From Deltaproteobacteria bacterium (GTDB taxonomy: Bacteria > Myxococcota > JADLHZ01), in NCBI GenBank assembly GCA_020848545.1, contig JADLHZ010000140.1, forward strand, positions 1 to 64,000: a stretch of 64,000 nucleotides of DNA. Direction: 5' to 3'. The number at the start of each line of letters is the position of its first letter. Position 1 is the first letter of the stretch. The notes beneath the pieces were generated by a model. The model was given only the letters and a program-made list of their open reading frames with translations. It was not told the DNA's origin and did not search any database. The translations under genes and the position numbers were made by a program. Positions 1-64,000 of the stretch are shown piece by piece.

Positions 1-123
1 ACCATGCAAGCAAAACGCCCACAGCATCGAACATCCGCCAAATTTTCAGCTCATCACCACCCCAACCCGGCGACGGCGACGGCGACGTCAACGCCTACGA
101 GCAATCTTCATGCGGTCGAAGGA

Positions 124-2094
<1,971 letters not shown>

Positions 2095-2198
2095 CTTCGT
2101 ATCCTCAAATCACGCACGTCGCATGCCCTTGGCCGAAAAAGCGCAGGGCATGTAGCACAGTGAATTCAACTCCGCCGCAAAATAACGACTCGGCGCGT

Positions 2199-4091
2199 CT
2201 ATTTTGTTCCGCTCTCCACGCCGGGATCCGCCCGTCGTCTGGGCTTCTCCTGCTTGAGCCACCGGTTCAGCTCTTTAATCCGATGCAAGAGGGCTTGCTG
2301 CTCTGCCACATCGGGCGTGCTTAGCAAAGCCTGCTTGAGCGCTGTTTTTTCGCGCTGTCTAAGATAATGCTGGAGGCTCAAAAGTACATCTTCCACCAAG
2401 CGTTCCCGGGCTTTTTCGTCCAGATCGGGGCTGCGATCTTCGGACAGGGTCCGGGAAAAGTTGCTCGCCATCGCCTCCGAGCCGAGCGCCACCCGCATGG
2501 TCGCGAAGTCGATCGCGTCAGCATCTTCGATGCAGGACGCGACGAGCCGGCGCAGCCCTTCGTGGGAAATGAGCTCCACCGCCTTCGGCAGGGCGTCCCA
2601 CGCCGCCCGGTACTTCAAGAGCTCGAGCGTCGGCGCAAACTCGAGGCTATCAGGAGGGGTGACTTTGGGCTGTTCGGGCTCGGTCACGAGCGCAGCGGAG
2701 GGAGCGTCGCCGGTCAGCTGCGCCCAACCCTGCGATGCCGGTTTCGCCTGCGATACCGGTCGATTAGCCGTGCCACCGGGACGCCCGTCAGCGTCGGTCT
2801 TGCGCCCGAAGAAGCGCCGCAACATATCCTCTTCGATGCCCAGGCGTTGGGCGGCCTCGCGCACGTAGAGATCGCGTTCGAGCCCGGCCGGGATCTTGGC
2901 CAAGAGCGGCGCCAAGTCGCCCGCCGCTTGCACCCGTCCTTCGACCGAAGGCTGCATCAGCTGCGCCGCCTGCTGGACGAAGAACTGCACCGCCGCCGGC
3001 GCCGTTTGCACTCGCTTTTCGACCGCCTCGCGCCCTTCGCGCAGCACCAAGGTGTCCGGGTCGTCGCCGTCCGGAATCGCCACGACGTACACGGAAAAAC
3101 CGTGGGCCAAGAGCAGCTCCGTCGTCTTGCGCGTGGCCCGCATGCCCGCCGCGTCGCCGTCAAAGAGCGTATAGGCCTTCTGACTCACCCGGCGCAGCAG
3201 CGGCAGATGATCCGGCGTCACGGCGGTTCCGAGCGGCGCGATCGCCTGATCGAGCCCGGCCTGGTGCAGCGCGATGACGTCCAAGTACCCTTCGCAGAGC
3301 CAGGCGCCGCCCTTGCGCGCGATCGAGTTCTTCGCTTTCGAATAACCATAGAGCAGCCGGCTCTTCTTGAAGATCGGCGACTCTGGCGAGTTCAGATACT
3401 TCGCCGCCTTCGCGTCCGGATCGAGCACGCGGCCGCCGAAGCCGGCGATGCGATCCTTCTCGTCGTAGATCGGGAACATCACGCGATCGAAAAACCTGAG
3501 GTACATCGACTTATCGTCACGCTCGCCGACCACGCCGAGCTCGACCGCCGCGGCGACCGGCACCCGCTTCGCTTCCAAGTACGCGATCAGCGAGTCGGCG
3601 CGGCGCGGCGCGTAGCCCATCGCGAACGTTTTTGCTGTCTCTTCCGTGATGCCGCGCTTCTCGACATAGGCGCGGGCGTGCTTGGCGTCGCCGCTGTTCC
3701 ACAGCTGGTGCACGAAGAACTGATTGACGTAGTCGTTGACCTTGTAGAGCCACTCGCGCTTCTCGCGGGCCTGCTTCTCTTCCGGCGCTTCTTGGTGCTC
3801 GACGATCTCGATGCCGAGCTCTTTGGCGAGATCGCGCACGACCGTGGGAAACGGCTGGTGCTCCGTCTCCATGATGAACTTGAAGACGTCGCCCGACGCT
3901 TGGCAGCCGAAGCAATGGTAGAAGCCGCGATCGGGCATCACGTTGAACGACGGCGAGCGCTCGTTGTGAAACGGACAGAGGCCCACCCACGAGCGGCCGG
4001 TGCGCTTCAGCTGCACGCGCTTGCCGATGATCGCCAAGATGTCCGCCCGGTCGCGGACCTGCTCGATCTTGTCTTCGGCGATAGTGCCCAC
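2199..4091 (-). CDS. dnaG: DNA primase DnaG
   Basis: Primase (630 aa) that synthesises RNA primers at the replication fork. The N-terminal zinc-ribbon shows CPFHNERSPSF followed by HCFGC. The TOPRIM catalytic core shows the Glu motif in CEGYLDVIALHQAG and the acidic motif FDGDAAG. The C-terminal ~200 residues (helicase-interacting part) are divergent, which is normal for the family. It lies 10 bp after yqeY and about 100 bp before rpoD on the same strand. The ATG start gives a natural N-terminus just before the VRDRADI helix typical of DnaG. Confidence 0.98.
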   Translation of the reverse strand: MGTIAEDKIEQVRDRADILAIIGKRVQLKRTGRSWVGLCPFHNERSPSFNVMPDRGFYHCFGCQASGDVFKFIMETEHQPFPTVVRDLAKELGIEIVEHQEAPEEKQAREKREWLYKVNDYVNQFFVHQLWNSGDAKHARAYVEKRGITEETAKTFAMGYAPRRADSLIAYLEAKRVPVAAAVELGVVGERDDKSMYLRFFDRVMFPIYDEKDRIAGFGGRVLDPDAKAAKYLNSPESPIFKKSRLLYGYSKAKNSIARKGGAWLCEGYLDVIALHQAGLDQAIAPLGTAVTPDHLPLLRRVSQKAYTLFDGDAAGMRATRKTTELLLAHGFSVYVVAIPDGDDPDTLVLREGREAVEKRVQTAPAAVQFFVQQAAQLMQPSVEGRVQAAGDLAPLLAKIPAGLERDLYVREAAQRLGIEEDMLRRFFGRKTDADGRPGGTANRPVSQAKPASQGWAQLTGDAPSAALVTEPEQPKVTPPDSLEFAPTLELLKYRAAWDALPKAVELISHEGLRRLVASCIEDADAIDFATMRVALGSEAMASNFSRTLSEDRSPDLDEKARERLVEDVLLSLQHYLRQREKTALKQALLSTPDVAEQQALLHRIKELNRWLKQEKPRRRADPGVESGTK

Positions 4092-4101
4092 GTTTCGGCG
4101 C

Positions 4102-4557
4102 TTACTTCCCGAGCTGCTCGAGCTTCGCCTTCACGCGCTCGCTGACGACCTTGCCGTCGGCGCGACCCTTCGTTTGATCGGTGATCGCCTTCATCACCTT
4201 GCCCATATCCTTCGGGCCGGCGGCGCCAACCGTGGTGATCGCTTGGCCGATGATCCCGTCGAGCTCGGAATCACTGAGCGCGGCCGGCAAAAACGACTGC
4301 ACGATCGCGAGCTCGGCGGTTTGGCTGTCGACGACGTCCTGCCGTCCGCCTGCCTTCGCCTGCGCGAGGGTCTCTTCCCACTGCTTCTTGATCGTGCTGC
4401 AGATGGCGATCATCTCGGTGTCATCGAGCGTCTTCTTCAGATCGATCTCTTTGTTCCTGACCGCGCTCTTGATCATGCGCAGGGCCGAGAGCTTCACGGT
4501 CTCCTTGGCGAGCATCGCGGCTTTCAGGTCGGCGTCGAGGCGTTCACGCAGGGCCAT
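4102..4557 (-). CDS. GatB/YqeY domain protein
   Basis: A 151-aa YqeY-family protein related to the tail domain of the amidotransferase subunit GatB, which contacts tRNA. Family signatures seen are the N-terminal LRERLDADLKAAMLAK, LSALRMIKSAVRN, the central FLPAALSDSELD and a C-terminal GKVMKAITDQTKGRADG. It is the first gene of the yqeY-dnaG-rpoD block. The start is supported by a purine-rich GGAGGCTCCC segment shortly upstream on the minus strand. The precise role of free-standing YqeY proteins is not settled; a link to tRNA or translation is inferred from homology. Confidence 0.95.
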   Translation of the reverse strand: MALRERLDADLKAAMLAKETVKLSALRMIKSAVRNKEIDLKKTLDDTEMIAICSTIKKQWEETLAQAKAGGRQDVVDSQTAELAIVQSFLPAALSDSELDGIIGQAITTVGAAGPKDMGKVMKAITDQTKGRADGKVVSERVKAKLEQLGK

Positions 4558-4610
4558 AGGGAGCCTCCAAAAGGCGCGGGCTATAACGATGTCGCCTCGA
4601 AGGTGTCAAA

Positions 4611-4660
4611 CCAAGTGTCCAATAGTTGGACAAATAAAAGGTCCCTGGGACCTTTTTTTA
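4611..4660 (-). terminator. Tandem hairpins, probable intrinsic terminator
   Basis: Two inverted repeats sit side by side: GTCCAATAGTTGGAC (4617-4631, perfect 6-bp arms) and AAAAGGTCCCTGGGACCTTTT (about 4637-4657). On the minus strand the second hairpin directly follows the stop codon of the PPDK-like gene and runs into TTTTATTTG, as expected for a Rho-independent terminator insulating yqeY-dnaG-rpoD. A seven-T run also follows the stem on the plus strand, so it may be bidirectional. The GGTCCC/GGGACC arms recur elsewhere in the window. Confidence 0.6.
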
Positions 4661-7066
4661 GTAGCTGTGGGCGAAGATTTCCTGCTGCCCGTGCTCCACC
4701 CGGACGAAGCCTTCGCGGATCTTCTTTTGATCCGGGTCCATGCCTTGGTGCCCAGTGTTGGCCATGCACCAAAGGAGCGCCTTCTCGGTGGCGAAGCGGA
4801 AGCCGAGGCCCTCGGGAAACTGGCCGTAGATGATGCGGATCCATTGCTGCGACGCGGCGATCTCGGGGGTGATAGCCGAGAAGAAGGCGGCGTCGTTGCC
4901 GGCCGGGATGAAGCCGGCTTCGCCCGGGTTGGCGGCGACGATCTCGTCCCACTTCTTCGAATGCTGCGGGTGCTCGCCGCGCACCTTGCGCAAGCTGTTC
5001 ATCACGCGATCGGCGAGCACGCGCGACGTGGCGGCGGGCGCAGGCTTCGGCGTCGACGGAACGCTCGCCGCCTCGACGCGCGCGGCGACCGCGGACTTCA
5101 CCGGCGCCGTCGTCTCTTGCGAGATGGCGCCGGCGAGGATCCAGCTCGACGCGATCGCCGACACGGCCACGCTCGCGGCGTCGACCTTCGCTTCGTTCTG
5201 CAAAAAGCGCAGCGACGCCTCATCGCTCGCCTGCGCGCCGCACAACGATACCGGCAGATCCGGCTTCGCCGCGCGGCCCTGCGACACGGCGATGTGGATC
5301 ATCTTTCCGACCGTCGAAAGCTCGAGCGATCGAAAGGGATCGCCGTGCCTGCGTGCGGGCAGCCGCGCCGCGTCGTCGCGGGAGATGCCGAGCGTCATCT
5401 GCGTCAGATCGTTCGAGCCGATACAGAAGTCGTCGCAGCGCTCGGCGAGCTCGTAGGCGTTGAGCGCAGCGGCCGGCGTCTCGATCATGCACGCGAGGCG
5501 ACTCGCCGGCGCCTGCACGCCTTCGGCCGCGAGCTTCTTTCGCACGCCGTCGATCATTGTTTTCGCCGCGTCGAGCTCGTCGACGGCGCTCACCATCGGA
5601 ACGATGATCGTCAGCTTCGACGCCTTGCCGGTCTCGGCCTCGAACTTCGCCGCGGCGCGCAGCATCGCTTCGATCTGTGTCTCGTAGATGTCGGGCCGCG
5701 CGATACCCAAGCGAATGCCGCGCAGGCCGAGCATAGGGTTCACTTCGCGCTCTTTCTCGATGCGGGCGCTGAGCGTCTGCGCCGAGGTGCCGAGGGCTTT
5801 GGCGAGCGCCTGCGTCTCGGCGGCGTCGTGCGGCATGAACTCGTGCGCCGGCGGATCGAGCAAGCGGATCTTCAGCGTGCCGCCGTCTGCCGCGTCGAAG
5901 AGCGCCTTGAAGTCGTCGTACGATCGGCGGGCGAGATCGGCGCTGGCCGATGCGTCGCCGGGCGCGAGCAGCACGCGTTGCAGAATCTGTCGCGCGTCAT
6001 TTTCGAGGAACATGTGCTCGCTGCGGGCGAGGCCCACGCCAAGGGCGCCCTTCCTCTTCGCCTCGCGCACCTGCTCGGGCGTGTCCGCGTTGGCGAAGAT
6101 GCGCACCTTCGCGCCCCGCTTCGCTTCCTCGACGAGCGCTTGCACCTCGGGCCGTTCGCTCGCAGCAATCACCGTCCGCGCGCCGTCGTAGATCGCGCCG
6201 GATGAGCCATCGACCGAGATCGCGTCGCCGGCCTTCATCGTTCGCGCGCCGATGATCAGCGCGTCGACGCCGAGCGACGCGCCCTGCACGCCGCCGAAGT
6301 TCACGCCTGGCACGCCGCGTTCGCGCGCGACCACGGCCGCGTGCGCGCTGTAGCCGCCGCGAAAGGTGACGATCGCGGCGACGTTGCCAAGGCCGGTCGT
6401 TTCATCCGGGCGCAGCTCGTCTTTCACGAGCACGACCTTCTTGCCGGTGGCGGCGAGCGTCGTCGCTTGGTCGAGATCGAAGGCGATGACACCGCTCGCG
6501 CCGCCGGGCGAAACGCCGAGGCCGCTGGCGAGCGCTTTGTCCCCTGCTGCGAGCTGCAACACCGGACGCGTCGAGGCGAGCAGATCTGCGATCGACGCCT
6601 TCGCTTCGGTCTTCGGCGCCGGTGGAAGCACGGGAGCTACCGCCACACCGGGCGCGATCGCCGCCGGCACCTGGTGCGAGTAGATGTAGCCTTCGCGAAT
6701 GAAGCGCGCGCCACCGTCGGCGTCGGCGCCGAGCTCTTGATGATGGATGTCGGTGCCGCGAAACTGCGGCGCGTTCTCGGTGTCGACCCAGCGCAAGACG
6801 GCCGTGCGACCTTCGTACAAAGCGACTACGCGCAGGGCCCGGCTGTCGCGCGGGAGCTTCTGCAGGTCCTCGTCGGTGCGAATCTCCCCGGCGCGGCCCT
6901 TCGGTCCCAACGCCTTCAGAAGATCCGGCCACGCAAAGCCCGCGGTCGAGCGATCGTTGGCGCTCCTGCGGCGTTCGAGCGACTTGAACAGCGCGTCGAC
7001 GAGACTCGTGCTCGCGGCGGGCGTCTGAGTGACAGAGGCTGTGGCTCCGATACGCGCGATCGTCAT
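4658..7066 (-). CDS. PPDK-like PEP-utilising protein lacking the ATP-grasp domain
   Basis: An 802-aa protein resembling the second half of pyruvate phosphate dikinase. Residues 1-145 match nothing I recognise. A phosphohistidine domain follows with GGYSAHAAVVARERG (His about residue 242). The PEP/pyruvate TIM barrel shows LGVGLARSEHMF, RLLDPPAHEF (~401-410), NPMLGLRGIRLG, MIETPAA, SNDLTQ and SLCGAQASD, whose Cys (~609) fits the catalytic cysteine of PPDK. The N-terminal ATP-grasp domain of true PPDK is absent. Residues ~650-802 form an unknown extension with an Ala/Pro-rich hinge. It may take phosphate from a partner or serve regulation; the substrate is unknown. A hairpin terminator follows the stop. 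Confidence 0.85.
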   Translation of the reverse strand: MTIARIGATASVTQTPAASTSLVDALFKSLERRRSANDRSTAGFAWPDLLKALGPKGRAGEIRTDEDLQKLPRDSRALRVVALYEGRTAVLRWVDTENAPQFRGTDIHHQELGADADGGARFIREGYIYSHQVPAAIAPGVAVAPVLPPAPKTEAKASIADLLASTRPVLQLAAGDKALASGLGVSPGGASGVIAFDLDQATTLAATGKKVVLVKDELRPDETTGLGNVAAIVTFRGGYSAHAAVVARERGVPGVNFGGVQGASLGVDALIIGARTMKAGDAISVDGSSGAIYDGARTVIAASERPEVQALVEEAKRGAKVRIFANADTPEQVREAKRKGALGVGLARSEHMFLENDARQILQRVLLAPGDASASADLARRSYDDFKALFDAADGGTLKIRLLDPPAHEFMPHDAAETQALAKALGTSAQTLSARIEKEREVNPMLGLRGIRLGIARPDIYETQIEAMLRAAAKFEAETGKASKLTIIVPMVSAVDELDAAKTMIDGVRKKLAAEGVQAPASRLACMIETPAAALNAYELAERCDDFCIGSNDLTQMTLGISRDDAARLPARRHGDPFRSLELSTVGKMIHIAVSQGRAAKPDLPVSLCGAQASDEASLRFLQNEAKVDAASVAVSAIASSWILAGAISQETTAPVKSAVAARVEAASVPSTPKPAPAATSRVLADRVMNSLRKVRGEHPQHSKKWDEIVAANPGEAGFIPAGNDAAFFSAITPEIAASQQWIRIIYGQFPEGLGFRFATEKALLWCMANTGHQGMDPDQKKIREGFVRVEHGQQEIFAHSY

Positions 7067-7157
7067 CCTATGTGCCTTCCTGGGGAGGCACTCCTGGTGA
7101 CTTCGGTTATCGGGGTGCTGACGGAGCGAAGTGCGTTCGAAAAGGCGCGCTGGACCT

Positions 7158-8021
7158 CTAGAAGATGCCCGGCGTGCCGCCGCTGGTGCCGCCGCCGCTG
7201 CCCTTCGTCAGGTTTTGACCCTTGAAGTTCGCCGCGGTCCTCGCCTGTTCGAGGCCTTCGTTGCGCGACGTCAACGATTCGAGCTGTTTCGTCGTTGCCT
7301 GAGTGTCCGCGACGCGCAACATCCCGCGCAGGAGCGCCGACGGATCGGCGTCCATCCCGTGCAAGCGGCGCGACGCGTCTGCGAGCACGGCGGCGCTGTT
7401 TTCACCGATCGGCACCGCGCTGTCCATTCTCAGCGCCGCAGCGGTGGATTCGAGCTTCTCCGTGCCCTCGCCGAACTTCTCTTTGAACTTCGCCACCATC
7501 GCGGCCGACATCTTTGCGTTGTTCTCTTCGCTGCCGTTCTTCGCGTTGGCCTCGGCGCGCTCCATGATCTTCTGCGCTTCCGAAAGCTTCTTCTGATTGA
7601 AGTCCGACTCCGAAAACACCTTCTCGCCGATGGCGCCGAGGTTGTTCGTCGCTTCGATGCTCTCGAGCTCCGCCATGTCGGCGATGCCCATGCGGAAGCT
7701 GATGGCGCCGATGAGGCCTTCGGGCGAAAAAAGATTCGACTGCGGCTTGCCGTCATCGCCCGTGGTCACGAGGCGGCGGCCCGTTTCGCCCAAGCGCGCG
7801 GCCGCGTCGGCGTCGTCGACCAGCGCCGACTCCAACGGGATCATCAGCTTCTTGCCGGTGGACACCGCGTTCAGGGCGTCCTTATTCATGAAGTCGGTGT
7901 TCTTGTTCTGGAACTCGAAGTTGTTCAGAACCTTCTTGGTCTCGGGGCCTTTGGTCTTGCCGGTCTGCTGCGACTGGACTTGGCCAGGGACTACTCTGTT
8001 CTTGATGCCGCCGTCGTTCAT
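7158..8021 (-). CDS. Hypothetical helical protein
   Basis: A 287-aa soluble protein with no family I recognise. It has no signal peptide and no membrane segment. The composition is Ala/Glu/Lys-rich and mostly helical through the middle (KLSEAQKIMERAEANAK, KMSAAMVAKFKEKFGEG). The tail is Gly-rich (KGSGGGTSGGTPGIF), suggesting a flexible end. The ATG is preceded on the minus strand by a strong GAGGAGAATGCG ribosome-binding site. It lies about 90 bp upstream of the PPDK-like gene on the same strand, so co-transcription is plausible, though that does not reveal its function. Confidence 0.8.
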   Translation of the reverse strand: MNDGGIKNRVVPGQVQSQQTGKTKGPETKKVLNNFEFQNKNTDFMNKDALNAVSTGKKLMIPLESALVDDADAAARLGETGRRLVTTGDDGKPQSNLFSPEGLIGAISFRMGIADMAELESIEATNNLGAIGEKVFSESDFNQKKLSEAQKIMERAEANAKNGSEENNAKMSAAMVAKFKEKFGEGTEKLESTAAALRMDSAVPIGENSAAVLADASRRLHGMDADPSALLRGMLRVADTQATTKQLESLTSRNEGLEQARTAANFKGQNLTKGSGGGTSGGTPGIF

Positions 8022-8144
8022 CGCATTCTCCTCGCTCTTCTTTCCTTGGGCGCCAGCGCGAAAAACACGCGTCCCATCTCGACTTACAGCTCAGCTAGGC
8101 AAGCTGGTTGATGAAGTATAGCGCCGCCGGACCAAGCTAGCCAG

Positions 8145-9401
8145 CTACTCGGAAAAGCGAGTGATTTCAGCACCTAGGCCGGCGAGCTTCTTCTCCAACG
8201 CCGCATAACCCCGGTCCAAGTGATAGATCCGGCGCACCACGGTCTCGCCCTCGGCCACGAGCCCGGACAGCACGAGCGACGCCGACGCCCGCAGATCCGT
8301 GGCCATCACGGTCGCGCCCATCAACTTCTCGACGCCGCGCACCACGGCGACATTGCCGTCGATCGTGATGTCGGCGCCGAGGCGGGTCATCTCCGGCACG
8401 TGCATGTAACGATTTTCGAACACGGTTTCGCGCACGACGGAAGATCCCTCGGCGACGGCCATCGCCGCCATGAGCTGCGCCTGCATGTCGGTGGCAAAGC
8501 CGGGATACGGCGCGGTCGTGAAGTCGATCGCCTTCAGCCGCTTCGGGCCGATCACGCGATAGCCGCCGGCCTCTTGCGTGAGCTTGGCGCCGGCGTCGCG
8601 CAGCTTGTCGGCCACGGCGCCTAAGTGCGAGAGCACGCCGCCTTCGACGAGCACGTCGCCGCCGCTCATCGCCGCGGCCGCCGCGAAGGTGCCGGCCTCG
8701 ATGCGATCCGGCATCACGGCGTGCTTCATCGGCGAGAGACCTTCGCGCCCGACGACGCGAATGTCGGTCGTGCCGTCGCCTTCGATCTCGGCGCCCATCG
8801 AGCGCAAGGCATTGGCGAGATCGACGACCTCCGGTTCGAGCGCCGCGTTGCGCAGGACCGTTTCGCCCCGGGCGAGGACCGCAGCCATCAGCACGTTCTC
8901 GGTACCCGTCACGGTGTTCACGTCGAAGATGAATGTCGTGCCCTTCAGCCGCGACGCCTTCGCTTCGACGTAGCCGTGGACGAGCGTGATGTCCGCTCCG
9001 AGCGCGGTCAGCCCCTTCAAGTGCTGATCGATCGGCCGCGCGCCGATCGCGCAACCGCCGGGCAGCGACACGCGGCATTGGCCGTAGCGTGCGAGCAGCG
9101 GCCCGAGCACGAGCACGCTGGCGCGCATCGTCCGCACGAGATCGTAGGGCGCCTCGAAGTCCTTCAGCTTGTCCGTCGCGATGCGCAGGACGCCCTTCTC
9201 ACGCTTGTCGACCTCGGCGCCCATCATCGCGAGCAGCTTGGCCATCGTGTCGACGTCGGCGAGCGCCGGCATGTTGGTGATCGTGTTTTCGCCCTCGGCG
9301 AGCAGCGTGGCGGCGATGATCGGCAGCGCCGCGTTCTTCGCGCCGCCAACGCGCACGCTGCCTTTGAGCGCCTTGCCGCCTTTGATCTTCAGTGCGTCCA
9401 T
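8145..9401 (-). CDS. murA: UDP-N-acetylglucosamine 1-carboxyvinyltransferase MurA
   Basis: First committed step of peptidoglycan synthesis, transferring enolpyruvate from PEP to UDP-GlcNAc in the cytoplasm (418 aa). It starts MDALKIKGG and shows the substrate-binding [10 protein letters not shown], the active-site loop [15 protein letters not shown] with the catalytic Cys that fosfomycin alkylates, and late motifs [14 protein letters not shown] and RAGAS-like LRASASLVL. The frame stays open 165 bp upstream into prmC, but the ATG at 9401 lies 4 bp after the prmC stop, has AAGGGG upstream and gives the standard N-terminus. Last gene of rpmE-prfA-prmC-murA. Confidence 0.97.
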
Positions 9402-9405
9402 CGCT

Positions 9406-10269
9406 TCAGGACCCCTTGGTTTTGGCTTCGAATAGGCGATCGATTCCGGCAGCGTCCTGGTGATCATGGATGCCTTCGAAACCGAGCTCGCGGGCAATTC
9501 TACAGATGGCTTCGCCTTGGCCCTTGCCGTGCTCGACGAGCAGCGTCCCACCCGGCGAGAGCACACCGCGCGCGTCCTGCAAGATCGTGCGGATCGCCGC
9601 GAGGCCGTCTGCGCCTGCGAACAACGCCACGTGCGGCTCGAACGCCTTCACATCGGGATCGAGCACGGCGTCGTTCTCGACGTACGGCGGATTCGTCGCG
9701 ATCAAAGAGAAGCGTTCGCCAAGGAAAGGCTCGAAGAAGCGGCCTTCGCGAAACGTCACACGCTCAGCGAGCCCGAGCGCCGCAGCGTTCTCCCGCGCGA
9801 CCGCGAGCGCATCGGCGCTGACGTCGGTGGCGAGCGCCGTCGCTGCGGGCAGCGCCTTCAGCAACGCGAGGGCGATCGCGCCGGAGCCGGTGCCGAGATC
9901 GGCAAAGCGCGACGGCTGCAACGCCCGTGCACGCTCGACGATCATCTCGGTCTCCGGCCGCGGGATCAGCACGCGCTTGTCCACCTTCAGGTCGATCTCG
10001 TGAAAGCCCTTCGCGCCGGTAATGTACGCGACGGGCTCGCGCGCCGCCCGCCGTTTGACGAGCGCACGAAAAGCGTCGAGCTCGGCTTGCTGCAGCGGCC
10101 TGTCGTAGCCTGTGTAGAGGTGCAAGCGAGGCAAGTTGAGGACGTGCGCGAGCAGCACCTCGGCGTCCAAGCGCGCGCTGTCGATGCCCTTCTGCTTGAA
10201 GAACGGCGCGGTCCATTCGAGCAGACGCCCGACGGTCCAGCGCTCCGGGCTGCGAGGCGGAGACGACAT
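9406..10269 (-). CDS. prmC: Release-factor glutamine N5-methyltransferase PrmC
   Basis: SAM-dependent enzyme (287 aa) that methylates the Gln of the GGQ motif of peptide release factors. It has the N-terminal helical substrate domain ([10 protein letters not shown]), the SAM-binding [13 protein letters not shown] and the catalytic NPPY motif in [20 protein letters not shown] is also typical. It sits directly downstream of prfA, which encodes its substrate, and 4 bp upstream of murA. This coupling of the modifying enzyme with its target is widespread in bacteria. Confidence 0.97.
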
Positions 10270-10335
10270 TTTATCGCAGCCCTTCGCGCTGTTCTAAGTG
10301 GGCGACTCCGCAAGCTCCGTCACCACACGTCTCGC

Positions 10336-11406
<1,071 letters not shown>

Positions 11407-11430
11407 GGGCGTTCACCCGAGCACGGTGGC

Positions 11431-11634
11431 TCAGGAGGTGCGGCCGTACTTCTTGTTGAAGCGATCGACGCGGCCTTCGGCGTCGACGAGCTTCTGCTTG
11501 CCGGTGAAGAACGGGTGGCACGCCGAGCAGATGTCGACGCGGAAATCACCGCGGGTCGAGCGCGTTTCGATGACGTTGCCGCACGAGCACTGAATGCGGG
11601 CGGCGACGTAGTTCGGGTGGATGCCTTCTTTCAT
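11431..11634 (-). CDS. rpmE: 50S ribosomal protein L31
   Basis: A 67-aa L31 of the zinc-binding (C+) type. It starts MKEGIHPNY and carries CSCGN and [13 protein letters not shown], supplying the metal-binding cysteines, and ends with VDRFNKKYG. It is the first gene of the rpmE-prfA-prmC-murA block. The upstream gap on the minus strand contains CCAGGGACCGTGAGGACACC just before the ATG, one of several GGGACC-type sequences in the window. Keeping the Cys residues suggests the zinc-replete form. Confidence 0.97.
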
Positions 11635-11912
11635 GGTGTCCTCACGGTCCCTGGTGGGCGACGGGCGTTCCTTGCTTGGATGCGGGACCGCGCCTCAGGG
11701 AGCGCGGCACCATAGGGATCTCGCTGCGATCGGTCAAGAGTCCGTGCCATTCTAGGAAGTTGCCGACTTTTCCACAGCTTTCTTACGACCTGTGCCCAAA
11801 AATGAGCGACGCTTTAGTAAGCAATCTCCGCTTGCGCGGTTCGATAATGGGGGCGTGGCAAATGACTGGACGCCACAAATGACGGGTCTCCGGAAGTAAG
11901 GGCTTAAATTGC

Positions 11913-12203
11913 ATGTCGGATCTCGAAAAAGACGGCTTGGCTTTGATCGCGATGCTCGAGGCCCTGATCGAAGCGGACCTGGTGAAGACAATCATGAACA
12001 TGCCGCACCTGACCCTCGCTGAGCGTCGGATCGCGCTTGGGCGTGCGTTGAAAAAGGGCATCGTTCAGGAGCTCGCCAAGCAGCTCGTCAACGAAGAGGC
12101 ATCGATCGCCGCGATCGAGGGCAAGAACATCTCGGACGCGCTCGCCGAAGCGTTGATCGCCTCGCACGCGGTGCCGTCGTTCGGTCCGTTGCCGGTCTCG
12201 TGA
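11913..12203 (+). CDS. Small hypothetical protein
   Basis: A 96-aa acidic protein predicted to be all-helical, with hydrophobic heptad-like spacing (LALIAMLEALIEADLVKTIM). No signal peptide, Cys pairs or known motif. The start codon is weakly supported: GGAAGTAAGGGC lies somewhat far upstream. High GC3 on this strand argues for coding. Its TGA stop is immediately followed by the reverse-strand stop of the convergent Nudix gene, forming TGATCA. Function unknown. Confidence 0.7.
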   Translation: MSDLEKDGLALIAMLEALIEADLVKTIMNMPHLTLAERRIALGRALKKGIVQELAKQLVNEEASIAAIEGKNISDALAEALIASHAVPSFGPLPVS

Positions 12204-12602
12204 TCACTTCCCCTTGAGCAGCTTGTCGACCGTGTCTTGGTCGGCGCCCGGGAACTCGTACTCGGCGAACTCTTCGCGCGACACCCAACGATAGTCGTGC
12301 ACCTTGATCGGCCGAATGTGCGGGCGCACGAGGCGACAGGTATAGGTGGCAAGCTCGATGAAGTAGCGCTCGTACTCGCGCGTGACCTCGAAGATCTTGT
12401 CGCCAACCTCGATCTCGATCTCCATCTCTTCGGAGAGCTCGCGCACGAGCGCGTCTTTGTCGCTCTCGCCGTGCTCGACGCGGCCGCCCGGGAATTCCCA
12501 GAGCAAGGGCAGCGTCGCTTCCGGGCGGCGTTGGGTGATGAGAAAACGCGCGTTCTGCTCCACGAGCGCCGCGACGACTCTGACGATTGGCTTTGCGACC
12601 AC
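12204..12602 (-). CDS. Nudix hydrolase (MutT-like)
   Basis: A 132-aa Nudix protein. The Nudix box GX5EX7REUXEEXGU is seen as GGRVEHGESDKDALVRELSEEM with adjacent EIEIEVG, so the metal-binding Glu residues are present. The N-terminal FLITQRRPEATLPLLWEFPGG is typical of MutT/8-oxo-dGTP pyrophosphatases, which clean oxidised nucleotides; CTP pyrophosphohydrolase NudG is an alternative. The C-terminal YRWVSREEFAEYEFPGAD is also characteristic. It converges on the 96-aa gene with stop codons directly abutting. Confidence 0.92.
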   Translation of the reverse strand: MVAKPIVRVVAALVEQNARFLITQRRPEATLPLLWEFPGGRVEHGESDKDALVRELSEEMEIEIEVGDKIFEVTREYERYFIELATYTCRLVRPHIRPIKVHDYRWVSREEFAEYEFPGADQDTVDKLLKGK

Positions 12603-12627
12603 GTTCGTTCCTCTTTCTTCGTTCGCG

Positions 12628-13233
12628 CTACGTCCGCGATGCGAGCGCCGCGAGATCGAGCTCGCAGAGCCGTGCCCCTGCTTGGTCCCCGACTTCCAAA
12701 AACCGCGCGCGCGCGAGCCGAAAGGCCGCTTGCGCCTCTTCTTTTGCCCCGAGCACCGCCAGATGCTCGGCGTACCAGCGCGTCAGCGTCGGCACTTCTT
12801 CATGTCTTCCCGCCTCGTCGAACGCGGCCATCGCATCGAGCAAATGGTCGTGACCGTCCTTGCTGCGCCCTTCGTCGAACGCGATAAGCGCGAGCAGCCT
12901 GTAAGCGTGAGCCTCTGCAAGCACGTTTCCGGTCTCACGCGCAAGCTCGAGCGCAGAAATCCCGAGCGCGCGGCCCGTCTCCAAGGCGTGCGCCTCGTAG
13001 TTTGCCCTGGCCGCGAGCAGGCCCGCGAGCAACGCGACCGGAAAATCCCGCGCGGATTGCGCTTCGAGGGAGAGCGCGTGGAGGGCGTCGGCCGCCTGAG
13101 GCACGTCGCTCGCGCAGAGGCGCTCTAACAAGTCCCAGTGCGGTTGGCTGCGCGCGCCGGCGCCAAGGACTTCGAGACCATGCAAGGCGAGCGTCTTATG
13201 TTCTTCTGATGAAGGCACGAGCGGCGCGCGCAT
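12628..13233 (-). CDS. TPR-like helical repeat protein
   Basis: A 201-aa Ala/Leu-rich protein made of helix pairs that look like degenerate tetratricopeptide repeats (GISALELARETGNVLAEAHA; GHDHLLDAMAAFDEAGRHEE; EEAQAAFRLARARFLEVGDQ). TPRs usually mediate protein-protein contacts. The frame is open from a TTG at 13257, but the first ATG (13233) seems the more natural start. No signal peptide. It is followed by the mutT-like gene on the same strand. A GGGACC-centred palindrome lies just upstream at 13255-13272. Confidence 0.72.
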   Translation of the reverse strand: MRAPLVPSSEEHKTLALHGLEVLGAGARSQPHWDLLERLCASDVPQAADALHALSLEAQSARDFPVALLAGLLAARANYEAHALETGRALGISALELARETGNVLAEAHAYRLLALIAFDEGRSKDGHDHLLDAMAAFDEAGRHEEVPTLTRWYAEHLAVLGAKEEAQAAFRLARARFLEVGDQAGARLCELDLAALASRT

Positions 13234-13254
13234 AAGCAAGAAATAAGTGCTTGT

Positions 13255-13272
13255 CAAAGAGGGACCTCTTTG
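13255..13272. repeat. Perfect palindrome with GGGACC centre
   Basis: CAAAGAGGGACCTCTTTG has 8-bp arms around a GA centre, between the divergent TPR-like gene and exbB. It could be an operator for either gene or a short hairpin. Its core resembles the GGTCCC/GGGACC palindromes found at 4.6, 11.6, 30.9, 49.2 and 55.1 kb. Confidence 0.5.
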
Positions 13273-13399
13273 TTAGCGTCCGCAACCTTATTTCTGGCTT
13301 GGCCGATAACAACGCTGGCTCAGTGTGCATGCCGGCGGCGGAATCAGCTGAGTAAACAACGGCCCGCTCGGATGCCCCGGCGGTGAATGGAGAGAGAAG

Positions 13400-14065
13400 A
13401 TGTTTCGTTGGATTGCCAAGATTTTCACTGAAGGCGACTGGGGTATGTATCCGATCGCGGTGGTCATGGTGTTCACCATCGCCCTGATGGTCGAGCGCGC
13501 CCGCTATCTGTTCTTCACGGCGAGCTTCGATAAAGAAGGCTTCATCCAAGGCATCAAGAAGTACATCCTCCAAGGCAATCTCCAACGCGCCCTGACCTAC
13601 GTCGGCTCGATGGACCACCCGCTCGCGCGCATCATCAAGGCCGGCCTCGTCAACGTGAAGAAGAGCGACGAAGCCGTTCAAGCCGCGATCGACGAAGAAG
13701 CGCTCCGCGAGCTGCCGAAGCTCGAGCGCCGCACGGGCTATCTCGCGATGCTCGGCAACGTCGCCACGCTGCTCGGCCTCCTCGGCACCATCACCGGCCT
13801 CATCAAGTCGTTCGGCGCCGTCGCGGCGGCCGATCCGGCGGAGAAGTCGGCGATGCTCGCCAAAGGTATTTCGGAAGCCATGAACTGTACGGCGTACGGT
13901 CTCATCGTCGCCATCCCGGCGCTCGTCGCGTTCTCGGTCTACCAAGGCCGCACGCAGAAGCTCTCGGACGACATCAACGAGACCTCGGTCAGCGTGCTGA
14001 ACCTGATCGTCACGAACCGCGACAAGCTGAACCTGAAGGTCGTCGACGAGCGCGAAGTCGCGTAA
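13400..14065 (+). CDS. MotA/TolQ/ExbB proton channel family protein
   Basis: A 221-aa inner-membrane subunit of a proton-driven energy transducer (ExbB/TolQ type). The first membrane segment is near YPIAVVMVFTIALMVERAR. The conserved channel core is seen in the last third: LGNVATLLGLLGTITGLI and ISEAMNCTAYGLIVAIPALV. The ATG is preceded by GGAGAGAAG. It is the first gene of exbB-exbD-exbD. Such channels energise outer-membrane import, cell-envelope constriction or gliding; no TonB, TolA or TolB gene is visible nearby, so the client is unknown. Confidence 0.93.
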   Translation: MFRWIAKIFTEGDWGMYPIAVVMVFTIALMVERARYLFFTASFDKEGFIQGIKKYILQGNLQRALTYVGSMDHPLARIIKAGLVNVKKSDEAVQAAIDEEALRELPKLERRTGYLAMLGNVATLLGLLGTITGLIKSFGAVAAADPAEKSAMLAKGISEAMNCTAYGLIVAIPALVAFSVYQGRTQKLSDDINETSVSVLNLIVTNRDKLNLKVVDEREVA

Positions 14066-14114
14066 CGGCCTCTGCGTTTCGTTCCGACCCAAACTCTGTC
14101 CGTAGGGAAGTGAC

Positions 14115-14579
14115 ATGGCATCAGCAGGACCATCAACAGGCGGCAAACGCTCGTATGACATGGAGATCAATCTGGTCCCATTCATCGACTTGCTGTCGTG
14201 CTGCATCGCCTTCCTCATGATCGTGGCGACTTGGACGCAGATCGCGCGCATCGACGTGGCGCCTTCTCCGAACGGGCCCGCGGCTGAAGAGAAGCAGGAC
14301 GAAGATCCGTTGAAGCTCGGCATCGTGCTCACGAGCACCGGTTACACGTTGACCGACAGCTCGGGCGCCGCGCTGCAGATTCCGAAAGCCGGAGTCGAGT
14401 ACAACGCGACGGAGCTCGACAACAAGTTGAAGACGATTCGTCAGACGTTCTCGAAGGAGACGACGACGAAGGTGAACCTCACGAGCGAAGACGGGGTGGC
14501 CTACAAGAACCTCATCGCGGTGATGGACATCTGCTTGAAGAATGAGTTCACGGGCATCTCCGTGGGATCGGTGAACTAA
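14115..14579 (+). CDS. ExbD/TolR family biopolymer transport protein (1)
   Basis: A 154-aa protein with a short cytoplasmic N-terminus, one membrane helix (LVPFIDLLSCCIAFLMIV) and a periplasmic domain. The Asp in PFIDLL corresponds to the proton-carrying Asp of ExbD/TolR. The periplasmic part has the GIVLTSTGYTLTDSSG strand typical of the fold. It starts 49 bp after the exbB-like gene and ends 1 bp before the second exbD-like gene, so an operon is near certain. GGGAAGTGAC upstream serves as ribosome-binding site. Confidence 0.92.
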   Translation: MASAGPSTGGKRSYDMEINLVPFIDLLSCCIAFLMIVATWTQIARIDVAPSPNGPAAEEKQDEDPLKLGIVLTSTGYTLTDSSGAALQIPKAGVEYNATELDNKLKTIRQTFSKETTTKVNLTSEDGVAYKNLIAVMDICLKNEFTGISVGSVN

Positions 14580-14580
14580 G

Positions 14581-15150
14581 ATGCCGATCAAACCTCCAGG
14601 CAAGCGCCTCGGCGCGCACATCGCGTTGAAGCAGGCTCAAAAACACGCGAAGGCGCGCGGCAAGCGGGCGCAGTTCGCGGGCCTCATGCTGACCTCCATG
14701 GTCGACATGTTCACCCTGCTCGTCATCTTCTTGCTGTCGAACTTCTCGGCGTCCGGCGATCTCTTGTTGTCGGCCAAAGACATCAAGCTGCCAACGGCGA
14801 AGTCGACCTCCGAGCTCGAACGATCGGTCGTGGTGGCCGTCTCTCCTGCCACCGTGACCGTCGAGGGCGAAAAGGTCGGCGACACCGCCGAGCTCATGCG
14901 CAACGACGATCCGCGCATTCCGGAAATGACGGACAAGCTGCTCGAGAGAAAGCGCGTCGTCACCCAGTTGATGGGCGCCGACAAGTTCAAAGGCCAGATC
15001 ATCATCCAGGCTGACGGCGACATCGACTTCAAGCTGATCAAGAAGGTGATGTACTCGGCGACCGAAGCGGGCTACGGCGCGTTCCAATACGCGGTCGTCT
15101 CGGCTGGCGCCGGCGGCGAAGGTGCCGCTGGCGAAGCCGCGCACGAGTAA
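14581..15150 (+). CDS. ExbD/TolR family biopolymer transport protein (2)
   Basis: A 189-aa second ExbD-like protein with a basic cytoplasmic N-terminus (KRLGAHIALKQAQKHAKARGKR) and one membrane segment, LTSMVDMFTLLVIFLLSNF, carrying the expected Asp. The periplasmic part includes DIKLPTAKS and a C-terminal IIIQADGDIDFKLIKKVM, matching the ExbD pattern. The tail is Gly/Ala-rich. Two non-identical ExbD paralogues after one ExbB are common in Myxococcota-type gliding and import systems; which one applies here is not shown by the sequence. Confidence 0.92.
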   Translation: MPIKPPGKRLGAHIALKQAQKHAKARGKRAQFAGLMLTSMVDMFTLLVIFLLSNFSASGDLLLSAKDIKLPTAKSTSELERSVVVAVSPATVTVEGEKVGDTAELMRNDDPRIPEMTDKLLERKRVVTQLMGADKFKGQIIIQADGDIDFKLIKKVMYSATEAGYGAFQYAVVSAGAGGEGAAGEAAHE

Positions 15151-15261
15151 GCTCCCTCCTCCTCTCGCCCCACGAAAACCTCTCGCGCCAACCGTCCGCT
15201 AAAGGGCGCCAGGCGAGGTCCCGTTCGCGCGCCGCGTCGATAACGCTCGCGGAGGTGCAAG

Positions 15262-15762
15262 ATGAGCGGAGGCGTGCGCTTAGACGCAGACGTTGCAGCG
15301 AAGGCCCGGGAATTTGGCGTCGCGAGCCTTGGGTTCAGTGTTCGCGGCGGCAACGACATCAACGGCATCGGCATCGGGATTCACATCGCGTTCGCGGGTC
15401 GCGATCCGATGTTGCCCTTCGTCGAGGTCGACGCGGCCGTCGGCATCGGCCCACCGGGGATGGTCTCGCATGGCGGCATCGGCTTGATGAGCGGAGGCCT
15501 GACCACTGGGCCGCGGCTCGTGCTTCCGATCGCCGACTGGTTCTGCACGACGATCCGCAGCGGGATCGCCTATACCGGGAGTCGCTTCGAGAACCCGTTT
15601 GGCATCGACGAGGTGAAGCTGCCGCTGCTCACCGGAGTGCGCTTCCGCACCCAGAGCGGCTTTCTCGCCACGATCGAGGCCGGCGCCGCGTACAGCTGGC
15701 GCAGCAACCACACCCAAGGCTTCGTTCCAATGCTCTCGGTCGGGCTTGGCTTCGGTTACTAG
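15262..15762 (+). CDS. Hypothetical Gly-rich beta-strand protein
   Basis: A 166-aa protein, rich in Gly and alternating hydrophobic strands (INGIGIGIHIAFAG; GFLATIEAGAAYSWRSNH), ending in MLSVGLGFGY with a C-terminal aromatic residue like outer-membrane beta-barrels. No signal peptide is evident, which weakens that idea. The ATG has a strong GGAGGTGCAAG ribosome-binding site. It follows the exbB-exbD-exbD genes by 111 bp on the same strand. Function unknown. Confidence 0.72.
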   Translation: MSGGVRLDADVAAKAREFGVASLGFSVRGGNDINGIGIGIHIAFAGRDPMLPFVEVDAAVGIGPPGMVSHGGIGLMSGGLTTGPRLVLPIADWFCTTIRSGIAYTGSRFENPFGIDEVKLPLLTGVRFRTQSGFLATIEAGAAYSWRSNHTQGFVPMLSVGLGFGY

Positions 15763-15777
15763 AGAAGCATCGCCGAC

Positions 15778-16620
15778 TCAGAGAATCGCGCAGTTGTCGA
15801 TGAGCCGCGTCTTGCCGACGAAGATCGCTCCGATGCCGCGCGTCGGGGCTGCGATCGGATCCGTCGCCTTCAACGTGCGTGCGTCGACGAGCTCCAAGTA
15901 ATCGAGGCGCACGCTCGGCGCTTCAGCGATGACCGCGCGCCCTTCTTGCAGCAGCGTTTCACGCGAGCGTTCGCCCTTTGCGGCGGCCGCGATCATCGCA
16001 TCGAGCGATCGCTTGAGCACGAGCGCGACCTTGCGTTCGTCGGGCGCGAGGAACACGTTGCGGCTCGACATCGCCAGGCCATCCGGCTCGCGCATCGTTG
16101 GCACACCCACGATCGCCATCGGAACGCTCAGATCGCGCACCATCGTTTGGATCACCGTGAGCTGCTGAAAATCCTTCTCGCCGAAGAACGCCGCTGTCGG
16201 CTGCGCCAGCATCAACAGCTTCAACACGACCGTCGTCACGCCGCGAAAGTGCGTGGGGCGGCTCGCACCGCAGAGGCCCTGCGTAGCTTCGAGCACCTCG
16301 ACCTGCGTTTGAAAGCCAGGCGCGTAAAAGCCGTCGGCCTCGGGCGCGAAGACGACGTCGACCTTCGCGCCGGCGCACTTCTTCAGATCGCCGTCGAGAT
16401 CCCGCGGGTAGCGGGCGAGATCTTCGCTCGGACCGAATTGCTTCGGGTTCACGAAGATCGAGACGGCGACGACGTCGGACTCGGCGCGGGCCGCAGCCAT
16501 GAGCGACTGATGGCCCGCGTGCAGATAGCCCATGGTCGGAACGAAGCCGACGCGCAGGTTGCGCGCGCGGTAGCCGAGCATCGCTGCTTGAAATTCCGCC
16601 GCGTCGCGAATGAGCCGCAT
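15778..16620 (-). CDS. panC: Pantothenate synthetase PanC
   Basis: ATP-dependent ligation of pantoate and beta-alanine, the last step to vitamin B5 (280 aa). It shows the nucleotide-binding PTMGYLHAGHQSLM (HxGH motif), VSIFVNPKQFGP, FFGEKDFQQL and the KMSKS-like region MSSRNVFL. The length is typical. It lies 18 bp after panB on the same strand, giving two consecutive pathway enzymes in one transcript. Confidence 0.98.
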   Translation of the reverse strand: MRLIRDAAEFQAAMLGYRARNLRVGFVPTMGYLHAGHQSLMAAARAESDVVAVSIFVNPKQFGPSEDLARYPRDLDGDLKKCAGAKVDVVFAPEADGFYAPGFQTQVEVLEATQGLCGASRPTHFRGVTTVVLKLLMLAQPTAAFFGEKDFQQLTVIQTMVRDLSVPMAIVGVPTMREPDGLAMSSRNVFLAPDERKVALVLKRSLDAMIAAAAKGERSRETLLQEGRAVIAEAPSVRLDYLELVDARTLKATDPIAAPTRGIGAIFVGKTRLIDNCAIL

Positions 16621-16638
16621 GCGCCGCTCAGCGTGCCG

Positions 16639-17571
16639 TCAAACCGGGACGCCGTAAAGACCGCTGACCTCCGCGTCGGCTTCGGACTCCGGCGCGTCGG
16701 CGGGCTTGTCGTCTTTTCGCGTGCGGACGACGCGCATCGTCTTCGAGTGAAAGGTGTGCTCCTCGGCCGGAAACGCCGCGCCGCGCACTTCGCTCACGTA
16801 GCTCTTGGTGGCGTCCGAGATCGTCGTCGCGAGGTCGGCATACTTCTTCACGAACTTCGGCTTGAAGTCCGAGATCATGCCGAGCAAGTCGTAGCTCACG
16901 AGGATCTGGCCGTCGCAGTCCTTGCCGGCGCCGATGCCAATGGTCGGAATGCTCACCGCGCGCGTGATGTCGGCGGCGAGCTCGGCCGGGATCGCTTCGA
17001 GCACGATCGCGTAACAGCCAGCTTGCTCGAGCGCGAGCGCGTCGTCGAAGAGCTTCTTCGCTTTGTCTTCATCGCGGCCCTGCACGACGAAGCCGCCGAT
17101 CTTGTGCACCGACTGCGGCGTCAGGCCGATGTGGCCCATCACCGGGATGCCGGCGCGCCAGATCTTCTGCACGACGGGTGCGAACTCGCTGCCGCCTTCG
17201 AGCTTGACGCTGGAGGCGCCGCCTTCTTGGATCAGCCGGCCGGCGTTCTTCAGCGCCTCGTCGTCCGAACCTTGGTAGCTCATGAACGGCAAGTCGCCGA
17301 TGACGTGCGCGCGCTGCACGCCGCGAACGACGGCGCGCGTGTGATAGACCATTTCGTCCATCGTCACCGGCAGCGTGTTCTTCTGACCCTGAACGACCAT
17401 GCCGAGCGAGTCGCCGACGAGGATCGCGTCGATGCCGGCTTGATCGAAGAGGCGCGCGAAGGTGGCGTCGTACGCCGTGACCATGGCGATGCGCTCGGCC
17501 TTCGTCTTCATCTGGCGCAGCGAGTGAATCGTGACGGGTTTTTGCGCTTCGGGTTTCGGCTGAGTGCTCAT
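16639..17571 (-). CDS. panB: 3-methyl-2-oxobutanoate hydroxymethyltransferase PanB
   Basis: Makes ketopantoate from 2-ketoisovalerate and methylene-THF (310 aa), the first pantothenate step. Signatures include [43 protein letters not shown] and GHIGLTPQS. The frame is open to 17658, but the ATG at 17571 ([10 protein letters not shown]) is preceded by GGAGGAGACT, an ideal ribosome-binding site, and gives a normal length. The C-terminus has an extra ~40 residues with Asp/Glu/Ala-rich sequence. Upstream of panC. Confidence 0.97.
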
Positions 17572-17749
17572 AGTCTCCTCCTTGCGTTCGCCAGAGAAGA
17601 CGAGCGGTTCTCCGCCTCGTTCTTCCGTCTCGGGCACGATAGGCTCCAAGCGGCTCACTTCTATTTTCGGTCCAGACGCAAAACGGATGCGACGCCAAAA
17701 GGCTGTCGCTCCTGTTCGAAAGTCTAAGCGGCTCGGGCCATTCCTTCAA

Positions 17750-17766
17750 GGTGTCAGACACTGTCC
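17750..17766. repeat. GTGTCAGACAC palindrome
   Basis: AAGGTGTCAGACACTGTCC contains the palindrome GTGTC-A-GACAC in the panB upstream gap. A related GGTGCCAGACAC lies at the start of the tiny gene at 31064, and GGTGTC sequences occur near 4.6 kb. The resemblance to REP-like palindromes is a pattern match only. Confidence 0.35.
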
Positions 17767-17790
17767 AGAGCCGTGTGACGATTTAGTGGA

Positions 17791-17819
17791 TTGACAGACC
17801 ATATATGGTCACATACGGT
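17791..17819 (+). promoter_or_regulatory. TTGACA promoter with embedded 14-bp palindromic operator
   Basis: TTGACA (17791-17796) is followed after exactly 17 bp by TACGGT (17814-17819), a plausible -35/-10 pair. The spacer contains the perfect palindrome GACCATATATGGTC (17797-17810). A repressor bound there would block polymerase. Nearly the same dyad, GACCATATGTGGTC, lies at 31029-31042 upstream of another tiny gene. The promoter would serve the 69-aa gene starting at 17848. Confidence 0.5.
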
Positions 17820-17847
17820 CACTACCTTCATCCTCGAGGTGACAAGC

Positions 17848-18057
17848 ATGGGACCGCGTGCACCAAAGCCAGATCAGCAGATTTTCCACGTCGCGATGTT
17901 GAAGGTGGTCCTGCAGCTGAAGCGCGACCCCCAGCGCTCACTTGGTGAGATCACGCATGAAATCGCCGAGCAAATGAAGATCGACGAGCTCGGCTTCAAA
18001 CGCTTCCTCGCCCACTACATGCCAGCGTTCGTGAAGACGTCAGCTGTTCGCACCTGA
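17848..18057 (+). CDS. Small hypothetical protein under a palindromic operator
   Basis: A 69-aa basic, helical protein (MGPRAPKPDQQIFHVAMLK...). The ATG at 17848 has a good ribosome-binding site, GAGGTGACAAGC. An upstream in-frame ATG-like start at 17791 would lie inside the promoter and is unlikely. RSLGEITHEIAEQMKIDELGF looks like a helix-turn-helix-sized segment but matches no family I know. Its 3' end overlaps the convergent rsmA by 18 bp. Confidence 0.6.
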   Translation: MGPRAPKPDQQIFHVAMLKVVLQLKRDPQRSLGEITHEIAEQMKIDELGFKRFLAHYMPAFVKTSAVRT

Positions 18058-18882
18058 GCTGTTCTCGCGCGAATACCGGCGCGCGGCGGCAAGGAAGGTC
18101 TCTGGCGACACCGTCTCCGCCCTTCGCTCCGCTTCCACACCTTCGGCGCGCAGCGCATCGAGCAACGGATCGCCGTACGCCCGGAGCGCGTTGCGCAGCG
18201 TCTTTCGCCGCTGTTGAAACGCGGCTTTCACGATGGCTACGAAGCGGGCGTCGACGCCTTCGACGCCCGGCTTCACGCGCCACGAAATCACCGCCGAGTC
18301 GACCCGCGGCGCCGGATGAAACGCGCCAGCCGGCACGACGCACACGCGCTCCACCGTCGCGATGGCGCCGAGCAACACGCTGAGCAAGCCGTAGGTCTTC
18401 GAACCAGGCGGCTCGACGATGCGGTCTGCGACCTCCTTCTGCACGAGCAACGCCACGCGCTCGGCGACTTCGCGCTGCTCGAAAAGCGCGAAGATGATGG
18501 GGCTCGTCAGTTGGTACGGAATGTTGCCGGCGACGGCGACGCGCGCGCCGAAGCTTGCGTAGTCGACCTTCTTCGCGTCGGCTTCGTGAATCGTGACGTT
18601 CGCAAACGGGCGCATCACTTCGCGCAGGATCGGCGCGAGGTCGCGATCGCGCTCGACGGCGTGCACTGTCGCTTTTGTGTGCGCGAGGTACCAGGTGAGC
18701 GTACCGAGACCGGCGCCGAGCTCGACGACGACGTCGCCGGTTTTCACTCCGAGCGCGGCGGCAATGCGCGCATGCACACGATAGTCGCGCAGGAAGTTCT
18801 GGCCGAACGACTTCTTCGCGAAGAGCCCGTGCTTCTTCAAGAGCTCGCGCGGGTCCGGCGGCTCGGGCACGGCGTCAAGCAA
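18040..18882 (-). CDS. rsmA: 16S rRNA dimethyladenosine transferase RsmA (KsgA)
   Basis: Dimethylates two adjacent adenosines near the 3' end of 16S rRNA during 30S assembly (280 aa). It shows KKSFGQNFLRDYRVHARI, the SAM motif VVELGAGLGTLTWYL, the acidic loop VERDRDL, and the catalytic GNIPYQLTSPIIF (NIPY motif). The C-terminal helical domain is present (VKAAFQQRRKTLRNAL). Its start overlaps the tsaD 3' end by 8 bp, so the two are translationally coupled. Confidence 0.97.
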   Translation of the reverse strand: MLDAVPEPPDPRELLKKHGLFAKKSFGQNFLRDYRVHARIAAALGVKTGDVVVELGAGLGTLTWYLAHTKATVHAVERDRDLAPILREVMRPFANVTIHEADAKKVDYASFGARVAVAGNIPYQLTSPIIFALFEQREVAERVALLVQKEVADRIVEPPGSKTYGLLSVLLGAIATVERVCVVPAGAFHPAPRVDSAVISWRVKPGVEGVDARFVAIVKAAFQQRRKTLRNALRAYGDPLLDALRAEGVEAERRAETVSPETFLAAARRYSRENSSGANS

Positions 18883-19894
18883 GCGCTTCTCCGAGCGGCC
18901 AATACGCCTTCGGCGCCGCGTCGAGCCCGGACACTTTGCCGGCGCGCAAACGGCGCCACCCAGCGGCCGCGATCATCGCCGCGTTGTCTGTGCACCACGC
19001 GCGCGGCGGAATCAGAACGCGGCCGGCGCGCGTTTGCATCTCCGCCGCGGCGCGCTCGCGCAGGGGTCCGTTCGCCGCGACGCCGCCGCCGAGGACCAGC
19101 GTGCTCACGCGCTCCGCGTCGACCGCCATCATCGCCTTCGACACGAGCGCCGAGACGATCGCGTGCTCGATCGACGCGCAGAGATCGCGCAGCGCCGGAG
19201 CATCGAGCGGCTGCGTGCGCTTCTGCAGGTGCGTTGCGACCGCCGTCTTCAAGCCACTGAAGCTGAAGTCGACCCGGTCGCGCATCGCGATCGGAAACGG
19301 CACCGCGCTCGCGTCGCCACCTACCGCCGCCGCAGAGAGCTTGGCGCCGCCCGGATAGCCGAAGCCGAGCTGTTTCGCCGTCTTGTCGAACGCTTCGCCG
19401 GCGGCGTCGTCGAGCGTCACGGAGAGCGTCCGCACTGAGAACGGCGCGTCCACGCGATAGAGCGCCGTATGCCCGCCGGAAACGAGCAGCGCGACGTGAG
19501 GATACGGGGTCGGACCGTGGTCGTGCGCGAGCAAATCGACCGCCGCCAAGTGGCCTTCCAAGTGATTGACGCCGATGAGCGGGATCCTCCGCGCGAGCGC
19601 CGCGCCCTTCGCATAGAGCACGCCGACGAAGAGCGCGCCGATGAGGCCGGGCCCGAGCGTCACCGCGATCGCCTCGATGTCGGGCCAATCGCACTCGGCC
19701 TGAAGAAAGGCCGCGCGCACGTTGGCGGTGATCGTGGCCATGTGCTCCCGCGACGCGACCTCGGGCACGACGCCGCCGAAGCGCGCGTGCTTGTCGACCT
19801 GGGTCGAGACGATGTCGGCGAGCACGCGCCCGTCGCTCGCGACGATCGCAGCGGCAGTCTCGTCGCAAGAAGATTCGATCGCGAGCAGCGGCAC
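18875..19894 (-). CDS. tsaD: tRNA N6-adenosine threonylcarbamoyltransferase TsaD
   Basis: Catalytic subunit (339 aa) of the essential t6A37 tRNA modification, acting with TsaB and TsaE, which are not in this window. Family motifs are AIESSCDETAAAIV, the metal-binding HxxxH in GVNHLEGHLAAV, ALLVSGGHTALY and FDKTAKQLGFGYPGG. A second metal-associated segment, TDNAAMIAAAGWR, is near the C-terminus. It overlaps rsmA by 8 bp at its 3' end. Confidence 0.97.
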   Translation of the reverse strand: MPLLAIESSCDETAAAIVASDGRVLADIVSTQVDKHARFGGVVPEVASREHMATITANVRAAFLQAECDWPDIEAIAVTLGPGLIGALFVGVLYAKGAALARRIPLIGVNHLEGHLAAVDLLAHDHGPTPYPHVALLVSGGHTALYRVDAPFSVRTLSVTLDDAAGEAFDKTAKQLGFGYPGGAKLSAAAVGGDASAVPFPIAMRDRVDFSFSGLKTAVATHLQKRTQPLDAPALRDLCASIEHAIVSALVSKAMMAVDAERVSTLVLGGGVAANGPLRERAAAEMQTRAGRVLIPPRAWCTDNAAMIAAAGWRRLRAGKVSGLDAAPKAYWPLGEALA

Positions 19895-19931
19895 CGCGCG
19901 CGTATAGCTGCGGCCCCGCAGCGCGACAAGG

Positions 19932-22124
19932 CTACTTCAGCGTGTTCAGGATGTTGCGCACATCGGGCGCGAACTTCCCGTTCGGATCGTACTGCAAGTA
20001 CTTCTCGTAGGCGCCGACCGCTTTCTGCTTCTGGCCCTGGTTTTGATAGATCGTGCCGAGCGTCAGATACGCTGGCGCCAGGCGGCCATTGGCGGAGATC
20101 GCGCGGTTCAGGAAGTCGATCGCTTTGTCGTTCTCGTCGAGCTCGTAGTGCGCGTTGCCCATCGCGAGCAGCGCCGCTTCGCTCGTCGGGTTCATCTCGA
20201 GCGCTTTTTGGTACTCGCCGATGGCGCCGCGGACGTTGCCCTTCTTGTAGAGCATGTGGCCCTTGGCGAGCTGCTTTCGGAACGCGTCTTTTCTGGTCGC
20301 GGGGTCGTCGTCTTTTTCGGCGGGCGGCGTCTTCGCTTTGGCGGCTTCGACTTTCGCGGCCTCGGCCTTCGCTGCTTCCGCTTTGGCCGCCTCGAGCTTC
20401 GCGGCCTCGGCCTTCGCTGCTTCCGCCTTGGCTGCCTCGAGCTTCGCGGCCTCGGCGTTCGCGTCGACAGGCGGAGGTGTCTGCACGGGCGGCGGCGTGG
20501 GCTGTGCGACGACCGGCGGCACCGGCTGCTGCGGCATCGGTTGGCGCAGCACGTAGACAGCTCCGACGGCGAGCGCCGCGAGCACCACCACCGCCATCGC
20601 GCCGAGCAACAGGCGCTTCCTGCGATGGCTCGCTGCGAAGTCGATGTCGTCGTCGCTGCCGAACGCGCGCTTCAGATCGTCGTCGGACGGTGGCGGTGCC
20701 GTCGTTGTCCGCTGCGCGGCCGGTGCGAGCGGCATTTCGGGAATCGGCGGGTTCGATGGCATCGCCGGCTGCGAAATCGCCGGCTGCGAGATGACTGGCG
20801 GCGCCAGCGGCACCGGAGGCATCTCGGGAAGCGCAATATTCGGAGCCGCCACGGCGCCGTCGGGGCGGCCGTCTTCGCGTTTTTGCGCCGTCAGCTTCTC
20901 CTTGCCGGGGAACTGAATGACGTTCAAGAACTCCGGGTTCGCTTTAGCCGCCGCCATGATCGCCGCGCTCACCGGCGCCCCGGCTGGAGGCGGAACTGCG
21001 GTGGGCGGAGGCGTCGCGACCGGGGGCGGCTTCGGGCGCGGCTCGTCGTCTTCGGGGATCGACAGCTCGTTGGCGTCGGGCACCGCCGGATCGCTGCCCT
21101 CCAAAAGCTCGTCTTCGCCCGCTCCTGTCTCCGACTCGGGCACGTCGCCACCGCGATCGCTGGCGCCTTCGCGCGAGGACACGTCGTAGATGAGGCCCTC
21201 GAAGTACAGCTTCGAGATGACGTTGAGCGCTTCGAGGTCGCCGTAGTTCGACTCGTCGACGACCTGCAGCAGCGTGCGCTGGCCGTCGAACATCCTGAGG
21301 ATGCTGTTGATCTCGTCCGGGATCTCGCTGAGTCGTTCGCTGAGCTCGCGAAAGTCGACCTCGAACTTCGTCTCGAGCGGCGGCAGCTGTTCGAGCAGCC
21401 GACCCCACTCGTCGACGCGGCGCATGCCCTCCATCAGCAAGCCCTGCGTCGACATCTCGATGCCGTCCGGCCGATCGATCGGCATGAACTCCATCTCGAA
21501 GCGCCCGTCGTTCCAGACGAGCAAGCGGTAGATCGCCTTTTCACCGCGCAAGACGCCGAGCTCCGCGTCGACCACCTTGCCGTTGCGGAAGAAGATGGTG
21601 CCGTTCGAGCCGAAGCCCTGTTCGGACTCGAAGCGAATCAGGCCCGTCTTGCGGCCGATCTCCACGGTCTGCAGCAGGTCGACCACGCCCATGTCCGAGA
21701 GCTGCCCCGAGAAGTTCGCCTTCTGGTCGCGCTTCTCGAGCGTCTCCTTCGTCTTCTTCTCGAGCATGATCTTGATGCGGGTGACGATCTCTTTGATGTA
21801 GATCGGCTTCGTCAGGTAATCCTCGACGCCGAGCTCGAGACCTTTGATCTTGTACTCGATCGACTTCTGCCCGGTGAGGAAGATGAACGGCAGCTGCGAG
21901 GTCTTCGGGTTCTCCTTCAGCTTCTTGCACAGCTCGAAGCCGTCCATCTCGGGCATCTTCGTGTCCGAGATGACGAGCTCGGGCGGGTTTATTTCGATTT
22001 TTTCCAGAGCATCCAGACCGTTGACCGCCGTCGTCACCGAGAAGCCCGCTTTCTTCAGCGAGACTTCCATGACGCGCAGGCTCTTCGCGTCCGAATCGAT
22101 GAGGAGTAGGTGTCGTTTTGCCAT
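19932..22124 (-). CDS. Receiver-PATAN-transmembrane-TPR protein
   Basis: An unusual 730-aa signalling protein. Residues 1-120 are a response-regulator receiver (acceptor VISD at ~54, conserved TKP Lys at ~106). Residues ~137-250 form a PATAN/DUF4388 domain ([20 protein letters not shown]). A Pro-rich linker (~360-480) follows, then one membrane helix at ~504-526 ([20 protein letters not shown]), an Ala/Lys/Glu repeat (~557-597) and C-terminal TPRs (~610-730). The receiver should be cytoplasmic and the TPRs periplasmic, so it may pass a phosphorylation signal across the inner membrane. The frame is open to 22154; [12 protein letters not shown] is the natural receiver start. Confidence 0.9.
20335..20458. 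repeat. Internal tandem repeat encoding AK/AE-rich linker
   Basis: A 45-bp unit is present about 2.5 times within the receiver-PATAN-TPR gene, encoding [15 protein letters not shown] blocks. It resembles the helical TolA/TonB-type periplasmic spacers. Copy number could vary by slippage, changing linker length without a frameshift. Confidence 0.75.
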
Positions 22125-22274
22125 TCGAGCTCGAGGCGCGGGCGCACCCCACATCGGATGACACGCGCTTTCGGAATCCTACTGTTTTGCCACGCGGGTC
22201 GCCAGTTTAGCTGAGGTCTTTTGGCGCAGGGCGTCAGGGGTCGCTCGCCTTGCCTTCGCCGCGGGGTTGCGCCT

Positions 22275-23549
22275 ATGCGAGCCGCCACTATGGAATGGGA
22301 TACGCCACATTATCGAGCCAGTTTGTCGTTTCTCGAGCGTGCCGCACATGCGCTCGACCTCGATCCGAATGTGCACATGCGCCTGCAACGTCCGGAGCGC
22401 GCGCTCATCGTCAACGTGCCCGTGCGCATGGACGACGGCAGCGTCCGCAACTTCACGGGCTATCGCGTGCATCACAATGACACGCGCGGGCCAGCCAAGG
22501 GCGGCATCCGCTATCACATGGACGTCGACTTCGGCGAAGTCGCCTCGTTGGCGATGCTGATGACTTTCAAGTGCGCCGTCGTTGGGCTTCCGCTCGGCGG
22601 CGCCAAAGGCGGCATCAGGGTCGACCCGCGCACGATGAGCCGCAACGAACTGCAACGCCTCACGCGCCGCTACACGACCGAGATCGTCAACTTCATCGGC
22701 CCCCAGACCGACATTCCGGCGCCGGACATGGGCACCGACGAGCAGACCATGAGCTGGATCATGGACACGTACAGCGCCATCAAGGGCTACGCGGTCCCGG
22801 GCGTGGTCACCGGCAAGCCGGTCTCGGTCGGCGGCTCGCTCGGCCGCGCTGAAGCCACCGGTCGCGGTGTCGCGTACACGATCATGGAGGCGGCGAAGGT
22901 GATGCCGGACTTCGAGATCGGCGAAGGCACCACCGTCACGATCCAAGGCTTTGGTAACGTCGGCGGCGTCGCCGCGAAGAAGCTCTCGAAGCTCGGCTGC
23001 AAGGTCCTTGCGGTCACCGACGTGACGGGCGGCGTGCACAACCCGAAGGGCCTCGATATCAAGGCGCTGATGGCGTACGCCAAAGAGCACCGCGGCATCA
23101 AAGGCTTCCCCGAAGCCGACGCGATCACGAACGAAGAGCTGATGGCGCTGAAGACCGACATCTTCGTGCCGGCGGCGCTCGGCGGCGTCATCGGCAGCAA
23201 AGAGGCGCAGAACCTCAAGTGCAAGATCCTCGCGGAGGGCGCCAACGGCCCGTGCACGCCGGACGGCGACAAGGTGCTGCGCGAGCGCGACGACATCTTC
23301 GTCCTCCCGGACGTGCTCGCGAACGCCGGCGGCGTCACCGTGTCGTACTTCGAGTGGGTGCAGGACATCTCAGCGTTCTTCTGGACCGCCAAGGAGATCA
23401 ACAGCCGCCTACACACCGTCATGAAGAAGGCGTTCGAAGAGGTGTGGAAGCTGAAGCAGACGTTGAAGTGCGACATGCGTACGGCGGCGATGGCATGCGG
23501 CGTCAAGCGCGTGTCGGACGCGATGAAGGCGCGCGGCCTCTTTCCATAG
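22275..23549 (+). CDS. Glutamate dehydrogenase (Glu/Leu/Phe/Val dehydrogenase family)
   Basis: Interconverts glutamate and 2-oxoglutarate plus ammonia with NAD(P) (about 424 aa from the ATG at 22275). It shows the substrate loop GPAKGGIRYH, the catalytic Lys region KCAVVGLPLGGAKGGI, PAPDMGTDEQTM, the Rossmann motif IQGFGNVGG and ANAGGVTVSYFEWVQ. Other open starts are 22221 and 22290. The overall pattern fits hexameric bacterial glutamate dehydrogenase better than leucine dehydrogenase. Cofactor preference cannot be fixed by eye. Confidence 0.95.
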   Translation: MRAATMEWDTPHYRASLSFLERAAHALDLDPNVHMRLQRPERALIVNVPVRMDDGSVRNFTGYRVHHNDTRGPAKGGIRYHMDVDFGEVASLAMLMTFKCAVVGLPLGGAKGGIRVDPRTMSRNELQRLTRRYTTEIVNFIGPQTDIPAPDMGTDEQTMSWIMDTYSAIKGYAVPGVVTGKPVSVGGSLGRAEATGRGVAYTIMEAAKVMPDFEIGEGTTVTIQGFGNVGGVAAKKLSKLGCKVLAVTDVTGGVHNPKGLDIKALMAYAKEHRGIKGFPEADAITNEELMALKTDIFVPAALGGVIGSKEAQNLKCKILAEGANGPCTPDGDKVLRERDDIFVLPDVLANAGGVTVSYFEWVQDISAFFWTAKEINSRLHTVMKKAFEEVWKLKQTLKCDMRTAAMACGVKRVSDAMKARGLFP

Positions 23550-23568
23550 TGAAGAGGCCATAACCCAC

Positions 23569-24609
23569 GTGGCGAAAGTCATCTCCATCACGAGCGGCCG
23601 CTTCGAGCGATTGCTCAAGGTCTTGGACGGCAAGCGCCGCCTGATGATCTTGACCCACGACAATCCGGATCCGGACTCGATCGCGAGCGCCATGGGCCTG
23701 CAGCAGCTCGTGCAGCAGCACACGCGTACGAAGGTGGACATCGCCTATGGCGGCTACATCGGCCGCGCCGAGAATCGCGCGATGATCCGCTTGCTCAAGA
23801 TCGATCTCTTGCACGCGACGCGCGTCGACTTTCACGAGTACGACGCGACTGCCGTCGTCGACACCCAGCCCGGCGCACGCAACCACAGCCTGCCGCTCGA
23901 CATCACGCCGACGATCGTCGTCGACCACCATCCGCCGCGCGAGGAGTCGGAGCAGGCCGAGTTCGCCGACGTCGGTGGTGACTACGGCTCGACGACGACG
24001 AAGGTGCTCGAGTACCTGCGCGCGTCGCAGACGAAGATCGACGAGACCTTGGCGACGGCATTGTTTTACGGCGTGAAGAGCGACACGCGCGATCTCGGCC
24101 GCGAATCGAACCAAGCCGACTTCGACGCCTATCGTTTCTTGATCGACTCGGCCGACTTGCCGCTGGTCAGCGAGATCGAGCATCCGCAAGTGCCGCGCGA
24201 GTACTTCCGCGCGATGGTCGAAGCGTTCAAGCGCGCACGCGTCTACGACTCGGCCGTCGTCGTCAACCTGGGTGAGGTTTACACTCCGGACCTTTGCGCC
24301 GAGCTCTCGGATCGCTTGCTTCAGGCCGACGGCATCCGCTGGTCGCTCGCCATGGGCGTGCATGCGAACCAACTCTACGTGTCGATTCGCACCCGCGACA
24401 AACGCCGCAACGCCGGCAAGCTCATCGCGGAGGTCATCACCGAGCGCGGCATGGCCGGCGGCCACGGCGCGATGGCCGGCGCACGCCAGCCGCTGATCGG
24501 CCAAGGCGCCCGCGCGAGAAAGCAGACCGCCGCCGACGTGATCAAGCGCTTCTTGAAGGCGCTCGACGTGCCGGCCGACGTCGAGGGCGAGTCGTTGATT
24601 GCGTCGTAG
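23569..24609 (+). CDS. DHH-family phosphoesterase (NrnA-like)
   Basis: A 346-aa DHH/DHHA1 protein with motif I DNPDPDSIASA, motif II VVDTQPG, motif III VVDHHPP (the DHH signature) and the C-terminal DHHA1 motif GGHGAMAGARQP. The family includes nanoRNases that finish RNA turnover and hydrolases of pAp or cyclic dinucleotides; the substrate here is not determined. The start is GTG at 23569, 19 bp after the glutamate dehydrogenase stop. It is followed 5 bp later by the cysteine desulfurase gene. Confidence 0.92.
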   Translation: MAKVISITSGRFERLLKVLDGKRRLMILTHDNPDPDSIASAMGLQQLVQQHTRTKVDIAYGGYIGRAENRAMIRLLKIDLLHATRVDFHEYDATAVVDTQPGARNHSLPLDITPTIVVDHHPPREESEQAEFADVGGDYGSTTTKVLEYLRASQTKIDETLATALFYGVKSDTRDLGRESNQADFDAYRFLIDSADLPLVSEIEHPQVPREYFRAMVEAFKRARVYDSAVVVNLGEVYTPDLCAELSDRLLQADGIRWSLAMGVHANQLYVSIRTRDKRRNAGKLIAEVITERGMAGGHGAMAGARQPLIGQGARARKQTAADVIKRFLKALDVPADVEGESLIAS

Positions 24610-24614
24610 TGGCC

Positions 24615-25718
24615 ATGGCCGACCGCATTTACGCCGATCACAACGCCACGTCGCCGATCTTGCCGGAGCTCAACGAGCGCGTGCTCGCGCAGTTGGACGG
24701 GCCGACCGCAAACGCATCATCTCCGCACGCCCTCGGCCGCCAAGCGCGCGAACGCATCGAGCACGCGCGCTCAGGGGTCGCGGCGCTCGCGGGCTGTGCC
24801 GCGGAGCACGTCGTCTTCACCGCGACAGCGACCGAGGCGAACGCCATCGCTCTCCATGGTCGTACGATCGTCATCAGCGGCATCGAGCATCCGAGCGTCA
24901 CCGCGAACGCGCGCAGGCACGAAGAACGCGGCGCTTCGGTCCGCGTCGTTCCGCCGGGGCAGGACGGCGTCGTGTCCGAGGCGGCGATCGAGCGTGCGCT
25001 TGCGGGCGCCGACCTCTGCGCGCTGATGTGGGCGAACAACGAGACCGGGGTCGTGCAGCCGGTCGATGAGGTGGCTCGTCTTTGTCGCGCGCGCGGCGTT
25101 CGCCTGCACGTCGACGCCGTTCAAGCGCTCGGCAAGCTGCCGGTGACGCTCGCCAAGGCCGACACGTATGCGATCTCCGCGCACAAGCTCGGCGGGCTGC
25201 CCGGCGCCGCCGCGTTGATCGTGCGCGGCGAGCCGCCGCCGCCGTTGTGGCGAGCCGGCGGTCACGAACGCGGCGTGCGCGGCGGCACCGAGAGCCTGCT
25301 GGCAATCGAAGCGTTCGGTTGGGCGGCGGCGGTGTGGAAAGAGCGCGGCGACGTCTTTCGCGCGAACATGCAAAGCGCGCGCGATGCCTTCGAAGCGGCG
25401 CTGCGCGGCTTTCAACACGCGGTCATCGGTGTCGATCGCGTGCCGAACACGTCGAACATCCTCGTGCCGGGCGTGCGCGGAGAGGCGCTGTTATCGGCGC
25501 TGGATCTCGCCGGTGTGGCGGCGAGTCACGGCTCGGCGTGCGCCACGGGCTCGCTCGACCCATCGCCGGTGCTGCTGGCGATGGGGATCAGCGAAGGCGA
25601 GGCCCGCACCGCGCTGCGCGTGTCGTTCGGCCCGCACGCAAGGGCAGCAGAAGGCGCCGAAGTCGCGTCGCGGCTGATCGCCTGCGCCGAGAGATTGCGC
25701 GCAGCCGTCGCACCCTGA
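24615..25718 (+). CDS. Cysteine desulfurase (NifS/IscS-like)
   Basis: PLP enzyme (367 aa) that takes sulfur from cysteine for Fe-S clusters or thio-tRNA. It begins MADRIYADHNATSP. ATEANAIAL contacts PLP, SAHKLGGLPG holds the Schiff-base Lys, and the active-site Cys is in SHGSACATGS. The long open frame upstream is a shadow; the ATG at 24615 (or GTG at 24609) gives the family N-terminus. No iscU, iscA or mnmA gene is adjacent. Its last 193 bp overlap, in antisense, the 3' end of the RluA-like gene. Confidence 0.95.
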   Translation: MADRIYADHNATSPILPELNERVLAQLDGPTANASSPHALGRQARERIEHARSGVAALAGCAAEHVVFTATATEANAIALHGRTIVISGIEHPSVTANARRHEERGASVRVVPPGQDGVVSEAAIERALAGADLCALMWANNETGVVQPVDEVARLCRARGVRLHVDAVQALGKLPVTLAKADTYAISAHKLGGLPGAAALIVRGEPPPPLWRAGGHERGVRGGTESLLAIEAFGWAAAVWKERGDVFRANMQSARDAFEAALRGFQHAVIGVDRVPNTSNILVPGVRGEALLSALDLAGVAASHGSACATGSLDPSPVLLAMGISEGEARTALRVSFGPHARAAEGAEVASRLIACAERLRAAVAP

Positions 25719-26653
25719 ACCCAGGCCGCCATGTCGTCGTGCATCGGCGCGCGGAACACCATCTCGCCGCCGTCGGGCGACGGGATCGCGAGCTCAGCCG
25801 CGTGTAGCATGTGCCGCGCGGCGCCGGTCGCTTCGAGCACGCGCGCCGTCGCGCCGTGATCTGCGCTCTCTTTGAAGATGTCGTCGCTCACGCCGTAGAG
25901 CTTGTCGCCGAGCAGGGGATGGCCGAGGGCCCACAGATGCACCCGGATCTGATGCTGGCGACCGGTCTCGGGGCGGCAGCGCACGAGCGTGTGCTCGGCG
26001 AAGCGTTCGAGCACTTCGACGTGGGTGACCGACGGCATGCCGCGCGCCTCGTCGACGCGCATCTTCACTTTGAGCGACGACGTCTCATCGAGCATCAGCG
26101 GCAGGTCGATGCGCAGCGTCTCGAAGCTCGGTGCGCCGCGGACCACGGCGAGATAGGTCTTCTTCGCGCGGCTCAAGCGAAAGAGCTCCTTCGCCCACGC
26201 GGCCCACTTGCCCTTGCCGCAGACGAGCACGCCGCTCGTCTCGCGATCGAGCCGGTGCGCGATCTTCGCCTCGGGCCGGTGATCATTGAGCCACGCCGTC
26301 ACCGTGTTGCGCCACGTGCTCGCGTTCGGATGCACCACGAGGTCGCCGGGCTTGTTGAGCACCAAGAAGCGCTCGTCTTCGAAGATGATCGGCAAGTCGA
26401 TGGGCCGCGCGATCTCGTTCTCGACCTCGCGCTGCCAGGTGAACCTGTCGCCGACCTGCACGAGGCGCGACGCCTTCACCGGGCGACCACCCTGATCGTG
26501 CATGCCGTGATCGATGATCCCCTGCACGCGCGTGCGCGACAGACGCGGAATGTGCTTTTGGATGAACTTGTCGAGGCGCAGACCTTGGTCGCCGAGCGGC
26601 ACTTCGATCGTCACTTCGACGAGCGTGTCTGCGATGGTCTTGTACTGCTTCAA
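25526..26653 (-). CDS. RluA-family pseudouridine synthase with overlapping C-terminal tail
   Basis: A 375-aa RNA pseudouridine synthase. It has an S4-like N-terminal segment (GLRLDKFIQKHIPRLSRTRV) and the catalytic motif HRLDRETSGVLV with the nucleophilic Asp, plus RPETGRQHQIRVHLWALGHP. The family domain ends near FRAPMHDDMAAWVQ. The remaining ~60 residues are Ser/Ala-rich, low-complexity and encoded antisense to the end of the cysteine desulfurase gene, so they look like read-through into the neighbour after loss of the original stop. The target RNA is unknown. Confidence 0.93.
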   Translation of the reverse strand: MKQYKTIADTLVEVTIEVPLGDQGLRLDKFIQKHIPRLSRTRVQGIIDHGMHDQGGRPVKASRLVQVGDRFTWQREVENEIARPIDLPIIFEDERFLVLNKPGDLVVHPNASTWRNTVTAWLNDHRPEAKIAHRLDRETSGVLVCGKGKWAAWAKELFRLSRAKKTYLAVVRGAPSFETLRIDLPLMLDETSSLKVKMRVDEARGMPSVTHVEVLERFAEHTLVRCRPETGRQHQIRVHLWALGHPLLGDKLYGVSDDIFKESADHGATARVLEATGAARHMLHAAELAIPSPDGGEMVFRAPMHDDMAAWVQGATAARNLSAQAISRDATSAPSAALACGPNDTRSAVRASPSLIPIASSTGDGSSEPVAHAEP

Positions 26654-26665
26654 GCCGGGTTCGGC

Positions 26666-27802
26666 TTACACAACCGCGCCGCGATAATCCACGACTTTGA
26701 GCGGGCGCTCGGAGATCTGGAAGGTGATGTTGTCGCGCGAGCCCTGGCCGTCGCCCGAGTGCTGGTACGGCATCGGCTTTTCCATCTCGACCTTCACTTT
26801 GGTGACGAGAAAGTCGAGCACTTCCTGCGAGCGCCAGTGGCCCTTCCATAGGGACGGCAGGTTCAAGAGCGGCTTGAACGGATTGCAGGTGGCGATGCGC
26901 AGGTTCATCATGCCCGGGCGCACGCCGGCGAAGGGATAGATCTTGAAGCCGAAGCCATAGAACGGCGTGGTGCCGCAGCCGACGAGCGCCGCCGGACCTT
27001 CGTACAAGACTTGGCCGTGCTTTAGCGGCATCGCGCGATCGCCGCGGCGCGGATCCATGAAGTACGCATCATCGCCCTGGTTCGTCACGCGGACGTTCTG
27101 CGCAAAGCCGTCGCGCATGAAGGTGGGAACGCTCTTGCCCAAGATCGCCATCAGATAACCAGCAGCGGTCGCCGTCAGCTTCTTCATGGTCTTCTTGTTC
27201 TGCGCCCACTCCTTCATCGCGTTGTAGTCGTTCAGGATGCGCGCGTCGTAGCCCATGCCGGCGAAGAAGAAGCGTTGCCCTTCGCTCTCGATGAGGTCGA
27301 TGTTGACCGCCGAGTGGCGCGGGCCCGAGAGCACCTTTTGCAGATCTTCAGCGGGCTTCGTGGCGCCGACGACCGAGCTCAGGCCGTTGCCGGTGCCGAG
27401 CTTCAACACGCCGAACTCGGGGTACGGGAGCAGCGGTTGGCGCTCGCCGAAGTGCCGCGCGCGTTGGAGGCGCCAGTCGTTCGCTTCGTCGACGTAGCGG
27501 AACACGTGGTTCATGACGTTGACGAGCGTGCCGTCGCCGCCGCCGCACAGGATCGTTCCGTAGCCGCGCTGCACGACTTGGCGCGCGAACGCTTCGGCTT
27601 CTTCCAACGTGTGGCTGAAATAGAAATCGGATGCCGGCACGAGACGACCCAAGCGCTTGGCGACCTTGTCGTCGACTTGCTTGGCGTTCTTGTTGAGGAT
27701 GACGGCGATACGTTCGGTGGCGACAGGGGCGTAAGGAAGGACGACATCTTTGCTACGTTCACGGCTCGGGTGCGTCAGAACATCGTCGAGTGTTTTATAC
27801 AT
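26666..27802 (-). CDS. Diacylglycerol kinase / lipid kinase family protein
   Basis: A 378-aa protein with the DAGK catalytic fold. The nucleotide-binding GGGDGTLVN and KLGTGNGLSSVVG are clear, preceded by IAVILNKNAKQVDDKV. Members phosphorylate diacylglycerol or related lipids. The extended N-terminal 30 residues and the long C-terminal half (~200 aa) show family-like strands (PFYGFGFKIYPFAG). It lies 12 bp upstream of the RluA-like gene on the same strand. Confidence 0.88.
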   Translation of the reverse strand: MYKTLDDVLTHPSRERSKDVVLPYAPVATERIAVILNKNAKQVDDKVAKRLGRLVPASDFYFSHTLEEAEAFARQVVQRGYGTILCGGGDGTLVNVMNHVFRYVDEANDWRLQRARHFGERQPLLPYPEFGVLKLGTGNGLSSVVGATKPAEDLQKVLSGPRHSAVNIDLIESEGQRFFFAGMGYDARILNDYNAMKEWAQNKKTMKKLTATAAGYLMAILGKSVPTFMRDGFAQNVRVTNQGDDAYFMDPRRGDRAMPLKHGQVLYEGPAALVGCGTTPFYGFGFKIYPFAGVRPGMMNLRIATCNPFKPLLNLPSLWKGHWRSQEVLDFLVTKVKVEMEKPMPYQHSGDGQGSRDNITFQISERPLKVVDYRGAVV

Positions 27803-27830
27803 ACGCTTTGCTCGGTCTCCGATAGGCTTC

Positions 27831-27847
27831 TGCGCAAACTTTGCGCA
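27831..27847. promoter_or_regulatory. Inverted repeat TGCGCAA-N3-TTGCGCA
   Basis: A perfect 7-bp inverted repeat with a 3-bp centre lies 28 bp upstream of the lipid-kinase start codon. The position suits an operator for that minus-strand gene. No regulator is identified. Confidence 0.4.
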
Positions 27848-28021
27848 CTTCGAACGTCGCTATGACACGCACGCCCGAATCGCCCCCCTTTAAGCACGGC
27901 CTATGCCACTTCTTGACGCAGCACGGCATTGCGATGGTTGCGAGGTGCCTTCTGCAAAATCGCGCACTTAGACGAATCCTCGCGTCTGTGCTCTGGGCGG
28001 AAGGTGTGAAAAGGGGGCGGC

Positions 28022-28047
28022 AGTGCGAAGTGAATTTCGCACTTTTT
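28022..28047 (+). terminator. Rho-independent terminator of an unassigned transcript
   Basis: AGTGCGAA-GTGAAT-TTCGCACT forms an 8-bp perfect stem with a 6-nt loop, followed by TTTTT. The orientation is plus-strand. The nearest plus-strand gene upstream ends more than 2 kb away across an opposing gene block, so it should end a transcript that starts within the gap. Confidence 0.55.
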
Positions 28048-28199
28048 GGCCCGCTGCGGCGAACGCCGCTACGCAGCACGCGAGTCCTGGGCCGCACTCT
28101 TCTCCGTGCTTTCGTTTGGTATTTCTTGCCTGCGGCGCCCCGCTTCTCGTGTAGGCCGCTTGCTCCGTGTTGCTCGCTCGACTATCGGAGCGACGCCGC

Positions 28200-29219
28200 A
28201 TGAACCGCCCACTGCAAAGAGTCGTCGCCGCCAAGAAGTCCCGCCTGCACCCGGACGTCGCTGCGGCGCGCGAAGTCATCTCCGTCGAAGCGAAGAGCGT
28301 GCTCGGCTTGCTCGATCATCTCGACGCTCAGTTCGTGCGCGCGTTGAACCTCATCGATCAATGCACGGGCCGCGTCGTCGTCAGCGGCATGGGCAAGTCG
28401 GGCTTCATCGCGCAGAAACTTTCGGCCACGCTCGCGTCGACCGGTTGTCCGTCCTTGTATCTGCATCCAGCCGAGGCGCTGCACGGCGATCTCGGACGCC
28501 TCGCGCGCGGCGACGTGTTGCTCGGTTTGTCGAACAGCGGCGAGACCGAAGAAGTCGTGCGCTTGCTGCGGCCGCTGAAGCGCCTGGGCATTCCGGTCAT
28601 CGCGATGAGCGGCAACAAGAGCTCGACGCTGGCGAAGGCCGCCGACGTCGTGTTGTTCATCGGCAACGTCGTCGAAGCGAGCCCGATCGGCCTCGTGCCG
28701 ACGGCGTCGACGACGGCGATGCTCGTGCTCGGCGACGCCCTGGCGATGACTCTGTTTTCGCGACGCGGCTTCGGGCGGGCTGAGTTCGCGCGCTTTCATC
28801 CGGCCGGCCGCCTCGGCTTTCGCTTGATGCGCGTGAGCGAAGTGATGCGTGAAGGGGCGTCGAACCCGGTCGTGCAAGAGCACCTGCCGCTCGTCAAAGT
28901 GCTCGCCGCGATGACGAAGACACCGGGCAGGCCGGGCGCTGCGTCGGTCATCGACAAGCGCGGCAGACTCATCGGCGTCTTCACCGACGGCGATCTGCGG
29001 CGTTTGCTCGAGAACGATACCTTCGACAACAAGAAGGCCGTACGCGAAGTGATGACGCGCGATCCGGTTACCGTCCGCGACAACGCCCTCGTCGAAGACG
29101 CCGAGCGTTTGCTACGCGAGCACCACATCGACAACATGCCCGTCGTCGACGACGAGCAACGCGCCGTCGGGCTCATCGACGTGCAGGACTTGCTCGTGCA
29201 CAATGCCTACCGATCCTGA
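28200..29219 (+). CDS. kdsD: Arabinose-5-phosphate isomerase (KpsF/GutQ/KdsD family)
   Basis: A 339-aa SIS-domain sugar-phosphate isomerase followed by two CBS domains. It makes arabinose 5-phosphate for Kdo and lipopolysaccharide. Motifs are GRVVVSGMGKSGFIAQKLSA, HPAEALHGDLG, GLSNSGETEEV and PTASTTAMLVLGDALA. The CBS pair carries TDGDLRRLLE and DNMPVVDDEQRAVGLIDVQDLL. ATG at 28200 follows CGGAG at proper spacing. Its stop overlaps the start of the YkgJ-like gene (TGATG). Confidence 0.95.
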   Translation: MNRPLQRVVAAKKSRLHPDVAAAREVISVEAKSVLGLLDHLDAQFVRALNLIDQCTGRVVVSGMGKSGFIAQKLSATLASTGCPSLYLHPAEALHGDLGRLARGDVLLGLSNSGETEEVVRLLRPLKRLGIPVIAMSGNKSSTLAKAADVVLFIGNVVEASPIGLVPTASTTAMLVLGDALAMTLFSRRGFGRAEFARFHPAGRLGFRLMRVSEVMREGASNPVVQEHLPLVKVLAAMTKTPGRPGAASVIDKRGRLIGVFTDGDLRRLLENDTFDNKKAVREVMTRDPVTVRDNALVEDAERLLREHHIDNMPVVDDEQRAVGLIDVQDLLVHNAYRS

Positions 29220-29902
29220 TGGCGTTCGGACCGAAGCGAAGTGCGCTCGAAGCATTGTGGACGGAGACGACGAGGCGTCCGCTCTGGTTGCCACCGAATC
29301 TTCTGCGCTACGTGCGGCTCTCGCGGCGCGTGAACCTCGTGCCGCTGCGCCGGCGTGACGTGCGCGTCGAGGGTCCTCGCTTCGGCGTCTCGAAGTGCAA
29401 CGCCTGCACGAACAACTGCTGTGTCGGAAAGAAGAACACTGTGTCCCTGCGCCTCGTCGACATCGCGACGCTGATCGACCTCGGCCGCGCCGATCTCATT
29501 CGCCGCGAGAAGCCGCGCTTCTCGGAGGCCGACAAGCTGTCGAGCAAGGCGCGTGCGCGTTTTTTGGCGAGCGACGCCTTCACCGTGTTTCCGGTGCTGC
29601 GCCAAGACGAGCACGATCGCTGCGCGGCGTTGAGCGACGGCAACCGCTGCACGCTGCATCCGCATTGGCCGCTCTCCTGCGCCCGCTTCCCCTACGCGCT
29701 CGATCTCGACGCGCGCGAAGTGTTCTACAGCCCGCGCTGCCCGTCGTATGATATCGTCGACGCCGTGAGCGAGCCGCGCGTGAAGACGATGATCGACGCG
29801 ACGCTCGCCGCCTACAACGAGCGCATCCGCGACTTCGTGCTGCTCGACCATGCGCGCGCCGGGCTCGAGCGCATCGGGCTCACCGAATGGTTGAATCTAT
29901 GA
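29219..29902 (+). CDS. YkgJ-type cysteine cluster protein
   Basis: A 227-aa protein with a putative zinc or Fe-S cluster. Cysteines cluster as KCNACTNNCC, then RCAAL, RCTLHPHWPLSCARFPY and YSPRCPSYD, as in the YkgJ/UPF0153 family. Members are often annotated as Fe-S oxidoreductases, but a function is not established. It overlaps kdsD by 1 nt and its end overlaps the kinase start (ATGA), so all three are co-translated. Confidence 0.88.
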   Translation: MAFGPKRSALEALWTETTRRPLWLPPNLLRYVRLSRRVNLVPLRRRDVRVEGPRFGVSKCNACTNNCCVGKKNTVSLRLVDIATLIDLGRADLIRREKPRFSEADKLSSKARARFLASDAFTVFPVLRQDEHDRCAALSDGNRCTLHPHWPLSCARFPYALDLDAREVFYSPRCPSYDIVDAVSEPRVKTMIDATLAAYNERIRDFVLLDHARAGLERIGLTEWLNL

Positions 29903-30894
29903 GCGTTGCAGCCGTGAGCCCTGCTCCAATCGTCGTGACGAAGAGCGCGCCGGGGAAGCTCTTCCTCTTCGGCGAATATGCTGTGCTCGAAGGGCACTTG
30001 GCGCTCGTCGCGGCGGTCGATCGGCGCGTCGTCGTTCGTTACGCGACGGATCCCGCCGCCGACGCGCTGACGATCGGCGGATCCTTCTTCGCGACGCCCG
30101 TACGCGTGCTGCTCGGTGAGCTCGACGCCGGCCTCGCCGGACCTGCATCGCGCGTCGTCGCTGGCATACTCGCGGCGAGGGACGTCGGCGCGCGTATTCG
30201 CGGAGGCACGCTCGACGTCGACTCGCGCGCGCTCTTTGACGGCGATCGCAAGCTCGGCTTCGGATCGAGCGCCGCGGTAACCGTGGCGACCTTCGGCGCG
30301 CTCGGCGGTCGCGTGGGCGACGAGGCGTTCGCCCGCTGCCGGCACTGGCACAACCGCGCGCAAGGAACCCAAGGCAGCGGCGGCGACATCGCGGCGTCTT
30401 TGCTCGGCGGGCTCGCGTGCCTGCGTGGCGATCGCATCGCGCGCATCGACTGGGTGCCACCGCTCGCCGTCCTCTTTCACCCGAAGTCGGCCTCGACGCC
30501 GGCGTTCGTGTCGAACGTCAAGCGCTTCAAGCAGGAGCAGCCGGCGGAATATCGAGCGCGCATCGCCGTCCTCGGAGCGATCGCCGAGCGCGCCGCCACC
30601 GCCGCGCGCGCGCACGACGCCGCCGCCTGGGTCGCGCTGGTCCGCGAGGCCGCTGCCGCGCTCGATGCTCTCGGTGAAGTGTCTGGCACCGGCATCGTTA
30701 CGCCGTACCAGCGCGAGATCGCGACGCTCTGCGACTCCTTCGGGGCCGCGTCGAAGCCCGCCGGCGCCGGTGGCGGCGATGTCTCGCTCATCTGCGCCGC
30801 CGATGATCGCGTCCTCGCCGACGCGATGGAAGCGATCCGCATGAAGGGCGGCCACTGTGAACGCCTCGCCATCGCCGCGACCGGCCTCGCCTGA
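29899..30894 (+). CDS. GHMP kinase, phosphomevalonate-kinase-like
   Basis: A 331-aa kinase. SAPGKLFLFGEYAVLEG is the N-terminal GHMP motif. The ATP loop is LGFGSSAAVTVA, GSGGDIAAS is the PMK-type catalytic segment, and KPAGAGGGDVSL is the C-terminal glycine loop. These fit phosphomevalonate kinase or a mevalonate-pathway relative (isoprenoid precursors). ATG at 29899 forms ATGA with the ykgJ stop; an in-frame ATG at 29887 is possible. Mevalonate kinase and decarboxylase genes are not in the window, so the assignment is by motif only. Confidence 0.85.
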   Translation: MSVAAVSPAPIVVTKSAPGKLFLFGEYAVLEGHLALVAAVDRRVVVRYATDPAADALTIGGSFFATPVRVLLGELDAGLAGPASRVVAGILAARDVGARIRGGTLDVDSRALFDGDRKLGFGSSAAVTVATFGALGGRVGDEAFARCRHWHNRAQGTQGSGGDIAASLLGGLACLRGDRIARIDWVPPLAVLFHPKSASTPAFVSNVKRFKQEQPAEYRARIAVLGAIAERAATAARAHDAAAWVALVREAAAALDALGEVSGTGIVTPYQREIATLCDSFGAASKPAGAGGGDVSLICAADDRVLADAMEAIRMKGGHCERLAIAATGLA

Positions 30895-30896
30895 AA

Positions 30897-31013
30897 CGGT
30901 CCGCTTCCTGAAACGGTCTTCTCCCCGAACGGTCTTCTCCCCGGTCCCTTTTCGCCGACTCTCCCCGGTCCGCGTCCCCGGTCCCTTTTCGCGGCCTTCC
31001 CCGGTCCCTTTTT
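30897..31013. repeat. CGGTC-core degenerate repeat array
   Basis: Seven CGGTC cores (30897, 30914, 30930, 30942, 30966, 30979, 31002), each followed by a pyrimidine-rich segment. Three are TCCCCGGTCCCTTTT (30938, 30975, 30998) and two are ACGGTCTTCTCCCC. The array starts right at the kinase stop and ends before the dyad at 31029. Unit lengths vary from 12 to 24 bp, so it is not a CRISPR or a simple microsatellite. Confidence 0.7.
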
Positions 31014-31026
31014 GGCGTGGCTTGGG

Positions 31027-31055
31027 TTGACCATATGTGGTCACGGTCGTAGGGT
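31027..31055 (+). promoter_or_regulatory. Palindromic dyad and promoter-like sequence
   Basis: TTGACC (31027) is spaced 17 bp from TAGGGT (31050). The dyad GACCATATGTGGTC (31029-31042) overlaps the -35-like hexamer and differs by one base from the perfect palindrome at 17797. TAGGGT also serves as part of the AGGGTG ribosome-binding site for the gene at 31064, so the -10 assignment is weak; the dyad itself is clear. Confidence 0.45.
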
Positions 31056-31063
31056 GACACGCG

Positions 31064-31267
31064 ATGACGGTGCCAGACACTTTGATCTCGCCGACGCTCG
31101 CGACGCTGTACGCGAAGCAAGGGCATCAGAGCTCGGCGATCGCGGTGCTGAGAGCGCTCGAGCAGCGCCAGAATCAGCGCAAGTCGGAAATCTTGACCGA
31201 GCTGCTGACGCGGGTGAGCATTCACCGATCGGAGCGTGAGCACCCATGGGCTTCAAAGAGAACCTGA
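31064..31267 (+). CDS. Mini TPR-like protein upstream of a Roadblock gene
   Basis: A 67-aa protein whose first part, SPTLATLYAKQGHQSSAIAV, matches a single TPR-type helix pair seen in larger repeat proteins. AGGGTG lies 7 nt before the ATG. It overlaps the Roadblock gene by 22 bp, so the two are translationally linked. The N-terminal codons include GGTGCCAGACAC, similar to the palindrome near 17750. Confidence 0.65.
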   Translation: MTVPDTLISPTLATLYAKQGHQSSAIAVLRALEQRQNQRKSEILTELLTRVSIHRSEREHPWASKRT

Positions 31268-31611
31268 CCGCGATCTGTACCGCCCTGCCCGAGACCTTCG
31301 TCGTGACGCTCATGGACCACGACGGCATCTCCGTCGACACCGTGCAGTCGCATCAGACAGACATCGACATCAACGCGTACTTCATCGAGATCACCGGCGT
31401 CTTCGCGCAAGCCGTCCGCACCGCCGAGCAAATGCAGACCGGCGCCGTCAATGAGCTCGTGCTGAAGAGCGAGCGCGTGACGGCCGTCCTGCGACCGGTC
31501 GGCTCCGGCTATTACTTGGCGCTGGCGATGACGCCGAACGGCAACACGGGAAAAGCGCGCTACTTGCTCCGCATTGCCGCGCCGAAGCTGCAACAAGAGC
31601 TCGGCGCCTGA
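31246..31611 (+). CDS. Roadblock/LC7 domain protein
   Basis: A 121-aa Roadblock-fold protein (MglB/LC7-like) that typically regulates small GTPases and forms dimers. VVTLMDHDGISVDTVQ, the Ala-rich helix, ELVLKSERVTAVLRPVGSGYYLALAM and the C-terminal helix ARYLLRIAAPKLQQEL fit the family. No MglA-like GTPase is in the window. Upstream is the mini-TPR gene; 8 bp downstream is aroQ. Confidence 0.88.
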   Translation: MGFKENLTAICTALPETFVVTLMDHDGISVDTVQSHQTDIDINAYFIEITGVFAQAVRTAEQMQTGAVNELVLKSERVTAVLRPVGSGYYLALAMTPNGNTGKARYLLRIAAPKLQQELGA

Positions 31612-31619
31612 GCCGGGCG

Positions 31620-32072
31620 ATGGCGAAGAAGAAGCCGCCGCGCCCGAAGATCCTCATCCTCAGCGGCCCCAACCTCAACATGCTCGGCACCCGCGAGCCC
31701 GACGTCTACGGCACCGACACGCTCGAAGACATCCACCGCGCGCTCGACCACCTCGCCCACGAAAACGGCATCGAGCTCGAATGCCGGCAGTCGAACCACG
31801 AGGGCGACCTCATCGATTGGATCCAGCAGGCGAGCGCACAGGCGATCGTCTTGAATGCCGGCGGCCTCACCCACACCAGCGTGGCCCTGCGCGACGCGAT
31901 CGCCTCGGTGCCGAAGATCCCGGTGATCGAAGTGCACCTCTCGCACATCTTCGCGCGCGAGACGTTCCGTCAGACCTCGTTGATCGCGCCGGTATGCAAA
32001 GGAATGGTCAGCGGCTTCGGCGCCCAGAGCTACTCGCTTGGTCTGCTCGCCGCCGCGTCGCTCGTGCTCTAA
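31620..32072 (+). CDS. aroQ: Type II 3-dehydroquinate dehydratase AroQ
   Basis: Third step of the shikimate pathway (150 aa). Complete family motifs: ILSGPNLNMLGTREPDVYG, the active-site loop tyrosine, CRQSNHEGDLIDWIQ, NAGGLTHTSVALRDAI and VHLSHIFARETFRQ. The protein ends close to the typical length. It is the last gene of the plus-strand run from kdsD; convergent gltA ends 4 bp downstream. Confidence 0.97.
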   Translation: MAKKKPPRPKILILSGPNLNMLGTREPDVYGTDTLEDIHRALDHLAHENGIELECRQSNHEGDLIDWIQQASAQAIVLNAGGLTHTSVALRDAIASVPKIPVIEVHLSHIFARETFRQTSLIAPVCKGMVSGFGAQSYSLGLLAAASLVL

Positions 32073-32075
32073 CGC

Positions 32076-33206
32076 TCACAAACGATCGGCGATCGGCACC
32101 CACTTCTTCTCGCGATCGCCCTGATAGATCTGCGTCGGCCTCAAGAGGTGGTTCTTCGCCACTTGCTCGTTCCAATGCGCGAGCCACCCGACGACCCGGC
32201 TCATCGCGAACATCGACGAAAAGAGATCTACCGGAATGCCAAGGCGGTCGTAGATGACGCCGTTGAAGAAGTCGACGTTCGGAAACACGCCTTTGGCACC
32301 GAGCGCGTGCGTGACGACGCGCTCGAGCTCGATCGCGGTGTCATAGACCGCCGAGCGCCCGGTCTTCTCGACGAGCTGGGTCGCCAACCGTTGCAAGATC
32401 GTCGCGCGCGGATCCTTCACCTTATAGACGCGGTGGCCGAAGCCCGGGATGATCTGCTGGTTGCGCATGTTCTCTTCGGCCCACATACGCGCCCGGTCCG
32501 GCGAGCTCAGCTGGCGCAGCAAGAGCAGCGCAGCTTCGGACGCCCCGCCGTGCAGCGGCCCGGCAAGCGCGCTGATCGCCGCGCTGATGACGCCGTAGGG
32601 ACCGGCGAGCGTAGAGCCCGTGATGCGCGCCGAAAACGTGGACGCATTCATCGCGTGCTCGGCGTGCAGGATCATGCACACGTCGAGGATGCGCGATGCG
32701 GTGGCATCTGGCACGCGATCGCTGAGCATGTAGAGAAAGTTCGCCGCGTGATCAAGATCGTCGCGCGGCGTGATCGGCTCGTCGCCTTTGCGAATGCGCG
32801 CGAACGCCGCGACGAGCGTGGGCAGCTTGGCGATCAAGCGGATAGTCGATTTGTAGCGCTGCTCCGGGTCCTCGACGTTCTTTGCCGGGTAGAACATGCC
32901 CATTGCCGCGACCGTAGCGCCGGTCGCGTCCATCGGGTGACCGTGCTCGGGAAGCAGCTTCAAGACGTCGACGATCTTGAACTTCAGACGCCGGTGATGC
33001 CGCAGGTCGTCCTTGAAGCGTGAAAGCTCGTCCTTGTTCGGGAGCCGGCCTTTGATCAGGAGGTAGGCCGTCTCTTCGAAGGTCGAGTGCTCGGCGAGCG
33101 TCTCGATCGCGTAGCCGCGGTACTCGAGCACACCCTTGTTGCCGTCGATGAAGCACAGCTTCGACTCCGCCGCGGGGACGCCGTTCAGACCCGGAATGTA
33201 CTCCAT
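32076..33206 (-). CDS. gltA: Citrate synthase
   Basis: Condenses acetyl-CoA and oxaloacetate (376 aa). It begins MEYIPGLNGVPAAESK, with YRGYAIETLAEHSTFEETAYLL, the active-site HAEHAMNAST, GFGHRVYKVKDPRA and the late Asp region VDFFNGVIY. The upstream extension to 33263 is excluded because ATG at 33206 has a strong AGGAGG site. The sequence is of the shorter citrate-synthase class; methylcitrate synthase is an alternative. It is divergent from trxB. Confidence 0.95.
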   Translation of the reverse strand: MEYIPGLNGVPAAESKLCFIDGNKGVLEYRGYAIETLAEHSTFEETAYLLIKGRLPNKDELSRFKDDLRHHRRLKFKIVDVLKLLPEHGHPMDATGATVAAMGMFYPAKNVEDPEQRYKSTIRLIAKLPTLVAAFARIRKGDEPITPRDDLDHAANFLYMLSDRVPDATASRILDVCMILHAEHAMNASTFSARITGSTLAGPYGVISAAISALAGPLHGGASEAALLLLRQLSSPDRARMWAEENMRNQQIIPGFGHRVYKVKDPRATILQRLATQLVEKTGRSAVYDTAIELERVVTHALGAKGVFPNVDFFNGVIYDRLGIPVDLFSSMFAMSRVVGWLAHWNEQVAKNHLLRPTQIYQGDREKKWVPIADRL

Positions 33207-33320
33207 CGGAAGCCTCCTCAAGCTCGGACGGCGGAGGGTAGGAGCGAGTGCCCCGGGAAGCAAGGGCCGCGCACCGCCGCGGCGTTGTCAGCATCTAGGA
33301 ATTGAGGCTAAGCGCGATCC

Positions 33321-34271
33321 ATGAGCGATGCCATGAGCAACCCGAACGTCCACAAAGTGATCATCGTCGGCTCCGGCCCTGCCGGCTACACCGCCGCCGT
33401 CTACGCCGCGCGCGCCAACTTGGAGCCCGTCCTCTTCGCCGGCCTGCAACCGGGCGGGCAGCTCACCATCACGACCGACGTCGAGAACTATCCGGGCTTT
33501 CCGAAGGGCGTCATGGGCCCCGAGATGATGGAGCTCTTCAAAGCGCAGGCCGAGCGCTTCGGCACGCAGATTCACATGGACGAGATCACCAAGGTCGATC
33601 TCAGCAAGCGCCCGTTCACGCTCTGGCAGCGCGACAAGGAGTGGAAGGCCGAGACGGTCATCATCGCCACCGGCGCGTCGGCGAAGCTGCTCGACATCCC
33701 GTCCGAGAAGAAGCTCATGGGCCACGGCGTCAGCGCCTGCGCCACCTGCGACGGGTTCTTCTTCAAGAACCAGGACGTGATCGTCGTCGGCGGCGGCGAC
33801 ACCGCGATGGAAGAGGCCAACTTCCTGACGAAGTTCGCGAGCAAGGTGACCGTCGTTCATCGCAGAGACACGCTGCGCGCGTCGAAGATCATGCAAGAGC
33901 GCGCGCTGAAGAACCCGAAGATCGCGTTCGTCTGGAACTCGGCGATCGACGAGATCTTGGGCGACGACAAAGGCGTCACCGGCGTGCGCTTGAAGAACCT
34001 CGTCAACGGCGAGACGATGAAGCTCGCGGCGCAGGGCGTGTTCATCGCCATCGGCCACCAGCCGAATACGCAGATGTTCGACGGACAGCTCGAAACCGAC
34101 AGCGTAGGCTACATCACGATCAAGAGCGGGACGAAGACGAGCGTCGACGGCGTGTTTGCGTGCGGCGACGTCGCCGACGCGATCTACCGCCAAGCGGTGA
34201 CGGCGGCGGGCACTGGCTGCATGGCGGCGATCGACGCGGAGCGCTGGCTCGGCGCCAAGGGCATTCACTGA
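33321..34271 (+). CDS. trxB: Thioredoxin reductase TrxB
   Basis: FAD/NADPH disulfide reductase (316 aa). FAD motif [19 protein letters not shown], redox pair in [17 protein letters not shown] motif [12 protein letters not shown] and the C-terminal [21 protein letters not shown] are all present. The length is typical. It reduces thioredoxin, which is not encoded here. TRAP permease and trxB converge, with 7 bp between their ends. Confidence 0.97.
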
Positions 34272-34278
34272 AGAAACG

Positions 34279-36150
34279 TCACTGCGGCGCTGACGCTGGC
34301 TGCTCTTCGACGACCGGCGCCGGCTTCGCCCGCACTTTCTCCATGAAGCCGATGCTCATCCACGGCATGTAGGTGATCGCCAGGACGCCGGCGGCCATGA
34401 TCAAAAGGAAGGGCGTCGTCACCTTGTAGACGCGCGGCAACGGCGTGCGGAAACGCGACGCGCTCAAGAGCAAGTTGAGCCCCACCGGCGGGAACAAGAA
34501 GCCGAGCTCCAAGTTCGACAAGAAGATGATGCCCATGTGCACGGGGTCGATGCCGAACGCGGCGGCCATCGGCACGATCAGCGGCGCCAGGATGACGATC
34601 GCCGAGTAGATCTCGAGCACGCTGCCGAGGACGAGCAAGATGAGGTTGAGCGCGAAGAGAAACACGTAGGGCGAGCTCACGTGCGTCTTCACCCACCCGA
34701 GCAGCGCGGTCGGCACTTGCGCATCGACGAGGTAGCTCGTCAGACCCATCGCGGCCCCGAGCACGATGAGCACCGCGCCCATCAAGCGCCCCGAGTGCGT
34801 GATCACGCGCGGCAGATCCTTCTTCACGGAGAGATCCTTGAACACCAAGCATTCTACGACGATCGCCATGAACGCCGCGATCGCCGAGGCTTCGACGATC
34901 GTTGTCTTGCCGCCGAAGATGCCAAAGAGCAGCACCGCCGGGATCGCGAGCTCCCACTTCGCGTCCCACAGTGCGCTCTTCGCCTCGCCGAATGAGAACG
35001 GATGCCGCGGCGTCTTGTGCTTCACGCCAATGTACACGCCGTACGCCATGACGAGCACGATGAGCAGCAGGCCCGGCAAGAAGCCCGCGAGGAAGATCTT
35101 GTCGGCCGAGGTCTCGGCGACGACGCTATAGAGGATCACCGGCAACGAGGGCGGGAGAAGAAGGCCGAGCGAACCCGCGGCGGTGACGAGGCCGAGAGAG
35201 AAGCCCTCGGGGTAGCCTTCCTTCACGAGCACCGGCAGCACGAGCCCGCCAAGCGCGATGATCGTCACGCCCGAGCCGCCGGTCAACGTCGTAAACAGCG
35301 CGCACACGATGACGACCATGATCGCGATGCCGCCCGGCAGCGAGCCGACGATCGCCCGCGCGGCCCGCACGAGCCGCGTCGACGCGCCGCCTTCCGCGAG
35401 CACGAAGCCGCACAAGGTGAGCAGCGGGATCGCCGGCAGCGTGGGCGACGCGACCAGGCGGAAGATCTCGGTCGGCACCGCGGCGATCGACACGCCGTCG
35501 ACGAAGAAGAACGTCATCGCGATGCCGGCCATGCCGACGTAGACCGGCGCGCCGAGCAGGACCGCGCCGATGATCGCCAGCAAGCACGGCCACGTCACCC
35601 AAGACGCGCTGTCCGCGGTGAGGTCGAGCAAGAAGGTCAGCGCGATGATTCCGAGCGACACACCGCGAAAGAGCCACTTCTCGTGCGCGAGGTACGCGCT
35701 ACGAACGGCCATGATCGCGAGCGTGAGCGGCATGATGAGCTCGCTCCACCACGACGGCATCACATGAAAGAGCCGCTCGCCGCTCTCGCGATTGGCGGCG
35801 ATCATCACGATCGCCGCGTATCCGAGCAGCGCCACGACGGCGCCGGCGACCGTGTTGGCGATGAAGCGCGCCGCCTCGCGCGGCCGTCCCTCCGGCAGAA
35901 ACTCCGTCGTCGCCAGCGCGAGGTGTGCGCGCGCGCCGGTCGCGATCATGGCGCCGCCAAAGCCGGCCCAGAGCGTCAGGTGCTGCACGAACAAGATCGT
36001 GCCGCTCAACGAATCGCCGGTGATCGCCCGCGCCGCCGTCGCGATCATCGGCAGCACGACCATGAACGCCGACACGATCACGATGAGGCCAGTTTCGAAG
36101 CGGTTCAGAAGCGAAGGCGGGGCTCCGGCGTCGTCTGTGGCGATTTGCAT
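34279..36150 (-). CDS. Fused TRAP transporter permease (DctQ-DctM)
   Basis: A 623-aa membrane protein joining the small (DctQ, ~residues 1-200, four helices) and large (DctM, ~200-623, about twelve helices) TRAP permease subunits. TRAP systems import organic acids using ion gradients and a periplasmic binding protein. GGSGVTIIALGGLVLPVL and SLGLLLPPSLPVILYSV are DctM-type motifs. ATG at 36150 gives the natural start. The binding protein (DctP) is not adjacent, so the substrate is unknown. Confidence 0.9.
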   Translation of the reverse strand: MQIATDDAGAPPSLLNRFETGLIVIVSAFMVVLPMIATAARAITGDSLSGTILFVQHLTLWAGFGGAMIATGARAHLALATTEFLPEGRPREAARFIANTVAGAVVALLGYAAIVMIAANRESGERLFHVMPSWWSELIMPLTLAIMAVRSAYLAHEKWLFRGVSLGIIALTFLLDLTADSASWVTWPCLLAIIGAVLLGAPVYVGMAGIAMTFFFVDGVSIAAVPTEIFRLVASPTLPAIPLLTLCGFVLAEGGASTRLVRAARAIVGSLPGGIAIMVVIVCALFTTLTGGSGVTIIALGGLVLPVLVKEGYPEGFSLGLVTAAGSLGLLLPPSLPVILYSVVAETSADKIFLAGFLPGLLLIVLVMAYGVYIGVKHKTPRHPFSFGEAKSALWDAKWELAIPAVLLFGIFGGKTTIVEASAIAAFMAIVVECLVFKDLSVKKDLPRVITHSGRLMGAVLIVLGAAMGLTSYLVDAQVPTALLGWVKTHVSSPYVFLFALNLILLVLGSVLEIYSAIVILAPLIVPMAAAFGIDPVHMGIIFLSNLELGFLFPPVGLNLLLSASRFRTPLPRVYKVTTPFLLIMAAGVLAITYMPWMSIGFMEKVRAKPAPVVEEQPASAPQ

Positions 36151-36189
36151 GGACCTTCGTGCGGGTACCAAGTTTACCGGAGCGTCGCA

Positions 36190-37056
36190 ATGCCGTATCC
36201 TCTGGGCATGAAGCGCTTCGGCCGCTTTCAGCTCGCAGAGATTCAGACCGGGTGGCAACGCTTGGACGGCGGCGCCATGTTCGGCGTGGTCCCAAAGGCG
36301 CTGTGGAACAAGCTCATCCCTGCGGACGATCGCAACCGGATTCCGCTCGCCTTGCGCGCCCTCTACATCGACACCGGAGATCGCAAGGTCGTCGTCGACA
36401 CCGGCATCGGCGAAAAGTTCGACGACAAGCAGAAGGACATCTACGGCGCCGAGTCGTTCCCGGGCGGCTTGCGCGGCACGATGCAGAAGCTCGGCCTCGA
36501 CTACCGCGCGGTCACGGACTGCATCCTCACGCACCTGCACTTCGATCACGCGGGCGGCGCCACGACCCTGGGCGCCAATGGATACGAGCCCACGTTTCCG
36601 AACGCCGACTATTATCTACAGCGGCGCGCGCTCGAGTGGGCCGAGAACCCCACCGAGAAAGATCGTGTGTCGTTTCGCCCGGACGATTGGCAGTCGTTGA
36701 TCGCGAGCGGCCGCCTGCAGCTGCTCGATGGGCCCACCGAGGTGCTGCCCGGTGTGTCCATCGTCATCTCGGATGGCCACGCGGTCGCGCAGCAGCTCGT
36801 GCTCGTCGACGGCGGCGAGGGCCATAAGCTCCTCTACTGCGGCGACGTCATCCCAACGTCGGCGCACATCCCCCTGCCCTACGTGATGGCGTACGATCTA
36901 CACCCATTGAAGACGCTCGAAGAGAAGCGCGTGCTGCTCGCGCAGGCGTTGGAAGACGATTGGATCTTGTACTTCGAGCACGATCCCAAGATCGCCGCGG
37001 CGAAGATCACGGAAGAGAACGGAAAGTTCAGGTGCGGGGCGGTCGTGTCGATCTGA
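36190..37056 (+). CDS. MBL-fold metallohydrolase
   Basis: A 288-aa metallo-beta-lactamase-fold enzyme. The metal-binding motif is HLHFDHAGG, with later ligands in SDGHAVAQQ, YCGDVIPT and FEHDPKI. It resembles the AttM/lactonase-like and quorum-quenching branch in length, but the substrate cannot be told. ATG at 36190 has CGGAG 7 nt upstream; ATG 36208 is an alternative. Divergent from the TRAP gene by 39 bp. Confidence 0.92.
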   Translation: MPYPLGMKRFGRFQLAEIQTGWQRLDGGAMFGVVPKALWNKLIPADDRNRIPLALRALYIDTGDRKVVVDTGIGEKFDDKQKDIYGAESFPGGLRGTMQKLGLDYRAVTDCILTHLHFDHAGGATTLGANGYEPTFPNADYYLQRRALEWAENPTEKDRVSFRPDDWQSLIASGRLQLLDGPTEVLPGVSIVISDGHAVAQQLVLVDGGEGHKLLYCGDVIPTSAHIPLPYVMAYDLHPLKTLEEKRVLLAQALEDDWILYFEHDPKIAAAKITEENGKFRCGAVVSI

Positions 37057-37059
37057 GGG

Positions 37060-37617
37060 CTAGGCGTAGTACTTCTTCAAGCGCTCGGCCATCGTCGACA
37101 ACTCGCTCTTCACGTCCGCCGGCGCGCTCTCTGCGGCCTTCTCGAAGAGCGCCGCTTCTTCGCGCACTTCCTTCTCGATCCGCGTGACCGCCGCGTGCAG
37201 CGCCTCGAAGAGATCGATGAGCTCGTCGTTCTTCCTCAGCGGTCTCAGCTTCGGGATCTTCCCCTGCGCGAGCTCGTTCAAGTTGCGCGTGAGCACCAAC
37301 GCCGGGCCTGCGATCTTGTGCGTGAGAAAGACGCCCATCGCCGAGATGAGGACGACCATGCCTGCGAGCCACGCGAAGATCTCGTAGAGCACCTTGCGAT
37401 CCTGCTCTTTCAGCTGCGACTGGATCGCGTCGTTGGCTTCGGTGTCGTCCATCGCGATGAGCTGCGAGTTCTCACGCACCGTGCCATAGAGGCGCGCGCC
37501 GAGCACGCCGGCGACGATGGACGAGAGCAAGATGAACACCAACGTGTACTTCAGCTGAAACCTCGCGTTCAGCAGGTACTTACGCCGGTATAGTGGCGGG
37601 GGCCCTTCGTCGCTCAT
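37060..37617 (-). CDS. HAMP-like membrane protein
   Basis: A 185-aa protein with two membrane helices (YTLVFILLSSIVAGVLGARL and FAWLAGMVVLISAMGVFLT) around a short periplasmic loop. HKIAGPALVLTRNLNELAQG and the following helix match a HAMP linker. The C-terminal coiled coil ends without a kinase or methyl-accepting domain. It could be a sensor subunit lacking an output domain. Its ATG overlaps the HEAT gene stop (ATGA). Confidence 0.75.
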   Translation of the reverse strand: MSDEGPPPLYRRKYLLNARFQLKYTLVFILLSSIVAGVLGARLYGTVRENSQLIAMDDTEANDAIQSQLKEQDRKVLYEIFAWLAGMVVLISAMGVFLTHKIAGPALVLTRNLNELAQGKIPKLRPLRKNDELIDLFEALHAAVTRIEKEVREEAALFEKAAESAPADVKSELSTMAERLKKYYA

Positions 37618-38408
37618 TTCAGCGTCTCCTCACCGTTTTGCGCGCGATCTTGATTGACCACGCTGACCGCGTCCTCGATCAGGCTCTTCGCGAACGCGTT
37701 GAACAGCGCGCTCTGTGTCGCCGCCCGATCGCTCGCCTTTTTCGGATCGATGATCGTCGCGCCGCCGGTCGCGCCGATCGAGCCCAGAATCACTTTGCCC
37801 GGCATGCGAGCGAGGACCATGTTCACCTTGCAGAAGAGGATCGTGTCCTTGCCTCGTAGCTGATCCTCGCAGACGACGCCACCTATCAGCCGGTACCCAC
37901 GCGCCGGATCGCTCTCGACGGAGAAGAGCGGCCGCCCGTTTTCGATCTCGCGTTTGATCGCGTCCTTCAGCGTCGTGTGCATCGGATCCAAGTCCTTGCT
38001 GCCGACCTTCTTGATGTCGATGAGATCGAGCGCAGGCTTCTTGCCGGTCGACGCCGAAGTCTTCGGGCGCTGCAGCGTCTTCAGCGCCGCCTTGCACGCC
38101 TTCCGCACGGCGTCGTCGGCGTCGCTCTCCATCTTCTCGATCTCGCCGATGACGCGCACGTCGTCGAAGTTCGGTAGCGCCGCGCACGCCGCCGAGCGCA
38201 CGATCGGATGCTCGTCCTTCAGCGCCTCGACCAGCGGCTTCAGCGCGCGCGCGTCTTTGGACTTACCGAGCAGCCGGGCGGCGTTCGCGCGCAGCTTGAA
38301 GTTCTTCTCGGTGAAGAGAATGCGCACGAGCTCGTCGACGTTCGCCGCGCGCGCAACGTCGGAGAGCGCGCAGAGCACCAAGATCGCCGCGAGGGTGATG
38401 CGCCGCAT
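37614..38408 (-). CDS. Exported HEAT-repeat protein
   Basis: A 264-aa protein with a signal peptide (MRRITLAAILVLCALSDVARA). Residues ~25-115 hold HEAT-type helix pairs (LRANAARLLGKSKDARALKP; IVRSAACAALPNF). The C-terminal ~130 residues (IDIKKVG, GYRLIGGVVCEDQ) form a second, unrecognised domain. It sits between the DUF1501-like and HAMP-like genes in one operon. Confidence 0.78.
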   Translation of the reverse strand: MRRITLAAILVLCALSDVARAANVDELVRILFTEKNFKLRANAARLLGKSKDARALKPLVEALKDEHPIVRSAACAALPNFDDVRVIGEIEKMESDADDAVRKACKAALKTLQRPKTSASTGKKPALDLIDIKKVGSKDLDPMHTTLKDAIKREIENGRPLFSVESDPARGYRLIGGVVCEDQLRGKDTILFCKVNMVLARMPGKVILGSIGATGGATIIDPKKASDRAATQSALFNAFAKSLIEDAVSVVNQDRAQNGEETLK

Positions 38409-38414
38409 CTTGCT

Positions 38415-39890
38415 TCAGGTGCTGGCGAACACTTCTTCGATCGGATCGGCGTCGATGAACGCCCGTGAGTCGACGCCGAGCGCCGAGACCAAGGTCGCGC
38501 TGAGCGACGCTGTGCTGAAGATCTTCCCCGTCGGGCGCAGATCCACGGTCGGCGAAAAGCCTCCAATCACGCGGCCTCCCTTCACTCCGGCGCCGAAGAT
38601 CGGCAGGATCTGCTGGCGACACGACGGGCCACCGCGGTGGTCCGAGCCGCCTTGATCGTTGTAGCCCGTGTCGTCGCGCACGCCGTCCCGGCCCCACTCG
38701 CTGACGACGACGATGAGCACTTCGTCCAAGAAGCGCTTGGCCTCGACGCCGGCCATGCCGCCGAGCACGAAGAGCAAGCCGGCGAGCCCGCGGCCGAGCG
38801 GACGGCTGACGGTGTGCAGAAGCTTGTTCTCGTCGCGGTGGAGGTCGAAGCCGCTCATGCCTACGGCGACAGCCGGGCTGCCGAACTGCAAGAGGCGCAC
38901 GGCGAGCGCGAGCTTGGCGCCGAGCGGGTCGTTGAAGTTGCTGGAAAGCGTGTTGCCGCCGCTCGGGAAGCGAATGAACGAGAGGAACGCTTGCTCGATG
39001 CGGCGGTTCGACAGCGGCACGCCGTACGCGGTGCCCTTCGACGCGGCTTGGTTCTCGACGGTGTTCAGCCGCAGCTCAGGCCTCGCCAGCACTTCTTGCA
39101 CTGCCTTGAGCTGCTCGCGGCCGCCGATCACGCGATCGATCTGCGGCGAGAGCGCTCTTGGCAATTTGTTCTTCAAGTCACCGTCGACGGCGCGATGAAA
39201 GTCCAGCTCCCACGCGTCGACAGCGCCGCGGGGCTCCCGCGTGACGCGCCCGAGCGGGTTGCCGTCGGCCCCGATGTCCAACGGATCACGGATGAAGACC
39301 GGCGCGCCGGCTTCCATGCCCGGCGTCACGGCGCCGAAGATCGCGGCCTCGTCGCCGATACAAAACGGCGGCAGCGGGCGCACGCTCGGCAAGCGGTTAC
39401 CGATGATCGTGAGCAGCCCCGGACCGCCGGTCGCCCGGCCGGTCGAGATCAGATTGCGCGCGCGCTTCTCGTCGAGCTCGGCCGGACCGTCAGGATTGTG
39501 ATCGACCGGTCCGAGCAGCGAGAACTGCTCGAGCGTCGAGCCGAAGAGCGGCGGCATGTTGATACCCCAGAGCGGCAGGAGCTCCGGGCTTTGCTGGAAG
39601 GGCGCGAGATCGGGGTTGCCGCCGACCGGGCTGGCCAAGCGAAACGCGGCCTTGTTGCTGCCAGGCGAGCCGGCGACGCCGTAGGGATTGAGCGACTTCG
39701 GCGCGCCGTCGAAAGAGAAGAGCGCGTGCGAGCGCATGCCGCCTTGCGCATAGATGATGAGCAGCTGCTTGGCGCGGGTCGCCTGCGCCGCCGCCTGCAT
39801 CTGCGCGCGGCTGAAGCGCGGCACGAAGATCATCGGCGCGACGCTCGCCGCCGACAGTGCCGCCAAGAATTGTCGTCTCGAGACCTTCAC
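38415..39890 (-). CDS. DUF1501-family secreted protein (Tat signal)
   Basis: A 491-aa protein with a twin-arginine signal (VSRRQFLAALSAASVAP). LLIIYAQGGMRSHALF and VVVSEWGRDG, with GGSDHRGG, match the sulfatase-like DUF1501 family. These metal-dependent folds are common in Planctomycetota and Myxococcota beside DUF1549/DUF1553-type proteins, as here. The role is unknown. It starts 9 bp after the upstream gene stop. Confidence 0.85.
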   Translation of the reverse strand: MKVSRRQFLAALSAASVAPMIFVPRFSRAQMQAAAQATRAKQLLIIYAQGGMRSHALFSFDGAPKSLNPYGVAGSPGSNKAAFRLASPVGGNPDLAPFQQSPELLPLWGINMPPLFGSTLEQFSLLGPVDHNPDGPAELDEKRARNLISTGRATGGPGLLTIIGNRLPSVRPLPPFCIGDEAAIFGAVTPGMEAGAPVFIRDPLDIGADGNPLGRVTREPRGAVDAWELDFHRAVDGDLKNKLPRALSPQIDRVIGGREQLKAVQEVLARPELRLNTVENQAASKGTAYGVPLSNRRIEQAFLSFIRFPSGGNTLSSNFNDPLGAKLALAVRLLQFGSPAVAVGMSGFDLHRDENKLLHTVSRPLGRGLAGLLFVLGGMAGVEAKRFLDEVLIVVVSEWGRDGVRDDTGYNDQGGSDHRGGPSCRQQILPIFGAGVKGGRVIGGFSPTVDLRPTGKIFSTASLSATLVSALGVDSRAFIDADPIEEVFAST

Positions 39891-39899
39891 GCCTCGCTC

Positions 39900-41660
39900 C
39901 TAATAGGTCGCAAACCGCGCCGACTTGAGCATCGCCGAGCAGAAGCGGCGACCCACGCGATCGGGCGGACAGGTGTTCGGGGACTGAAGGCACGATTGCA
40001 TCGCCAGAACGCTCGCCGACTTTTCTTCGGGCGACGGCGTCGTCAGGAAGAAGCGCTGGAATTGCAGATCGGCGATCGCTTGCAAGCTCGCTTCGTCGGT
40101 GCCGCTGCCCGGCGCGATGTTCGCGAGCGAGGTCGTCTCGCACGCCTCGCGCGTCAGGTAGTCGAGCGACATCAGGAAGAACGGGCCGGCGTCGTCTTGC
40201 TTCCGCACCGTGGTGCGATCGACGCAGGCGCCGATGGTCCGCGCTTTTTCGCGGCCGCTGAGCTCGGGCTCGTCGGTGGCGGCCGTCTTGACGTCGTAAC
40301 TATAGATAGAGGCGATCGGCGCGTAGGCGGTGACCGTCACGCCGCTCACATTCTTAGGATAGGTGCGCGTCTGAAAGCGATAGTCGCACTTGCCGAAGCT
40401 GTAGCTCGTCAACGCGGCGATCGAGCTGAAGTAGGCGTCGGCGTCCAGGCGCTTGCGCGGCCCGGCGAACACCGGCGAGTCCTTGCCTTCGCAGTCGACC
40501 GCCGGGGCGCTCGGGGTTTGCGCCTGGCGATAGAGCACGGAGCGGAAGATGCTGGCCTCGAGCGCGCGCAGCGAGCCGGACGCCTTGAAAGAATCGGTCA
40601 GCGCTTTGACGAGCCCCTTCGCTGTCTCTTCGTCGAGCGTCGACGCCGGATCGTAGCCGAGCAAGCGCTTCAAAGTCTCCTTCACGTGCTGCTCGTGAAA
40701 GTCCGGCCGAATGACCAGCAAGCGGCCCGGCGCCGACAACGCATTCAGCTCCTCGGGCCGCGGGCCGTTCTTTTCCGGCGCGTCGTCGAGGTAGAACGCG
40801 TTTCCGGGCTCGGCCGCACAATCGGCGACCGCAGGGAAACGCAGCGGCAAGCTCACGTCCTGCGCCGGACCGATCGCGTTCGAGCTGCGGCAGAACGCCT
40901 TCTTCGCGCCGGCGCAGGCACACGGCTGCACGCGGATGCGCCGCGCGGCGTAGCCGACGAGCCCGGGGTCGCTCGCCACCGGGTCGATCTCGTACATTCT
41001 GTAGAGGTTCGCGAACTCCGCGGTCTCTTCGACGGTCGGCGAGCGCAGCATCAACGCGCCAAAGACGGCGTCGACGTAGCCATCGACCGGTGACTTCGCG
41101 AGCGTGCGCGGATCGACCTTCGGGTTCACCGAGCGATCGACGAGCAGCGCCAGCATGTTGTCGCCGGTCGAGAGCAGCGCCGGATGGATCGCCGCTTGCG
41201 TCACGAAGGTGGTGATGTCGATCTCTTCTCGATAGAGCTTGCTGACGAGCACGTCGAGGCCGAGCGTGTTCAAGTACCAAGTGCGCGCGTCGTTGTAGCC
41301 GAAGCGGTCGGCCCAGAGCTTCTGGCGCGCGGTGACGTAGTCGGTCGACACGATGAGCGCGTCGACGATCGCGTCGACCTTTTGACCCTGGCACACCGAC
41401 GCGTAGTCTTCTTGCGTCGGCAAGCGGCCGACGATGTCGACGAACAAGCGCCGGCAGAGCTCGGTGTCCGACGCCTCGGTGATCGGAAGCAGGCGGCATT
41501 TGAAGGCGTCGCGCAGGCTCGAGTCGACCACCGTGGGACACTCTTTGTTACAGGAGCAAGGATCGGCGTCGCACTTGGCTTCGCCGGCGATGATCTTGCC
41601 GCGACCGCAGTGAACCGCCGCCGCGAGCGACAATACGACGAGAAGAATGGCGCTTTTCAT
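39900..41660 (-). CDS. Secreted Cys-containing protein, DUF1549-like
   Basis: A 586-aa exported protein. MKSAILLVVLSLAAAVHCGRGK is a lipoprotein-type signal (C at ~18). LCRRLFVDIVGRLPTQEDY resembles the DUF1549 motif and, with its DUF1501 neighbour, fits the planctomycete-style pair. Later sequence has many Cys (CDADPCSCNKEC; VQPCACAGAKKAFC). The frame runs much further upstream, but only this start gives a signal peptide. Confidence 0.72.
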   Translation of the reverse strand: MKSAILLVVLSLAAAVHCGRGKIIAGEAKCDADPCSCNKECPTVVDSSLRDAFKCRLLPITEASDTELCRRLFVDIVGRLPTQEDYASVCQGQKVDAIVDALIVSTDYVTARQKLWADRFGYNDARTWYLNTLGLDVLVSKLYREEIDITTFVTQAAIHPALLSTGDNMLALLVDRSVNPKVDPRTLAKSPVDGYVDAVFGALMLRSPTVEETAEFANLYRMYEIDPVASDPGLVGYAARRIRVQPCACAGAKKAFCRSSNAIGPAQDVSLPLRFPAVADCAAEPGNAFYLDDAPEKNGPRPEELNALSAPGRLLVIRPDFHEQHVKETLKRLLGYDPASTLDEETAKGLVKALTDSFKASGSLRALEASIFRSVLYRQAQTPSAPAVDCEGKDSPVFAGPRKRLDADAYFSSIAALTSYSFGKCDYRFQTRTYPKNVSGVTVTAYAPIASIYSYDVKTAATDEPELSGREKARTIGACVDRTTVRKQDDAGPFFLMSLDYLTREACETTSLANIAPGSGTDEASLQAIADLQFQRFFLTTPSPEEKSASVLAMQSCLQSPNTCPPDRVGRRFCSAMLKSARFATY

Positions 41661-41711
41661 TCGGACTGTAGCCAAGATACACGAGCATTTGGGCAGGTGC
41701 CAAAATAAGAC

Positions 41712-42266
41712 ATGGCGAAAAAAACCCGCTATTTCATAGGCCTCGGCAGCAACGTGGGCGATCGCTCGGCGGCGTTTACAGCGGCGCATGCGGCGCTTGC
41801 AGCGCATGGCGTCGTGGCGGCTTTTTCGCACGTGTTCGAGACGGCGCCGCTCGGCCCCAGCACCGCGCCGTACCTGAACGCGGCCTTGGCGCTCGACTGT
41901 GATCTCGCGCCGGAGCCGTTGCTCGCCGCGTTGCTCGACATCGAGCGCGCGAACGGACGCGTGCGCGGCGAGCGGTGGGCGGCGCGCACCTTGGATCTCG
42001 ACGTGCTGCTCGCGGGCGATCTCGTTTTGGCGTCTGAGACGCTGACCGTCCCGCATCCGCGCCTGCACGAGCGCGGCTTCGTGCTCGCGCCGCTCGTGTG
42101 CATCGCGGGCGACGTTCGCGTGCCGCCCTCGCAGCGCCGCGTGATCGATCTCTACGCGGAGTGGCGGCAGCGCGGCGAAGGCGGCGTGGCGCTTTGGCCC
42201 GGCACCGGTGCGCCGCTGCCACGCTCGAGCGATGCTTCTCGTGTGGTTCCGCTTGCAACGTTTTAG
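41712..42266 (+). CDS. folK: HPPK, 2-amino-4-hydroxy-6-hydroxymethyldihydropteridine pyrophosphokinase
   Basis: Folate-pathway pyrophosphokinase (184 aa). FIGLGSNVGDR starts the protein, RWAARTLDLDVLLAGDL holds the catalytic Asp pair and PHPRLHERGFVLAPL is the conserved third motif. The C-terminal extension of ~20 residues is family-variable. It precedes the phosphoesterase gene by 16 bp, with no other folate gene nearby. Confidence 0.96.
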   Translation: MAKKTRYFIGLGSNVGDRSAAFTAAHAALAAHGVVAAFSHVFETAPLGPSTAPYLNAALALDCDLAPEPLLAALLDIERANGRVRGERWAARTLDLDVLLAGDLVLASETLTVPHPRLHERGFVLAPLVCIAGDVRVPPSQRRVIDLYAEWRQRGEGGVALWPGTGAPLPRSSDASRVVPLATF

Positions 42267-42281
42267 CCGCGGCAGCATCCT

Positions 42282-43790
42282 GTGGTCGTGGCCGTCGCTC
42301 CGGAACAGATCGTCGTCGTCTCCGACATCCACCTCGGCGAGGATCTGATCCAAAAAGGGCCGCCGTCGCTTCAGCACTACATCAACCGCCTGAACGAGCA
42401 GTTCGTCGCCTTCGTCGATTGGCTGCGCGAGCGCCCAAAGAGCGGCCCGATCGATCTCGTGATCAACGGCGACATGTTCGACTTCGTGAAGATCTCGCTG
42501 CGTCCGGATCCGCGCGAGGCGTACATGCGCTGGCAGCAAGGACTGAGCGCCACCGAGAAGCGCCACGGCCTCGACAACTCGCCCGAGCGCGTCGAGTGGA
42601 AGCTCGAGCGCATCTTGGAGAGCCACCGGCCCGCCTTCATTTCGCTCGCCGAGCTCGTCGGCGACGGCAACCGCTTGCACATCGTCGCCGGCAATCACGA
42701 TCGCGAGTTCTATTATCCGGAGATCGTCACGCACCTGCGCCGCGCGCTCTCGGATCTCTACTTCTCGCGCCACCGGGTGCAGGACACCGCTGCGGCTCGG
42801 GCGGCGTTCTCGGCGCGCCTCGACTTCTCGATGTGGTTTCACGTCACCCAGGGCGGCGTGTACATCGAGCACGGGCATCAATATGATCCCTACTGCTCGT
42901 TCGAGTACCTGCTCGCGCCGAGGAAGCGCCCGGAAGAGATGAAGGTGGCGCTGCCGCTCACCCACAAGGCCATCCCCTACTTCGCCGATCTCATGGGCGA
43001 CATGTCGACGCACAACTTGGACACCCGCGGCCTCGGCTACTACTTCCGCATGCTCTTTCGCATGGGTCCCAAGCGCGTCGGCGTGTTGCTCTGGGCCTAC
43101 GTGCGCGCGGTCGCGAGCATCTTGCGCGAAGCCGGCGGCAAAGGGCGCGAAGCGCGGCGCGCGCTCGAGAGCGAGCACCTCACCGAGCGCAGCGAAGTTG
43201 CCACGAAGTATGCGCTCTCCGAGCCGCAGATCCACGCGCTCGACGCGTTGCACGCGACGCCTGCCGAGTTCAGCCTGATGAAGATGATCCAGTGCTTCTA
43301 CGTCGATCGCTTCGCGTTGGCGTTCGTCGTGCTCGTCGGCCTGGCGCTGCAAACATGGCTGCTCGACGATCGGCTGTGGCGCTTCTCGGCGTTCGCGGTG
43401 ACGATCGTCGCCGCTGCGCTCGTCAGCGAGTGGCTCGGCACGAAGCGTCGCTTCGACACGCGGCAGTTCCTCCGGGAAGGCGCCGCCGGCGTCGCGCGCA
43501 CGCTACGGAGTCGCGTCGTCATCTTCGGCCACAGCCACAAGCCCGAGGTCGTCGCGCTCGACGGCGGCGCGCACTACATCAACATCGGCTCGTGGATCTC
43601 GCGGGCGGCGCTGCTCGGCGAGAGCGCGTGGGGAATGACGTTTGCGTGGATCGGTCCGCAATCGGGCGGCGGCGCGTCTGGCTTGTATCGGTGGGTCGGG
43701 ACGAAGCGCGAGGCGAAGCTCGTTCATCCGTTGGGCGGCGAGCCGGCGGCGGACGAGGCTCCTGAGTTGGCGGCGGCTTCGGCATCGTAG
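42282..43790 (+). CDS. Metallophosphoesterase with membrane helices
   Basis: A 502-aa calcineurin-like phosphoesterase. The metal-binding motifs are in order: SDIHLGE, INGDMFDF, AGNHDREF, EHGHQYD and FGHSHKPE. Between the fourth and fifth motifs (~345-390) are hydrophobic segments FALAFVVLVGLALQTWLL and FAVTIVAAALVS, suggesting membrane attachment. Start is GTG at 42282. Substrate unknown; UDP-2,3-diacylglucosamine hydrolase is only a remote analogy. Confidence 0.88.
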   Translation: MVVAVAPEQIVVVSDIHLGEDLIQKGPPSLQHYINRLNEQFVAFVDWLRERPKSGPIDLVINGDMFDFVKISLRPDPREAYMRWQQGLSATEKRHGLDNSPERVEWKLERILESHRPAFISLAELVGDGNRLHIVAGNHDREFYYPEIVTHLRRALSDLYFSRHRVQDTAAARAAFSARLDFSMWFHVTQGGVYIEHGHQYDPYCSFEYLLAPRKRPEEMKVALPLTHKAIPYFADLMGDMSTHNLDTRGLGYYFRMLFRMGPKRVGVLLWAYVRAVASILREAGGKGREARRALESEHLTERSEVATKYALSEPQIHALDALHATPAEFSLMKMIQCFYVDRFALAFVVLVGLALQTWLLDDRLWRFSAFAVTIVAAALVSEWLGTKRRFDTRQFLREGAAGVARTLRSRVVIFGHSHKPEVVALDGGAHYINIGSWISRAALLGESAWGMTFAWIGPQSGGGASGLYRWVGTKREAKLVHPLGGEPAADEAPELAAASAS

Positions 43791-43800
43791 GCGCTACGCC

Positions 43801-44256
43801 TCATTGCGCTCGCAGGATCATTCCCGTGCGAGCAGCGACGTCGACCGGCGTGCTGACGGCAGCGCCGCTGACGAGATCGACGTAGGACCCAGCGGGAACG
43901 CCGGGCGCGGTCTCACTGTCGTCGCCGCGGTTGAGGATGACGACGAGGTCGTCGCCTGGCGCACTCATCGCATACGCGAGCACGTCGCCGGTGGTGCCGA
44001 GCGTTTGCCGGGTGCCGCGGCGCAAAGCGCTGTGCTGCTGGCGAATGTGCGCGAGCGCCGCGATGCGCGTGCGCAGCCAAGTCTGATTCGTGCTGTAGGT
44101 GTCCCACTGCATGAAGTGGGCGTTGTCCTCCGAGGCGGTGTCTGTGGGTTCGGCGGGCACTTCGGGGCTCGTCGGGCCACCGCCAGTCGTGACGCCGCTG
44201 AGGAAGCAGCCTTCGAATGTCATGACGAGCAGCGCTAGCGCCCGGATCCGCCCCAT
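43801..44256 (-). CDS. GH13 amylase remnant (catalytic barrel missing)
   Basis: A 151-aa open frame. The N-terminal ~25 residues are signal-like (MGRIRALALLVMTFEGC). A Pro/Thr linker follows, then LAHIRQQHSALRRGTRQTL and DDLVVILNRGDD, closely resembling the C-terminal end of secreted alpha-amylase-type GH13 enzymes. The catalytic (beta/alpha)8 domain and its Asp/Glu/Asp triad are absent. A deletion joining signal and tail is the likeliest origin. Probably non-functional as a hydrolase. Confidence 0.6.
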   Translation of the reverse strand: MGRIRALALLVMTFEGCFLSGVTTGGGPTSPEVPAEPTDTASEDNAHFMQWDTYSTNQTWLRTRIAALAHIRQQHSALRRGTRQTLGTTGDVLAYAMSAPGDDLVVILNRGDDSETAPGVPAGSYVDLVSGAAVSTPVDVAARTGMILRAQ

Positions 44257-44352
44257 GCTTGAAGACTAGCGCAAGGGACGCGGTTGGCGTGCTCAATCTT
44301 GCAGAGCGGTGAACGTTCGAAAGCCACGCGATGCCCGTGCTATAGTCATCGC

Positions 44353-44664
44353 GTGGACGACCGACTCACGCACGCCGTCGAGATACTGCGAAATGCTTTG
44401 CCTGGCGTGAGGCTCGTGTACTTGTTCGGCAGCCAGGCCAAGGACCGCGCGCGTGCAGACAGCGACGTCGATCTCGTGGATCTGGCGCGGGCAAGCACCG
44501 TGATGAAGAAAGAGATCGTCGCTGGCGGACGCACGCTCTACGAGCAGAGCCCGGCAACCCGCCACGCGTTCGAAGGACAAGTCTTGTCAGCTTACGCGCG
44601 CCTGAACGAAGAGCGCCGCCCTATCTTGGAGCGCATCCGCCGTGAAGGCCGCGTCCATGGTTGA
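44353..44664 (+). CDS. MntA-type antitoxin with an internal deletion
   Basis: A 103-aa nucleotidyltransferase-fold protein. The MNT motif GSX10DXD is intact (GSQAKDRARADSDVD). Typical MntA antitoxins have ~30 more residues between the two DVDL strands, then DLRxASTV; here DSDVDLVDLARASTV joins directly, as if one DVDL copy and everything between was removed. Type VII MntA AMPylates its HepT toxin. TATAGT lies 7 nt before the GTG start. It overlaps hepT by 8 bp. Confidence 0.7.
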   Translation: MDDRLTHAVEILRNALPGVRLVYLFGSQAKDRARADSDVDLVDLARASTVMKKEIVAGGRTLYEQSPATRHAFEGQVLSAYARLNEERRPILERIRREGRVHG

Positions 44665-45068
44665 AGATGTCGTCATCAACAAGGCGAGCACCATCGAGCG
44701 AGCCATTGCGCGTTCGCGAGGAGCACGCCGGCGATCGCGAAAACCTCTGCGCGCGCCAAACGAAGCAGGACGCGATCATCTTGAACCTGCAACGCGCGTG
44801 CGAGGCGGCGATCGATCTCGCGATGCACCTCGTTTCCACCCACAGGCTCGGGGTGCCGCAGGATTCGCGCGAGGCGTTCGATCTGCTCGCTCAGCGCGCG
44901 ATCATCGACGCGGCGTTGGCCGAGAAGCTGAGGCGCATGGTCGGCTTTCGCAACATCGCCGTGCACGACTATCTGCGGCTCTCGTTGCCGATCGTGGAAG
45001 CGATCATCGCGAATGGCGTCGCCGACTTGCTCGCGTTTTCGAAGGTCGCGCTCGCGCAACCGGGGTGA
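44657..45068 (+). pseudogene. hepT toxin gene, frameshifted
   Basis: The frame from ATG 44657 gives MVEDVVINKASTIERAIAR, the HepT start. Near 44706-44714 it changes to a different frame that continues REEHAGDRENLCARQTKQDA, then NLQRACEAAIDLA and the RX4HXY motif RNIAVHDY. Adding back one GC pair to the TGCGCGTT run gives a continuous 137-aa HepT, the family's usual length. A 2-bp contraction therefore broke the gene. An unlikely short protein from TTG 44661 would lack the true N-terminus. Confidence 0.8.
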
Positions 45069-45096
45069 TCCGCGTCGCGCGAAGTCTTGCGAGACG

Positions 45097-45399
45097 TCAG
45101 GAGAGGGGTTGGACCGCGACCTTGATCTGCGGCGGGGTTTCGCCGAAGCAGCCGTGGCTCAACTCACCGAGTCCGTGCGCATCGAGCACGGATTTCAAGC
45201 GCGAGACGAAGTGGCGATCCTGCGATGTGCTGGACATGAAGTTGCCGAGCAGCGCGTTGGCCAAGCTCACGCCCATCGCGACGAAGGGCGAGCGAACGAG
45301 CACCTCGAGCCGGGTGATGTTGGTGCGGTTGGCGATCACCCAGTTGGTCAGGGCCTCGCGTGATTGCTTGTCGTTGCGCTCCAGGGTGGACCAGTGCAA
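45097..45399 (-). CDS. STAS-like protein fragment, 5' truncated
   Basis: About 100 residues of coding sequence (HWSTLERNDKQSREALTNWV; LVRSPFVAMGVSLANALLG) resembling a STAS-like family of unknown function that I recall from myxobacteria, but without its first ~45 residues. The only available start is TTG at 45399. High GC3 shows it was coding. Its 5' end abuts another coding fragment on the opposite strand. Confidence 0.5.
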   Translation of the reverse strand: MHWSTLERNDKQSREALTNWVIANRTNITRLEVLVRSPFVAMGVSLANALLGNFMSSTSQDRHFVSRLKSVLDAHGLGELSHGCFGETPPQIKVAVQPLS

Positions 45400-45609
45400 A
45401 AGATCACGATCGCCGACATCGACGAGCCAACCAACACCATCGCCCTCGTGCAGCAGGCACACGTCGAGGAGTATTGGATGGCCCAGTGGGAGCGGCACTG
45501 GGGGGCGATCGATGTCTTGCCGCCGATGTCCACCTTCGACAAGGACGCCTGGCTGCGCGGGTTGGAGCGCGTGTATCAGCTGCAGATGATGGGCCGTGGG
45601 AAGCTCTGA
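45394..45609 (+). CDS. Short coding fragment, possibly 5' truncated
   Basis: A 71-aa acidic frame with convincing codon use (KITIADIDEPTNTIALVQQ; EEYWMAQWERHWGAIDVLPP). GTG at 45394 follows AGGGTGG. It reads away from the STAS-like fragment, overlapping its end by 6 bp. It may be a complete small protein or the surviving tail of a larger gene. No family recognised. Confidence 0.5.
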   Translation: MQKITIADIDEPTNTIALVQQAHVEEYWMAQWERHWGAIDVLPPMSTFDKDAWLRGLERVYQLQMMGRGKL

Positions 45610-45626
45610 CTCGGCGAAGGGGCACC

Positions 45627-46292
45627 ATGGCGACCCCTGACGTTCCACCGGACTGGCCGGCCGGCGAGCCGCCGCCGACCGAAGAAGAGATCCGCCAAGC
45701 GAAGGCCCTCGCCGATTACTTGGACGGCAAGCCCGCGCCGGATCTCGATCCCGGCCTGAAAAAAATGTCGGACATCCTGAGGGTCGCCGCGCCGCACATG
45801 AGAAAGGAGCAGCGGCGCCAAAAGTGGATCCGCCGCGCGATGGTCGTGAGCTTCCCGGCGGCGGCGATGATCCTCGTCTGGCTGGCGCTGCCGAAGCCGC
45901 AGCCTTTGCCGCCCGCGCCGGCCGAGCTCATCGCGCAGCAGACGCTGGCGGCGCGCGCCGGGAACACCGAGGCGCTCGAACGGGCGATGGCGCCCTATCG
46001 ACAAACCGTGAAGAACGCGCCGGCAAGCGCCCGCACGAAGGAGCGCGCCTTCGGAAAAGACGCGGCGTTCTCGCGGGCGCTCATCGAGATCAAACGTGGC
46101 GACGGCGAAACCGCGCTCAACACGATCGCCCACGCGTTCACGCTCGGCGAAGACGACGATGTCTTCACCTTGAACCTGTTGCTCGCGCGCGCAGCGGCGC
46201 ACCGCAGCCTCGGCCACGCCAAAGACGAAGCTCAGACGTCGCGCGAGGCGATGAAGCTCGCCGAACGCTTGCTCGCCGAGAGCCTGCGCTGA
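45627..46292 (+). CDS. Single-pass membrane protein with TPR-like tail
   Basis: A 221-aa protein. Residues ~1-65 are acidic/Pro-rich cytoplasmic sequence; one helix (MVVSFPAAAMILVWLAL) follows near residues 73-89. The C-terminal part has helix pairs (SRALIEIKRGDGETALNTIAHAF; RAAAHRSLGHAKDEA) like tetratricopeptide repeats, probably periplasmic. The topology is anti-sigma-like, but no sigma factor is adjacent. AAGGGG lies 6 nt before the ATG. Confidence 0.75.
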   Translation: MATPDVPPDWPAGEPPPTEEEIRQAKALADYLDGKPAPDLDPGLKKMSDILRVAAPHMRKEQRRQKWIRRAMVVSFPAAAMILVWLALPKPQPLPPAPAELIAQQTLAARAGNTEALERAMAPYRQTVKNAPASARTKERAFGKDAAFSRALIEIKRGDGETALNTIAHAFTLGEDDDVFTLNLLLARAAAHRSLGHAKDEAQTSREAMKLAERLLAESLR

Positions 46293-46320
46293 CCGTGCTT
46301 TTCATGCACCCGCGGCGAAC

Positions 46321-46683
46321 GTGCGGCATCTTGCGAGCGTGAACGGTGCCTCCCCTGCCCTGCTCTTTCGCCTCGCGTGCGCGGCGCTCCTCGCCTACGC
46401 GCGCTGGCCGAGCGACGTTGCGTTCCACTGCGCCTTCAAAACGCTCACCGGCCTGCCCTGCGCCACCTGCGGCATGACGCGCGCGTGGATTCACTTCGCG
46501 CATGGCGACGTGGGCGCTGCGGTGGTCCAATCGCCGCTCGGCAGCGTGCTCTTCGTCGTCGCCGCGCTCGTCGTCGTCTTCGGGCCGCCGCCAAGAACCT
46601 GGCGCGCGGGCTTCGCGCCGCTTTGGATCGCCGCCGGCTTCGCGCTCAATTGGATCTACTCACTGGCAACGGGAGTCGCATGA
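46321..46683 (+). CDS. DUF2752 family membrane protein
   Basis: A 120-aa small membrane protein with the DUF2752 motif LPCATCGMTRAWIHFA. It has about three hydrophobic helices (LLFRLACAALLAYARW; SVLFVVAALVVVFG; LWIAAGFALNWIYSLA). The function is unknown. GTG at 46321 or 46339 may start it. Its stop overlaps the next gene (ATGA). Confidence 0.8.
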   Translation: MRHLASVNGASPALLFRLACAALLAYARWPSDVAFHCAFKTLTGLPCATCGMTRAWIHFAHGDVGAAVVQSPLGSVLFVVAALVVVFGPPPRTWRAGFAPLWIAAGFALNWIYSLATGVA

Positions 46684-47933
46684 ACGACTTGGAAAAATCC
46701 GCCGGCCGCGCGCTCTGGCTGTCGATCGCCGCGGTGCTCACCTGCTGCGGGCCGCTCGGCGTCATCGCCGTCGTCTGGGGCTTCGTCATCAAGCGCGACG
46801 CCGACGCGGTCTCGGCGCCGACGCCGCTGCGCGCGTTCTTCGCGATCGGGCTCGGCACGCTCTCGGTGATTCAGCTCTCGTACGCCGTCTACACCTCGCA
46901 GAAAAACGAGAAGGCGCGCATGGAGATGGCCGGCGCCGCGACGAAACGTCTCGCCGGACAGCGTGAGGCGCTCGCGCTGAAGCACGACGTCGCCTGCGAT
47001 CTCACCATCGAGTATCTGCTCGCGAGCAAGAAGCGCTCGTTCGACGCGATCACCTGCCCCGGCCAAGTCGAAGCGAAAGAGTCCGTCGCCACGCTCACCG
47101 AAGTCGTGGCCAAGAACGGATCGAGCGAGCAAGCGTTGCGCGCGTGCTTCGGCAGGACAAGCCGCTGGTTCGTCATCGACGCCGACGCCAACCTGCGCTG
47201 TCCCGAAGCGCTGCCGGCCGGGCTCTCGGCCGCAGGGCCGACGTCGTTGCCTTCCGGGCTCTCGGCGCTCGTCTCGGAAGACGATCGCTGGCGCCTCGCC
47301 GTCGCGGAAGCGACGACCAAAGAGAACGTCGAGCGCTTCACCAGCGAGCTCGCGCGCCTGCGATCTGCGCTGGCGGCGCACAAGCACGCGGAGAGAGCCT
47401 GTCCCTCGTTCGGTCTCGGCATGACCGACGCCGGCGCCAAGCGGCGCTTGGAGATCGGCTACGTCGACTTCGACGATCTCAACGCCAGCACTAAAAAGAC
47501 GGCGGACGAGTGGGAGTTTTTGACCAAGGCGAGCCTGCGCGCCGCGCTCAATCCGCAGAACAGCTTTCGCGGCGCCGACATCAATCGCGTCGGCCGCTAC
47601 CTCGCGGTCTTCGACGCCGAGACGCGCGCGTGGCCGGAGATGACGAAGGAGGATGGCGTCATCAAGGACAAGTTCGCGTACGTGAGCGGCGCCTTCGACG
47701 GCTGGATGACGCTCGTCGATCTCGAACAAGCGAAGGTGCTCTGCGAGACCCGCTTCCGCTTCGAGAGCAGCGAGAACATCCGCTACCGGAAGGGCAAGTT
47801 CTCGAGCGAAGAAGGCAGCGTCGAGAAAGCGCTGAAGAGCGACTTCGAAGATCGCTTCGAGGACGCGGCGATCGCGGCGGTGAACAAGCTCGCGAACGGC
47901 GAGATCAAGCTCGGCGTGAAGCTCTTGGAGTGA
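46680..47933 (+). CDS. Membrane-anchored hypothetical protein
   Basis: A 417-aa protein with two N-terminal helices (LSIAAVLTCCGPLGVIAVVWG; FFAIGLGTLSVIQLSYAVY) and a large soluble domain (~75-417) of mixed helices and strands. No known domain recognised in the soluble part. It is coupled to the DUF2752 gene by ATGA. Its stop and the opposing gene's stop form TGATCA. Confidence 0.8.
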   Translation: MNDLEKSAGRALWLSIAAVLTCCGPLGVIAVVWGFVIKRDADAVSAPTPLRAFFAIGLGTLSVIQLSYAVYTSQKNEKARMEMAGAATKRLAGQREALALKHDVACDLTIEYLLASKKRSFDAITCPGQVEAKESVATLTEVVAKNGSSEQALRACFGRTSRWFVIDADANLRCPEALPAGLSAAGPTSLPSGLSALVSEDDRWRLAVAEATTKENVERFTSELARLRSALAAHKHAERACPSFGLGMTDAGAKRRLEIGYVDFDDLNASTKKTADEWEFLTKASLRAALNPQNSFRGADINRVGRYLAVFDAETRAWPEMTKEDGVIKDKFAYVSGAFDGWMTLVDLEQAKVLCETRFRFESSENIRYRKGKFSSEEGSVEKALKSDFEDRFEDAAIAAVNKLANGEIKLGVKLLE

Positions 47934-48242
47934 TCAGTAGTAGAAGCGCGCGCGGTGCAGGAGCTGCACTTTGCCGTGCTGATCGACGCGATACACCATG
48001 ACGACCTGCGAGTCGCCCACGTCCTTCACGACGACGAAGGTGTCGGTCGAGAGCACGTTGACGCGCACGTCGTGATGCCCGGCGAGCGCCATGCTCATCG
48101 GGCCCATCTGCGTTTGCAGCATTTGCGGTGGCGGCGGATTTGGCGGCGGCTGCACGATGGTGCCCGCTTGCCCTTGCGCATCGGCGGCGAGCGCCGCGCC
48201 GCTGAACGAGATGATCGAAAGTGCGAGCAGTAGGCGAAGCAT
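47934..48242 (-). CDS. Small exported hypothetical protein
   Basis: A 102-aa protein with a clear signal peptide (MLRLLLALSIISFSGAALA), a Pro/Gln-rich segment (VQPPPNPPPPQML), and beta-rich C-terminus (VVVKDVGDSQVVMVYRVDQ). Its ATG overlaps the jag stop by 1 nt, so it is probably the last gene of the rpmH-rnpA-yidD-yidC-jag run. Confidence 0.75.
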   Translation of the reverse strand: MLRLLLALSIISFSGAALAADAQGQAGTIVQPPPNPPPPQMLQTQMGPMSMALAGHHDVRVNVLSTDTFVVVKDVGDSQVVMVYRVDQHGKVQLLHRARFYY

Positions 48243-49183
48243 CAGCCCTCCGCGCCGTCCGGAATGATCAACACGCGGCGCAACAGACCTTCGCCTTCGC
48301 TGCGCGTCTTCAAGCCTTGTTGTCCGTCGAGCGTCACGTGAAAGATGCGCCGATCGTGCGCGTTCATGGGGCTCACGGTGAAGATCTTCCCGTCGGCCTT
48401 CGCTTTTTCGCCGAGCTTCTTCGCGAGCACGCGCAGCGCTTCTTGGCGGCGCTCGCGATAGCCTTCGCAGTCGAGCGCGATCTTCTCCGGACCTTCGGCG
48501 TCTTTGCCGACGATGCGGTTCACCATGAATTGCAGCGCGAGCAAGGTCTCGCCTTTGCGCCCGATGATGAGGCCTTCGTCAGGACCGTGCATGTCGACGA
48601 GCACTTGCTCGGCGGTGTCGACCGAGATCTGCGCGCGCGCCTCGAGCTTCGAGAGATCGAGCAGCTTGCGCGTGGCTTCGAGCGCCTTGTTCGCGCGTTC
48701 GGAGAGCGCGCCTTCGTCGAGCGCGGGCTTCGGCGTCACCGGCTCCTTCGGCGCCGCGGTCATCTCCCGAAATTCTTTGTACTCTTCGGCGAGCGAGTCC
48801 GAGAACCCTTCGCCTTCGTCGTCATGGCGCGGGCGCCGATCGCGACCGCCGCGATCGCCACGGCCGCCAAAGCCACCCGCGCCGCCGCGCCGGCCGCCAC
48901 CACCGCCGCCGCCGAAGTCACGCCGGCCGCCACGATCACCGCGCGGACCACGGCCGCCGCGATCGCCACGATCTTGCCCGCGCGACTGGGGGCCGTCCTT
49001 GAGGTGCGCCGGCTGCAGCTCGTCTTCGTCAACCTGCTGATCGTCGACTTCGATGACGACGCGCTTTTGATCGTCGTCCTTCGCGATGACCGTGTACTTG
49101 ATCTTGCTGCGTGAAATGCCGAGCGACTCGCACGCCTTGATGGCGGCTTCTGCCTCTGTGAGGCCCTGAAATGTCTTATGCAC
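48242..49183 (-). CDS. jag: Jag/KhpB-type RNA-binding protein with RGG linker
   Basis: A 313-aa RNA-binding protein. Residues ~1-52 are the Jag N-terminal domain (GLTEAEAAIKACESLG). Residues ~68-119 form an Arg/Gly/Asp-rich linker of RGG-like repeats (DRGGRGPRGDRGGRRD), unusually long. KH (~175-240; IIGRKGETLLALQFMVNRIV) and R3H (~245-313) domains close the protein. It follows yidC by 32 bp, as in many bacteria. Confidence 0.94.
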   Translation of the reverse strand: MHKTFQGLTEAEAAIKACESLGISRSKIKYTVIAKDDDQKRVVIEVDDQQVDEDELQPAHLKDGPQSRGQDRGDRGGRGPRGDRGGRRDFGGGGGGGRRGGAGGFGGRGDRGGRDRRPRHDDEGEGFSDSLAEEYKEFREMTAAPKEPVTPKPALDEGALSERANKALEATRKLLDLSKLEARAQISVDTAEQVLVDMHGPDEGLIIGRKGETLLALQFMVNRIVGKDAEGPEKIALDCEGYRERRQEALRVLAKKLGEKAKADGKIFTVSPMNAHDRRIFHVTLDGQQGLKTRSEGEGLLRRVLIIPDGAEG

Positions 49184-49215
49184 TTGGATGGTCCCTGGGT
49201 GTCTCTAACGGTGGC

Positions 49216-50871
49216 TCAAGTAGCCGGTGTCAAAGCTGTTTTCTTCCCGAATTTGCGGTTGATATAGGCCTGCTGAAGGATGGTCAAGATGGTGTTGACG
49301 AAGATGTAGAAGACGAGGCCCGAGGGCAGCCCTACCATGAACAGCGTCATCAGCGGCGGCATCATATAGAGCATGATCTTCTGCTGCTGCGGATCGCCGG
49401 CCGGCGGCGACAGCTTTTGCTGCACGAACATCACGCCGCCGAGCAGGAGCGGCAAGATGTAGAACGGATCCTTCGCCGTCAGATCGCCGAGCCACAAAAA
49501 TTCCTGTTGATAGAGCTCGACCGCGGCCCACAGCGTGCGCCAGAGCGCGAAGTACACCGGCATTTGTAAGAGCGCCGGCAGACACCCGCTCAAGAACGGA
49601 TTGACGCCGCGCTCTTTGTAGAGCCGCATCGTCTCGAGCCCCTGCTTCTCGCGATCGTCGGGGAAGCGGGCTTTGATCTTGTCGAGGTCCGGCTTCAGGT
49701 CACGCATCACCTGCATCGACATGAACGACTTCTGCGTCACCGGCAGAAGCAAAAGCTTGACGATGAGCGTGAGGATCAAGATCGCGATGCCGTAACTGTG
49801 AAAGATCCCGTACGCCTGGTTCAGGATCCACAGCATCGGCCGGCTCAAGAAGCCGAGCGGCATGAACCAGACTTTGTAGTCGATCGCTTCTTCGAGCTCC
49901 TTGTTCGGCCGCTTCAAGAACGCGCTCGCCTTCGGGCCGGCGTAGACCTTGAAGTGTTGCGTGAGCGTTTGGCCTGGCGCGAGCTTGGTCTCCGGCGCTG
50001 CCAGCGTGGCCGACATGCTGACGAAAGAGCTGCCGGTGCGCGCGCGCTGCTCGTCGAAGTCGGCGCCAACGATCAGCGTTTGCTCGGGCGCGGCGGCGAG
50101 CAAGAAGTACTGCTTGTCGATGCCGGCCCACGCGAGCGGCTTTCCTGTGGGCGGATCATCGTTCTCGCCGTGCGCGTGCTTGTAGAGCTGGCCGTCGATG
50201 TACGCGGCCGGCGCGATGAGGTCCGGCGGCGGCTCGAACATGCTCTTGTCCTTCAGCGTCTTCTCGTCGAACAGGCCGGCGAGTCTGAGCGCTGGCGACA
50301 CCGTGGTCTCGCTCGCGCCCGTGTTCTTCAGCTCGACGTCGAGCGCGAGCAAGTAGTCGTGCTCGGCGAACGCCCAGCGCGCGTGGCCTTCGAGTGATCC
50401 TTGCTTGTATTGAAAGTCGACGCCGCGCTCGCTCTTGCTCATCGACGAGAAGATCATCGGCGCGCCGCCGAGCAGCACCGACGCACCGTCAACGCGTTCG
50501 CCGGCGGGCTCGCCGAGCAAGCTCACCGGGTGCTTTTGCTCGCCGCGCCTCTTGCCGCCCTCCTTATATTCCTTGAGCGTCACGTGCGTGATCGCGGCGC
50601 CGTAGGACGAGAGCTCGACGTGCATCAGCGGCGTGTCGATCGCTTCTTTCTGCTCGGGTAACGCCGGTGCCACCGGCTGCGACGCCGCGGCTGCTGCGGC
50701 GACCGCGGGCGACGACGCCGGCACGTTAGCGAGGGGCGCCTTCGTCGCGGGCTGCGACGCGCTCTGAGCCGTTGGCGGCGCCGGTTTTTTCGGCGGCGCG
50801 ACGACCAAGTTCCAAAACAGCATGATGCCGAGGCACACGAGCACGGTGATGAAGACGCGTTTATCGATCAT
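49216..50871 (-). CDS. yidC: Membrane protein insertase YidC
   Basis: A 551-aa insertase. N-terminal helix ([20 protein letters not shown]), large periplasmic beta domain (~60-330), then the conserved insertase core with [41 protein letters not shown] and [15 protein letters not shown]. It inserts membrane proteins alone or with SecYEG. Its start overlaps the yidD stop (ATGA). Confidence 0.97.
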
Positions 50872-51107
50872 GCAGGATCCTCGGGCTTCGGCGTAATTCT
50901 CGGGACGGGGTCGTAGCCATAACCGGCGAACGGATGACAGCGGCCGACGCGGCGGATGGCGAGCAGCGTGCCGCGGAGCGGGCCGTGGGTGCGCAGCGCT
51001 TCGACGGCGTACTCAGAGCAGGACGGCAAGTAGCGGCAGCGCCCGCCGAGAAAAGGCGAGAGCAACAACTGATAGAGGCGTATGAAGAGAACGAGCAGCG
51101 AGGTCAC
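50868..51107 (-). CDS. yidD: Membrane protein insertion efficiency factor YidD
   Basis: A 79-aa protein of the YidD family: [31 protein letters not shown], followed by [15 protein letters not shown] at 51107 overlaps the rnpA stop (GTGA) and gives the usual length; an ATG at 51167 would place 20 extra residues antisense-free within rnpA and is less likely. It aids YidC. Confidence 0.95.
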
Positions 51108-51478
51108 GGCCGCGGCTTTCGCTTGAAGTACCGATCGCTGTCGAGGAGTCCTAACATTTCGTCGCACAGGCTGGCGCTGTCTAGCTCGGCAGCGCCCACT
51201 TTGGCGACGATCACATAATCATAGCCAGGGCGAAAGGGAACCCGCCCGCGCCGAAAGAGCTCGCGCACGCGACGTTTGAAGCGATTTCTGTCGTGAGACT
51301 TGCCGACTTTACGCGAGACGGCGAGCCCGAGCCGCGGATGATCGCGCTCGTTCGACCGAAACCACAGGATGAGGTGCGCTGACGCTCGCCGTTTGCCGCG
51401 CGTCTTGCAGTCGACGAATTCTTGCGACTTGATCAGTCTAAGACGCTTCGCAAAGCGCTCTGTGCTCGCGGATTCCAC
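51104..51478 (-). CDS. rnpA: Ribonuclease P protein component RnpA
   Basis: Protein subunit of RNase P (124 aa), which matures tRNA 5' ends. The family motif is in [17 protein letters not shown], with [12 protein letters not shown] before it and [14 protein letters not shown] after. The start is GTG at 51478; the frame stays open further upstream only through rpmH. It lies 49 bp downstream of rpmH on the same strand. Confidence 0.93.
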
Positions 51479-51527
51479 AACGAAAGTGACGCGGTCGCGC
51501 CCGGCCGCAGACGGACGAGAAAGCCGT

Positions 51528-51680
51528 CTACTTCTTGGCGACTTTGACCGTGAGCTTCTTCCTGCCCTTGGCCCGGCGCCGCGCGAGCACCTTGCGGCCA
51601 CCCTTCGTGGCCATGCGATTTCTGAAGCCGTGCGTCTTCTTGCGCCGGCGATTGCTCGGTTGATAGGTGCGCTTCGACAT
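51528..51680 (-). CDS. rpmH: 50S ribosomal protein L34
   Basis: A 50-aa, highly basic L34: [19 protein letters not shown], then [19 protein letters not shown], ending KLTVKVAKK. Short but unmistakable. It is the first gene of the rpmH-rnpA-yidD-yidC-jag cluster flanking the origin, transcribed away from dnaA. Confidence 0.97.
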
Positions 51681-52119
51681 GTTTCGGTCCTCTCAAGATG
51701 CCTCCAAAGCAGCAGGCAAAGTGGACGCGGCCCGTATCCGATTCCGGCCGGGAGCGTCAAGGTGCCGGCGGCGGCGGCGGCGGGGCCAATCGACATCGAC
51801 GCGTGACCATTTTGTCACTTAGCATTTGACTTGCTGCACACCCTTTGTTACGAGGCTCACCCCTTGCCGAACTCCGAATGACGATTCGGGGCGCGCTGCG
51901 GGCGAAGCCGGGCAACCGGTTCGAACACCTCCCAACAATTTGTAAGAAACGGCGGAGCGCACACTCATGGGCCTGTGGATAAGTCTGTGTACAGTTTGTG
52001 GTTTGCCCACGTAAGCAGCTGAATTCGAAGACGTTTTGCTCTGAGAAGTTTGTAACAGTTGTAGCGCAGTGGTGGCGACGTCGAACCGGCTTCGACGTTC
52101 TGAGGGAGCGGCTTTCAGC
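51681..52119. other. rpmH-dnaA intergenic region, oriC candidate
   Basis: A 439-bp gap between divergent rpmH and dnaA, less GC-rich than its surroundings. It holds one perfect DnaA box (51974-51982, TGTGGATAA, reverse of TTATCCACA) and related words such as TGTGTACAG and TTTGTGG just after it. It must also hold promoters of both genes. No tandem box cluster is evident, so whether it is the functional origin is not certain. Confidence 0.55.
51974..51982 (-). promoter_or_regulatory. DnaA box (perfect consensus)
   Basis: TGTGGATAA is the exact reverse complement of the consensus TTATCCACA, about 140 bp upstream of dnaA. It may serve replication initiation or dnaA autoregulation. Confidence 0.7.
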
Positions 52120-53598
52120 ATGGCACCAGACGTGAGCGAGCAGGGGAGAGACCGGATGGGTGAGCAGGGCACGGACGGCGCGGGCGGACATCACAGCACG
52201 CCGGCAAAGCCAGCGGAGCCGCAGCGCGCGGGCCCTGAGGTCGACAGTTATTGGCGCGACATCCTGGCGCTGATCCGCACCCGGGTGAACGACTTCGTCT
52301 TCAACGCCTTCTTTCAGCCGCTGCGCCCGGTCGGCCTCGACGCCGAGCGGCTGCGTATGGAGATCCACGACCAGTTCACCCGCGACTGGATCGAAGATCA
52401 CTACCGCTTCGTCATTGAAGAGGCGCAGGGCGAGCTCGCGGTGCAAGTCCCGTGGGCGGCGCCGCGCAGCTTCACCTTGAGCGTCAACCCAGACCTCGTC
52501 GATCCGCGGCAGAACAACGCCGCACCCGCGCACGAAGTCACCGTCCGTTCGGCGCCGCAGCCGACCGCCGAACGCAGGACGCTCAACGACAAGTACGCCT
52601 TCAACACCTTCGTCGTCGGCCCGTCGAACCAGTTCGCGTTCGCGGCGTCACGCGCGGTCGCGGACAAGCCGGCGCTCGCCTACAATCCTTTGTTCCTCTT
52701 CGGCGGCGTCGGTCTCGGCAAGACCCACCTCATCAACGCCATCGCTCAAAGCATCTTACAGTCGAACCCGAATTTTCGCGTCATCTACACCTCGAGCGAG
52801 CAGTTCATGAACGAGGTGATCAACGGCATCCGCTACGGCAAGATGGAAGAGTTCCACAACAAGTACCGCAAGAACTGTGACGTCCTCTTGATGGACGACA
52901 TCCAGCTCATCGCCGGCAAAGACCGCACCCAGGAAGAGTTCTTCCACACCTTCAACACGCTGCACGAGCTGAAGAAGCAGATCGTCGTCTCGAGCGACAA
53001 GCTGCCGCACGAGATCCCCGGCCTCGAAGAGCGCATGCGCACGCGTTTTCAGTGGGGGCTCATCGCCGACATTCAGCCGCCCGAGATCGAGACGCGCATC
53101 GCCATTCTGAAGAAGAAGGCGGAGGCCGAAAACGTCGACTTACCGGACGACGTGGCCATGTTCTTGGCCGAGAACATCAGGAGCAACGTGCGCGAGCTCG
53201 AGGGCGCGCTGATCCGCGTCGTCGCGCACAGCTCGTTGACCGGCGCGCGCATCAGTATCGACTACGCCAAGCACGTGCTCGCGGAGCTGCTCGCGGGCCG
53301 GCGCCACCAGGTGACCGTCGAATCGATTCAGAAGGCGGTGGCGGCGTTCTACAACGTCAAGATCGCCGACTTGAAGTCGCAGCGCCGGCACAAGATCGTC
53401 GCGCGGCCCCGGCAGGTCGCGATGTATCTCTGTCGAAAGCTCCTGAACGCGTCGTATCCCGAGCTCGGCGATCGCTTCGGCGGCAAGGATCACACGACGA
53501 TTTTGTCGGCGTGCCGCAAGATGGAAGCGCTGTCGACCAAAGACAATCAACTGCGCACCGAGCTCTTGGAGCTGCAGCGCAAGATTCAGGATTCGTGA
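52120..53598 (+). CDS. dnaA: Chromosomal replication initiator DnaA
   Basis: A 492-aa replication initiator. N-terminal domain I (YWRDILALIRTRVNDFVF), a short linker, AAA+ domain III with Walker A in GGVGLGKTHL and Walker B LLMDDIQLIAGKDRTQEEFFHTF, and domain IV with the DNA-binding signature FGGKDHTTILSACRKM. Possible starts are GTG 52069, ATG 52120 and ATG 52156; the last has an excellent GGGGAG site, so it is also plausible. It leads dnaA-dnaN-recF-gyrB. Confidence 0.97.
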   Translation: MAPDVSEQGRDRMGEQGTDGAGGHHSTPAKPAEPQRAGPEVDSYWRDILALIRTRVNDFVFNAFFQPLRPVGLDAERLRMEIHDQFTRDWIEDHYRFVIEEAQGELAVQVPWAAPRSFTLSVNPDLVDPRQNNAAPAHEVTVRSAPQPTAERRTLNDKYAFNTFVVGPSNQFAFAASRAVADKPALAYNPLFLFGGVGLGKTHLINAIAQSILQSNPNFRVIYTSSEQFMNEVINGIRYGKMEEFHNKYRKNCDVLLMDDIQLIAGKDRTQEEFFHTFNTLHELKKQIVVSSDKLPHEIPGLEERMRTRFQWGLIADIQPPEIETRIAILKKKAEAENVDLPDDVAMFLAENIRSNVRELEGALIRVVAHSSLTGARISIDYAKHVLAELLAGRRHQVTVESIQKAVAAFYNVKIADLKSQRRHKIVARPRQVAMYLCRKLLNASYPELGDRFGGKDHTTILSACRKMEALSTKDNQLRTELLELQRKIQDS

Positions 53599-53924
53599 GG
53601 TCTGGACGCCGCGATCGGAGCATGCCAAGTGACGCGGAAAGTTTTTTAGGGATGCGTGTCGGAAGAAATGACTGTGGAGAAGGCTGTGAAGAAGGGTGGG
53701 GTAAGCGGTGACAAAGTGTGCGCAGGTCGCACCAGCTGTGCACCGCGCAAATTCATCCCGTGCGGCGCACACACCTTCACGCGGGAACTTTGTCGAACGA
53801 AAGCGAGAGGGTAGCGGGCTTATCCCCAGAAAAACGGCCGGCTAATACTACTATTTAGATCTTTATAAATACATAAGAAGAAGAGAAGGCAGCGCGCAGG
53901 CAACCGCAGAGCGAGGAGAGCAAA
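53599..53924. other. dnaA-dnaN intergenic region, second oriC candidate
   Basis: A 326-bp gap. It has DnaA-box-like words: TGTGGAGAA (53673, one mismatch) and TTATCCCCA (53820, one mismatch). Next to the latter is an AT-rich tract (53842-53882, TTTAGATCTTTATAAATACA), conspicuous in this GC-rich sequence, as expected for a DNA-unwinding element. Spacing before dnaN is longer than usual for an operon. It also likely contains the dnaN promoter. Confidence 0.55.
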
Positions 53925-55037
53925 ATGAAATTCATCACGAGTGCAAACACCCTGGCAGACCACCTGTACCGCGTGCAGGGTGTCGCAAGCGCCAAGTCGA
54001 CCATGCCGGCGCTCTCGCACGTGTTGCTCCGCGCGGACGGGCAGCAGCTCAAGCTCAGCGCCACCGACCTCGACCTCGCGATCGAAGATTTCGTGCCGGT
54101 GAAGGTGGAGCAAGCAGGCAGCGTGGCGCTTCCGGCGAAGAGCCTGTTCGAAGTCGTGAAGACCTTGCCGCCGGGCGACGTGTCGCTGACGCTCGTCGAC
54201 AACCAGCGCGTCGAGATCAAAGCGCCGAAGGCCACGTTCAAGCTCGTCGGCGTGTCGGCCGGTGAGTTCCCCGCGATCCCGCAAGTGCCGGACACCCAGA
54301 GCATCGAGCTGCCGGCGCGTGAGATCGCCCGGATGATCGACGGCACGATCTTCTGCGTCTCGACCGACGACGCCCGCTACAACCTCACGGGCGTGTACTG
54401 GGAGGCGCTGCAAGGCGGCAAGGGCCTGCGCTTCGTCGCCACCGATGGCCATCGCTTGGCGCTGATGGAGCGCGCGTTCGACCAGCACGTGACGATGAAG
54501 CCGGTCATCGTACCGAAGAAGGCGCTCATCGAGCTGAAGCGCTTGCTTGGCGCGACGCCGGCCGAAGAACAACGCGTGCGCTGCGCGTTCAGCGACAACC
54601 ATGTGGTGTTCGGCGTCGGCGACGTCAAGTTGAGCTCGCGGCTCATCGAGGGCCAATTCCCGGACTACGAGCAGGTCATCCCGAAGAGCGCGCCGAACGT
54701 CGTGAAGGCGTCACGCGCAGAGCTCTCGGATGCGTTGAAGCGGGTGTCGATCATGTCGCCGGACAAGTCGTTCGGCATCCGCCTCCACGTCGAGAACGAC
54801 CGCGTGCGCGTCGAGAGCCAGAACCCGCTGCTCGGCGAAGCGTCGCAAGAGATCGATGTCGAGTACCAAGGGCCGGCGATCACCATCGGCTTCAACGCGC
54901 ACTACTTGCTCGAGGTGCTCTCGCAGATCAGCGAAGGCGGCGTGCGCATCGAGCTCGCCGATCACATTTCGCCCGCGCTCGTGCGGCCGATTGAGTCGCG
55001 CGACCTGCTCGGCGTCGTCATGCCGATGCGTGTGTAG
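53925..55037 (+). CDS. dnaN: DNA polymerase III sliding clamp beta subunit
   Basis: A 370-aa clamp that tethers polymerase to DNA. Three repeated domains are visible; motifs include LSHVLLRADGQQLKLSATDLDLAIE, RFVATDGHRLALMER and the C-terminal VRPIESRDLLGVVMPMRV. The start is ATG with GAGGAGAGCAAA upstream. The gap to recF (89 bp) is framed by an inverted 12-bp repeat. Confidence 0.98.
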   Translation: MKFITSANTLADHLYRVQGVASAKSTMPALSHVLLRADGQQLKLSATDLDLAIEDFVPVKVEQAGSVALPAKSLFEVVKTLPPGDVSLTLVDNQRVEIKAPKATFKLVGVSAGEFPAIPQVPDTQSIELPAREIARMIDGTIFCVSTDDARYNLTGVYWEALQGGKGLRFVATDGHRLALMERAFDQHVTMKPVIVPKKALIELKRLLGATPAEEQRVRCAFSDNHVVFGVGDVKLSSRLIEGQFPDYEQVIPKSAPNVVKASRAELSDALKRVSIMSPDKSFGIRLHVENDRVRVESQNPLLGEASQEIDVEYQGPAITIGFNAHYLLEVLSQISEGGVRIELADHISPALVRPIESRDLLGVVMPMRV

Positions 55038-55121
55038 GACCTGGGACCTGTCAGAAAATCGACGGCGGCCTTTGCTTCTTCAGAAACCGTCGTGAACGGT
55101 TCGTCATAAGGTCCCTGGTCC
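55037..55121. repeat. Inverted 12-mers flanking the dnaN-recF gap
   Basis: GGACCTGGGACC (55037-55048) and GGTCCCTGGTCC (55110-55121) are inverted copies with 11 of 12 matches, 61 bp apart. The inner sequence contains another hairpin (AACCGT...ACGGTT). The first copy begins on the last base of the dnaN stop codon; the second lies 5 bp before the recF start. It could form a stem spanning the gap, controlling recF translation or transcript processing. Confidence 0.6.
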
Positions 55122-55126
55122 TTGCC

Positions 55127-56221
55127 ATGTTGGTTCGAACGCTCCGCGCCGAGAAATTCCGTAACCTCCAGCGCGTCTCCCTCTCGTTCTCTGCCCGCGT
55201 CAACGTGTTGCTCGGCCCAAACGGCCAGGGCAAGACGAACCTCTTGGAGGCGCTCTACCTCATCGCCGGCTTTCGCTCGTTTCGCGGCGCCAAGACGCGT
55301 GAGCTCATCGCGCAGGACGGCGAGGCGGCGCGGCTCGTGGCCGAGGTGGAAGCGGACGGCGTCGAGCGCGCGGTCGAGCTCACGCTGAGGCCGAAGGGCA
55401 AGGCCTACCTTGTCGACGGAAAGGCGCCGGGCTCGCTCGCCGACTGGGTCGGGCGGCTCGTAATGGTCACCTTCTCGCCGGACGACTTGTTCTTGGTGAA
55501 AGGGGAGCCAGACATCCGTCGGCGTTGGCTCGATCGGGTGATCTTCCTGCTCGACCCGGAGCACCTGCGCTTCGTCATGCAATACACGAAGGCCTTGAAG
55601 ACGCGAAACGCGCTGTTGAAAGACGGCATGTTCGGGCGCGACATGCTGCTGCTCGACGCGTTCGATGCGACGCTCGCCAAGTGCGGTGCGAAGGTGCGCG
55701 CCGCGCGGGCGCGGTGGATCGCCGAGCTCTCGCTGCTCGTCGATCGCGAGCTCTCGGCGCTGACCGGCGGCGTGCATCATGCGAAGCTCGCGGACGACAG
55801 CGAAGTCGGCGCCGCGGATGAGGCCGCGTACCTCGCGACGCTCGTGCAACGCCGAGAAGACGACGTGAAGCGGAGGCTGACGAGCTGGGGCGTGCACCAC
55901 GACGACCTCGAAGTGACGATCTCCGAGCGCGTCGCGCGCCGCTTCGCGAGTCAGGGGGAGCAACGGGCGCTCACCTTGGCGATGAAGCTCGCCGAGACCG
56001 AGCTCGTGCGCGAGCGGCGAAAAGTCGCGCCGGTTTTGCTCTTGGACGACGTCACCGGAGAGCTCGACGCTGTGCGCAATCAGTTCCTTTTTCGCGAGCT
56101 CGAGCGGCACGAAGGTCAAGTTTTCGTGGCCTGCACCGAGCTGCCAGCGCGGCTCGCGGAGGCGGGCTTTTCCGGCACGATCTTTGACGTCGACGCTGGC
56201 GAAATTCGCGAGCGAAAATAA
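55127..56221 (+). CDS. recF: DNA replication and repair protein RecF
   Basis: A 364-aa SMC-like ATPase that loads RecA at gaps. Walker A in GPNGQGKTNLLEALYLI, the signature SQGEQRALTLAMKLAE and Walker B LLLDDVTGELDAVRNQFLF are present. RTLRAEKFRNL is the usual N-terminus. It follows dnaN and precedes gyrB in the classic order. Confidence 0.97.
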   Translation: MLVRTLRAEKFRNLQRVSLSFSARVNVLLGPNGQGKTNLLEALYLIAGFRSFRGAKTRELIAQDGEAARLVAEVEADGVERAVELTLRPKGKAYLVDGKAPGSLADWVGRLVMVTFSPDDLFLVKGEPDIRRRWLDRVIFLLDPEHLRFVMQYTKALKTRNALLKDGMFGRDMLLLDAFDATLAKCGAKVRAARARWIAELSLLVDRELSALTGGVHHAKLADDSEVGAADEAAYLATLVQRREDDVKRRLTSWGVHHDDLEVTISERVARRFASQGEQRALTLAMKLAETELVRERRKVAPVLLLDDVTGELDAVRNQFLFRELERHEGQVFVACTELPARLAEAGFSGTIFDVDAGEIRERK

Positions 56222-56254
56222 GGGTTTACAAATCGTCACGGGCGGCCGCTTCCC

Positions 56255-58802
<2,548 letters not shown>

Positions 58803-58839
58803 CGGCGCCCAGCGCTCGGCCGTGTCATGATCGTCCGCC

Positions 58840-60060
58840 ATGGTGCGAACGATCGGCCCCGCGCTCCTTCTGCTCACAACGGCCTGCGCGAGCTCGATGG
58901 CGCGGGAACAACAAGTCGCGGCCGCGGCGCCGGTGCTCGTGGAGCTGCGCGCGAATAAGCTGACCGAGGCGGCGAAGGCGGCCGAGGACGTGCTGCGGGG
59001 CGATGCGAGCAATCCGCAGGCGCGCATCGTGCGGGCGCTCGCTCGCTACATCGCGGAAGCGCAGCAGCTCTTCGACGACGTGCGCGCGGCGGGCGTGTCG
59101 GTGCTGCTCGCCGGCGGGCGCGTCAACGATCGGTATCTGCGCCAGGCGCTCGAGCGCGCAGAGGCGACCTTCGCAGGGATCGATCGCGACCTCGGGGTGG
59201 CCGCGGCGGCTCCGTGGGTGGAGCTCGCGCTGTGCGTCGCGTGCATCGAAGGCGACTGGAATCGCAACGGCGAGATCGACGAGCGCGACAAGCAGTACTT
59301 GGAGATCGAGCGCGCGGCCGACGGCGCGCCCTTCGACGCGGGCGATCCGCGGCGCCGGCCGACCTTTCGCTTCGACGTTGGCGACGTGCACTGGGCGCGG
59401 GCGATGATCGCGTTTCAACGGGCGATCCTCTCGGCGGTGCTGGCGTACAAGCTCGACGCGATTTCGCCCGGCTTCCTCCCTCGCCTGCGCGGACCCGGCC
59501 GCGCTGAGCCACCGCACTTTTTGGTTCCGCTCCACGACAAGGCGTGGGTCACGCGGACCAAGGAGCGCATCTTGGAGGGGCTCGATCACAGCGACGCGGC
59601 GCGGGCGGCGTATCTGAAGGAGATCGACGACGATCGCGAGTGGGTGCCGAGCCCGCGCCAAAAGGATCACCCGCTGCCGTTGCCGGTCGACGACGCGCTC
59701 TACGCGACGTGGGCCGGCGTGGTGTCCGACCTCAGGAAGCTCGTGCGCGGCGAGGAGGGCATCGCGCTCGAAGACGTGGCGTCGCTCTCGGACGCACGCG
59801 TGCGCTTGAGCGGCTTTCTCGATCTGAGCGCCTGGTTCTCGGCGCCGAAAGATCTCGACCTCGATCTCGCCGAGCTGCGCGCGCGCGTCGAGGCGAAGGA
59901 CGACGGCAGCAAGCTCGCCGCGTGGTTCTTCGGCGGCGCGCTGAAGGCGACGATGAAGAAATCGGCGCTGCCCGAGCGGCTGCGGCGCATGCAGAGCGAG
60001 GTCAAGCGCGGCGAAGAGACCTTCGCCAAGAAACTGCGCTACTTGTTTTGGATCAACTGA
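58840..60060 (+). CDS. Lipoprotein with EF-hand-like loop
   Basis: A 406-aa exported protein. MVRTIGPALLLLTTACASS is a lipoprotein signal (C at ~16). A mostly helical body follows. DWNRNGEIDERDKQYLEIE (~residues 147-165) has the spacing of a calcium-binding DxNxNGxI loop. Helical segments resemble TPR pairs, but no family is recognised. It follows gyrB by 37 bp. Confidence 0.78.
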   Translation: MVRTIGPALLLLTTACASSMAREQQVAAAAPVLVELRANKLTEAAKAAEDVLRGDASNPQARIVRALARYIAEAQQLFDDVRAAGVSVLLAGGRVNDRYLRQALERAEATFAGIDRDLGVAAAAPWVELALCVACIEGDWNRNGEIDERDKQYLEIERAADGAPFDAGDPRRRPTFRFDVGDVHWARAMIAFQRAILSAVLAYKLDAISPGFLPRLRGPGRAEPPHFLVPLHDKAWVTRTKERILEGLDHSDAARAAYLKEIDDDREWVPSPRQKDHPLPLPVDDALYATWAGVVSDLRKLVRGEEGIALEDVASLSDARVRLSGFLDLSAWFSAPKDLDLDLAELRARVEAKDDGSKLAAWFFGGALKATMKKSALPERLRRMQSEVKRGEETFAKKLRYLFWIN

Positions 60061-60063
60061 GAA

Positions 60064-62736
60064 TCAGGGAACCACGCACACCGGCATCAGGAGCAGCGTG
60101 CTCGTCGAGTCGCCTGGGAAGACGTTGCGCTCGACCAGCTGGCAGACCTCGCCGGCTTCGCAGACTTGCGAGCGGCCGCAGAGGTCGGTGCAGGTGTCGT
60201 TGACGCAGACCTCGGAGATGCACTCGGTGTCGTCGATGCACTGCTCGCCGCGCACCAACGAGTGGTCGAAGAGGAAGGTGTCTGCCGGCGGCACTGGCGA
60301 CGCGCACACGCGTGACCACGACGCGCCGGTGAAGCCGTCACGATAGGTCGGGTTGCCGGCTTGGTTGTAGCCGGGCGCCGCGGGCAGATAGGCGCAGACG
60401 ACCGTGTCGTCGTAGTCCGGCGCGCAGTCCGACTGTTCGTTACAGTGCTTGGCGCAGCGGCCGGCGCAGAACTGGAGCGCCGTGTCGGCGCAGCCGTTGA
60501 TGTCTTGGCACAGGCGGTTCGTGACCGACTCCGGCGCGAAGCAGCTGCCGTCCCAGCACTGGTCGTTGCCCGAGCAGTCGGCGTCCGTGTCGCAGGCCTC
60601 TTCGCGATCGGTCGAGCGGTAGCAGCGGCCGAGCACCTCGGCGGCCCCCCCGGTCGCGGCTTTGTAGCCGACGCAGAGGTCCGAGTCGGACGTGGTGCAG
60701 TCATCGTCCGTCCGACACGTGCGGATGGGCGTGCGTTGCACGTGGTGCGCGATGCACGAGCCGGCGCAGAAGTTTTCGCGGCACTGCGCGGCCGAGTTGC
60801 AGAAGTCGCCGGGCTGACGCGCCGTCGTGCCGCGGGCGAAGCAAGTCTTCAGGCCGGAGCCGATGTACTGGTTCTCGATCGACACGAGCACTTCGTTACA
60901 GGTGTACGTGGTGCCGGCGGTGAGGCCCGGCGAGCAGTCGGCGTTCGTGCCGCAGCCGGCGGCGCAGACCGATTGCGAGCCGCCGCCCGTGGTCGTGACG
61001 GTGGTGCGGAAGCCGAATTGGCACTGCGCCGAGACACTTTCGACGGTGCCGGCGGCCTTCGTGTAGACGCCGGTGACGCCGCTGATGCCCGTCGCGCCGA
61101 AGGCGCCTTGCACGTCGACGGCGTGAACGCAGAAGCCGATGCCGTCGACGTTCGATCCGGAGAAGCCGCTGACGCAGCGGAAGCCTTGGTTCGCCTTGAG
61201 CAACGGCAACGGGCCGCGGCCGCCGGCCAGGGTCAACGCCGGGTCCGGCGTGGTCGGGCAGTCGTTGTTCGGCGAGGCCGCCGACGTCGCCGTGCGCGCG
61301 CAGATCGAGGTGCAGATGGGCGACGCGAGGCCAAGGTCCAAGCACTGGCCGCTCTCGCAGTCTTCGTTGCCCTGGCATGGCGCGCCGAGCTTGTGGCTCG
61401 GGGCCACCGGCGCGATGCAGTGCTTGGTCGTGTTGTCGCAGGTCAGCGCCATGTTCGGGCTGCTCGCGCAATCGGCCGGGCCGGCGCAATCTTGGCACTT
61501 CGCTGGCGCGCCCTTGCACGCTTGGCCGGTGTAGACGCCGTTCGCGACGCAGTCGGTGTTGTCGTGGCACGCGACTGGCGTCTCACAGACGTGCGTCGCC
61601 GGATTGCAGGTTTGCGTCGCGCGGCACTGGCTCGTCGTTTGGCAGGTGGCTTGGCACGTGCCGGCGACGCAAGCGTCGGTCGCGCCCGAGCAGTTGGCCG
61701 CCGAGGTGCCGCAGCCGGCCGTCGTGTTCTTCTTGCAGATGTTTCCTTGGTTCGGGTCGACGGTGCAGGTGAAGCCGGCGCCGCAGTCGGTCGGCGAGGT
61801 CGTGCGGCAGGGGCTGCACGTCGGGCCGTTCGCATTGCCGAGGTCGCACCACTGCGTGGCGTCGGCGATCATGAAGGTCGGCACCGGGCAATCGCTGTTC
61901 TTCGCGCAGTTGCCGGGGTTGATCGGTTGGTCGGGGACGCACTCGCCCTTGGTCGGCGAGGCGGCCATATTGTCGCACTTGAAGTCGTCCGGGCACTCGA
62001 ACATGTCGGCGATGGCCGCGGGATCGTCGCAGCCGACGCACGCCGGTGGCATGAGCGCCGCGTCGCAGAAGGGCGCTTGCATCGTCGGGCAGCCGGCCAT
62101 CGTGCAATCTTGCGTGGTGCCGCCTTCGCACTTGTTCGCGCGGCACGACGCCGTCTGCGGGTTCGGGCAATCGCTACGGTTCATGCATTCGACGCACTTG
62201 CCGGTCTTCGGGTTGCAGAGCGCGCGGCCTTCGGCGACGGCGTCAGGGTCTTCGGCGCAGTTATCGTTGGTCGTGCAGCCGGTCTCTTCGTCGGCCTTGA
62301 TGCAGGTGTACGTCTCGTCGACGTCGCAGATGGTGCCTTCTTCGGCGGCGCAGTGCTTGGTGTTCAAGCAGTCGACGCAGGTGTTGTCTTCGCCGTCTTG
62401 GATCAAGCAGTGCTGCTCGCCGCAGTCGTCGTCGCTCTTGCACGGCGGCTTGGCGCCGAAGATGCACTTGGCGCTCGGGACGTCGCAGTAATAGTGCGCG
62501 CTCGGGCAGTCTTTGTCGGTGTGGCAGCCGATGTCTTGGCAGAGCGGGCTCGACGCGTTCGCGTCGTCGGCGCAGTTCACCTGCGTCAAGCAGCGGTTCT
62601 GCGCGCAAAAGCCGCTCGCGCAGTCGGCGTTGGTGTTGCACTTCTGATTTTCTTTGGCCTTCGCGGGCGTGGGCGGGGTGCACGCACCGAAGCAGAGGGC
62701 GGCAGAGACGGCGGCAAGTAGCGCAATTCGCATCAT
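60064..62736 (-). CDS. Large Cys-rich repeat lipoprotein
   Basis: An 890-aa exported protein with about 100 cysteines. Signal MMRIALLAAVSAALCFGACTP ends with a likely lipidated Cys. The body consists of repeats of the form CxxDxDC (CNTNADCASGFC, CKSDDDCGEQHC, CDTDADCSGNDQC, CIDDTECISEVC), a secreted disulfide-rich style common in Myxococcota. Probably a surface or matrix protein. The frame is open to 63126, but only the start at 62736 gives a signal peptide. Confidence 0.85.
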   Translation of the reverse strand: MMRIALLAAVSAALCFGACTPPTPAKAKENQKCNTNADCASGFCAQNRCLTQVNCADDANASSPLCQDIGCHTDKDCPSAHYYCDVPSAKCIFGAKPPCKSDDDCGEQHCLIQDGEDNTCVDCLNTKHCAAEEGTICDVDETYTCIKADEETGCTTNDNCAEDPDAVAEGRALCNPKTGKCVECMNRSDCPNPQTASCRANKCEGGTTQDCTMAGCPTMQAPFCDAALMPPACVGCDDPAAIADMFECPDDFKCDNMAASPTKGECVPDQPINPGNCAKNSDCPVPTFMIADATQWCDLGNANGPTCSPCRTTSPTDCGAGFTCTVDPNQGNICKKNTTAGCGTSAANCSGATDACVAGTCQATCQTTSQCRATQTCNPATHVCETPVACHDNTDCVANGVYTGQACKGAPAKCQDCAGPADCASSPNMALTCDNTTKHCIAPVAPSHKLGAPCQGNEDCESGQCLDLGLASPICTSICARTATSAASPNNDCPTTPDPALTLAGGRGPLPLLKANQGFRCVSGFSGSNVDGIGFCVHAVDVQGAFGATGISGVTGVYTKAAGTVESVSAQCQFGFRTTVTTTGGGSQSVCAAGCGTNADCSPGLTAGTTYTCNEVLVSIENQYIGSGLKTCFARGTTARQPGDFCNSAAQCRENFCAGSCIAHHVQRTPIRTCRTDDDCTTSDSDLCVGYKAATGGAAEVLGRCYRSTDREEACDTDADCSGNDQCWDGSCFAPESVTNRLCQDINGCADTALQFCAGRCAKHCNEQSDCAPDYDDTVVCAYLPAAPGYNQAGNPTYRDGFTGASWSRVCASPVPPADTFLFDHSLVRGEQCIDDTECISEVCVNDTCTDLCGRSQVCEAGEVCQLVERNVFPGDSTSTLLLMPVCVVP

Positions 62737-62929
62737 TGAATTCACCCAGGCGCAGCAAGGTCCAGGGCCGCGCGAGCCGCGACGCGTAGTGTCACCCGTG
62801 TGGGCTGTCAAGATTACGCCGGCGACTTTTCCTCGCAGCCCGCGCGCGTGCGTTGGGATGTAGGCGACGTCTAGATCCGCTTTTTCGTTGCCACCCGAGC
62901 GCGAGTCGGGGCAAACAGCGGAACTTTTT

Positions 62930-64000
62930 ATGACCCCTCGCACTTTGCGCACGCGCGACACGATCGCGCAGGTCGCGACTGCCGTTGGCCCCGGCGGCGT
63001 CGGCATCGTGCGCGTGAGCGGGCCGCGGGCGCACGCTGTCGGTCGGGCGCTCGTGGGGCTCGCCGCGGCGCCGCCGGAGCGAATGATGCTGTTGCGCGCG
63101 GCGCGCGATGCCGAGGGCGAAGTCATCGACCGCGGGCTCTATGTGGAGTTCGTCGGGCCGCGCTCGTTCACGGGCGAAGACGTGGCCGAGCTGCAAGTGC
63201 ACGGCGGCAGCGTCGGCTCGAGCCGCCTGTTGGCGCGCTGTCGTGAGCTCGGGGCGCGGGCGGCGGAGCCGGGCGAGTTCACGTTGCGGGCGTTCGAGAA
63301 CGGCAAGATCGATCTGGCGCGGGCCGAGGCGATTGCGCTCGCGGTCAGCGCAGAGACGGAGGCGGCTCACCGCGCGGCCCAACAGCTGCTCGCCGGGGCG
63401 CTGTCGTCGCGCATCGCCGAGATTCGGGCGCCGCTCGTCGATGCCGCGACCGCGCTCAATGTGGAGATCGAGTTTCCGGACGAGGGCCTCGCGGGGCTGG
63501 ATCGCGGGCAGGTCGTGGCGCGGTTGAGCGATGCGGCCGCGGCGGTGCGGGTGCTCTTGTCGGGTTTTCGCGGCGGGCGGCTGCTCAACGAAGGGGCGAC
63601 CGTCGCCATCGTGGGTCCGCCGAACGCCGGCAAGAGCCGCTTGCTGAACGCGCTCATCGGCTACGAGCGTGCGATCGTGTCGGAGATCGCGGGGACCACG
63701 CGGGACACCGTGGAGGAGCGCGTCGTCCTCGGCGGCGTCGCGGTGCGCTTCGTCGATACGGCCGGCCTGCGCGCGAGCGAGGATCGCATCGAGCAGCAAG
63801 GCATCGCGCGGGCGCGGGCGGCGGCGGCGCGGGCCGACCTCGTGATCGTCGTGCTCAGCGCCGACACCGACTGGAAGGCGTTCGCGGCGGAGGCGCTCGG
63901 CGAGCGGGTCCTTTACGCGTGGAACAAGTGCGACCTCGCTGAGGTGCCGGGCGCGTTCGGAGACGTCTTTGGTGTTGGCGAGGTCTTTGCCGTTTGCGCG
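62930..64000 (+). CDS. mnmE: tRNA modification GTPase MnmE (5' part; runs off the window)
   Basis: The first 357 codons of MnmE; the gene continues past 64000. It starts MTPRTLRTRDTIAQVATAVG and shows the folate-binding domain motif VHGGSVGSSRLL and PGEFTLRAFENGKIDL. The G domain shows GPPNAGKSRLLNAL (P-loop), AGTTRDT, DTAGLRAS and NKCD. With MnmG it modifies wobble uridine of several tRNAs. It lies on the dnaA side of the origin here, separated from rpmH-rnpA-yidC-jag. Confidence 0.95.
   Translation, partial: MTPRTLRTRDTIAQVATAVGPGGVGIVRVSGPRAHAVGRALVGLAAAPPERMMLLRAARDAEGEVIDRGLYVEFVGPRSFTGEDVAELQVHGGSVGSSRLLARCRELGARAAEPGEFTLRAFENGKIDLARAEAIALAVSAETEAAHRAAQQLLAGALSSRIAEIRAPLVDAATALNVEIEFPDEGLAGLDRGQVVARLSDAAAAVRVLLSGFRGGRLLNEGATVAIVGPPNAGKSRLLNALIGYERAIVSEIAGTTRDTVEERVVLGGVAVRFVDTAGLRASEDRIEQQGIARARAAAARADLVIVVLSADTDWKAFAAEALGERVLYAWNKCDLAEVPGAFGDVFGVGEVFAVCA

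Follow-up and report, generated by a model that had tools for sequence, protein, structure and literature searches.

Pyruvate phosphate dikinase (PPDK) carries a nucleotide-binding domain of ~340 residues, and its His domain faces either of two sites in the available structures, being turned to the PEP site in 5jvl and 2r82 and to the nucleotide-binding domain in 1kbl (PMC5371819). Two further proteins provide precedents for the locus described here: VadK, in which only the ATP half of PPDK is left, autophosphorylates (PMC13400623), and HpeH, when deprived of its ATP-grasp subunit, still moves phosphate between substrates (PMC12167813). The window that we analysed, a whole stretch of 64,000 nucleotides, contains a gene in which the PPDK core is kept and the ATP-grasp domain is absent.

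The gene lies at 4658–7066 on the minus strand (stop codon included), as do all features of it given below, and encodes 802 residues in an intact frame with an ATG start. A Pfam search of the product detected PF00391 (PEP-utilizer mobile domain) at residues 209–290 and PF02896 at 309–639, and otherwise nothing of note; the ATP-grasp family PF01326 was not found in the protein. Residues 154–623 align with residues 368–844 of C. symbiosum PPDK (phmmer, E 8e-82), and identity to PPDKs is 35–39%. The match to TIGR01828 (PPDK) covers model positions 376–840 only and scores 392 bits, below the cutoff of 843. The core, residues ~169–650, corresponds to the PPDK swivel domain with the phosphohistidine His242 and to the PEP/pyruvate barrel with Cys609. 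We placed the swivel domain at residues ~169–300 (6167–6562) from the PF00391 match and Foldseek, and the barrel at residues ~301–650 (5117–6166) from PF02896, the alignment and the well-modelled region. An orphan N-terminal tail (residues 1–168; 6563–7066) occupies the place of the PPDK nucleotide-binding domain, and the barrel is followed by an Ala/Pro-rich linker (residues 651–690; 4997–5116), recognised from the sequence and the model, and by an orphan C-terminal domain (residues 691–802; 4661–4996). Directly 3′ of the stop codon, a terminator-like hairpin, AAAAGGTCCC-A-GGGACCTTTT (4636–4656), was identified by visual inspection; the scan tool, for which its loop is too short, does not list it.

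A six-frame search for PF01326 across the whole 7.99-Mb genome found three loci, none of them on the contig of the PPDK-core gene, which rules out an ATP-grasp domain hidden in another frame or a frameshifted one adjoining the gene. This confirmed the original prediction of a PPDK core without its ATP-grasp domain. The HPr-binding helical domain that forms the N-terminus of Enzyme I (PF05524) was also absent from the protein (Pfam, E ≤ 1). By membership, the protein is therefore not a PPDK, since the ATP-grasp domain is absent and the score lies below the TIGR01828 cutoff, and it is not an Enzyme I, since the HPr-binding domain is missing. It is a new variant assembled from a PPDK core.

When the protein was aligned with 21 PPDKs from its phylum, H242, R401, R449, E529, N552, D553 and C609 all proved to be kept, with the phosphohistidine and the catalytic cysteine at exactly the residues that had been predicted. 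We take these positions to be equivalent to H455, R561, R617, E745, N768, D769 and C831 of C. symbiosum PPDK, C831 being the catalytic acid/base cysteine (C609 codon at 5240–5242). The His loop, GGYSAHAAVVAR (residues 237–248; 6323–6358, with the H242 codon at 6341–6343), contains GGYSAHA, as against GG[MKR]TSHA in the PPDKs inspected, and when 195 genomes of the phylum were scanned with a degenerate DNA pattern for GG[YF][ST]AHA, no further instance emerged. Two short loops of the core are deleted relative to PPDKs. When we sorted the near-invariant columns of 24 PPDKs into those also conserved in Enzyme I and PEP synthase and those confined to PPDK, the protein had kept 45 of the 55 in the first group and 22 of the 38 in the second (Fisher p 0.018). 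Altogether 30 of 96 PPDK-invariant columns are changed; R215, D316 and R532, invariant in 24/24 PPDKs and lacking in Enzyme I, are lost, and E611, conserved in both PPDK and Enzyme I, is replaced by Ala. To judge from the sequence, this pattern of loss is what would be expected if selection still maintained the PEP half-reaction.

AlphaFold modelled the core confidently (pLDDT mostly 80–97), including the barrel fold on which the original prediction depended. In Foldseek comparisons, the swivel domain matched the PPDK phosphoryl-carrier domain 2fm4 (rmsd 1.8), and the core superposed on the PEP-facing structures 5jvl (2.1 Å) and 2r82 (2.9 Å) and not on 1kbl (10.2 Å). The PEP-facing pose may, however, be a by-product of an alignment that contains no ATP domain.

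Both tails read as coding sequence, with GC3 values of 0.80 (N-terminal) and 0.89 (C-terminal) compared with 0.82–0.89 in neighbouring genes. Their expected unfamiliarity was borne out: the N-terminal tail had no match in Pfam, NCBIfam, PDB, its own genome or 58 genomes of the phylum, and the C-terminal tail (residues ~651–802) had none in NCBIfam, PDB, the rest of its own genome or 195 genomes of the phylum. The sole Pfam signal in the tails was a sub-threshold match of the C-terminal tail to DUF6386 (E = 0.056). The comparison genomes belong to the same phylum and the class of the window organism is otherwise unrepresented among them, which partly accounts for the orphan status of the tails. 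Searches with peptide patterns confirmed no close relative in genome_contigs or viral_contigs, and the best plasmid matches proved to be genuine PPDKs covering residues ~152–624. Structure prediction of the end domains, which had been suggested as a check, gave pLDDT values below 50 for both tails in the context of the full protein (up to residue 156 on the N-terminal side) and of 44 for the C-terminal domain folded alone.

Elsewhere, the genome encodes a complete PPDK (contig C84, 872 aa) and a PEP synthase (C139), so the PPDK-core gene is not needed for PPDK metabolism. It also has two Enzyme I proteins (C12 and C21) and one HPr, which adjoins the Enzyme I gene of C12. Two of the three PF01326 loci lie within complete dikinases, and the third is a 705-aa protein on C151 (L045, 280–2394, plus strand) with a C-terminal PPDK_N ATP-grasp domain and no PEP barrel. 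This protein is a second unusual dikinase of the genome: its N-terminal half is of unfamiliar sequence, and a weak GWD1_pHisD match (E 0.008) precedes the ATP-grasp domain, in reversed order relative to PPDK. Directly upstream of the PPDK-core gene, across a gap of 91 bp, lies an orphan gene of 287 aa (7158–8021, minus strand), whose product had no match in Pfam, NCBIfam, PHROGs, PDB or 193 genomes of the phylum; it is a possible operon partner. The two genes presumably sit between murA and yqeY-dnaG-rpoD, names that we assigned by sequence recognition. At ~49200–58800 of the window there are genes that, by eye, we take to resemble jag, yidC, a dnaA candidate, dnaN, recF and gyrB, and the region seems to be a replication-origin neighbourhood.

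We consider that the protein, a strongly diverged PPDK paralogue without the nucleotide half, on balance probably resembles Enzyme I in its activity and is a PEP-dependent histidine phosphotransferase. In the barrel, R401, R449, E529, N552 and D553 would bind PEP and Mg2+, the swivel domain would dock at the barrel so that H242 takes the phosphoryl group, and C609 would protonate the enolate to give pyruvate, the net half-reaction being PEP + His242 -> pyruvate + His242~P. The swivel domain would then pass the phosphate to an acceptor, which may be either of the orphan terminal domains, the protein encoded by the orphan gene upstream or some other protein. The physiological role is probably regulatory, since a normal PPDK, a PEP synthase and an Enzyme I/HPr pair are all present in the genome. 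In favour of this reading we count the homology of the core to PPDK, the intact PEP-binding and catalytic residues, the better retention of the shared columns, the PEP-facing AlphaFold core and the separate complete PPDK and PEP synthase. A parallel may be seen in 91 spirochaete paralogues in which the PEP site is kept and the ATP-site residues R92, E323 and Q335 are substituted. Against it stand the E611A replacement, the 10 of 55 universal columns that differ, tails without detectable relatives and the fact that the protein is a single known sequence; the very long branch of the core (4.68) also fits relaxed constraint. Among the three functions originally proposed, namely phosphate supply by another protein, the PEP/pyruvate half-reaction alone and PEP sensing, the half-reaction is thus the favoured one, because its ligands are kept and the losses fall preferentially in columns dispensable to Enzyme I and PEP synthase.

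An intact PEP site with orphan tails on both sides would also suit a PEP/pyruvate sensor or scaffold, in which the barrel binds PEP and self-phosphorylation or closure of the swivel is the signal and nothing more, with the tails carrying the output and no dedicated phosphate acceptor. The other PEP enzymes of the genome, which cover metabolism, agree with such a role, but binding alone has no need of the catalytic His and Cys, both fully retained, and we regard a pure sensor as unlikely. Decay is the explanation suggested by the very long branch, by the 30 changed columns among 96 and by the lack of an orthologue in 195 genomes of the phylum: a rearrangement would have truncated a PPDK copy, leaving it joined to unrelated sequence and on the way to loss. 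A frame of 802 intact codons, normal coding bias in the core and C-terminal tail, the retention of all checked catalytic residues and the concentration of changes in PPDK-only columns nevertheless make this quite unlikely.

The remaining alternatives would restore a link to ATP. Two-component dikinases exist (PMC12167813), and a separate ATP-grasp protein could charge H242 in trans, as in HpeHI and PpsAB, bringing back the ATP-linked reaction. Phosphate supply by another protein found little in its favour, however. No separate ATP-grasp subunit is encoded near the gene or anywhere on its contig, and the genome-wide search that the original prediction called for, although it returned the C151 protein as an ATP-grasp protein without a PEP barrel, turned up no bare ATP-grasp domain, two of the three loci being complete dikinases. 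We rejected the C151 protein as a stand-alone partner, since it has a weak swivel-like His domain of its own and its gene is not linked. The PPDK-specific residues R215, D316 and R532, which may face the nucleotide domain, are also lost, and a split dikinase is improbable. A further proposal, that the protein is an ordinary PPDK with a highly divergent nucleotide-binding domain gone unrecognised in the N-terminal tail, draws on the failure of AlphaFold to predict a fold for this tail. A cryptic nucleotide fold in residues 1–145 had been named at the outset as the finding that would overturn the initial interpretation; its motifs were looked for and no GGKG, VRSGA, TRDP, QTR or Walker A motif was seen in the tail, whereas the fold itself eluded the model at pLDDT below 50. 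With 168 residues in place of ~340 (PMC5371819) and a complete PPDK elsewhere in the genome, we give this proposal hardly any credence.

The preferred PEP-dependent phosphotransferase gains context from the spirochaetes. When the GG[YF][ST]AHA pattern was searched in genome_contigs, nearly all of the matches listed were spirochaete sequences, and these are PPDK paralogues of ~880 aa (most of L049–L167, L174–L181 and L199). All 91 spirochaete paralogues keep H455, R561, R617, E745, N768 and D769, and carry substitutions at the ATP-grasp residues (K22 to R, R92 to V/I, E323 to R/K/G and Q335 to E/D/N). Since the motif served to retrieve the paralogues, the S-A of their loop follows from the search pattern and cannot count as independent evidence; the loss of the ATP-site residues can. 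A motif-independent search of eight spirochaete genomes, made with TIGR01828, found the GGYSAHA type (625–678 bits) in 8/8 and a canonical full PPDK (GG[MK]TSHA, at least 1280 bits) in 6/8. Another variant of the TSH motif was seen in a spirochaete PEP-utilizer of ~731 aa (L191), whose His loop reads GGASAHVAILAK.

One 1.1-Mb genome (G258) has the GGYSAHA type only, at 810752–813313. These coordinates match TP0746 of T. pallidum, from which, together with the size of the genome, we infer that it is that of T. pallidum. TP0746 is annotated as a PPDK (PMC10013896), and the cited papers assign to the treponemal gene the ATP-forming conversion of PEP to pyruvate in the syphilis spirochaete. Because the genome has only the GGYSAHA type, its annotation as an ATP-forming PPDK appears doubtful.

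The window protein and the spirochaete clade have in common the GGYSAHA loop, K316 and A532 (the last two in most paralogues). Mean identity of the window core is 31% to the spirochaete clade, lower than the 36% to ordinary PPDK, and a tree that holds the two as one clade gives an AU p of 0.54, with both branches long. Descent from the PPDK of the same genome is weakly disfavoured (AU p 0.038).

We tentatively suggest, as a possibility rather than a probability, that conversion of PPDK to a nucleotide-independent PEP-histidine phosphotransferase has occurred repeatedly and is marked by GGYSAHA, with spirochaetes keeping a dead ATP-grasp domain and the window protein having swapped it for docking or acceptor domains of its own. 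The resulting proteins would add a third type of PEP-driven phosphorelay to PTS and PTS-Ntr, a PEP-fed relay outside PTS. Several annotated PPDKs, among them the only one detected in G258, would then form no ATP by the known mechanism, and a central metabolic dikinase would be reducible to its PEP-driven half and open to refitting with new domains, in mirror image to VadK. GGYSAHA as against GG[MKR]TSHA offers a sequence rule for picking out annotated PPDKs whose implied link to ATP is probably mistaken, the treponemal gene being an example.

When set beside the known systems, the window protein has the same swivel domain and PEP barrel as PPDK (TIGR01828; C. symbiosum 1KBL/2DIK, maize 1VBG), with the same catalytic His, PEP/Mg ligands and Cys, and differs from it in the absent ATP-grasp domain, the orphan tails, the GGYSAHA loop, the loss of R215, D316 and R532 and the two loop deletions. 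PTS Enzyme I (TIGR01417; PF05524-PF00391-PF02896) has the same two core domains, runs the PEP half-reaction only and shares with the protein the states at R532 (A/S) and D316 (K/R). The window protein nevertheless lacks the HPr-binding helical domain, is far closer in sequence to PPDK (392 vs 145 bits) and comes from a genome with an Enzyme I of its own beside HPr. In HpeHI and PpsAB, too, the phosphohistidine protein is separate from ATP-grasp, but these systems act on phenolics, have the partner as part of a two-component enzyme and show no PEP barrel activity (PMC12167813). The spirochaete paralogues share the GGYSAHA loop, the intact PEP site and the lost ATP site, and differ in keeping a degenerate ATP-grasp region at full length and in having no orphan tails. 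VadK (Rv1127c) of mycobacteria is likewise a PPDK made into a truncated, non-canonical His phosphoprotein (PMC13400623), and it is the mirror image of the window protein: VadK keeps the ATP-grasp and swivel domains and lacks the PEP barrel, whereas the window protein keeps the opposite half.

What the first reader, a model, noticed from the sequence alone, without database searches (positions are those of the whole stretch)
44657..45068. hepT toxin broken by a 2-bp contraction in a GC run
The true HepT N-terminus (MVEDVVINKASTIERAIAR) lies in one frame; the rest, with RX4HXY (RNIAVHDY), lies in another. The two join at TGCGCGTT (44707-44714). Restoring one GC gives an unbroken 137-aa protein of family length. 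So one small slippage separates an intact toxin from the current state. It may be a pseudogene, a phase-variable switch, or a sequencing error.
Basis: partly seen in the sequence, partly recalled or inferred. Interest (0 to 1): 0.7.

Follow-up and report, generated by a model that had tools for sequence, protein, structure and literature searches.

The report
Decayed mntA-hepT toxin-antitoxin pair
A bacterial toxin gene (hepT) is split by a small frameshift and its partner antitoxin gene (mntA) has lost 30 amino acids from its active site, so this is a dead remnant of a very common self-regulation system rather than an on/off switch, and it is ordinary.

Summary
The frame break in hepT is real. 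The family N-terminus (MVEDVVINKASTIERAIAR, from ATG 44657) and the HEPN core with RNIAVHDY lie in different frames that meet at 44707-44714, a net loss of 2 nt against the family. Homologues carry two DVDL motifs exactly 90 bp apart; here they have collapsed into one, removing 30 residues including the metal-binding Asp (D71 in Shewanella MntA). Both halves of the operon are damaged. The best reading is a decayed mntA-hepT module inside a patch of broken genes; the neighbour at 43801-44256 is a truncated alpha-amylase. Phase variation is not supported: the tract is only GCGCG, found 577 times in the window. Sequencing error is unlikely: 339 kb of this genome gave at most one ambiguous frameshift, and a 90-bp repeat collapse is not a base-call error. 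Of 81 homologues, 78 keep hepT in frame with RX4HXY. The only other clearly truncated mntA (G037) sits beside a hepT whose catalytic His is Asp. This fits antitoxin loss only after toxin death, but numbers are small.

The parts
44353..44664 (+). mntA antitoxin remnant (103 aa, start GTG 44353 inferred), nucleotidyltransferase with a 30-aa internal in-frame deletion
   Evidence: PF18765/PF01909 matches to the N-terminal half; alignment to 23 homologues shows one 30-31-column gap; GS motif to C-terminus is 78 aa here and 107-109 aa in nearly all of the homologues parsed (for the window)
44428..44472 (+). GSX10DXD motif of mntA (G, S, D39 and D41 equivalents)
   Evidence: read directly; motif as defined in PMC7641770
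44464..44476 (+). collapsed direct repeat GACGTCGATCTCG, junction of the 90-bp deletion
   Evidence: in 7 of the 8 homologues read, two DVDL-type copies lie exactly 90 bp apart; in L048 they are GACGTCGATCTCG and GATGTCGATCTCG
44657..44713 (+). hepT N-terminus in its own frame (MVEDVVINKASTIERAIAR), overlapping the mntA stop
   Evidence: aligns to the N-termini of homologues
44707..44714 (+). frame break in hepT (net loss of 2 nt against family spacing) in TGCGCGTT
44712..45068 (+). hepT core (HEPN domain) in the second frame, up to the stop
   Evidence: PF01934 1e-27; PDB relatives 5yep and 6m6u at about 4e-26
44949..44972 (+). RX4HXY motif, RNIAVHDY, unmutated
44667..44669 (+). alternative ATG in the core frame, 2 nt after the mntA stop; would give a 133-aa HepT with an unrelated first 16 residues
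   Evidence: alignment; AlphaFold model shows no regular structure in residues 1-11 and a short helix 1
43801..44256 (-). truncated secreted alpha-amylase remnant beside the operon (signal peptide joined to the C-terminal ~105 aa)
   Evidence: homologues lie in ORFs of more than 600 aa with the full catalytic domain

Best explanation
This is a decayed Class I HEPN/MNT (mntA-hepT) toxin-antitoxin operon. In its working form, MntA adenylylates the Tyr of RX4HXY in the HepT RNase and so silences it. Here hepT lost 2 nt in codons 18-19, so its proper start codon no longer reaches the HEPN core (shown). mntA lost 90 bp by collapse of two DVDL-coding repeats (deletion shown, repeat mechanism inferred), which removes the third Mg-binding Asp and a strand-helix of the nucleotidyltransferase. 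Probably the toxin died first and the antitoxin was then free to decay, because losing the antitoxin while the toxin worked should be harmful (inferred). Neither protein is expected to work now.
For: Two independent lesions of different type lie in the two genes of one operon. 78 of 81 homologous loci keep hepT in frame with RHY, so the window's arrangement is exceptional. The two DVDL copies are exactly 90 bp apart in seven homologues, matching the 30-residue gap. D39, D41 and D71 hold the Mg ions in S. oneidensis MntA, and D41 to D71 is the same 30-residue spacing (PMC7641770). The AlphaFold model of the shortened MntA lacks regular structure at residues 25-48, where DVDL lies. The only other truncated mntA in the set (L005/G037) sits beside a hepT with H to D in RX4HXY, and H102A abolishes toxicity in S. 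oneidensis (PMC4621449). The neighbouring amylase gene is also gutted.
Against: The HEPN core still has its catalytic motif and codon pattern and no stop codon, so decay must be recent. The order of events is inferred. No reads or sister strains were available. L036 keeps an intact toxin beside an MntA with one Asp (D71 equivalent) changed to His, so a weakened antitoxin does not always go with a dead toxin.
Confidence: 0.88

Rival explanations
1. Sequencing or assembly error in hepT: the cell carries an in-frame hepT, and the missing 2 nt are a consensus error.
For: The genome is a draft of 163 contigs, the lesion is small and lies in a GC-rich stretch, and the core is otherwise well kept.
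Against: A codon-statistics scan of 339 kb of the same genome found at most one ambiguous frameshift, at 53% sensitivity to simulated breaks. mntA has an unrelated 90-bp lesion that a base-call error cannot give. A live HepT beside a crippled MntA would be expected to be harmful.
Confidence: 0.07
2. Phase-variable switch: slippage in the GC tract turns HepT on and off.
For: The break lies at GCGCG, and a unit change would shift the frame.
Against: Only two and a half repeat units; GCGCG occurs 577 times in the window, and tracts of 3 or more units 257 times. Homologues do not carry a repeat tract there. The antitoxin needed in the on state is itself broken.
Confidence: 0.01
3. A shortened HepT is still made from ATG 44667 (2 nt after the mntA stop, by reinitiation), giving a protein with a new N-terminus and an intact HEPN core.
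For: The core frame is open from ATG 44667, and the AlphaFold model keeps the helical core (mean pLDDT 85.7).
Against: It loses the conserved helix-1 residues (the near-invariant Lys and the ER of IER); residues 1-6 are below pLDDT 50 and helix 1 is short. No close ribosome-binding site: the GAAGG that could serve ATG 44657 lies about 18 nt upstream of 44667 (read). No homologue uses such a start; the one similar case, L048, is broken at another place and has also lost the Tyr.
Confidence: 0.04

Closest known systems
Class I HEPN/MNT toxin-antitoxin (HepT PF01934 / MntA PF01909), type example SO_3166/SO_3165 of Shewanella oneidensis (PMC4621449, PMC7641770; PDB 5yep, 6m6u)
   Same: Antitoxin gene upstream with a short overlap, GSX10DXD in MntA, RX4HXY in HepT, HEPN core sequence (PDB match about 4e-26)
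   Different: hepT is frame-broken after codon 18-19; mntA lacks 30 residues including the D71 equivalent
mntA-hepT remnant in G037 (L005), same phylum
   Same: Closest hepT relative in the phylum (63% identity to the window core); mntA also shortened in frame
   Different: There hepT is in frame but the catalytic His is Asp, and mntA lost its C-terminal half instead
Intact mntA-hepT of an Acidobacteria MAG (L017)
   Same: Best overall match (69% identity over the core), same gene order and overlap
   Different: Both genes whole

Membership tests
Class I HEPN/MNT (mntA-hepT) TA module | HEPN toxin of PF01934 with RX4HXY | tested here: met
   PF01934 1e-27; RNIAVHDY at 44949-44972
Class I HEPN/MNT (mntA-hepT) TA module | toxin gene is one open reading frame from start to stop | tested here: not met
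   frame break at 44707-44714
Class I HEPN/MNT (mntA-hepT) TA module | adjacent MNT gene with GSX10DXD | tested here: met
   GSQAKDRARADSDVD at 44428-44472
Class I HEPN/MNT (mntA-hepT) TA module | complete MNT fold with third metal-binding Asp (D71 in S. oneidensis) | tested here: not met
   30-residue gap; residues 25-48 without regular structure in the model
Class I HEPN/MNT (mntA-hepT) TA module | RNase toxicity neutralised by adenylylation | not testable with these tools
   needs expression and assay
Phase-variable (contingency) locus | long simple-sequence tract prone to slippage | tested here: not met
   GCGCG only; 577 such in the window
Phase-variable (contingency) locus | mixed lengths in the population | not testable with these tools
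   no reads available

The most novel reading that the evidence does not exclude
Broken mntA genes occur only beside broken hepT genes, so ordered co-decay (toxin first, antitoxin second) could be read from genomes across this very common TA family. Here both clear cases (window and G037) fit, with different lesions in each gene.
Probability: 0.4. Interest if true: 0.35.

Novelty: new member of a known kind. Interest (0 to 1): 0.18.

Why it matters
Mostly housekeeping: it should be annotated as a pseudogene pair, not as a toxin one slip away from activity. The double lesion is a tidy example of how an addiction module dies. With many more loci, one could test whether the toxin always dies before its antitoxin.

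Tried and rejected
Phase variation was rejected (tract too short and too common). A conserved alternative start was rejected: 78 of 81 homologues are in frame, and the only look-alike (L048) breaks elsewhere, by a gain rather than a loss, and has also lost its Tyr. Another copy in this genome that could explain a mis-join was looked for; the DNA search found none. The second PF01934 protein of the genome (contig C14) belongs to a different, apparently intact MNT/HEPN pair. A Fisher test on 82 loci (p about 0.002) includes the discovery locus and selected hits, so it is not used as evidence. A literature search for decayed HEPN/MNT pairs found no dedicated study in the library.

Full report
Observation. 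The sequence shows ATG 44657 opening MVEDVVINKASTIERAIAR and overlapping the stop of an upstream gene. The HEPN core of HepT (VREEHAGD...MVGFRNIAVHDY...) is open in a different frame and matches PF01934 at 1e-27 from profile position 16 on. Relatives of known structure are HepT of Shewanella oneidensis (5yep, 6m6u, E about 4e-26). The genome-wide collection gave 80 relatives and the phylum search added one close one. In 78 of these 81 loci the N-terminus and core are in one frame with RX4HXY intact. Spacing between the conserved IER and the following V is fixed in the family; the window is 2 nt short there.

The second lesion. The upstream gene is mntA, the antitoxin. It keeps GSX10DXD (44428-44472) but has 78 residues from the GS motif to the end, against 107-109 in nearly all of the homologues parsed. 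The alignment shows one gap of 30 residues. In seven of eight homologues read, the two DVDL-type motifs lie exactly 90 bp apart (the eighth, L005, 93 bp). In one of them (L048) the two copies are GACGTCGATCTCG and GATGTCGATCTCG. The window has a single GACGTCGATCTCG, flanked on the left like copy 1 and on the right like copy 2. A deletion between short direct repeats explains this and also why the reading frame was kept. In S. oneidensis MntA, D39, D41 and D71 hold the two Mg ions (PMC7641770). D41 to D71 is the same 30-residue step, so the deletion fuses these two positions and removes the strand and helix between them. An AlphaFold model of the 103-aa product leaves residues 25-48 without regular structure.

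Is it an error? A seven-state codon-statistics scan of the window and 18 other stretches of the same genome (339 kb, about 290 kb coding) produced frame switches that, with one ambiguous exception, sit at ordinary gene ends with a stop and a new start codon close by. The scan found 48 of 90 simulated breaks, so the assembly is not rich in frameshifts. A 90-bp repeat deletion in the partner gene is not a base-calling error. Assembly error for hepT alone cannot be excluded without reads.

Is it a switch? The tract is GCGCG. This string occurs 577 times in 64 kb, and GC or CG runs of three or more units occur 257 times. Nothing marks it as a contingency repeat, and the antitoxin needed in an on state is broken.

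Could a HepT still be made? ATG 44667 in the core frame lies 2 nt after the mntA stop and would give 133 aa with an unrelated first 16 residues. It lacks the near-invariant helix-1 residues. The model keeps the helical core but has a disordered start and a short first helix. This is possible but unsupported.

Mechanism of loss. HepT is an RNase kept silent by AMP transfer from MntA (PMC7641770), and loss of R97 or H102 abolishes toxicity (PMC4621449). Losing MntA while HepT works should be harmful, so the simplest order is hepT frameshift first, then mntA deletion (inference). The only other truncated mntA among the homologues (L005, genome G037) lies beside a hepT whose catalytic His is Asp, which fits. 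L048 and L068 have broken hepT beside mntA that looks whole, the expected earlier stage. L068 lies on a short contig and could be an assembly error. L036 has an intact toxin beside an MntA with one Asp changed to His, a mild exception; L040's apparent truncation is an assembly gap. In the phylum, G066 holds a hepT fragment with Tyr changed to Asp and no mntA in the sequence read, and G139 has Arg changed to His, with mntA beyond the contig end.

Surroundings. The gene on the other side (43801-44256, minus strand) is a signal peptide joined to the last ~105 residues of a secreted alpha-amylase whose relatives exceed 600 aa. Downstream, two coding-like stretches on opposite strands abut at about 45390 without a gap. 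The operon thus lies in a patch of broken genes.

Verdict. This is a decayed member of a well-known toxin-antitoxin family. Interest is low.

Noticed in passing
window 43801-44256 (-): 151-aa ORF is a signal peptide joined to the C-terminal ~105 aa of a secreted alpha-amylase; the catalytic domain is missing, while relatives in the phylum exceed 600 aa.
   Followed up: partly
window 45110-45606: Two coding-like stretches on opposite strands (45110-45387 minus, 45392-45606 plus) abut with no intergenic gap, as at a rearrangement scar; no Pfam match.
   Followed up: partly
L002 (own genome, contig C14), about 1489-2311 (-): A second, different and apparently intact MNT/HEPN pair (RHFIVHNY) is present in the same genome.
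   Followed up: no
L005 1203-1870 (genome G037): hepT in frame but RX4HXY His changed to Asp, beside an mntA that lost its C-terminal half in frame: an independent double lesion.
   Followed up: yes
L048 2602-3405: Planctomycete MAG hepT also has an N-terminal frame break, at a different place and by a gain, plus Tyr changed to Asp; mntA looks whole.
   Followed up: yes
L087 and L092, 1-500: Bacillus sp. NTK034 and Cytobacillus plasmid pBO1 carry a second, frame-broken hepT about 2.5 kb before an intact one.
   Followed up: no
window 8161-10245 (-): Only ambiguous frame switch of the codon scan near 9503: the upstream ORF runs 94 nt past the switch; a possible frameshift or a long overlap.
   Followed up: no
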